Source of the DNA: Cochliopodium minus
Lineage: Eukaryota; Discosea; Himatismenida; Cochliopodiidae
Direction of reading: 5' to 3'
Length of the DNA stretch: 44,526 bases
Assembly (NCBI GenBank): GCA_024220525.1
Contig: JAMYWO010000300.1
Span: forward strand, 1-44,526
Positions 1 through 44,526 of the stretch are shown piece after piece. Under the pieces are notes generated by a model. That model was not told where the DNA came from and did no database searches. It saw only the letters and a program-made list of their open reading frames with translations. The translations under genes and the position numbers were made by a program. Position 1 is the first letter of the stretch. Every line of letters begins with the position of its first letter.

Positions 1-70
1 AAAATAAAAATAAAAATAAAAATAAAAATAAAAATAAAAATAAAAATAAAAATAAAAATAAAAATAAAAG
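1..70. repeat. (TAAAAA)n hexamer microsatellite
   Basis: About eleven near-perfect copies of a six-base A-rich unit open the window, degrading into AT-rich sequence by about position 75. It lies upstream of a T-rich acceptor at 131-141, so it most likely sits inside an intron of the DUF547 gene. Simple expansion by slippage is the likely origin, and the copy number may be unreliable in an assembly. Confidence 0.9.
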
Positions 71-141
71 TAAAAATTTGATATAAAAATAATAAAAAAT
101 ATAATGAATAAAAATAAATTATTCAACATTCTTTCTTTTAG

Positions 142-1352
142 CAAAAACAACAACACCACCAAACAACTCCAAATCCACTTTTTTCCAGAACAACTCTTAC
201 TTGATTGGAGGAGAGTCCTTCTCTTTGAACGAGATTTACCACGGCATTTTGAGAGGAAACACAAAAAACAACCCTCATGGAACCCCTGTCTTTGCACAAG
301 GTGAAAAGAAAAAAATCATTTATTTTAAAATTTTTTATATTTTTATTTCTTTTTGTTTTATATTTTTATGTAAATTTAATTTTTCAATTAATTTTATTGG
401 TTTTTTATTTTTTTATATCAAATTATTTTATTTTTTTTTTTTTTAAAAAAAAATTTTTTTTTATTATAATTTTAATTTTTTTTTGTTATTTTTTGTTTTT
501 TATTTTTTATATTTTTATTTTTTATATTTTATATTTTTTTATTTTTTGTTCCAAAATTAATTAATGTGTTATTTTTATTTTTTTTAATTTTTTATTTTTT
601 ATTTCTTAGGCGATGATCGTACATCCTACTGCGTTTTCGAAGAGAAGCAGTTCGACCAGCGCATCCACTTTGTGATCCTCTCAGGAACCTCCAGCTCTCC
701 CATTGCTAGAATCCTCCAACCTGCTACCGTTGACCAACAACTCCAAAAGGTAAAATAAATTTATAAATTTTTCGTGTAAATTTTTTTAATTTTTATTATA
801 AAGCTGATTTTTTATTTCTATTTCTATTTTTAATATTTTAAAAATTTTTTTTTTTATTTATTTTTTTAATTTTTGATTTTTTATTTTTGATTTTAATATT
901 TTGATTTAATTAAAAATTTTGAAAATTTTTGTTTTTTATTTTTTATTTTTTATTTTGATAAAAATTTTGATTTAATTAAAAATTTTCAAATATTTTTTTA
1001 TTTTTTATTTTGATTTTGTTAATTTTATTTAAATTTTTTACTCTTTATTCTTTATATTTTTTTGATTTTATTTTTGTTTTTAAAATCTTATTTTCAAAAA
1101 AAAAAGGCTGTAGAGGAGCACTTGGAGGAAGATTTTTCATACTCCCTCTCTAAGAACTTCATCCAGATTCCCTACATCATGCAGTTTTACAAACCAGACT
1201 TTGGCAAAGACAACAACGCCCTCTTTCAATGGATCAGCAAGTTTGTATCTGAGGAGATCCAGAAGATCATCCGTCTCATGCTCACTTTGAGTCCTCATCT
1301 TAAGTCCAAGGAGTTTTCTTGGGAAGCTTCTGCTCCCAAACTGTTTTTCTGA
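142..1352 (+). CDS. DUF547 domain protein, 3' part (5' end outside window)
   Basis: Three exons are visible: 142-300, 610-749 and 1107-1352, with GT-AG introns at 301-609 and 750-1106 and matching phases at both joins. The first visible exon begins after a T-rich acceptor (ctttcttttag), so the start codon lies upstream of the window. The protein carries the DUF547 hallmarks: GGESFSLNEIYHGILRGN near the start of the visible part, then RIHFVILSGTSSSPIARI in the second exon, where many family members have an NCGAKSCPP-type segment, then a YKPDFG-like strand before the C-terminus. DUF547 has no settled biochemical role; in plants and protists it is often attached to other domains, so the missing N-terminus could hold one. 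The Cys of the usual NCG segment is replaced by Ser here. The stop is TGA at 1350-1352. Family assignment is firm; function is unknown. Confidence 0.8.
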
Positions 1353-1640
1353 AATTTCCTTTTGATTTTTTTCAATTTCATAAAATATTTTGGACTTTTT
1401 AAAAAATGATATCATAAAAATAAAATTCGAACATTTGAAATGAGTATTTTGCAATCAGAAAATGGCTGAATTTGGAAATTGTATATTGAAATCTGAATTA
1501 TGAAATCAAAATTAGCTCATTTCAGATTTTGGATATTATTAAAAGGAGTAAAAATTAATTACCCCTTTGAATTTTTTCTTTTGAGGAAAAAAAAAATTGT
1601 GTTTTTTCAAAGGTTATTAAAATGAAAAAAAAAAAAAAAA

Positions 1641-3383
1641 ATGGATTCCAAAGATTTTGATTTTAAGACAAATTATGAAGAGAAAACAATGGATTCTATT
1701 GCAGTTGATAGAATGAAAACTGATACAAAATCCATGACTTCGTCCAAGACTTCATCCATGACTTCGTCTAAGACTCACCCTAAAAAAGAAAGATATTTCC
1801 CATCTGATGTCAGTGAGTTAAGTTCAATTGAAAAGAGTATCAAAGAAAATAAATCTGAATCCTCCGAAACTTACAAGACAAAAGAAGAGGAAAAAAAAGA
1901 CCTAATAAAAAGGAAAGAAGAAATCAAAGACTTATTCAAAATAATTTCAAAAAGTGAACAAATTGACCTTGTTTTCTTGCTTGATACCACTGGATCAATG
2001 GGGAGTTGGATACATGAAGTTAAAGAGTCTATTTATCTATTAAATCAAAGACTGAAGAAAAATTATTCTGATTTGAAGATACAAACATCATTTGTAGGAT
2101 ATAAAGATTTTGATGTGAAAGAAACAGTTAGAACAGAAGTTCTCCAATTTACTGAGAGTAGATCAGAATTTAGAGATTTTGTTTCAAATATTAAAGCTTC
2201 AGGGGGAGGGGATACACCAGAGGACGTTTTTTCAGGAATTGAACAAGTATTATCTCTTAAATGGAGACAAGGTGGAACACGTATAATGATACATATAGCT
2301 GATGCACCTGTTCATGGAAATAGATTCCATTCATCATCAATGGAAGATGATTATCCAGATTCTGATCCTAAAGGAAGAACATGTGAGAATCTGATGGAAA
2401 GATTGTCAAAAATAGGAATCCAATATTTCTTTGGATACATAATTCCAGAAAATACGAATCAAATGATAGATGAATTCAATAAAGTTTTGAAAAATGTTGG
2501 CTCTAATAATCAAATAATCCAATTTGATTCGAAGGATCCATCTTCAATAACTGAATCTACCTACCTTGCTGTGACTCAATCAGTTCAAACTACAATTGGT
2601 GAGCTATCAGAAAAAAAAAAAAGATCACTAAGGGAATTTATAATTTCGAATCATATTCCGAATTGGGAAATTATTACTGAAGAAAAATGTCAGGTAATCG
2701 GATTCTCTCTTCCTAAAACAATAGAAGAAGTAATCGGTTATGGTTCCACACTCAAACCAAAAGAGCTAACATTATCATTTAAAATAGCTCCTAATCCATT
2801 TGCACAAGGTGCAACTAGAATAGCTTACAAAGCCTATCATGTTTCCCACAAAAAAGAGGTGGTGTTGAAAGAATCCAAGTGGGTGGGTGGTAGAAGCAAC
2901 TCTAAGAAAGCATATCTTGAAGATATGCAAACTCAAACAGTTGCAGCCCTCTTTTCAAAGTTTTTTAATGAAGAAAGCACTTTTTCTTTTAAAATAAAAT
3001 TTGCAGTTGCTAAATTAATCCAATTTAAGGAATCAACTGCTCCTAAGTATATGGCTTTGGAACCTCTTATAAGAGGGGAATACAAGAAATTTAACAACAA
3101 TGGTGGATGGATTTGCGATACAGAGGAGGGAAAAATATTGTCCTCTTTTTCTCATTGGACATTTAAAAAATCAAACAGAAATATGATGGTAGTTGATTTA
3201 CAGGGAGTCGTGAGTAAAGGGGATTATTTTCTGACCGATCCTGCGATTCACAGTAGAGATATTCTGAGATTTGGAAAGACAAATTTGGGAATTCCTGGAA
3301 TGAAGAGATTCTTTAAAACGCATGTTTGCAATGAATACTGCAAAAAACTTGGAATTGATGGTTTTACTTTAGAAAAGATATAA
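1641..3383 (+). CDS. VWA domain plus alpha-kinase (VwkA-like atypical kinase)
   Basis: Single exon, 580 residues, starting at an ATG behind a long A run. Residues 1-100 are a Ser/Thr/Lys-rich disordered head with a short SMTSSKT-type repeat. A von Willebrand A domain follows (about 108-310) with an intact metal-site motif DTTGSM at 115-120. The alpha-kinase domain spans about 375-572: glycine-rich GATRIA (390-395), candidate catalytic Lys410 in VVLKES, FSHWTF at 503-508, the VVDLQG motif with Asp519 and Gln521, LTDPAIHS at 531-538, the G-rich GKTNLGIPG segment at 545-553, and zinc-site residues H561, C563 and C567. This order is that of VwkA, an alpha-kinase of Dictyostelium that influences myosin II abundance and assembly. 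All key residues are present, so it should be active. Substrate is not shown by the sequence; myosin heavy chain or EF2 are candidates by family only. Confidence 0.92.
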   Translation: MDSKDFDFKTNYEEKTMDSIAVDRMKTDTKSMTSSKTSSMTSSKTHPKKERYFPSDVSELSSIEKSIKENKSESSETYKTKEEEKKDLIKRKEEIKDLFKIISKSEQIDLVFLLDTTGSMGSWIHEVKESIYLLNQRLKKNYSDLKIQTSFVGYKDFDVKETVRTEVLQFTESRSEFRDFVSNIKASGGGDTPEDVFSGIEQVLSLKWRQGGTRIMIHIADAPVHGNRFHSSSMEDDYPDSDPKGRTCENLMERLSKIGIQYFFGYIIPENTNQMIDEFNKVLKNVGSNNQIIQFDSKDPSSITESTYLAVTQSVQTTIGELSEKKKRSLREFIISNHIPNWEIITEEKCQVIGFSLPKTIEEVIGYGSTLKPKELTLSFKIAPNPFAQGATRIAYKAYHVSHKKEVVLKESKWVGGRSNSKKAYLEDMQTQTVAALFSKFFNEESTFSFKIKFAVAKLIQFKESTAPKYMALEPLIRGEYKKFNNNGGWICDTEEGKILSSFSHWTFKKSNRNMMVVDLQGVVSKGDYFLTDPAIHSRDILRFGKTNLGIPGMKRFFKTHVCNEYCKKLGIDGFTLEKI

Positions 3384-3460
3384 CAAACTCTGATTGTGTT
3401 GATTCTTTCTGTTATACTGATTTTATTAAGAATTAAAAGAAAAATTAAATTTTAAAAAAA

Positions 3461-5106
3461 ATGGAAGACATATTTTCTAAAGAAAAATGGGATACAATAT
3501 TGAAAGCTTATAGGTTCCAATCAAAATATATTTTCTTGATCTTAATTTTATTTAATGAAGATGTATGCTCCCTTACAAAAATTTGTTGGGGATTTTTGAA
3601 AAATCATTCGAGGGAGAGGATTGGCATTCAATAGAGATCCAAACTAAATTCCACGAATATATCCTGCAAGATCAATTGACCATTAAATTCCCTCCGTCAA
3701 ATAAATACCGCAAGAATCTGATCAAATTATATATCCAATCTATAGAGAAAAGCAGGGAGGAGACATATGAACCCATCTATCATCATTATCTCGAATTATT
3801 GGCGCTGGAGAATAATTTCGATCAATTCGATCTCAATGATAGCGTGAAGAACGATATCTGCTACAAAACCTTTGATATAAATCAAGATGATCACATCACC
3901 ATCAAATTACATGAAAAATTCAGCAATGTGGGGCTCACCGATTGGTATTTACGATAAAAAAAAAAATCTTTTTTTTATTGAAAAAAAATAATGATTTGAT
4001 AGGGAAGCAGGTATATCAAATAAAATATAACGAATATAGATTAAAAGAGATATCAAATTATTATAATAAATTAATACTGAAACAAAGTCGTAAATTTTAG
4101 ACAAGCCTAGAAACTGTTCAAATAAAAAAATTGTATTCACAAAAAAATAAAATTAATTTAAAGCCAAATTGTTTAGTCATCATATCATTTGTTTCTTTTC
4201 TATAAATAATTTTAAATTCATGATTTTTTTTTTTAAAAGGATATCTTTTTGCTGAGTACGTCTTAACAAAAAAGTAAAATTTCATTTTTAAACATTTCTT
4301 TTATTTTTTAACATTTTTAATTTTTAATTTCCATTTTTTCATAGAGAACTCTTCTCTGGCAAGCGCATTCTCGAATTGGGATCAGGCATTGGTTTCACCG
4401 GGATGGTGATGAATTTGGTATCTCCTGAACACCTTGTACTAACAGACTACACTGAAAAGATAATGAATTTAATGAAAGATAACTTGGAAATAAGTAAAAA
4501 AAAAAAAAATATATAAAAATATATTCTTATTATTTAAAAGAATTATAAATATTAAAAAAAAAAATGTATAAAAGAATTATAAATATTAAAAAAAAAATGA
4601 TTTTAATTTTGATTTGTTTTCATTCTATTAAATAAATGTTGCCAACAATTTTTTTATTTTATCAAAAATTAATTAATTTCATTTTATTTTTCTCTCCAAA
4701 AGACCAACTCGATTTCCAGTTCCTCAAAGAAAAGGAACTCCCCCAAACCAAAAAAAGCCTCGAGATCATGGAGCTTAACTGGCTCAAATTCTCTGACAAC
4801 TCCGCCTTTCTCTCCTACCTCGAGCCACAACTCATCCTTGGTTGTGATATCATCTACGACATCGATTTGCACCATCATTTGCTCAATACTATCTGTTTTT
4901 TCGTCAATAAATATAACGATGTGCAAGTTTATTTGGCTAATGCCATCAGGACTTTGGAGACTTTTAATTGCTTCATGGAGCTTTCTCGTGAGAAGGGTTT
5001 GGACGTCGTGGAGGTTGATGTGGATGAGAATATTCAAAACTCTTTTTTTCATTATGAGAAAAGGTGCTCTGAAATCAAGATTTTGAAGCTCACAAAGAAA
5101 TTGTGA
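3461..5106 (+). CDS. EEF2KMT: EEF2KMT/FAM86-type elongation factor 2 lysine methyltransferase
   Basis: Six exons: 3461-3513, 3561-3944, 4003-4010, 4240-4273, 4345-4493, 4703-5106; total 1032 nt, 343 residues, close to the roughly 330 of human EEF2KMT. The family transfers methyl from SAM to a lysine of elongation factor 2 in the cytosol. Motifs seen: ITIKLHEKFSNVGLTDW before the domain, SAM motif I as LELGSGIGFTG (about 169-179), the post-I Asp in LVLTDY, the NW motif, and GCDIIYD as the DxxY-like element. Exons 2 and 4 cannot be joined directly; only the 8-nt exon GGAAGCAG with flanking AG and GT restores phase, giving WEAGYLFAEY, which lines up with WDAALYLAEW of the human protein. The start is the first in-frame ATG behind an A run. 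The 47-nt first intron has an unusual GTTCCA donor. An alpha-kinase gene lies just upstream on the same strand. Confidence 0.88.
4003..4010 (+). other. 8-nt microexon of the EEF2KMT gene
   Basis: GGAAGCAG, preceded by TTGATAG and followed by GTATAT. It completes the Trp codon split at 3944, adds Glu-Ala, and starts the Gly codon finished at 4240. Without it the downstream exon reads into a stop after about five codons. The encoded residues fit the conserved spacing of the family at this point. Confidence 0.8.
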
Positions 5107-5273
5107 AGCCATTTTGAATTTATTTATCTTTTTTTTTTATCTTTTTTTATTTATTTGATTAAAAAAAATCATTCAAATACAAATCATGATTAAAATTTTT
5201 TGAACGCAACTTGTAAAATTTCAAAGAAAAAAAGAATTATTTGAGAAATAGATTTGAGAAAAATATAAAAAAA

Positions 5274-8200
5274 ATGAAAAATAATAAATCTGGTGAAAAA
5301 AAGACACATACTCATCATAATGCCAAAAATGTTGAAAAATTAGATCCTAGATTCAAAACTGATGAGAGATTCATCCCCATCTCCAGAAAATTCAAAAAAA
5401 CAACAATTGATAAAGAAAGATTTGGAGATTTATTCAAAAAGGATTCCTTCCAAACAAGAGGTATATTTTAAAATTCCCTTTGACATAAAACATATTAATA
5501 TTGATCTTTAATAAAACTTAAATTACAGCAAAAATAAATCAATATGGTGAAAAGATCGATATCAAACAGAGAAATAAGGAGGATTATAAAAGATTTTATG
5601 ATATGGACGATTCAGAAGTGGATGATCAGGATATTGATGATTCAGAAGAAATCAGCCAAGGTAAATAAAAAATTATTTTATTCACTGAAAAATTCAATAA
5701 ACATTTTTATTGTATATAAAGATAAGAAAACATCTAAAACAAAAAATAAAAAAAGACAAAACAAAGAAGAGGAAGATCAAAGTCAAGAAGATGAGAAAGA
5801 TGACAACAGTGATACAAGTTCCACTGAACTTTACGACAGCGAACAAGAATCAGAGTCCATAGAAATGAGAATCAAATATGACGTGATCGAAGACTCCACC
5901 AACCGTATCGCCATCGTAAATTGCGATTGGCAAAAAACTTCCGCAGTAGATCTTTTGATCATTCTCAGATCTTTTTGCCCTAAAAACGGATTTGTAAAAT
6001 TATTATTCACTTTTATTTTTATTTTAATTATTTTCTATTTTACTATTTTCTTATTAACTTCATTTTTAAAAATTTATTTTTTTCTTCATTATATTTTATA
6101 ATTATTTTTTATTTGTTATTATTTTATTTATTTATTATTTATTTTTTTCTTCATTATTTTTTAATTTTATTTTTTTCCAAAAGGTAAAATCTGTTTCTAT
6201 ATATCCTTCTGAATTCGGTATCAAGAGAATGGAAGAAGAAAACGAGAAGGGACCCAACGTTTTGGGAGATTTGAAATATCTAAAAGACAAATCCAAGTTT
6301 GGCGACGACATCAACGATGATTCCGAAGAAGAGGAGATCGAAGAGAACGCTCAAAAAACTAAGCAAGATGATGATGAGTTTTTGAAAGATCATCAAACAA
6401 GAATCAAACTTAGAAGATATGAACACGAAAAACTCAAGTAAAAATTTTTTAAAATAAATTTAAGAATGTTATTAAACATGCAATCAAATTATAATATTTT
6501 AAATGTTAATTTAATTAAATATTAATCAAAAAGTACCGGAAATATTAACGAATTTCGCAATTTCCTTTTTGATTGTTTTATGTTATAATATCATTTTAAT
6601 TTTTTTTTTTAATTTTTATACACCTATATTTTTCTTTTATTTCAATTTTTTTAAAAAATTAGATATTTTTATGCCGTATGTGAGTGTGACAACAATGAAA
6701 CCGCATCAGCAATCTTCAAAGCATGCGATGGGCAAGAGATTAACAGAACAGGAACCAACTTCGAGATGAGTTTCGTTTCCGACGACACCGTCTTTCCAAG
6801 ACAACCTAAGGAGGTCGCTGACAAAGTTCCTCTCAACTACAAAACTCCTGAATGGACCAATGATCTCCAATTAACTAGCGTCAATCTAAGGTTCATTTTT
6901 TTTGAAACTTACTTTTTTTTTTCAATTTTTAATTTTAATTTTCTTCCTTTTTCCATTTTTTCGTTTCATTTATTTGAAAAAAATTTCTATAGATTTCAAA
7001 AAAATAATTTTCAATTTATTATTTTTATTATTAAATTATTTTATTGTCATGAAAACAAATTTTTATTTTGTTTTTGTTTTGGTTAGATGGGACGAGACTG
7101 ATCACAAAAGATTGAGTATCACCACCAAAAAACTTGACCCTAATGAAATCCCTGATGAAACAGACTATGAAGCTTATCTCGCTTCTTCAGACTCTTCATC
7201 TATCGAAGTGTCTGATCATTCTGACGAAGGTGAGACAATATTTTTCTCATTACAATAAATAACGAGAAATAAAATTTTTTAAATTTAGTTTTACCATTTT
7301 TACCATTAAAATTTTTTTATTCCAAAATAAATTTTGATCCGGGAAATTCTAGAATTTAATAAATTTAAATTACATGAGTTTTTTTAAAAAAAAATCATTA
7401 ATTTTAACAAATTTTAAATAATATCAAAAAATCATAAATTTTATTTTAATGAAATAATAGATCTCACATCCCTCAAAAGCAGGAAATTGGAAGCCAAAAA
7501 GAAAAAAATCAGGGAAAAATACGCCAGTCTTTTGAACGATGAAAATGCAAGTGATGAGGAGCATGGTAACTCCCAGGTGGAGGAGCAAAGTGAGGAGATG
7601 GTTGTCACTTTCAAGGCTGGTCTTTCTGAGTCTACTCAAAATATCATTGACAAAAAAAAATCTAAACACGTAAAAAAAAAAAGATAAAAATAATCAAATA
7701 AAATAAATTAACTATTTAAAATCAATTGTAAAATAATTTATATTAATTAAAATTTAAAAAAACATAAAAATAAAAATGAAAATAAATAAAAGATTAAAAA
7801 ATGTAATAAATGTAAAATAAAATTCAAAAAAAAAAAATCTAAAATGAAAAAAAATTAAAATTTTAAGTAAATAATAAAATAGTTTAAAATCCTGACTGAA
7901 AAAAATTTTTTTTTAGGAGAAAAACGAAACAATGTGGGAGAAGAACGCCCGAAAATTGGCAGAGAAAAAAGAGAAAAGAAAACAAGAGAAGAAACAAAAC
8001 TCTGATAAAATTGACGATGACTTAATCATCTCTGGTGGTATCGCTACCGATCAGCTCAAGCAGATGAAGAAGAAGGAAAAGAAGAAAAAAAAGAAAAAAA
8101 CTGCAGAGGAGATTAGAAAAGAGAATGAGGAGAAGGCTGAGCTTGAGTTATTAATGCTCGACGAAAACAATATTGAAAAAAAAGGTATTATTATTTTATT

Positions 8201-8800
8201 GTTTTAAATTTTTAATTTATCTTTTTTTTTTTTCTTTTATTCAATTAAAATCTGTTGTCAATTATTTAATAAAATTTTTTACATTTTAATTTTCTTGAAT
8301 TAATTAATTTCAAATACTAAATTAAGACTTATTTTTTTAAATATTTATTTTCATTTTTTTATTACTTTTTATAGTTTTTTCATTCTCTTTTCATTAATGT
8401 TATAATTGTTCTTTTTTTTTTTTTTTTTGTAAAAGGATACAATCTCAAATCCATGATTGATGATGGCAAGAAAAAAAAGAAGAACCGCCAAGATGACACT
8501 TTCAAATTAGACATTCAAGATCCCAGATTCAAAAACCTCTACAACCAAGAATACGGAATTGATCCCAACGATCCAAAGTACAAAAAGACCGACAACATGT
8601 CCCATCTCATGAAACACATTCGTGAAAACAGACCCAACGTTGAAAAAGACAAGCAGGCGAAGATGAATGTCAATCTCGATGTTGTTACTAACTCTGTTGG
8701 CTCTTCTCAGCAGGAGCTCGATTTGTTGATCAACTCTGTCAAGAGGAAGTCTGAGAAGAGGCTCAAGAAGATCAACAAGAAGGGAAAATTCAATAAATGA
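5274..8800 (+). CDS. ESF1: ESF1 homologue, 18S rRNA processing factor
   Basis: Nine exons: 5274-5460, 5529-5660, 5722-5993, 6184-6437, 6663-6890, 7087-7229, 7461-7669, 7917-8184, 8436-8800; 2058 nt in all, 685 residues. ESF1 acts in the nucleolus in early cleavages that make 18S rRNA. The N-terminus has the family signature DPRFKTDERF followed by FKKTTIDKERFGDLF. A long acidic and lysine-rich segment (third and fourth exons) surrounds the RRM-like core: RIAIVNCDWQKTSAVDLLIILRSF, then VKSVSIYPSEFGIKRM, and AVCECDNNETASAIFKACDG. A DETDHKR stretch follows, then a basic coiled region and the C-terminal NUC153-type motif DPRFKNLYNQEYGIDPNDPKY, ending in a poly-Lys tail typical of nucleolar proteins. 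The start at 5274 follows an A run and gives the conserved N-terminus. All nine phases agree. Confidence in the identity is high; exact ends of the AT-rich introns could shift by a few bases. Confidence 0.92.
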
Positions 8801-9007
8801 TTTTGTTCAAATTAAAAAAAAATAAAACTTTATTTAAATTAAAGTTCAAACATCTTTCATTGAGTGAAAATCTACAAGGAAATCTTTTAAATTCGGGAAA
8901 GATTATTTCTCTTTTTGTTACTTGATCCAAAATGTTCTATTAATTTAGATGAGGGAACACTTGAGAAATTAAGTCTCTTCCTTGAATTTTTTTGAAAATT
9001 ATTTTAA

Positions 9008-11386
9008 ATGAATAAAAAAAAGAAAATGCAAAAATCAAAATTGAAATGTGCAATCTTAATTTTGATAGTGCTCATCATTTCTGTTGGAGGTGGTTTTTTG
9101 AATAGAATCAGGGGTGGTTGGTTGAATATTGATTGGGTATATCCTGATGGAAATGCCTTTATTTATAATTTGGTTCCCAAATTTTTATATTCGTTGATCA
9201 CGGGTATATCTAACATTTACATTTATATTTTATTTTCTCATATTATATTTGTTTATATTGTTATACATTGGTATCAATTATCACATCAAAGATTATCTCT
9301 ATGCCTAATTATGAATAGATAATAATATAAATAACAATTACCACATATCCGTTTCAATATATCAAATAATTATGCTTCACAAAAATTTAATAAAGGATTT
9401 AAATATATTGATTTATAAATAATCAGCATCATTGACATGAATTAATAATATCAATTGATTGTATTTCGTTTTATATAGGAATTTTGACGGCAATATTATG
9501 CACCAAAAGAGATATACACAGAAGATTATTGATGGGATTAGGTGTGACCATATTTCTGACATTTTCTTTATATGCATCCCTTCAGCCATATCAAGTAAGG
9601 CAATAAAAAAATTTAATGAAAAATTCAAAATTTATAAAAAAGGATCTTGGAAACAATCCCAATGATTGGAAAGAGAATATGGGTAAATCAGAATTTTCAA
9701 TTGAATTTTCATTCAGTGAAAAAAAAAAAAAGAAAAGTTTTATAATTGAATTGAGAAAGATATACAGATATCATCTAAAAAATGGGTCTAGATTTATTAT
9801 TTGATTTTTTTTTCATTTGATATCTAGGCGTATTTGATTGGTTTATAGGACATAAATGTGAAGATTATAGTTTTTGGAGAAGATGGAAAAATGATTATAC
9901 TGGACTGAGGTAAAAATCCAAAGAAAACAACATCCCATTAAAATTCTACTGGATTAAAAAAAACAAAAATTAAAATTAATTTTTTATTTTATTCTTTATT
10001 TTATTTTTAATGATTATTTTTTATTTTTTATCATTTTTTTATTTTCGTTTTTATTTGCATAGTCTTATGGGGATGCTATTTATGACACCTGTGGGCCTTC
10101 TTTTTTATTATATGGGATATGGATCCACTGTGCTCTTAAATGGGGTCACCATTGGGCTCGCTTATCAAATAGGAACCGTCATACCATCTACTTCGGAAAA
10201 CTTTTTGGTAAAAAAGAAAAATAAATAAAATAAAAAAATAAAAAAAATAATAAAATAAAAAAATAAAAAAATAAAAAAAATAAAAAAATAAAAAAAATAA
10301 AAAATAAAAAAAATAAAAAATAAAAATAAAATCTGTTGGAAAATAAAAAAAAAAAATCAATAAAAAATAAAAAATAAAAAATAAAAAATAAAATCTCTTG
10401 TTAGAAAATAAAAAAAAAAAATCAACAGTCTAAATTATTCATTTTTTTTTAATTTTTTTTATTAATTTAAAATTAATATTAATTTGAAAAACATAGAAAG
10501 GACACGAACTAGGGGAACTGATATGGGGATCGTACTTGTGGCTCACCATCATTTCATCTCTCCTCACTTCCCAAATGAGAAGACCCGACAGCAAAATCCA
10601 CAGACAGTTCAACTTGGAAGAAATACAGGTCGAAAGACATGTGCGCTCCAACAATGTCCTCAAAATCTTCTTTTATTTGACACTCGTCTTTGTTTGGCTC
10701 CTCCTCTTCTTCTCTTCGATCTTTTATGGCACTGCTGCTCAGCCTGATTTGAGATTCAAGGCTCAGAGTTTGATAAGCTTGATTTTTGTCACTGTTGCCG
10801 CCGTATTTTTTGATTTTTAATTTTATTAATTTTTAATTTTTTAACCTTTTCAGTTTTTATTTTTAATTTTTTGATTTTTTCATTTTTTATTTTAAACTTT
10901 TTTTTTAAAAAGTTCATCGTCCAATTCATAAATTTCGTATACATTTACACAAAATCCCTTCAAAAAGATCTCAAACTTCCACCTGCCTTCAGAGTGCTCT
11001 TGTCCTGCTTCATGACAATATACGACCCCGAGTTTTTGGTCAAAGAAATTTCTCCCGTCATGATCTCTGAACACACAGGCAAGATCTCCTTGTCCAACAA
11101 CTACTCTCACTCAGGAGAGAATCTTAGTTTAATCAATGACGATGATATCTTTTTTACAAACAACAAAAAAGATGATTCCTCACCTCTTGATGAGGACGAT
11201 TCTGACGATAAATCTGATCCTTACTCCAACTACCACTTTTCTATGCTCTTTTTGATTGACAGCGGAGAGATCCCCTACAACTTCATCTCTTCTTTGTGCA
11301 GATTGATTGGGGTTGCTCAATGGATCGCCTTGATCGTTGTGTTGATTGTGAATATTTTCACCAACATCATCCAGGGAACATGTTGA
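9008..11386 (+). CDS. Multipass membrane protein of unknown function
   Basis: Seven exons: 9008-9203, 9479-9594, 9643-9682, 9828-9909, 10063-10207, 10497-10802, 10913-11386; 1359 nt, 452 residues. The 40-nt third exon was found because it alone bridges the phases of its neighbours. I do not recognise the family. Residues 1-25 are a Lys-rich head and a hydrophobic segment (CAILILIVLIISVGGG), followed by GFLNRIRGGWLNIDWVYPDG, a conserved-looking polar loop. About eight further hydrophobic stretches follow, for example LLMGLGVTIFLTFSLYA, MLFMTPVGLLFYYMGYG and IFFYLTLVFVWLLLFF. A cytosolic-looking acidic stretch with an NDDDIFF and DEDDSDDKSD run precedes the last hydrophobic segment (WIALIVVLIVNIFTNII). 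The first half (RIRGGW, GHKCEDYSFWRRW, GYGSTVLLNGVTIGLAYQIG) looks like one compact domain and the rest an added region. It could be a transporter or enzyme; the sequence does not decide. Confidence 0.8.
10210..10430. repeat. A-rich low-complexity tract inside an intron
   Basis: Over 200 bases of irregular AAATAAAAA units fill most of the intron at 10208-10496 of the membrane-protein gene. Within it, a segment ending in GGAAAATAAAAAAAAAAAATCAA is followed about 80 bases later by a near copy, so local duplication has occurred. Confidence 0.8.
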
Positions 11387-11586
11387 AGAGTGAGTGAGAA
11401 AAATAGTTTTAATCTGTTTGTCATAAAATTAATAAAACCAAAAAAATTTATTTTATTATAAAATCATTTTTGCTTATTTGTCGAAGATTATTCGCACATT
11501 CCATATGAAAAAGATAATTTGAAAATTTGGAAATATTTTAATTTTGATGAATTTTTGTATGATGAACCATCTGTTTATTCAACTTT

Positions 11587-12258
11587 TTAATTCCATAAAT
11601 ATTTGACGGAATTGGTAAGACCATAATCAAGAGACAACAAAACAAAACCAGTCGCAATGACAGCACCAACCAAAAAGCAAGTTTGTTTGACAGTACTCTC
11701 CTTCAATTGGGTATAATCACGGAGGACATCCTCGGTGAGGTAATAAGCATGGATAGGAACCAATACAGTGAAGCCAATATCGCATAGGGTTGCCAATGGA
11801 CCTCCAGATGATAAGAATGCAAGAGGAACCAATCCAATCAAAGCCATATTTTTATAATGTTTTAGTTTGACAGTGGATTTATCTATATAGTGCAAATATG
11901 ATCAAAAAAAAAAAAAAGATAGTATTAATATGACGGCTTATATGAATTGGATTGATAAATTTATTGTAAAAAATATTATATAAATAAAATTTATCTTAAT
12001 TTGAAGAGTATATATTTGTTCCCAAAAATTTTTTTTACCATTCTTTTTTTCTTTTTTGATATTTGTTGTATAATTTGAGCTATAATTTGTGGTTGGATAT
12101 TTGTTTTCTACATTCCATGCCTTGTTATCATTCTTTGCCAATACTATGGAAGAATGAGTGGTTTTTTTGGTTGGAAAGCTTTTCCATGTAGAAAAGTTTT
12201 TGAATTTGGATACTGCAAAGGAATTCTTGGTTTTGAACATTTTCATTGTTTTGAACAT
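11587..12258 (-). CDS. SDHD: Succinate dehydrogenase membrane anchor subunit (CybS/SDHD)
   Basis: Two exons: 12039-12258 and 11587-11882, joined in phase across an intron of 156 nt; 516 nt, 171 residues. SDHD anchors complex II in the inner mitochondrial membrane and helps bind heme b and ubiquinone. Residues 1-60 form a basic, Ser/Thr/Phe-rich, acid-poor leader typical of a mitochondrial targeting sequence. The mature part has three hydrophobic spans: ALIGLVPLAFL (about 87-97), LATLCDIGFTVLVPIH (103-118) and CFLVGAVIATGFVLL. His118, in the position of the heme ligand, and Asp129-Tyr130 (LRDY), the quinone-site pair in the family, are in place. Length fits SDHD (about 160). It ends opposite the membrane-protein gene, tail to tail with a 200-nt spacer. 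The match is motif-level rather than long identity, as is usual for this fast-evolving subunit. Confidence 0.82.
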
Positions 12259-12707
12259 TTTTTTTTTTATATTTTTTCTTTTCAAATAATCAAAGATAGA
12301 TGATGCACAAAAGGGAAGCTTTATTATTCTTATTTATTCAAAATATGAAGAATAATTTTGTTTGAGTGAAGAGATTTTAAAAATCTCGAGTTAATTATGG
12401 ATTAATGCTAGATAAAAGGAAATCAAACTGTAGAAACATGAAATCTTTACAATGGAATTATCAAAATTTTAAGGAAAATAAAATACTGTTTGGAGTGATT
12501 TAGATTCATTCAATGATTCTATTTTGATTCTATTATTGGTAAATAATCCGAGAAAAATAGAAATCAAAGTGGATTGAATGTTTCCAATTTTCTTGTGAAA
12601 GGGATAACTTTCAAAATAATCAAGTATTCGTGAATCTTCAATATTAAAAATAAAATGTCGAAATAAAACCTTTTTTAATGAAAAAAACAAACTCAAAAAA
12701 TTTTTTT
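12259..12707. other. Spacer between SDHD and the FYVE-RhoGEF gene
   Basis: About 450 bases between two minus-strand genes. It should hold the 3' end of the RhoGEF transcript and the promoter of SDHD. The part next to SDHD ends in an A run on the coding strand. A 75-codon open frame on the minus strand (12469-12696) begins just after the RhoGEF stop but shows no family features and no A-run start; I do not call it a gene. Confidence 0.6.
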
Positions 12708-15700
12708 TTAATTAGGTGAATCCTTTTTGACAGTATGACATGTATCACAAACCCTTGCTGGGTGCTTGGAAATTTGAATGATGACCTTCTTGTGAGAACT
12801 GCAGTTTCCACAAACAAGTTTCCCTATCGAAAGAAATTCAACATTTTATTTTTAATCTCTTTTTTTTTTTACCACACTCCCTGCAATGATGCCTTCTATT
12901 CAAGAAAGAAAAACTGTGTTTGCCTAATAAAATATTTAGAAAAAAAAAAAAAAAAAATGATAAAACAAAAATTCTACACAGCATGCAAGAAACAGATGAA
13001 GAGTCACTGATCCAAACAGGAGAAAGAAAGCTGTCTTTCTTGTCCTTGTTTTTCTCGTCAACATTTTCTTGGCGAATGAAAGAGTTTTTGTTCTTAGCGG
13101 AGATTTCGATTTGGTTGGAGATGGCCTGATGCCACTCTTTCTTTATCTGGGGAGACTCTGCGATGAGAATAAAAGATTTTTTTTCCGTCAAAATTTTTAA
13201 ACAGTTTTCTTGAATATCTACATCTGTTTAAAAAAAAAAAATAAAAAAATGAAAAATGAAAAAGATTAAATCAGAATAAAAAGAAAAAATTAATCATAAC
13301 AAAAAAAAAATTATTGACAAAAGAAATTTGAATTCACAAAATTTTTTTATGTGGAAATAAGGAAATACAAAAATGAATATTAAATAAAAATGATTACAAA
13401 AAATAAATAAAATAAAACAAAAATGATTAAAAAATAAAATAAAATAAAAATATTAAAAAAAATATTAAAAAATTTATTAAAAAATTTATACTTTCTTTGA
13501 TTTGTTCAGGTTCTTTATTATCGCTCAAACGAATTACGCTGTCATCGTTCAATGTGATGGCCTTCTTGTTGGAGTCCTTCTTGGTGTACACGGGAGTGGT
13601 GACCTCCTCAATTTTGGAATTACTTAGGTTGAAGTAAACTACGTCCGTGTATTTCTTTAAGCCTATTATCTTCTGCTTCTTTCCGTATACCAAAATATCT
13701 GTGAAAAGCCAAACCTTTGAAAGAAAAAATTAGTTTTTTTATTTTTTAAATGTAAATTTTTTTTTATCAAAAATTTTTTTATCCAAAATTTTTTTAATTA
13801 AAGTTTTTTTTAATTTTTCATAAAATTTTTATCATTTTAAAAGTTTTTTTATTATTTTACAAATTATTCATATCTTTATCATAAAATTTTTTTTATTACT
13901 ATTCTTTCTTGGATATCCTTTCGACAAATCTTATGGAAATTGCCTTCCTTAACAAAACTTCTGTGTGGAGCGAGAATCTATTTGAAGATTTTTTAAAAAG
14001 TTAAAAATTTAAAGTTGATTTTTTAATTTTTTAATATTTTTTAATATTTTTTTTTATTTTTTTATTTTTTTTTTCATTTATTGTAAATTTTTTTTTTTTA
14101 TTTTTACATCTATATCTTGATTGATAGATTGTTGTATTTGGTAGCACTTGGCCTGATTCTCAGCGATTTTGATGGCGTCGTTTACTTGATTGGCCACTTT
14201 AGTCATCCTCTCCATCGTTTTGTTGAGGAGCTCAACGTCCTCGTGTTCTGTTGGTGTGTTTTTGATTAGATCTCTCAATAACAAAATATATCTTGGAATT
14301 CTCTGAGAAAAAATAAAAAAAAAAAATAAAAGTAAAAATAAAAGAAAAAATAAATAACAAAAAAACTCTTAAAATAAAAATAAATTTTAAATGTAATTAT
14401 TAAAAAAATCAAACAATATAAAATAAAATAATAAAAAATTAAAAAAAAATATAATTTATTTATTTTTATAATCTAGATTGTTAAAATAACATTAATCTCT
14501 TTTTTTAAAAAAAAATACTTGAACGGGAGTGATGAAAAAACTTCTCAAAGTTTCGTTAACAGAGGGCTCTTGTCTGATCTTTTCAAGCTTTTCTTGGAAT
14601 GGAGAATACTTCTCGCATTTCTGGAGCATTTTTATGGCCTCGTCGTAGTCTTGTGTGTAGCTGGAATAAAGACCTAAAACTGCTGCAAATTTGACCATAA
14701 TATCTCCTAAAAAAAAAATAAGAAATAAGAAATATTAATATTAAAATTAAAATTAAAATTAAAATTAGATCTTTATAATTTATTTCTTTAAAAATTAAAA
14801 AATAAAATAAAAAAATAAAAAATAAAAAAATAAAAAAAAAAGTGAAAATAGATAAAAAATTATTAAAAAAAATAAAAAAATGAACAAAATAAACAAAAAA
14901 ATTTTTTGGACCAATTATCGTCTTTTCATCCCATACAATAAGTTTTTCCTCAATGTTAGAAAGAAGTTCAGTATTGACGTTCAAAACACTTGTCACCATA
15001 AAATCTATTTTTTTGATACATTGTGCCACGTTGTCAGGCCAGTCCTTGTTGCGGGACTCGATTAATAATTGTCTATTTAAAAAAATTTTAAATTAAAAAA
15101 AAATTTAAAAATAAAAATTGAAAAAATTTTTTTGAAATAATAAAAATTTTACCTGCAATAAAACTAATTTTATTGGAAATAATTTTTTAAAAAAAGCTTT
15201 ACTATTGTTTAAACTTACTTCTTTCAAAATGTGGAGTCCTTTTACGTAGGTTTGTTCGCTGGACAATAGCTCGAATGCTACATTGTCTCGCATTGTCCCT
15301 CCTTTTTTTGGAACTTCCCTCGATTTGAAGATTTGTCTTGATTCATAAATATAAAATAAAGAACAAAGAAAATATTTAAAATAACAGATTAAAAATGATG
15401 ATGATAAATAAAAAATATTTAAAAAATAAATAAAAAATTATAAAAAAAAATTAAAAATTTCAGTAAAAAATAAAAGTAAAAATTAAAAATTAAAAATATA
15501 AATAAAAATTTTAAAAAAAAAATTAAAAAAAAAGAATGTACAAGTTAGGGATGAATTCCTCTTTAGCCTTTTTCTTATTGTTGATTGGCACTTCAGATTT
15601 ATGATTATCCCTCTTATTCTTTTTGTCCTTCTCTTTCTCACTCTCCTTATCCCTTTCATCCTTGACAGGCATTGAGCTGTGTTTCTCGCGCTTTTCAGAT

Positions 15701-15852
15701 TCGCGTACCTTCAAGATTAAGTTGGGGTTTTCTATCAGTGTGGAGACGGGCATGATGTTTTTTATCTTTTTGTCGTCTAGTGATTTAAAAGAACATAAAT
15801 TTGGCTCTATCTTCAATTTTTTTTTTGAAATCAGTTTGGTGACCAAGTCCAT
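12708..15852 (-). CDS. DH-PH-FYVE Rho guanine nucleotide exchange factor (FGD-like)
   Basis: Eleven exons in transcript order: 15542-15852, 15219-15336, 15153-15163, 14912-15072, 14519-14706, 14108-14302, 13900-13977, 13492-13714, 12978-13223, 12873-12923, 12708-12823; 1698 nt, 565 residues, all phases consistent. The protein should activate a Rho/Rac/Cdc42 GTPase at PI3P-bearing membranes. Residues 1-118 are a charged, Lys/Glu-rich head. The DH domain (about 119-325) has VAFELLSSEQTYVKGLHIL and the hallmark FITPVQRIPRYILLLRDLIK. The PH domain (about 329-465) starts ILAPHRSFVKEGNFHK and ends with the conserved Trp459. The FYVE finger (about 497-557) is complete: WISD at 499-502, RRHHCR at 520-525, RVC at 551-553 and eight cysteines (508, 511, 524, 527, 532, 535, 553, 556). 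This is the FGD domain set without the usual second PH domain. The 11-nt third exon encodes the FYC that bridges helix 1 and 2 of the DH domain. Confidence 0.92.
15153..15163 (-). other. 11-nt microexon of the FYVE-RhoGEF gene
   Basis: On the minus strand TTTTATTGCAG, preceded by AAATTAG and followed by GTAAAA. The exon before ends in phase 0 with a canonical GTAAGT donor, and the exon after needs two bases to complete its first codon; only an insert of 3n+2 nt fits. It encodes Phe-Tyr-Cys plus two bases of Arg, giving KEFYCRQLL, a plausible DH helix junction. Confidence 0.72.
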
Positions 15853-16382
15853 AAACTTTACATAATTTAAAACAAAATTTGATAAGATTTTTTTATTAAT
15901 AAGAATTCAAAAAAAAAAATAAAATTCTTGTTCAAATAAAAGTTTTTATTTTCTGTTCAAATAAACACAATAAAATAAAACGAAATTAGTAATTAGAAAG
16001 ATAACATTTTTCTTTAAAATAATTAATTGAAATGAATTAAAATTTTGTAAACAAAAAAAAATCTGTATCCAGTACTTATCAATTACTCCGATTTATTGAA
16101 AAAAAAAAAAAAATAAATAAATTAGTTGTGGGTGATTTTGACTTTTTATAAGAAGTTATTTACTAAGAATAAGAAATCACTCCACAGTTTTTTATATCCT
16201 CTGGCTCACAATGGATGATAATTAATTTTTATAAAGTTCATGCATTATAATTAAATTGATCTTTGATTGTTTTGAAAATTCCAAGATATCTTCAAAAGAA
16301 TTTTTAATTTAACAAATAAATTATGATGTATTTTGGGTGATTTCCTCATTTTGTGTTAAATTATTTTAAAAGTGAATTTATT
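15853..16382. other. Spacer upstream of the FYVE-RhoGEF gene
   Basis: About 530 bases between two minus-strand genes. AT-rich with short A and T runs and no reading frame of note on either strand. It should contain the RhoGEF promoter and the 3' untranslated part of the small gene at 16383. No clear motif seen. Confidence 0.6.
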
Positions 16383-16697
16383 TTAGTTTTCAAAGATATA
16401 ATGTGTTATTACTGTCTTATGATTTCCAATTCTAATGTCAACAATGGATTGATCGGTGAGAGTGATTTTGAAATGAGTCTTTTTGCTCTTGATAACATCT
16501 GTTATATTTAAAAAAAAAAATTTACCAAATAAATAAAGATTGGAAGATCAAATTAATTAATTACTGGTATTAGGATCATCATTCTTCTCATTCTCATTGT
16601 TTTGATTGATTTCATTGATTTCAATATAATTATTTTCATCCTCCTTTGGTTCAATAGGGGTCAAATCATTTGGATCTTCTTCTTGTTCTTTTTGCAT
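16383..16697 (-). CDS. Small hypothetical protein, two exons
   Basis: Exons 16565-16697 and 16383-16498 join in phase over a 66-nt GT-AG intron; 249 nt, 82 residues. The start ATG follows an A run, as in neighbouring genes. An in-frame ATG 96 nt upstream would add an AT-rich hydrophobic stretch that looks like untranslated leader. Residues 1-44 are acidic and low-complexity (EDPNDLTPIEP, then Asn/Glu/Asp-rich); residues 45-82 (KKTHFKITLTDQSIVDIRIG and on) look like three short beta strands. I recognise no family. Support comes from the matching splice phase, the A-run start and the sharp change from coding-like to spacer composition. Confidence 0.5.
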
Positions 16698-17004
16698 TTT
16701 TTTTAAAATTAAAATTAAAAAAATTATAATATAATGGATTAATATTGTAATCTGATGCTCTTGAGTATGACAATTTTGAATAATGAAGCTCATGTTAAAA
16801 AAGTGGTTAAAATAACAAAGTGGAGGAGTTAACCACCAGAGTGATATCCATAGATTCTAAAAGAACAAACCCTCTATGAAAGTATCTTTTTTTTTTTAAA
16901 TAAGTCTTTTTGACTTTAACAATATTATATAACAAAGATTAGTTTCTTATCACTTTAATTAAAAAAGATCCAAATAATAATAAAAAATATTTTTTGGAGA
17001 TTCT
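16698..17004. other. Spacer with a short inverted repeat
   Basis: About 300 bases between the small gene and the end of the RabGAP gene. It contains GTGGTTAA at 16803-16810 and its exact reverse complement TTAACCAC at 16829-16836, 18 bases apart. This could be a transcript hairpin or a paired binding site upstream of the small gene. Nothing else stands out. Confidence 0.45.
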
Positions 17005-19294
17005 TCAGAATCTGAAAGCCAAAATGTCTTTGATTTGCTTCAACTCTGCCACTGCGAGCAAAAGATTGTCCAAGTCATTGAATTTTATGCTATAATTTAA
17101 AAAAAATTAAAATAAAATATTAAAGATGAAAACAATTTAAATAAAAATTAACAAATTTACTCTTCTTTGGAAAATTCTTGTTGGAAAACAAAAACAAGCC
17201 TCTCCAACCTTTCTGCCATGTGAACCTGACCTTTTTTTAGATTTTCAATCTCTTTGAGAAGCTGGGCATTAGTCTTGGGAACATTGTTGACCTAAAAGAA
17301 AATTTATCCAAAAAATAAACATCAAAAATGAAATAATAAAATAAAATAAAATAAAAAATATAATAAATAAAAATAAAACAAACTAAAATTTTAATTAAAA
17401 TTTTTACTTGTTGGTTGTTTGGTTGAGAGATTGTAGTTGGAACAGGAGTCGGGTTGGAAGGAGTAGGAGTGGGACTTTTGACTTTCTGGAGGACTTTTTT
17501 GGGTTTTCCTTTGAGGAGTTCCAAAGCTTTTTCGATGAAGACATAAACATTTTCTACAGGAGGGAAGACCATCAAACGGGTCATCACTTGGGTGTACTCT
17601 TTTCCGAGAACTGAGAAGAAAAAATTAAAAATTGAAAAGTAAATAAATTTTTAAATAAAAAAAAATTAAAAATTCTTAATAAATTCATGAAAATAATGTA
17701 TTTTTAAACTGAAAGTTTTTTACTATCTCCAGAAATATAAATCAACATGGCAACACAAATATAGTCGAGTAACTTTAAACTAGAACCATAACAAAAGATG
17801 GCGTCCCAGATGAGCATGGCGTCATCGAAATGGAACTCCCTGGTGAACAACAAACGGATCCATCTCAAAGCATACAATTGGGGTTCGATCTTCAAAAAGT
17901 CAAGATAAGTGTGCAAAGGCTGGTTTTCCTTTTTTAAAATGATATATTGAATATCCCTACACTTTTTAATGATTGGAGAATTATTTATTATGGCTTCTTC
18001 CTTTCTTTTTTCCTCTTCTGACATCCTGGTGGTGAGAGGGGTGGTTCTCTCGTATACAGCGAAAAACTGATGAACTTGAGACATCACTGCGTCGAAGACA
18101 ATGTAACAGTCGCGCTCGAGGTTGTTGTAATCCAAGAAAAAATTAATTGTCTCGTTGTCTGATCTATTATTTTTAAAATCAACTTTTTTTTTAACAATGA
18201 TCTTTTGGAACGAGATAAAATCTTTCGATTTTGTACTCACAAAATAATAAATAATAATTATTTGAAATGTAATTCGGTGTAATTTTGATATGAATAATTA
18301 TAAATTCAACTTTATCAATTGTAATTGATTTTTATAATTTATATTTAAATAATTTGATTTATCAATATAATGACGAGAAAGTTTGAAAAAAGTTTCACTT
18401 TATATCTTTTTTGGAATTATCGAGAAGATTGATGATTAATGCAAGGATTTCGTGCATTCCCTGCCTGTATGAAGTATCAGTATGTTCCTTTGAATATACA
18501 AATAATATTTTGAGCATTATATCTTGCACATATTCTTCTTGAAAGAAAGGATTTTCTGGATATGTTCTTGAAAGATCCTGTTTGATTGTTTTTTGTAAGG
18601 CTTTGTTCTCCCAGAAAGCTGTCCATGGACTATCCTCTTCTGTGGATAATGGATTGAAAACAGCCAAATTATCTTCGTTGGATTGTTTTTTGGGATCCAC
18701 ATGATGTGTATCTGATAAATTATCAAAATCTTTTCTTTTTTGAGTCATTATTTCTTTCCATTTATGTTCTTCATCTCTTGGCAATATATCCAAAAATATC
18801 TATATCAAGATTTGAATTAATATTATTTTGGTGTATATTGGAAATATTCAAATTCATTTTTCACAAATCATTCTAATTAATTTAATTTTAATTCAAAGAA
18901 TCTGAGTATATTTCAAAGTGTATTGAGATTATAAATATGAATTTCATGAAGATCATCAGAAAGTCATAAACAATATTAATTTTAAATATGCAATTGGTAA
19001 AATAATATAAATTTTATAAATAAAACTTACCAACCAATATATATGTCTTAATTTAGATAATTTCAATTCTCCACTCATCGCTTTTCCATTGAGCAATTTG
19101 AATTCAGGACCTTTATTGCAAATCAACATCTCCCATTCCTTCTCGAGACTCCATTCATCTTTTTGGGGTTGATTAATTTTTGGTGTGGGAGAAGGTTGAA
19201 GAGGTTCTTGTGTATCGTCCAAAGAAGAGATCTTCTCATCATCTTTCCCTTCACTACCAATTTGAATAAAATCATCAAGCAAAGGATCCTTCAT
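17005..19294 (-). CDS. TBC domain RabGAP resembling TBC1D5
   Basis: Six exons in transcript order: 19031-19294, 18399-18799, 17724-18163, 17408-17610, 17161-17291, 17005-17089; 1524 nt, 507 residues. TBC proteins speed GTP hydrolysis by Rab GTPases; TBC1D5 acts on Rab7 with retromer. The domain runs from about residue 60 to 375, starting with LKLSKLRHIYWLIFLDILP. Both catalytic fingers are intact: Arg166 in IKQDLSR and Gln201 in YRQG. LYALRWIRLLFTREF and WDAIF are standard later motifs. Two insertions are charged and variable, as in TBC1D5. The C-terminal part has a Pro/Thr-rich linker (PTPTPSNPTPVP) and a Leu-rich coiled coil. The third exon could instead begin at 18235, adding 24 residues in the same frame (KSKDFISFQKIIVKKK and on); the shorter form keeps the domain more compact. 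Confidence 0.85.
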
Positions 19295-19440
19295 TTCTTT
19301 AAAATCTCAATTTTTTTTAATTTTAATTAAGATTTGGAAAGAAAATGAAAAAGAAAATCATAAAGGAGATTATGGATAAAAATGTTTATTATTTCATTAG
19401 TATAAGTTAAATACACAAAAAAAAATCAAAAATATTATTA

Positions 19441-21400
19441 TTATAGCAAATAACGATCGATAAATCTATCGACCTTACTCTTGAAAATAGGATATCCAAA
19501 ACAATCCGATACACGCACTGAAAACTCTCTTAAATCGTTTCTAATTTCAGTATCTTCCAATTGCTTTTTATGGGTTACGATTTCTAGAAAAAAAAAAAAA
19601 AGAAATTTAAAATAAAGAAAGAATTTAATATGAAAAATGGAAATACCATTCAAAGTAGCTTTAATTTGTAGGGCTGTCTTTCCGATGCTCATCACTTTAT
19701 TTGTTGCATATTGACTTTTATTATTATTAAGGCACCAAAAATTAACAGAGTGTACTTTCAATAAAAACTCCATGATGGACTTGCATAAATTTCCCGAAAT
19801 TAATCTGATTTGCTCTATATCATTCGAAGATTTTATCAGTCCTTTTATGTGTGGCGTCATCGCATTAATGTATTTCTTCAATTCATTTATTTTTTCTTAA
19901 GAAAGAAAGTTTAAAAGATATTTAAAAATAAATATTGACCCAATATATTGTAGATCAAGAAATGAATGAATGTTAAATATTAATATTTCATTGAATTTTC
20001 TTTATAAATGATATTCATAATAGAAATATTTGAAATATCTTGTTGATATAAATCATAATGGGAAGATCATTTACCTGATTGATTAAATATGCATTGATTG
20101 ATTTTTTTATCGAGTTCTGAGGCAATTTGAGAACCCTGATACGTTTTGAAGATGCGAGTGAAGCCCTTTATATCAGTAAAGTTGAAATTCTTCAAATTAA
20201 AACTGAATTTTTTGATTTCGTTTAAATTATAAACCCGCTCTTCATTTGATACTACACAAAATGTGGATAATTTATCGTTGGAAACCCATAATATGACCTG
20301 TGTTTTTTTTTTGCTATTCTTGCTTTCCAAGTATTCTTGCGTTTCAAATAATAATGCAGGGAAATGCTGTATGCTCGCACAAAAGTGTATGAATTGCAAT
20401 TTGAGTTTTAATGATTGTTGTACATTGTATCTATTTTCATTATATTGTTCTATTATGGAAATATTATTATTGCTTTTTTTGACTGGAGATTTATCATTCA
20501 TTCCCAAAAATTTCTCCACTGAATCTGATAATTTTTCCCATTTTTCTAATATCAATTTATGACATTTTCCACCTGGATCAATATACTTACAGGAAATCAA
20601 ATTTTTTATATTCCTGTAAGAAATCAGATTAAAAAAAAATTATATAAAGTTTTCAAGAAGATTGAAAAAAATCAAATTATAGATAGTTTATTAAAGAGTA
20701 AATATATTATCAGTATAAAATTTTTCATACTTTTTATAATGTTCCGCTATATCCTTTGAATACTTTCCAAAAGCAATACAACAATATATGGAGCCCTAAA
20801 TATGTTTGTTTCATTCAATATTAAAAAAAACAAATTTTGTTAAAAATTGATTTACCAATGTGAGATAATTTGGCAAATTGATCCAAAGGATATCATAAAA
20901 TATCCTTTTTTTCAAATGATTATAGATAGTATATACTTCAACTTCATCAGATTCATCAATCAACATATTCTCTATCAATAAAAAATTTTGAATTTCAATA
21001 ATTGAAACGTATTTAAATTATTGAATATGTTATATATCGTTATAATTTTATTAATGAAAAATTGATTTGAGAACTGTATTGAAGTACAATATTCTTTTTT
21101 ACCTTCAAAAGATTGAACCACAAATTTGAAATATTCTCTTTTCCATGTAGAATTGGGAAAATCCAAGCAAAATGACAATTCGATCAAGGGAAAATGTTTG
21201 GCAAAATTTTCCCTCCATCTTAATTCCAATAATTCTTTTCCTATTCTCTTATTTGTAAATTGATTGACACATGAAAATCGACATAAACTACTGAGATCCA
21301 AATCATTTATAATTTTTGTATTGGCTATTGCAGGAAGTTTATCGAATCTAAACTCTTCTTCTATTATAGCATTATTCTTTTTATTTTCATTTTTGTTCAT
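19441..21400 (-). CDS. F-box plus FERM-like protein
   Basis: Six exons in transcript order: 21103-21400, 20856-20971, 20731-20795, 20075-20613, 19647-19895, 19441-19583; 1410 nt, 469 residues, all phases fit. Residues about 20-70 resemble an F-box (LPAIANTKIINDLDLSSLCRF, then Trp near 62), which would bind SKP1 in an SCF ubiquitin ligase. Residues 100-255 are helical (ILWINLPNYLTLGSIYCC, then LKLKLQFIHFCASIQHFP) and look like a FERM F2 lobe; 265-335 (VILWVSNDKLSTF, YNLNEIKKFSF, FKTYQGSQIASELDKKI) match the strand order and closing helix of a FERM F3/PTB lobe. The rest is helical. F1 is not apparent. FERM domains link membranes to the actin cortex. Both assignments are from pattern only. It is divergently transcribed from the RhoGEF at 21730. 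Confidence 0.65.
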
Positions 21401-21729
21401 ATTCCTGTCCTTGAAATGAATATAATTAAATTATATATATTCCCAATCTCTTATAGATAAATATTTTAGGGTATAAAATATTTGTGATGAGCTATATATA
21501 TAATTCTGTTGAAGAATATAATGATTTTATAGCCCTTTTCTTTTATTTTTTTTTAATTCTCACTATAAAAAAATCTTTGAAGATTTTATTTATACTCTCT
21601 TTAAAAGAATTCCATTCTGATTGGTTGATATATTCAAGAATATGAGGGAAAAATATTTATAATCAAAAAAAAAAAAAAAAATCTATATATTTTAAATTAA
21701 TATAGATCCATCAACAAAAAATAAGAGAT
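21401..21729. promoter_or_regulatory. Shared divergent promoter region
   Basis: The 330-base gap lies between two genes transcribed away from each other, so it must hold both promoters. It has a 16-base A run (about 21665-21682), TATATA elements near 21488-21504 and 21683-21690, and T-rich stretches at 21538-21552. No defined operator is recognisable. Confidence 0.5.
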
Positions 21730-24612
21730 ATGCAGCCTTTAACAAGGACATCAAATTCATTAACAAGAAATGATCCTAAATTATCAAAAACAATAGCTAT
21801 ACAAAGCAAAGAAATATTTTTGGGATGCAAATATCTGATTGATTTTGTATCAGTGGAAACTATAAATAAAGAGTATAATCCAAAAACACATACCGATTAC
21901 AACAAAATGATAGAAATTGCAAGAAATGCAATATCGAATTGTAAACAATTGCTGATGATGATTCAAGAAGCTACCAATCAAATATTACCAAATTTGAATA
22001 ATGAAGAAAGTATTAGTCTTAGAACATCCTTAAATAGACAAATTTCCAAAGCGACCATTGCAGTCAGAAATAGTGTCAATAAAGTAAATAAACATTCTAT
22101 TACATTCCAGACATGTGTCACTGAAATCATAAGAACCACTACAGAAGCCATCAAAGGAAAAATGCAAACCAATCAAGAATTATTACTTAAATTGAAAGAA
22201 AGATTGAAAGAAACAGGAACGAATATAAAAGAGATTCTTGTAATTCCTCCTCCTTTAAATTTATATATATATTGATCTTCATAATCATTATTTCCTCCTT
22301 ATATTTCATCAAATTCTTAAATAAAGACATCAAACATTAATATAGGAGGATAATAAAGAAATGTTTCATTAATAATTTTTATATGCCAATATTTCCTTTC
22401 TATAAAATTTGAAGAATCAAAATTTTTAAATTAATTTTAAAGATTGCAAGTGAAAATTGGAAATTAATAGATTCAGAACACGCAGATCAAATAGAATTCC
22501 AAAATCATAGAAATAATGCATTGAAATTGGCAAAATCTGCAGTATATCATATTCAAAAATTGGTTGCATCAACTAAAATCAAATCTGAACAAGCCATATT
22601 CGTTAAACATGCTAAATCTGCATTATCTGCTTTGAATTCGATTCTCAATTTCTCCAAAAAATTAGATTTAATTGAGGATGAACAAAATTTGAGAGAGCTC
22701 ACGCATCAATTTATCGTCACTGCAAAGGAGGCTTATCAAAACCCAAAAGATTTCTTAGATCCTCTTAATCTCGTTGTTGAGAACATTGCTTTGGCAATCA
22801 AGCAATTGTTAATCAACAGCAAGGAAATCAATAGTTCTTTTTTGCAGAAGAATACTGTCAAAACTTTATTTCAACAAGATTGTAAAATCATTTCTCATCA
22901 TTTTAAATTAATCCTCCTATTTGGAAATGAAATTTTAAAATTATATCATAGACCCAAATATATATTTCTATAAGGAAATATCATATAAATCAGAATTCAT
23001 CAAATTCTATTGATAATTTAAATATTTTTCATATATGAGTTAACTAGGGTCATAAACGTATGATAATCAACCACATTTGATATTTTTTTCAAATAAATAA
23101 CTTCAATTTGTCTATCATTTATAATCATTCTCTCATATTTAGCTGATAAAAAAACTCAAACACCTGAAATGCAAAATTCACCCGAAACAACAAGCGAAAG
23201 AAAGCGAGGATCAAGGACAGTTTCAAGGCAAGATCTCGAAATAAACATCAAAAGGCTGAGCAACAGGCAAATCGAGTACGAGAAGTACTCGCACGAAGAA
23301 TTGATCACCCTGCACGCTGCATTGGTCATACAATCAAGAGTAAGGTATTGGATGGTCAAAAAGCAATTGTTTAATGCTGTTCAAAATGTCATCAAAGATG
23401 TGAAAAGACAACAAAAGATGAGAAGCAATGCTCTAGAGGAGCTCGTTGATTCTGAAATCAACTACTATCAACAGTTGCAGACCCTCGTCAAATCCTACCT
23501 TCAACCTATCAAAACCAAAAACAAATCAATCTCCACTTCTGATCAGATCCAACATCTTACTGACTCGGTTTCCTCCGCTATCAAACTTTCCAAAAATATT
23601 CTTCAACATTTCAAAGAAAGATTGGATGCATGGAACGAGGGTAGAACAACAATCGATTCTTCATTTTATTATAAACTCTTTTTTTTTTTTACAGATGATC
23701 CATCCACTCATATTCTAGGGGATGTGTTCATGAAGACTGCTCCACTGTTAGAGCAATATGGTAATATTTTTTTGGACTTTTCCTTTAAATTTTTTTTATT
23801 TTTATTTTTTATTGTAAATAGTGAATTGGTGCCACCACTTTAGCGCAGCCAACCGACTCATCATTAACGAAAAATACAACGAACCACAGCTCGATATCCT
23901 CTTGAAAGAATTGCAAGAGGGAGCTAATGGAGTAGTCATAGATGTATTTCTGGATCTCCCCTCCAAAAGAATACCCCAGTACGAAGTTTTGTTGGACACC
24001 ATTTTAAGGTACACTCCTAATTCCCATCCTGACTTTGAAAATCTCACAAAGGCACTTAAAATCATCAAACAAATTAATGACGTCATCAGTGAAAAGAGAC
24101 GTGAGGAGGAGAACAAGATTCGTCTGGAGGAGATCAGCAAGTGCATCATCTCCAAGACTCCTTTAGATCTCATCAAGCCTAACCGTATTTTGATCAGGGA
24201 GGGCCCTATGAGTGACATCTTGAAATCCAAGAGCATTTTCAACTCTTCCAAAAAACAGGTTTATTATTATTTCATGTTCAGTGACATCATGGTAAAGACT
24301 AGACCCGAAACTAAAACCAAAAAAAGATCCTTTCAATTTGTAGAATTCATTAACTTTAAGGGAATGAAAATTCAAAGTGTGAGTGATAATGGTAAAATAA
24401 AATTTTTTTTTTTAAAATTTTCATTTTTTTTTTGAAAAATTTTCTTTTTAGAATCTATAAACACTTTTCAAATTACTTGTGATGATGGAAAGGAGAAAAA
24501 GTCTCACAACTGTATTTGTCTTTCTGAAGATGAAAAAAACTTTTGGATACAAGATCTGAGTGACGCTCAGTTTGTTCAAAACACCCTCGAGTTGATCAAG
24601 GATCAAAATTGA
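21730..24612 (+). CDS. IQ-DH-PH Rho guanine nucleotide exchange factor
   Basis: Six exons: 21730-22239, 22443-22881, 23143-23640, 23695-23760, 23822-24391, 24452-24612; 2244 nt, 747 residues. Residues 1-310 are nearly all amphipathic helix with Ala/Ser/Lys repeats (NALKLAKSAVYHIQKLVAS, AKSALSALNSILNF), resembling talin or vinculin rod bundles in texture. An IQ motif follows (LVIQSRVRYWMVKKQL, about 377-392), a probable calmodulin site. The DH domain (about 412-605) has NALEELVDSEINYYQQLQTL, then ILGDVFMKTAPLLEQY and the C-terminal helix LPSKRIPQYEVLLDTILRY, which replaces the usual PxQRIxRY. The PH domain (about 630-745) runs through YYYFMFSDIMVKT to the final helix with Trp (EDEKNFWIQDL). 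Exon 4 is only 66 nt. It should activate a Rho-family GTPase, possibly under calcium/calmodulin control. Confidence 0.87.
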
Positions 24613-24775
24613 TTTAATTGAATTTATTTTTTCAATTTTGTTTATGTAACACAATAAATAAAGAAAATTTTTATACTCTTTTAAAAAATTTTTTTGTTTT
24701 AAATATAAATGGTTTTATTTATTGATTTTTTTTAATCATCATTAAAAGATATTTTTTTTTTTTTTTTTTTTGATT

Positions 24776-25348
24776 TTATACATCTTTGTTTACAATTGGA
24801 GATATCCAATCTTCATAACCCCCTTCATAATAAATGACCTTTTTATATCCAAATGTATTCATCGAAATACATGCTTGTTTTGCGTCAGATGTATCCTTAG
24901 AATAAAAGATGTATTGATCTTCAAAATGAGGCTTATCAAATCCAAAAAAATGATCGAATTCTACTGGTCTCAAATGCCATGCAGTATGGAATTTAGAAAC
25001 TTAAAAATATTAAAAAGATTTATCTAGTTAATCTCTAATTCAAAAATTTAATATTCTTTGAAAATAAATCTCACATGGAATGCTTTTTGAAGTTTCAATT
25101 ACTCCATTCGCCAATTCTCTTGGTTCTCTTAAATCTATCAAATGAAAATTATCTTCTTTTCTTTTTTTATGTTCTATTCTGTTAATTAGATGCATTTTGT
25201 CCACATATGCAATTTTATCGTTATCAATTCCAATATATGGAACTATTTTATATGGATATGGTTCTGGTTCTCTTCCATATATTGCATTTTTCCAAAAATC
25301 TTTAAAATTCTTGAATGAGAAATCTTTTTTGAGATTTTTAAAGATCAT
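24776..25348 (-). CDS. Rhodanese-like domain protein, catalytic Cys replaced by Ser
   Basis: Exons 25075-25348 and 24776-24999 join in phase over a 75-nt intron; 498 nt, 165 residues. The rhodanese fold is seen from about residue 45: KIAYVD, FHLIDLREPRELANG, WHLRPVEFDHF, QYIFYSKDTSDAKQA and YEGGYEDW at the end. Active rhodaneses carry Cys as the first residue of the loop after the IVVY/IFY strand; here it is Ser125, so sulfur transfer is unlikely and a binding or structural role is more probable. Residues 1-40 are a basic and aromatic head (FKNLKKDFSFKNFKDFWKN) that could be an organelle leader. It lies tail to tail with the upstream RhoGEF. Confidence 0.8.
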
Positions 25349-25746
25349 TTAAGTTAATAAAATTTCTATTTTTTTTTTTTATTCAAATCAGTGAAATTAT
25401 ATAAATTTTGTTGATCTTTAAAATTTGTTTTTTGGGAATTTAAAACAATTGATCTTTGTGAAAAAATCAAAAGAGATCCTTGTTTTTTTTTACTTTGCAT
25501 TTTGGAATATATGAAAAAAATTGCCAAATTTGAACTCAATATTCTTAAATTTAGAATTGATTTAAATAAAATTTGGAAAGTCTAAAGCATATTTTTGAGA
25601 AATAAAGCATTAACTATTGCCTAAAATCCCTATCACAAAATTTTTTCTAAAATTTGTTGAAACAATCACTTGATTTTAAAATAAAAATTAAAAAAATAAA
25701 ATTATTAATAAAAAAATAAAAAAAAATCAAATCTTTTTTTTTAGAA
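25349..25746. promoter_or_regulatory. Divergent spacer before alpha-actinin
   Basis: Roughly 400 bases between the divergently transcribed rhodanese-like and alpha-actinin genes, so it carries both promoters. It has a T-rich block near 25360-25382, an A-rich block at 25680-25728 and a T run directly before the alpha-actinin start. No RNA gene or defined element is visible. Confidence 0.5.
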
Positions 25747-28700
25747 ATGAATAATAAAGATCAAATTAAACCTGAAGAACAATTGCATGGGAAAGATGTT
25801 GAAATTTCTACATCTGGATGGGCAATTATGGAGAAGACATGGGAAAGAGTCCAAGCAAAGGTTTATAAATTTCTCAAATATTTAAATTTATTTTATCTAT
25901 TATTTCAAAAGAAAAAATAATTTATATATATATTTTATAAATCTCAATTTTTTTTCATTTTTAAATTTTATTATAATTACCTCAAAATTAGGCTTTCTGT
26001 AAATGGGTAGGATCATATTTGATTCGTCGTGGTATCAAGATTGAAAGTCTTACCGAGGAATTTACTGATGGTATTAAATTGGTTCAATTTCTTGAAATTA
26101 TTTCCAACCAAAAAGCACCTGGAAAACTCACCCCAAAACCAAGAATGAGAATTCAAAAAATTCAAAATTGTAATCTTGCGATGCAATTTATTAAAAACAT
26201 CGGGGTAAATCTTATTGCTATTCAAGCAGAAGATGTTGTAGATGGAAATCAAAAACTTATTCTCGGTATGATTTGGACTATCATTCAAAAGTTCACCATT
26301 GATGACATTACTGAAGATGAAATGTCCTCCAAGGAAGCACTTCTTTTATGGGCAAAGAAGAAAACTAAAGGATATAATAATGTAAATGTAACGAATTTGC
26401 ATACCTCTTTTCAAGATGGTTTGGCATTTTGTGCTCTTATTCATGCACACAGACCTGATTTGTTAGATTTCAATAAACTTGACCCAAACAATCCTCGTGA
26501 AAATCTTAAATTGGCTTTCGAAGTTGCAGAAAAATCTTTAGGAATCCCTCAATTGCTTGATGTTGATGATATGCTTGATTCTCCAAAGCCTGATGAACGT
26601 GCAGTAATCCTTTATCTTTCACAATACTATCACGCTTTTGCTGGACAAAAGAAAGCTGGAGAAGCCTCTGATACCATCGGACGTATCATTGATTCCAGAT
26701 CTGCTATTGAAAAGCTCAAAAATGACTATGAAAAGAGAGCAAAAGAACTCAAAGACTGGATCAACAACAAAGATAAAGATATGAAAGATAGAACAACTGA
26801 TGGAACCATCGATGATATCAACAAAAAGCTTAATCAATTGGAAGACCACAAAACCAAGGATAAACCACCAAAAGGAGCAGAGAAACTCGACCTTGAAAAT
26901 TTGTTGAACACCTTGCAAATGAAATTAAAGAACAGCAACCAACATGCTTATGTTCCACCAGAGGGACTCAGAACCAATGATATTGAAGAAGAATGGAATA
27001 CTCTTGGACAAGATGAAAAGGATAGAGAAGCATGGTTGAGAGATTTGTTGAAAAAAGCACAACAACAAGATGTTCTCAAGAATCGTTTTGGAGATAAAGC
27101 AGCAGCTCTTGAAAAATGGATCGAAAACAAACAAGAATACCTCAAGAGACCAGAAGAAGTTGATTCTCTCGAAACCGCAAAGAGTAAACTTCAAACTGCA
27201 GAGGCTTTCTCCCAAGAATACGAACAATCCAAGAAGAATCTCAGTGAAGTCAATCAACTTGCCAAAGATTTGATTAACGGAAATCACCCTGAAAAAGAAC
27301 AAATCAAAAATAGAGATGATCAAATCTCCAAGAACTGGCACGGTTTGAAGGATCTTCACGACCAAAAACTTGAAGATCTCAGAAAGAAACTTGCACAAGA
27401 ACAACTCAAGGAAGATACCCGTCTTGCATTTGCAAAGGCTGCAAAAGAGTATGCAAATTGGGTGAAGAAATCTCAAAATGACTTTATTGGAGAAGATTTT
27501 GGTGATTCTTTGGATGAAGTTGTTGCATACAAGGAGAAATTGGATAACTCTGACAAGGACTTCAACCAACAAAATGATTCCAAGAAACAACATCTTGATG
27601 ACTTGTGGAAGAAATTGAAAGAATTGGGGGTAACTGAGAACAGACACACCAACTATACCAACGATGATGTTGCTAAATTACATAATGATCTCAACGAAGG
27701 TCTCAAGAAACGTCAAGCAGCATATGTTGAAGAATTGGAGAGACAAAAGAAAATGGAAGAATTGTGCAAGAAATTTGCAGAACTCGCAGATAAATTAGTT
27801 AAATCCATTGAACAACGCCAAAATGAAATCACTTCCCTTCAAGGAGAACCTGATGATCTCATTCCAAAGGTAAACCAAAAATATGCTGAAGGAAAACCTG
27901 AAGCTGAACAATTAGATGAAATTGGAAAGTTGGCAGCTGAAATGAGCAAATTGGGAATCAGCAAAAACAAACATACCAAATTCACCCTCTCTGACTTGAA
28001 AATCCAAGACAAGAACTTTGGAAGATGGGCTCGTAACTACATCTACCAATTGGGTCAAGAGCGTGATCTTAAAGCAGAGTATGGAAAGAGAGCTAAAGCT
28101 TTTGTTGACTGGACCGAAAAGACTTTGCCTACCCTCGACAAGACCAACGAATTCGATGGTACTCTTGCAGGTATCCGTAACTTACAACAAAAGTGGAATG
28201 TCTACAAAACCTCTGATTCTGCAGAACAAGAAATTGAAAAAGATACTCTCCACAATCTCGAAAAACGTATCGCTTCCATTTTGGAATCCACCAAGAGACC
28301 ACAATGGAATCCTCCAAGTGATATCAACAAAGAAAAACTCAATGAAAGATGGGGTTTGATCCAACAATCCGAAAAAAAGACTGATGAAGCAATCAACAAA
28401 GAATTGGAAAGACAAGAGAATCTTGCTTTGTTGATACGTCGTTTCAACAACGATCACGATGATCTTGATGTATTCATCAAAGAAAAGGAGAAATACTTTG
28501 CAACTCACGAAGAAGTAAAGGATCTCCGTGGTGCTCGTCTCTCCAACAAATTGTTGCAAATCAATCTTGAAGAAATCTCCTTCAGACAAAAGAGACTTGA
28601 TGGTTTGAAACAAATCAAACAAGAAATTGCTGATCAAAAGTATCCTGATATTGGATCCATTGAAAACCAACTCAAGAGTCTCGAAGGAAGATGGAATCAA

Positions 28701-30563
28701 CTTGGAAACAAGGGAGAGGAAAAGAAGAAAGGTATTGCAGGAACCTTGAACACTGAAGAAGGAAAAGAAAAACTTCGTACTGATTTTGCTGAATCTGCAA
28801 AAGACTTTCAAAGATATGTTCACGATACTGTTGAAGCAGTCAATGATCACAACTTTGGTAACAGCAGTGATACTGTAAAGGCATTCAAGACCGAACTTGA
28901 CAAGAATGATCAAGAAATCCTCAACACCATTGAACAAAAGAAGAAAAGAGCTGCAGAACTCGACAAGCAACTCAAGGAACAAAATGTATCTGATAACAAA
29001 TATACCAATCTTTCTTTTGGAGACTTAGAGAAACAAGAAAACCAATTGAAAGAAGCTATTGCTCAACGTCAAAAAGCTTATACCCTTGAATTACAAAAAC
29101 AAGAAGCTCAAGATGTTAAACGTAAATTGTTCGCAGAAAAGGCAAAGAAATTCATCCAATTTGTTCAAGAGAAGAAGGAAATCTTTGAAAAACTTGAAGG
29201 AACCCCTGATGAGAAAATCCAAAGAGTAAACTCTGAATACAAAGGAGGAGAACCAAACAAGCAAATGGTTGCTGAATTGGAACAAATCGCTACCGAAATG
29301 GCTAACGAAGGTATCCACGGAAATGCATTTACCAATGTAACTCTTCCAACTTGCCAAAACAGAAACACCCAATACAACAACAGTGTTTCCAACTTTTTGT
29401 CTGGATTACAAGAAGAGAAGGAATTTGATGAAAGATTGAAGAAGAAAGAATTGCAATTCAAGAAAAAGGAAGAACAACAAAAACTTTCCATTGAATTCAA
29501 CACCAAAGCAAACATCTTCAAAATTTGGGTTATCGAATCCAACGGTTTCCTCACTGAAGTCATCCATGCTTCATCTGTATCTGATGTAAAGGAACTTTCT
29601 CAACAAGTGACTGCTTTCGAAAACGATAAGCTTGCATCCAACAAGAAAATCTATGAAGAACTCGTACATCTCGATAAGCAATTAAAAGAACATGGAGATA
29701 ATACTTCAAACATTTCTGATGTAACTTCTGATTGGGAAGGAATCCAAAGAGCTCTTACTGAACGTAAGAAAGATCTCGTTGAGGAAGAGAAGAAACAAGG
29801 AGAAAACGATATCTTGAGAAAAGAATTTGCTGAAGTTGCAAACTCTTTCACCCAATGGATTGAAGTACAAAGAAAGGCTGTTTCCCAAGAATCTGGATCT
29901 CTCGAAGATCAATTGGGATATCTTTCTAAATTGTCCGAAAATGTTGCAAGTGAAGGATCTAAGAAACACCAAATCATCCAAAATACCCACCAAAAACTTG
30001 TGAATGCACACATCACTAGCAATGCTTACACCTCCCACACTGCTGCATCTCTTTCTTCTGAATTTAATGCTCTCAAAGAAGCTGTTTCCAAAAGACAATC
30101 TGTCATTGATCAAGAAATTCTCAGAAAGAAAGGACAAGATATTACCCCTGAAGAACTTAAAGAATACAAAGAAGTCTTTCAACATTTTGATAAGGAATCC
30201 AAGAACACCTTGGATAAGCTTAGATTCAAGGCAGTACTTCAATCTCTTGGAGAAGAATTGGATGATGAAGAAATTGATAAGGTTATCAAGGAAATCGATA
30301 CCACTCGTAAAGATGGTTTGGTTTCTTTTGATGAATTTGTAACTTATATGGAATCTCGTAAGAAAAAGACTGATAACAAATCTCATATTATCGAATCCTT
30401 CAAATCTATTGCTGGAGATAAAGAATACATCACCTCAAGCGATTTGTATTCTGTATTGCCAAAAGAAAAGGTTGAATATCTCCTCACCCAAATGCCAAAA
30501 TACAAGGATATCTCTGATGGTTATGACTATGTCACTTGGGCAAACAATACTTTTGGAAATTAA
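25747..30563 (+). CDS. Giant alpha-actinin with expanded spectrin rod
   Basis: Two exons, 25747-25860 and 25992-30563; 1561 residues against about 890 for usual alpha-actinin. It cross-links actin filaments. A tandem calponin-homology actin-binding domain spans about 38-255: FCKWVGSYLIRRG, DGIKLVQFLEIIS, then ALLLWAKKKTKGY and FQDGLAFCALIHAHRPDLL. The rod (about 270-1417) holds about ten spectrin-like repeats. The first four match SR1-SR4 of vertebrate actinin in order, for example KPPKGAEKLDLENLLNTLQ and NRHTNYT. A second SR1-SR4 set follows (about 731-1182), then a third SR3-SR4 pair (about 1204-1417, with ITSNAYTSHT). The end is calmodulin-like: an EF-hand pair (about 1425-1495) and a final EF lobe with YDYVTWANNTFGN. 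The EF loops lack several calcium ligands. Codon use is the most regular in the window (GAA, CTT, TCC), suggesting high expression. Confidence 0.93.
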
Positions 30564-30817
30564 TTTGCGAAATATATAAAAATAAATACAATAAAGTTAA
30601 AATTTAAAAAAAGCTCTATCATTTTAAATCAATTTTTCTTCTTTCCATATCGGGTGTCTTTGGGTCCATTTCTTGAAGACCAAAAACTCCAAGATTAAAA
30701 TTTAATATTAAATTTGTGAAAATAATTGATTATTAAGAAAATATAATTAACCAATCTTTTTCATTTTTTTATTATTTATTATTTATAAATAATATTTGTT
30801 TTTTAATTTATATTTTT

Positions 30818-32122
30818 TTAAATAAAAGAAAGATGAATGATGAAGAAAAGAAGATATTTTGGAAGTTTAGATCCTATTTTCTTTTGGAAATATTTTGAAA
30901 CAAGAACAAACTCAAGAATTGATTGTTTTATTTCGTTTGAGAAAAGAGAATGAGTTTGAGGAGACCATTCAAGAATATCACCTGATCCAATAAAAATTAA
31001 AGAAGGATCGTAAAAAACTAAATCATGATGAAAATTTTTTGAAGAAAAATATCCTCTTGAATGTTTTCATCTTTCATTATTGTTTGGGGTGATAATAATT
31101 CTTGTTTATCAATTTCTAAGCTTAATTGATTTTCTCTATTGAATCCAAAACCAATAATTTCTCCATCTTTTTTTAAAATAAGGGTGTGATCATTTGATAC
31201 TCTCATCATATTTATATTTTCTATTTTCATCAATAAAGTTGGTGTTTCTATTTTTTCTTGTTCCAATCCAAAAATTTTGTTTACACTATTTTTATTTTGA
31301 AATTATTTTAAATATTTTAAAGTTTTATTCAAAAAAAATTTAAAAATGAATAATTTAATTTTTACTTGTTTCCTAAAACATAAACTTCTCCATTTTTCTT
31401 GTGGTAAAAAGTTTGTTCATATCCACAAACAATATCTTCAATATCAAGATCATTCAATAAGAAAGTGGGTGCATTTCTGTCAAAATCATCTCCCAATCCA
31501 AGTTGTCCATATTCATTACTCCCAAAAACCAACAAATCTCCATTTTCTTTGTAAATAATCGAATGATTTCTTCCCAATCTTATCATTTTGATCGTTTTAT
31601 CTTTCATCAACAAAATTGGAGTTGATAGTTTGTAAATTTCTGAATTTCCAATTCCTAATTGCCCACAATCATTTCTACCAAACGCCAATAATTCTCCATT
31701 TTCTTTGTAAATCATTGTATGATTTGCTCCACATGAAATTAATTTGATTGTCGGATCATTCATTACGAATACTTCTTCAAATTGAGTTTTATAATTTCCT
31801 ATTCCTAATTCTCCAGATTTATTGTATCCAAATGCAAACAAATCTCCATTTTTATAGAAGATCAAAGAAAAGCAACCTCCCAAACAAATGGATTTTATAT
31901 TTTTATCATTCTTCAATAAAATTGGTTCATCTGTTTCTTCTATATCTTTTCCAATTCCTAATTGACCAAAGATATTATCTCCATATCCAAATAAATCTCC
32001 ATTATCTATTTAAATTTGTTGAAAATAATTGATTTATGGAAGAAAATATAAATAAACTAAATATTTTTACAACAATAAAAAAAGAGATGGTCTGAAATGT
32101 ATCCATTGCTAATTCTTTTCAT
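30818..32122 (-). CDS. RCC1-repeat protein with apparent C-terminal frame break
   Basis: Exons in transcript order: 32071-32122, 31366-32005, then 31285 downward. The protein is a run of about six RCC1 beta-propeller blades of the form NGDLFAFGYNKSGELGIG, spaced about 53 residues. The start ATG follows an A run. Zero frame ends at a stop at 31018-31020, but the next frame then runs open to a stop at 30818-30820 and encodes KYFQKKIGSKLPKYLLFFII after a WSPQTHSLF motif, a tail I have seen behind RCC1 repeats in amoeboid protist proteins. The switch falls in the homopolymer A4T6 at 31031-31040 and needs one base more or less; no intron explains it. It could be a sequencing error, a true recent mutation or unusual frameshifting. 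RCC1 propellers serve as exchange factors or adaptors; the partner is unknown. Confidence 0.75.
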
Positions 32123-33008
32123 TTTTTTTTATATTTTTTTATATTTTTTTTATATTTTTTTTTTATTTTTTTTTATTTTATTATATTTTTTTTTTTTCAT
32201 TTTCATTTTATAATAATTTGATCATCATTTTGATTATGAATTCAACAGCTACTTTAATGTCTATTTCGTATAGGAAGTAGAGAATCAGTTCTTAGAAATA
32301 TGCTTTCAACTTCAGTTCAAAAGAGTTGATGGTGAATCCATTGATATATATATGTTCAAAGTTCGGAGGAAAGGTTCAATGGAAAGAGTAAAGAGTGTTG
32401 GGGATATAACACTTCCTTGTGGGGTACCAATATGTTTGTTGAAGTTTCTACTGATAGATTTACCATATTTAACTCCCCAATTCCTTTGAGGAAGGACGTA
32501 AAGAAGTTATTAGGTTTGTTGGTGAGGTGGTAAATTTGGGGAAGCTTTTTATTGTAATCATTTCGGAAGATCAAAAGCTTTACGAAAGACTGTGAGGAGA
32601 CAATAGGCCGGTGTACCAGTTTCTTTGGTAGACTGAGTAAGGAAGAAGTGTGTGAGGATGTTGTCTTCAATGTTGCGTTCTGGGTGACAATTTTGATGCT
32701 CACCAATGATGTTGTAGAAGATAAGGGATTTGCATAATCTGTTTTGCTTCATCAATTCGATACTATATCTTAAATGTTCAAAAATGAATATTTAAAATCA
32801 TATTAGTTTTGGACTTCCATTTACAAAAATATGATGATGCAGTTAAAAAACCAAATATAATTACAAAGATCACAAATATTTAACTAATAATATGCATTGA
32901 AAACTGCATCCAACATTAATAAATTCTTGATAATCATTCTTTGGCTTCAAAATAAAGTTGAGAAAAAATCTAATTTGAATATAAATGAAAAAAAAAAAAA
33001 AAAAAAAA
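32123..33008. other. Spacer holding a retroelement relic
   Basis: Nearly 900 bases between divergently oriented genes. The first 220 bases are A/T-rich with long T runs (32120-32210) that form the leader of the RCC1-repeat gene on the minus strand. The middle has the reverse-transcriptase relic. The last 250 bases lead to the A run before the start at 33009. No other gene is evident. Confidence 0.6.
32340..32755 (-). mobile_element. Degraded reverse-transcriptase relic, non-LTR (LINE) type
   Basis: The minus strand encodes GTPQGSVISPTLFTL, the reverse-transcriptase block with the PQGS core typical of LINE enzymes, and upstream a segment with RNIEDNILTHFFLTQSTKE and VFRKAFDLP, the finger and first-aspartate region. 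The blocks lie in different frames, no catalytic YADD-type block or endonuclease is visible, and there is no poly-A tail or target duplication that I can define. Its GC content is higher than the surrounding spacer. It is an old, broken fragment of about 400 bases. Non-LTR is the best fit; another retroelement class is possible. Confidence 0.6.
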
Positions 33009-34233
33009 ATGGAATGCCCCATATGTTTTCTAAAAATTGAAGAATATATGATAGAAATTCATGTCAATGATTGTTTGAATATAAGAAATACCGAGAATAT
33101 TCAAGAGAATTCGAATATCCCTCAAACAGTATCATCTAAGGATAAAATTTATAAAAAGGAATTAATTGTGGAAAAGAACACTACCATTTTGAAAGAGAAG
33201 CAGGAAATCCTAAATTTCTTTGTTGAATCCCTGAAAACATCTAAAAAATCCATTTTTATTGTTTCTCCCTGGATAACCGAAAAAGGTAGAAAATTTTATG
33301 TTTGCTTTAAAATATAAACAATAATTTTATTCTAGCTTTGATTTCGAATAATCTGTTGGGAATTTTTGAACAAACATTACAAAGAAAAGTAGAAATAACT
33401 ATATATTATGATCCAACGAAATGCATCTCAGTGGATGATGAGATAACAGGGCCAGATTTCTTAATAATGAAATTGAGTAAGTATCTCAATATCAATTTAA
33501 AGCTCATCCCGATGAATAGAATGCACGAGAAATTATTCATCAAAGATGGAGAAACATTGGCAATAGGTTCTTTTAATTGGCTCTCTGGATGTTTCTCAGA
33601 ATCTTATGGAGACTCCAATATAATCAATGTAATAGAAGATAAAAGTCAAGCAGAGGATTTGGTGAAAACCTATGAAAATAGAAAAAATTTTGAAGAAGGC
33701 AAGAATAAAAATATTTTAATTTAATATGAATTAATAATAAATTAAAAACATTTTTTTCGAAAAAAATAGTTGCAATAAACAACACAAATATTGTCGAAAA
33801 AAGAAATATCAATACACAAATTATTAACACAAAAAAAAGGAGTGACTCTTTCCATAATGATAGTTGTTTCAGGTGTGGGAGAGAAGGTCACTACTCTGAT
33901 AAATGTTTTGCAAAAACTCATGTGAGTGGAAAAGTTATTTCTGATTCATCTGATTCCTCTTCTGAAGAAGAAACTTGTTTTAGGTGTGGGAGAGTGGGAC
34001 ATTATGCTAGTAATTGTTATGCCAAAACGCGTGTTGTTCAGTCTCAACCTGAAAGTGACACTTGTTTCAAATGTGGGAGAGTGGGACATTATGCTAGTAA
34101 TTGTTATGCCAAAACGCGTGTTGTTCAATCTCAACCTGAAAGTGACACTTGTTTTAAGTGTGGAAGGGAGGGACATTACGCTAATAATTGTTATGCTAAA
34201 ACTCACATAAAAGGTTATAAAATTTATGATTAA
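33009..34233 (+). CDS. UBZ finger, PLD/HKD nuclease-like domain and four CCHC zinc knuckles
   Basis: Three exons: 33009-33285, 33336-33698, 33770-34233; 1104 nt, 367 residues. The second intron is GC-AG (donor AAG then GCAAGA). Residues 3-22 form a UBZ4-like finger (CPIC then H18 and C22). Residues about 60-210 are a single PLD-type domain: LNFFVESLKTSKKSIFIVSPWI, then the HKD motif MHEKLFIKDGETLAIGSFNW with His156, Lys158, Asp163, Gly170-Ser171 and Asn173. One HKD per chain means a homodimer, as in mitochondrial PLD6/Zucchini, a phosphodiesterase or RNase. Four CX2CX4HX4C knuckles start at residues 246, 283, 312 and 341, the last three 29 residues apart. Knuckles of this kind bind single-stranded nucleic acid. 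The combination suggests a nucleic-acid phosphodiesterase with ubiquitin binding; the function is inferred. Confidence 0.85.
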
Positions 34234-34236
34234 AAA
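33976..34236 (+). repeat. 87-bp tandem repeat encoding zinc knuckles
   Basis: Three units begin at 33976, 34063 and 34150. The first two are almost identical at the base level, including the linker AKTRVVQSQPESD; the third is more diverged. The near identity at silent positions points to recent duplication or conversion, so knuckle number may vary between strains. Confidence 0.85.
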
Positions 34237-34479
34237 ATATTTAAAAAAAAAAACATATCTTATTGACATTTTCCATACTTTTTTTTTCAATAACAAAGCC
34301 TATCTTATATAACAACTTTTTATTATTTAAATATTCACAAATTAAATTATGTTTTGATTAATGATTGGAAATTTTTTTTGAAATATTTTGAAACATTTTG
34401 AATAAAATTTCATATATGAAAGGAATAATCTCAAATAATATAAAAAATAGGTTTTGAATAAGGAAGATTTGATTATAAG

Positions 34480-35654
34480 ATGCTTAGAAAGGGTATAAAT
34501 AAGGGTTGGGAAATGTGGGGAAGTCCATTATCCACACATCTCAGCTTCAAAAAAATTCCTACCACAGATATATCCAAATTCAAGAGGATAATGTATATAG
34601 TTTTAGCATTCCTATTTACTATCACCACATCTGGTGCTATTTTCGGATTTTCACCATTATTATTGATCTTGGAAGATGAAAAAGTATTTTATAACTTGTG
34701 CACAAAGGTATTATAATCATATAGTGATCAAATAAAATCGAAAATTTATATATCCTCTTTACATATCCTAAATATATGACCACTATAAATTTTATTTTTT
34801 TTTAACTATATTCCCTCAATATCTTTAAAAAAAGAATACTACAGTTGTTACCACACATTCATCATCTAGATGGAATATATTGAGAAAAGAAAAAGAGATA
34901 AAAACCTGCCCTGATCAATTGAAAGCACTCAATTTCATGTTCATGCTCGCTTCGACCTGCTTCGCATGTGTGACCCTTCCAGCAGGATTCTTACTGGATA
35001 AATTGGGACCCAAAATAACATGTGCGATAGGATCCATCATCTTTGGATCAGGTGTTGCTCTCTTTGCCATTTCATCACCAACAGGATTAAATTTATTTAC
35101 ACTGGGCAAAAAAAAAAAAAATTTTTTTTTAGCTGAAAAATAATTTTTATTTTTTCATTTTGAATAGGATTTGTATTGATGGGATCAGGTAATTTATTTT
35201 GACATTCAATTATGAGATTTTCATTTGCAAATATAATTTTTGCCGCCAAAAAAATTTAAATTAGTTAAATTTATCACTAAATGTATTCTCTATTCTCAGG
35301 AGGACCTCCGATCGTTTTGAGTTTTTTCAATCTCAGCAACTTGTTCCCCAACAGAAAAGGATTGATCATCACTTTGTTCAATGTAGGAATTGATGCATCT
35401 TCCATTGTATTTTTTATCTTTGAGGTAATTTAAATATAAATTTATTTTTATTTTATTTTATTTTTTTTTTCATTTATTTATTTTTTTTTTTAATAAAAAA
35501 TCAGTTGATTTATTCTTATTTTGGAGTGAAAAGAAGCACCATTTTTTATATTTATTTGGCTGTTCCTGCCTTGATTTTGATCATTTCCATCGCCATGTGG
35601 CCTAGTAGCAACTTCCCTGACCCTCCACAAGAGAGCAACACAGAACAAGTTATG
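34480..35654 (+). CDS. Major facilitator superfamily transporter, N-terminal half
   Basis: Five exons: 34480-34707, 34835-35105, 35168-35188, 35300-35424, 35505-35654. The second intron looks GC-AG (GG then GCAAAA) and the third exon is only 21 nt; phases agree throughout. The 265 residues cover six hydrophobic spans: MYIVLAFLFTITTSGAIFGF, FMFMLASTCFACVTLPAG, CAIGSIIFGSGVALFAI, a GGPPIVLSFFNL helix, LIITLFNVGIDASSIVFFIFE and FYIYLAVPALILIISIAMW. The MFS motif A appears as GFLLDKLGPKITCAIG between spans 2 and 3. The Cys pair in the first external loop and overall pattern recall the SLC43/FMP42 branch. The second six spans are not found: after the last exon comes low-complexity DNA and then unrelated coding sequence. 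Substrate unknown. Confidence 0.8.
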
Positions 35655-36013
35655 GTAAAATTTTTTTTATTTTTATTTTTTTAAATCATTCCATTAACAA
35701 AAAATTTTTTTTTTTTTTTTTTATTTTCATATTTATTCATTGAACATTTTTTAACATTTTTATTTTTAAAATTTTTGTGTTTTTAACCATTGATATTTTT
35801 TTATTTTTATTTTATTTTTAACATTTTTTAAATTTTATATTTTTTTTTTTGTTATTTAGACTTTTGTTTTTTACCATCGATATTTTTTTTATTTTTTATT
35901 TTATTTTTTTTATTTTTATATTTATATTTATTTTTATTTTTATTTTTATATTTATATTTATATTTATATTTATATTTATATTTATATGTTTTTTTTTATT
36001 AAAACTTTTATAG
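35655..36013. repeat. T-rich low-complexity block with (TATATT)n tract
   Basis: About 360 bases made of T runs, ATTTTT units and, at about 35920-35986, a regular tract of TTTATA units. It separates an in-frame donor (35654) from an acceptor (36013) but the two do not match in phase. No reading frame is seen inside. Such tracts are prone to collapse in assembly. Confidence 0.8.
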
Positions 36014-38009
36014 GGAAGACGATGGAAAGTACATTATTCCATTTTTGTTTCCCAGAAACTCTCCAAAAACAATAGAAATAAAAGGGACAAATATTGATGA
36101 AATCTTCCGCAAAAACGACTGGAAAATAAATTACTACTTTCCCTTCTACTCCAAAACATGGAACTGTCTCTTCCTCAAAATAAAAGAAGTGTTATTAACG
36201 GAGAAAACAGTGAGTGTAGTCGAGAAAAAGTTTTGGGACGATGGATTCTTTCTGTATCTCAAAAAAATCGTAGATTTCAATGAACAAACCATTTTGATAC
36301 ATTTCAGTTTAAAAAAAGGAGATTATATCAAAACTTTTTGCGAAAAAAAAAACACCAACATTTTTTATTATGATGAAAAAGTCGAGAAGGAAAGTGAGGA
36401 GCAAACCCCTAGTGAAGATTTCCATCCTCTTGTGATTGTTGTGAATATTAAGATGAATGATGATCCCAAACCTGTTTTTTCGATGATTCATTCTCTCGTT
36501 TTGAATTTCGTCGATGAAAAATACTCCTTTTTCAAAGAGAAGATCAGTTTTGAGATTAAGAGCTTCAAGGATGAAAACAAAAACTTGTACATCAGTTCTA
36601 ATTCCATCGAGACAAACACTCCTCATCAAAATTACATTTACATCAGCAATATCAACACTAATAACATTGAAAATAACAAAATCAACTCAAACAGCAATAC
36701 TGAAGATGATGATGACAACCAAAAATGTGTTTTTTGTGGCTTGAAACTTTCTTTGTTCGCTCCTTTGAGGGAGTGTAGAAACTGCAAATCGTCCAATCCT
36801 TTCCTTGAAAAACATTTTTCTCTCGTCAAAATTACAGGAGAAGGACTTTATGAAAGAAGTTATCAAGCAAAACATTTAAAAACAGGTAAAATAAAATAAA
36901 ATAAAAATTTAATTAAAAAATAAAATAAAACAAAAATTAAATTAAAAAATTAAAAAAAAAAATTTTTTTAAAAAAAATTTAATTAAAAAAAAATTTTTTG
37001 AAAAAAAATAAAAAAAAAAATTTAATTAAAAAATAAAATAAAACAAAAATTAAATTAAAAAATTAAAAAAAAAATTTTAAAAAAAGGTATTCAAGTGAAT
37101 ATCCAGGACAGATTGTTCGAAAACGAAAGTATTATGAAAAAATGGGAAAAAGAAGTGGAATCTTTGTTCATTGTAAGAAACGAATTTCCAAATCTAACCA
37201 CCACAAAAATACTTCCACTTGTGGATGATCCAATAAGCAAGATCAAACTAAAATACCTCGTGTCTGAATATTTTGAAGGTCGAAAAAAAATTTTTTGTAA
37301 AAATTAATTTAAAATTTTTTTCGTTTTTTTTTAGGAGGGAACATGTATAACTTAAATAAGAAAACTTTTAATGAGAAAACATCTTTTTCTACTGAAATAG
37401 ATTTTCTTAGAATGTGTCTCATCTTTACGAGTGAATTGCAAAAGCTGCATTCAAAACATTATGTACATTGCTCCATAAGAACAGAAAACATGATGTGGTT
37501 TGAGAAAGACTCGGTTTTGTATTTCTTTTTTGTTTGTTTTTCTTCCATGAAAAAACAATTTGAAAATTTCTCAAAAGAATCCTTTTCAGAAAAATATTCT
37601 GCTCCCGAAGAAAAAGAAAAGAAATATTATTTTGAAAGTAAAAAAAAAAAAAATTATTTTTATTTTTAATTTTAATATTTAAAATTTTTTATTTAAAAAA
37701 TTATTTATTATAGGTGATGTTTATTCTCTTGGCGTTTCCTTTTCTGAAATTTTGAGCCTCAACAAAATAGAAATTGGAAAGGATTTTGAAGAAATAATAG
37801 AGGAGATGAAGAAGAAAGACCATACCAAGAGGCCTTCTCTTGATCAATGTATTCATAGACTTGTTTCTTACACTAAAGACCTTCAGTTTACTCAGATTGA
37901 TATTTATTTGAACTTGTCTTTCAACAGAACTTTTACTCAGCCTTCACTTTCCGATAATTTTGAAATATTTCAAAAACAATTCTCTCAAGATATCATTGAC
38001 AAAAAATGA
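36014..38009 (+). CDS. Zinc-ribbon pseudokinase, 5' exon(s) not found
   Basis: Exons 36014-36885, 37087-37278, 37335-37637, 37714-38009, in consistent phase; the first starts at an acceptor in phase 2, so upstream coding is missing. The N-terminal 200 residues are of unknown family (DWKINYYFPFYSKTWNC, EEQTPSEDFHPLVIVVNI). A CVFCGLKL ... CRNCKS zinc ribbon at 36726-36791 precedes a kinase-like domain: glycine loop GEGLYERSY, hinge SEYFEGGNMYNL, and the lower lobe YSAPEE and ESDVYSLGVSFSEIL with KRPSLDQC. Catalytic positions are changed: the VAIK Lys is Gln (QVNIQ), HRDLKPEN reads HCSIRTEN, and the DFG segment is absent (YFFFVCFSS). It should therefore be catalytically dead and act as a scaffold or regulator. 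It stops at 38007-38009. Confidence 0.78.
36911..37080 (+). repeat. Duplicated A-rich block in a pseudokinase intron
   Basis: A roughly 57-base segment containing TAAAATAAAACAAAAATTAA at about 36920 recurs almost exactly from about 37031, with a T/A-run spacer between. The two copies make up most of the intron and indicate local duplication. Confidence 0.7.
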
Positions 38010-38342
38010 AATTTCCTCTCTATTCAAATTTAATTTAAATTTTTGTATGATTAATAAAATGTTTTGTTTCAATTTCAAATAATATTCAATTCTCTTAAAA
38101 ATTATTTCACAAAAAAAATAAAATTGAAAAAATTTTTTCAAATTCAACTACGTATTTATAAATCAAAGTTTAATTAGCGAGCAACCAATAATTATACTTT
38201 CACCCTTTCAAATATCCTCACTTTTAAAATTCTTTCAACAAAATCATGAAATATAAATAAAAATAAAATTAATCACCTTGATATTCAGCCAAAATAAACA
38301 ATTTTGAATAATAGAGAATAATAAAATTATTAAAGTAATAAT
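38010..38342. other. Spacer before the ATG2-like gene
   Basis: About 330 AT-rich bases between two plus-strand genes. It must hold the end of the pseudokinase transcript and the promoter of the next gene. I see no defined motif, RNA gene or reading frame in it. Confidence 0.55.
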
Positions 38343-41300
38343 ATGCATTTATTGAAGAATTGTAGTTCCATATTAAAAAATATGATTGATTATACAATAA
38401 CTGCCGCAGAAAATGTTGTTGTATATTCAAAAGAAGCCATAGTCATCTCCATCATTAACAATTTATTGAAGGAATATCTCAAATATGAATTGGAGATAGG
38501 ACAAACAAAAACAGATTCACAGAATATAACATTCCTTGGAACAGAGAAGATCAAATGGATTGAATTTGACGAATATACATTCAACCAATATCTAAAGGAT
38601 TCTCCATTCTTACTATTATCTTTCAAATTACAAAAATTGAGAGCACCATTGAAAGAAATAATGTCAAAGAACATCCAATTTTCTGCAGAGAATGTTGTTA
38701 TTGTATTGACAACGAATAAGGATGCGAATAAAAATGATTATGGTCATAAAGAGAAAAAAAAGAAAAGTGAAGAGAATAATAACAATAATGATTCTGATGA
38801 TAATAGCCTAGATTTCAAGAAATCTTACAATTTTGATGATCCAGAGAATAAATTCAAAATAGACAACAATATAAAGACAGAAATTGATCCTACTGAAAAG
38901 AAAGCATTCCAAGAAACATATAAGACATTGAAAGAACTTATCTTTACAATGATTGAGAATTTACACATAGAGATATCGAATTTAAAGATAATATTGCATC
39001 ATGAAGACAAAGTTTTTGAATTTGTCATCGAAAATCTAAATTTGCAAAAAGAATCAACCAAAATCAGTGAGAATCAATTCAACAAAGAAATTTTATTCGG
39101 AAATATACAAGTCTCTTTGCTCCATAACTCTGATTTCTCCAATATCATCGCAAGATCCAATAAAACAAAGGATGATAAAAGATTTGAGAGATTGATGAGC
39201 TCTATTGAATCAATTACTGATAGAAAAAAATTATTTTCATATCTCAACGATAAACAAAAGAAAGATTCTATAAACATCGAGTATCATGTCGAAAAAAAGA
39301 TAGGATTGAAAGCAAATTTTTTATCTGGAGATTTGGTGTATGATTTTAATTTGGAATCGATTGAATTGATAAAGAAAATAGCTACTTTCTTTTCCATACC
39401 AACAGAATCGAATGAATTTTTGAATAATTTTAATGAATCCAGTTATAATTCACCAAATAAAAATAATGATGGAAATATTAATGGAAATAAGATCGTAGAT
39501 GAAAAGAATCCTTCTCCTTTTTCCAAGATGATTGATATCAATAACTTTGGTGGACCTTCTGAATTTTCGAAATTCATCAGTGTGGAATCCCTCAATTTGC
39601 ACAAGAAAGATGAAGTCAACTTTTCATTTGAATTGAAAATAAAAAAAGTGAAAATCTCGGCAGAAATTGACAAAACAGAGAAGCAAACAACCTTGGCATT
39701 GTTGGATTGCTTTGGGATAAATTTCTTATATTCATCCGACGTAAATAGGGACACCTACATTTCTTTTTCTCTTGAAAAACTTGCTTTAACTCGTTGCGTG
39801 AAAAAACTTGTGGAAAACAAACCTACTTTTGATACAATAAATATCATACAACTAAATCAAATCCCCCAAAAGGAAGTGAAGGAGATCTTTCAAATCAAAA
39901 TGTCTCCTATGTCTAAAGCTTCTACCATTGATATCAAATTTAACTTTGAGTACAACATAGAGCTAGATATCCATCTTCCATTCATCAAGCAAATAATGAA
40001 TCTTTTTGAAACAAAAGATACTGGAACCTTGAGATCTCCAAGACAGCTTACTACCCCCAAAAACAATAACAAAGTTGTCCTCAAGTTTTCTTCAAAGAAA
40101 ATAAATCTCAACTTTGGTTTTCCTTCTGTAAATAATTTTGGAAACCTCAATTTTTCCATCAAAAACCTTGTATTTGTACTGGATCCTGATCCTCTCCGTC
40201 TTTTCTTGAATATTGACTCTTTTCTCATTTGTGACAAGCAATTTTTCAAAATACAAGTAGAACCTAGATTAGTCAACAACCAAAAACCCAAAATCTTCTA
40301 TCTTTCTATTTATTCTCCCAATTTGTTAAAAAACTCTTCCATTCCTGACCCCAATGACTTGAATAGTATGTTTTCAAAGCAAAGTAGTGACGAAGATATC
40401 CAAAAGAATGTGAACGAAAAACATCTCACTTATGATATAGATTACAACGGTGTTGCTTACATGTTTGGAAGTGATATTGATAGCTTCAAACTAAAAAAAT
40501 CAAACAAAATAGGAGATTACAAAGAAGATGCGGACTATTTCGTTGACATATCTTCTCCTCCCTTGAATGTAAACATTACCAAGACCCAACTTTTGAAGAT
40601 ATTGGAATTGTCGAGCCTTTTATCAACTCCAAAAGATGAAAACAATAATCTTACTCCGAGTGGTATTCTAAACAAAATGCTGATTGCTTTTTCTTCTCCT
40701 GAAATAGAGGCCAATCTTTTGGATGATGTGCACAACATTCCTTTTGTTATCAAATCCACCAAACTCAATGTGTTCACTTGCTTGAAAGAAATGAAAAAGG
40801 ACATCAACTTTTCTTTGATTAATTATGATTCTCTTAATCTTACCATCCAAAACAGTAAAATGAAAAGTATGGTTTTTCCTTTGTTGTCAAGAATAAATGA
40901 AAAAGATCAGATGTCCAACTCTTTGCTCCATGGTTCTCCTGTTGTTTTGAATGTTGGAAAATGGACAAGGTAAATAAATCATTTATTTTATTTTTCATTT
41001 TAAAATTGAAGATTAATTTAAATTTTAGTACTCATAATAATGTGACAAAGCAAATTAAAACAGGGAATGTCATAAAAGAAAGCAAGATAGATACACATGT
41101 GATTGTGAAAAACATTTCTGTTGTTCCATCTCTTTATCATTGGTTCAAATTTCTCGCATTTGCAGATCCTATTGACGAAGAAGAGAAAGTAAAAGAAAAA
41201 GTTCAGGGAAACACAATCAGTGCAAGCCAATGGAACTTGTTTTTCGACAGGATCTCCATCATCTGCCAAGATATCAACATGAAAAACAAGAATACAGTTG

Positions 41301-44286
41301 AGAGACCTCATTCTATCATCACTTTGGATTCTCTTTATTTTGCTAACATCCAGTTTTCAAGTCTTTCATCTGAAATACCCATCATCTTCAAGAACATTTC
41401 TGTTTTCATTGCCAACAAGTCCAGTTATCCTCCTCTTCTCTACGATTCTTTCCTTTCTCTCATCAAAGAAAAAAAGTACGCAAAAGTAGTGGACATTTCT
41501 GATTTGAAAATCCTTCTCATCAGCACTGCTCAATCTTTCAAGACATTCATTAATTTTGATCCCATGTTCGAAGAGAAAAACCAACAAAATTGTACCATCA
41601 AAGTGAGCACAAAATCTGACACTTTCAAAACTATGGTAGATCTTTTCCCTGGATTCTTCTCAAAGCTCATGTTCTTGCTCACATTCGATCCATTGGCACA
41701 ATTCATCAATGAGAATAAAAAAAATTTAAAACTTCAAGAATTACCTCATCAAATCAAAAATGATCCAAAAGAAAGTAAGAAAGAAAAAAAAGAAAAAAAG
41801 ATTCTTTCTCCTCAAAAATTCTCAATCATAATGAATCCAAAGAAGAAATCCTATTCAGTAGGAGAAACAGTCAAAATTACTTGGGATGTGGTTGATTATG
41901 ATGAAAATCTTTCAAGTTCTAGCTACATTGCTCTCGCAAAGTCTTCTTACGCTGATAACAAATCATATGGTGACATAAAAGACAGGATCTTCTTCAAAAC
42001 AAATGGAAAGAAGTCTGGAGAATACAACTTTACCATCCCAAACAAAATTGGAAAGATGGAAATGAGAATCTATGACTATTTCTATTCTTCTAGTTACAGT
42101 GGTGAATACAAGCTGTTATCAAGAAGTGAAACGTTTGGAGTTGGGTTGAAAATGAAGGTAAAAAAAAAAAACTTTTATTTAAAACCTTCTTATCAATTTT
42201 CTTTTAATTTATTTTTTTTTAAAAGTTACATGTTGAAAGGGAAAGAAACAAAGTTTACGTTCGACCAATCATTCTTAACGCAGAAAATCAATCAGGACAA
42301 TGGACTCCAAAGAATACAGATAATATTGTTCTTTACAATTTCAACGACATGAAAATTACATCCAAGCCATTCGACAAAGATATCGTCACTTTCGAAATAA
42401 ATGAGCCTGGAAAGTATTTCTTCAGATACGAAAGTGGTTACATGACTGTTTGGAAGATTTGCAAATCAAAGATGTTCGAGGTTAATCGTTCCAAAAACAA
42501 TTTTTCCAATGTATCCACTCCTCCTTCTTTGGATGTGAAGATTCTAGGATTTAGATTGGGATGGTGTATGATAGAAGGTAAAAAAAAACTTAAATTAAAT
42601 TTCTTTATCCTTTAATGTCAAATCGATAAATTAATATTAATCAACATTTGTTTGATGATATCAATAATTATGTTTCTTGTTTGACATTATTAATTTTCAA
42701 ATTCTAACAAAAAATTTTTTTAATTAAGGAACTCAATTTTATAAAGAAGAAAATAATGAGGAAGTGAAGAACAACATAAATGTTAACAGTAAAGAAGAAA
42801 AGCAGTTGAAGAGTTATATCACTACTTATGTGGACATCCCTGTCTTCAACTTTCAAAGGTTTGATGGAGAGAACAACAAAGATATTGAAGAGAAAGATAA
42901 GATGAGGATGGACATTCTCTTGAAAGATGTTCGCATCAAAGACAAGGTCAAATTTTCAAACAGAAACGAGATGTTTTGCACCAATTATATCAAGAATCAA
43001 CCTTCTAATTACTTCTCCACTTTCAGCCTTGTTCAACATCACGATGAAACATATACCATGAAATTGTTTTTGGACAAGGTCATGTGTCTCAATCTTGATC
43101 AGATAACCCTCCATTTTTTAGTCAATTTCTTTTATCCATTCCTGATAGAAGATCTCAATAATAATAGTGATGTAAATTCCAATCTGAATGTAAATAATAA
43201 TAATGTGAATAATCCAATTGTAAATAATTCCAAGAATAATAATCAAAATAATAATCCAAATAATCAAAAAAAGAACATCAACAAAATTGATAGCCCGAAA
43301 ATGCATTTTAGATATTTCTGCATCTCTGATATCTTTTGTGATATCAACTTTAGAGGAAGAGGAAGCAAAACTATCTTCAAATTCATTGATAATAGGATCC
43401 AACAGCTCTTTTTGAACTTGGTAGGCTGCTTTTCTCTCAATGGATCCGTTTTGGAACTACATTCTAGATTGGTCCTGGATTGTGATTCTGATAGGTTGAT
43501 GGACAAGCTCATCCATTCATGGTTTCCCACCAACTCTTCCAAAATCAGATTTATGTTTTCGATAATTCAAGGAAATCTCGCTTTGAAAAGGATTATCAAT
43601 TTTCAACTTGCACAAGGTAAAAAAGTTTAATATTTGTTAAATATTTTTTAAATTTCTTTTTATTTATTTTTACATTTTATTCTTTTTTATTTTTTACCTT
43701 TTGATTCCTCTATTTTAAATTTTTCATTTTTTTATTTTAACAGGACTTGCTGATTTCTTTCTTGGATGTTCTAATCTTATCACCTATGTTGATGATACCA
43801 TCAGTGGGAAAAAGACATACAAATCTTCTTTGTCTGAAAGAGCTAACGTTCCCAATGGCCTCAAAGAAGGACTTTTGGAAAGTGTTGGAACATTTAAAGA
43901 CTCCCTCGTCCAAGTATTCCACGGTTTGTTCACTGAAACTTCAAGCAAATATCAAAATGAAGGTTTATATTCTGCTGCTAGACAATTTCTAAGTGGAGCT
44001 GTGGGTGTATTTACAAAACCATCGAAAAGTAAAAAAAATATATATAAATTCAATTTGAAATTTCATTTAAATCTACTCTTTTTTTTTAACTTTTTCCAAA
44101 GGTATCCTCAAAACTGGAGCCAATATTTTGAATGGTATTTCTTCTGATAAAGAGATCATCGAGCGTGCCAAAAAGATTTACAAGCATGATTATGATGATG
44201 AGAAAGAAGATCTCATTTCTTTCGAGAAACTCGATGGTTTGGAAGATACTGATGAAAACTTTAAAAATGAAAGTGAGAAAAAGTGA
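38343..44286 (+). CDS. Chorein/ATG2-like bridge lipid-transfer protein
   Basis: Six exons: 38343-40969, 41029-42157, 42226-42577, 42729-43616, 43744-44028, 44102-44286; 5466 nt, 1821 residues. Residues 20-125 resemble a chorein N-terminal lipid-entry domain (IINNLLKEYLKYELEIGQ, FDEYTFNQYL, KLRAPLKEIM). Long beta-rich stretches follow, with acidic low-complexity inserts, as in hydrophobic-groove proteins VPS13 and ATG2. Near the C-terminus, INFRGRGSKTIFKF then LVGCFSLNGSVLELHSRL and DRLMDKLIHSWF recall the conserved ATG2 end, followed by a helical tail (NGLKEGLLESVGTFKDSL, AARQFLSGAVGVF). ATG2 moves phospholipids from ER to growing autophagosomes. Residues about 1140-1248 form an extra beta sandwich (SVGETVKITWDVVDYDE ... 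GEYNFTIPNKIGKMEMRIYD) like a SKICH fold, with a second beta domain up to about 1370. ATG2 is the best guess; VPS13 or BLTP3-type are alternatives. Confidence 0.72.
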
Positions 44287-44404
44287 AACTATGTCAACTT
44301 ATCCTTGTTTATAATAAAATTTAAAATCATTTAAATTCTTTTGTTTTCTTTGTTGTTGAAATTTAAAGATTTTATTTTTATTTTTTTGGATAATATAAAA
44401 AAAA

Positions 44405-44526
44405 ATGAAGAATAGTTGCATTGATATTGAATTGGAAGAAAAGGAAAAAGAAATTATCATTGGAGAATATAAAGTGATCAAATTTCTTGCCAGAGGAGGT
44501 CATTATAATTAAATAACCTTTTTTTT
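44405..44526 (+). CDS. Protein kinase, first exon only (cut by window end)
   Basis: An ATG behind an A run opens a frame reading a short acidic head, then EYKVIKFLARGG, the start of a kinase domain with the first part of the glycine-rich loop. A donor at 44499-44500 (GTCATT) in phase 1 would end the exon at 44498; without it the frame meets a stop after three more codons. The rest lies beyond the window. Family placement rests on about 14 residues, so it is tentative. Confidence 0.5.

Follow-up and report, generated by a model that had tools for sequence, protein, structure and literature searches.

What would a protein do that carries, in a single chain, a zinc finger with UBZ4 spacing, a PLD domain with one catalytic motif and a row of four CCHC zinc knuckles? 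The question is raised by a locus at positions 33009-34233 (plus strand) of the window, which is the whole stretch of DNA analyzed here, 44,526 bases long, and corresponds to the entire contig C297 of an AT-rich assembly of 44.65 Mb in 598 contigs. The original prediction described one protein of 367 residues with a ubiquitin finger, a Zucchini-like PLD part and zinc knuckles, and proposed a ubiquitin-directed nuclease with possible functions in repair, small-RNA processing or defense. The gene structure, the affinities of each domain and the genomic context were evaluated to determine which parts of this description hold.

Gene structure and genomic setting

Splice enumeration, allowing GT or GC donors and AG acceptors, returned exactly the predicted 367-residue protein from three exons of 33009-34233, and the presence of a UBZ4-spaced finger, a single intact HKD motif and four CCHC knuckles in one gene was borne out. 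Exon 1 (33009-33285, on the plus strand like all features of the gene given below) encodes the finger, a linker and the first strand and helix of the PLD domain, comprising residues 1-92 plus base 1 of codon 93. The bulk of the PLD domain is in exon 2 (33336-33698; 363 nt), and exon 3 (33770-34233) provides a linker, the four knuckles and the stop codon. Intron 1 (33286-33335) is a GT-AG intron of 50 nt (GTAGAA...TTCTAG), whereas intron 2 (33699-33769; 71 nt) has GC-AG borders (GCAAGA...AAATAG). Just one other open model was obtained, using an alternative intron 2 donor, GTCAAG at 33645, which yields 349 residues with identical domains and drops 18 residues from the end of the PLD part. The GCAAGA donor was favored because all seven donors resolved elsewhere in the genome begin with GTAA, from a comparison of 11 exon pairs in which a unique intron was resolved in seven, three gave zero solutions and one gave four. 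GCAAGA equals the genome donor consensus except for its C, and GTCAAG deviates. Judged by sequence, the three-exon model is confirmed as real and is open throughout.

The junction to the knuckles is of particular relevance. Exon 3 lacks an ATG in the knuckle frame, where a start-like codon, GTG at 33922, first appears past knuckle 1; the knuckles therefore need splicing to upstream sequence and, for the sequence as it stands, cannot constitute a separate gene. The length of exon 2 is a multiple of three, so that skipping of this exon would preserve the frame, with a nuclease-free finger-knuckle protein as the predicted product.

The neighborhood was surveyed by Pfam for seven reading frames of the window and by eye for the remaining frames. 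The neighbors are of eukaryotic type (VWA-alpha-kinase, TBC, spectrin/CH/EF-hand, RCC1 and MFS), and the contig gives no impression of bacterial contamination. An Rfam scan of the window returned 0 matches. The reading frame at 1626-3380 (plus strand) joins a VWA domain to an alpha-kinase domain (166.8 bits), an arrangement resembling that of the VwkA proteins of amoebae. RCC1 repeats are located at 31365-32009 (minus strand) of the window, beside the gene under study, and other RCC1 repeats adjoin a paralogous PLD copy on contig C17 that is described below; a functional link to the RCC1 genes was dismissed because such repeats are very common in the genome (1,306 candidates, with 150 of 150 scored matching).

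Affinities of the PLD domain

The middle part of the protein (33225-33673; residues 73-205, split by intron 1) was placed in the PLD family by HMM, as originally proposed, with the Pfam model PLDc_2 matching at 4.5e-8 and with 33.4 bits for the whole protein and 35.9 bits for the domain alone, above the curated cut-off of 27. The HKD signature at 33524-33577 (H156-E-K158-x4-D163 ... G-S-F-N173) is a complete HxKx4Dx6GSxN motif, including H156, K158, D163, G170, S171 and N173. Searches with PADLOC models gave the best match of the PLD part to MkoC (2e-21, 73.8 bits), on the C-terminal PLD region of that protein (983-1130 of 1136), with lesser matches to MkoB (2.2e-11), DrmC (28.8 bits) and DpdK (20.5 bits); in NCBIfam the match was to NucT, at 26 bits only. 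Four whole bacterial MkoB proteins scored 63-70 bits on MkoC, slightly under the window PLD.

Profiles constructed for this analysis from 28 MkoC (Mokosh type II), 4 MkoB (Mokosh type I) and 8 Nuc/PLD6 sequences gave scores for the window PLD of 85, 66 and 23 bits, respectively. In a size-matched control using 8 MkoC versus 8 Nuc/PLD6 sequences, the window PLD scored 77.8 bits on MkoC, the 4 MkoB proteins 52-59 and the 8 Nuc/PLD6 proteins 16-28. The motifs IVSPW, HxKx4D and GSFNWLS are common to the window PLD and MkoC, and identity to the aligned bacterial PLD domains is only 19-26%. Because of these profile scores, the size-matched control included, the domain is by profile Mokosh-type and not Zucchini-type among the families compared.

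Two other PLD sequences in the genome aid interpretation. The copy on C17 (C17:149124-149516, minus strand; L009/L011) is 30% identical over residues 41-175 and scored 38, 47 and 2 bits on the MkoC, MkoB and Nuc/PLD6 profiles. It matches MkoC at 2.8e-11, is missed by the Pfam PLD models at E 0.01, carries N where the HKD histidine would be, and has an acidic tail; finger and knuckles were not seen by eye in its two open stretches. It is possibly a pseudoenzyme. The other is a PLD6-like single-HKD exon (C91:87865-88209, minus strand; L012, C91:85000-91000), matching PLDc_2 at 102.6 bits and PDB PLD6 at 94.5 bits, for which the three profiles gave 26, 10 and 141 bits.

In a 43-row tree, the window PLD and the C17 copy joined one another (96/85) and grouped with MkoB (95/93), apart from Nuc/PLD6 (100/100). 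Long branches lead to the window PLD, to the C17 copy and to one of the MkoB rows, a situation in which, by the program's own warning, groupings can be spurious; with MkoB and C17 removed, the rows nearest to the window were MkoC, unsupported. AU tests rejected neither the window held with Nuc/PLD6 (p 0.42), nor both protist PLDs held with Nuc/PLD6 (p 0.47), nor all Mko sequences together without the protist PLDs (p 0.45). Closeness to Mokosh is to be read as similarity of profiles, with common descent left unsettled by the tree.

Several of these results bear on whether the protein could be a Zucchini/PLD6-type enzyme for piRNA-like small-RNA processing. It shares with PLD6 and Zucchini the superfamily, the PLDc_2 domain and a single HKD motif, the AU test leaves the Nuc/PLD6 side permitted, and an RdRP gene (PF05183) was found in the assembly as five exon-wise matches at C54:103715-106009 (control matched in 0 of 14 genomes). 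However, the scores of 23 bits on Nuc/PLD6 versus 85 on MkoC do not suit such an enzyme, and the place of a PLD6 relative in this genome is held by the separate C91 gene. Six-frame exon searches also gave no match in the assembly, which is possibly incomplete, for Piwi (control matched in 1 of 14 genomes) and none for RNase III (control matched in 8 of 14); the PAZ search was uninformative, its control matching in no genome. Searches of this type are able to find intron-broken genes, as they recovered the RdRP gene, which is split. A piRNA role for the window protein is unlikely because neither Piwi nor RNase III was detected, and the small-RNA role suggested originally is weakened accordingly. 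Zucchini/PLD6 identity, and with it the "Zucchini-like" designation, was rejected by the profile scores, though the AU test alone would permit it, and small-RNA processing by an enzyme of this type is considered very unlikely.

Relatives of the Mokosh-type domain were sought in plasmids, in GTDB and in viral sequences. A tblastn search with the PLD part gave 56 plasmid records (lowest E-value 9e-11, 66 bits, from Pseudomonas), of which 36 were annotated as AAA-domain, 8 as PLD-like or PLD-family, and 12 were unannotated, hypothetical or bare CDS, in a sample where Agrobacterium contributes 23 of the 56 records and many are near-copies. Four AAA-domain plasmid proteins scanned whole were all near-full-length MkoC (1031-1387 bits) with AAA_11/AAA_12 helicase domains, and four separate plasmid PLD proteins were MkoB (178-290 bits), encoded next to a gene for either a serine/threonine kinase or an AAA-domain protein. 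A GTDB scan gave 41 confirmed loci, of which 36 encode Walker A within the ORF that holds the PLD match. This count is biased, since MkoC sequences went into the query alignment, and it characterizes the relatives of an MkoC-leaning query without speaking against closer ones elsewhere. Among the five loci without Walker A, three (L054, L058, L061) are cut by a contig end and two (L060, L063) have shorter ORFs. A giant-virus or phage origin was set aside: in viral contigs a single-protein query found 0 relatives and an alignment query 2, each having Walker A in the frame that also encodes the PLD match, and the phage search gave 2 records at E 3e-6 each. On an E. coli plasmid (NZ_CP135245.1; L025), the match at 4501-4869 is an unannotated MkoC-type PLD frame located downstream from an IS66-like transposase gene; the insertion may have disrupted the original gene.

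Zinc knuckles and the N-terminal finger

The four CCHC knuckles, at 33865-33906 (C-x2-C-x4-H-x4-C), 33976-34017, 34063-34104 and 34150-34191, were recognized by the Pfam model zf-CCHC in four stretches (1e-18, 66.9 bits; cut-off 20.8). Such knuckles generally bind nucleic acid. Knuckles 2, 3 and 4 lie within a tandem array of 2.6 copies of an 87-bp unit (33973-34202). Comparison of knuckles 3 and 4 gave 7 nt differences that are synonymous and 2 that change codons, with corresponding values of 5 and 3 for knuckles 2 and 4, 1 and 2 for knuckles 2 and 3, and 5-7 synonymous and 6-10 codon-changing differences for the three pairs involving knuckle 1. Selection on the knuckle repeats is only hinted at, because a synonymous excess is seen in pair 3-4 and little or none in the other five pairs. 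Derivation of the knuckles from a repeated retroelement was also tried and rejected; among six genome candidates scored, the best other one reached 13.7 bits (E 0.48).

These comparisons, together with the gene model, address whether the locus might be a decaying or rarely expressed gene without function, or a model that wrongly fuses two genes. The intron 2 donor is a non-canonical GC (or else an unusual GT), and the C17 paralogue has lost the catalytic His, both of which would be compatible with decay or misjoining. Such an explanation has to contend with three exons that are all open and join in frame, with the integrity of the catalytic residues and of every zinc ligand, four in the finger and 16 in the knuckles, with the absence of an ATG from exon 3, and with the synonymous excess between knuckles 3 and 4 (though with little or none in the other five pairs), and it appears highly improbable. 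An intact gene for one protein is preferred.

The N-terminal C2HC finger (33015-33074) has the pattern C-x2-C-x11-H-x3-C, with ligands C3, C6, H18 and C22 and the spacing of UBZ4. Six-frame translation of the window gives 27,901 residues in stretches of 50 aa or longer, among which the pattern turned up once; in 200 shuffled sets it turned up 0 times. Against Pfam the finger gave nothing above cut-off (best RNF220, E 0.034), so that of the three domains proposed originally the PLD part and the knuckles were recovered by HMM search above their Pfam cut-offs and the finger fell below. Against PDB sequences the top two matches, although weak, were both RAD18 UBZ4 (E 0.048 and 0.054), and the finger fold is likely UBZ4-like. 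In the RAD18 alignment N20 is opposite D221. A RAD18 study describes this aspartate as present in every zinc finger shown to bind ubiquitin up to 2011, and reports that co-precipitation of ubiquitylated H2A is lost in D221A (PMC3157352). Ubiquitin binding by the window finger is doubtful because N20 replaces this conserved ubiquitin-binding residue, and the ubiquitin-directed aspect of the original prediction is weakened, the aspartate needed by the RAD18 UBZ4 finger being asparagine here.

A ubiquitin-directed DNA-repair nuclease, in which the finger would target the PLD domain to ubiquitylated chromatin or PCNA while the knuckles bind single-stranded DNA, has some precedent in FAN1 and SNM1A, which are nucleases with a UBZ4-like finger. 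Their nuclease folds (VRR-Nuc and metallo-beta-lactamase) are unrelated to PLD, however, and neither protein is known to carry CCHC knuckles. The exact UBZ4 spacing, its uniqueness within the six-frame stretches of the window and the RAD18 fingers as top PDB matches would suit a repair function, whereas the weakness of the RAD18 match and N20 in place of D221 would not. Linked Argonaute or repair genes, for which a search of the neighborhood had been suggested, were not noticed on the contig, in seven window frames by Pfam and the others by eye, and likewise no helicase gene. Repair directed by ubiquitin is thus regarded as unlikely.

A proposed stand-alone nuclease

The PLD domains closest to the one studied here are nuclease domains that are either joined to a helicase or encoded beside one, and because of this a nuclease, as in the original prediction, is supported as the likelier activity of the window protein. 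The preferred reading, held with slightly better than even confidence, is a stand-alone nuclease having a Mokosh-type single-HKD core, which would grip single-stranded RNA or DNA with its knuckles and dock through its finger. Nuc, PLD6 and other enzymes with a single HKD provide the model for a dimeric active site; by analogy, the window protein is probably a dimer, in which two chains would pair, the two H156 residues would build one active site, and phosphodiester bonds would be cut without a metal ion. The four knuckles would keep single-stranded RNA (or DNA, RNA being the presumed preference) close to that site, and the C2HC finger may be a docking site for a partner, with ubiquitin conceivable though the key aspartate is missing.

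Two sources describe MkoC as an N-terminal RNA helicase with a C-terminal PLD nuclease (PMC10013915, PMC11672841), and the knuckles may deal with the substrate here as the fused helicase does in bacterial MkoC. The C-terminal PLD of MkoC is the best profile match and shares the motifs given above, but the window protein has no helicase domain by Pfam, adds a C2HC finger and four CCHC knuckles, and is encoded by a eukaryotic gene with introns. MkoB, the second-best profile match, resembles it in being a PLD protein separate from a helicase and in grouping with it in the tree (on long branches); in contrast, the four MkoB genes adjoin a kinase or AAA-domain gene, none of which was noticed beside the window gene, and no knuckles were noted in the MkoB match. 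A Mokosh system requires a helicase, a COG1112 RNA helicase either fused or adjacent, and the window gene has neither arrangement. No match to the MkoC helicase was found on C297, and those in the genome, among the matches listed, are on eight contigs that include neither C297 nor C17.

The HKD motif alone cannot distinguish substrates, and a PLD that acts on lipids was considered as well. PLD6, with its single HKD, can hydrolyse cardiolipin, and single-HKD enzymes may act on lipids, so that a cardiolipin hydrolase or similar enzyme with accessory fingers might be envisaged. Such an enzyme is quite unlikely here given four fused knuckles of a kind that in general binds nucleic acid, nearest PLD domains that occur within helicase fusions or beside kinase or helicase genes, and no membrane segment evident by eye in the protein.

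For the stand-alone nuclease, the most likely role, still a guess, would be decay of unwanted RNA, whether viral, transposon or damaged. Mokosh degrades foreign viral transcripts, according to a paper on Asgard defense (PMC11291487). A more far-reaching proposal, tentative and on the unlikely side, is that a Mokosh nuclease was kept or captured by a eukaryote, freed from its helicase, and re-equipped with RNA-binding knuckles and a finger for docking, so as to act as a cell-autonomous defense against viral or transposon RNA. The C17 copy, with its dead site, might serve as a decoy or regulator.

No description of the finger-PLD-knuckles order was found in the open literature, among the matches listed and with PDB sequences as the eukaryotic protein database covered. 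Provisionally, the gene represents a known type of nuclease domain in a setting not found reported. With this order, a PLD nuclease would be supplied with substrate in a new way that needs no helicase, and the gene offers a concrete protein for assay.

The genome also suggests that two kinds of single-HKD PLD, Mokosh-like and PLD6-like, can coexist in one eukaryote. In animals, Papi/TDRKH and Zucchini are partners. The KH domains of Papi bind piRNA precursors, as stated in PMC8938449. Upstream of the PLD6-like exon on C91 lie two KH domains, scoring 49.8 and 54.8 bits; enumeration resolved the intron between KH1 and KH2 but not the joint between KH2 and the PLD exon. If it is one gene, it would fuse what are partner proteins in animals, in a genome in which Piwi was not detected.
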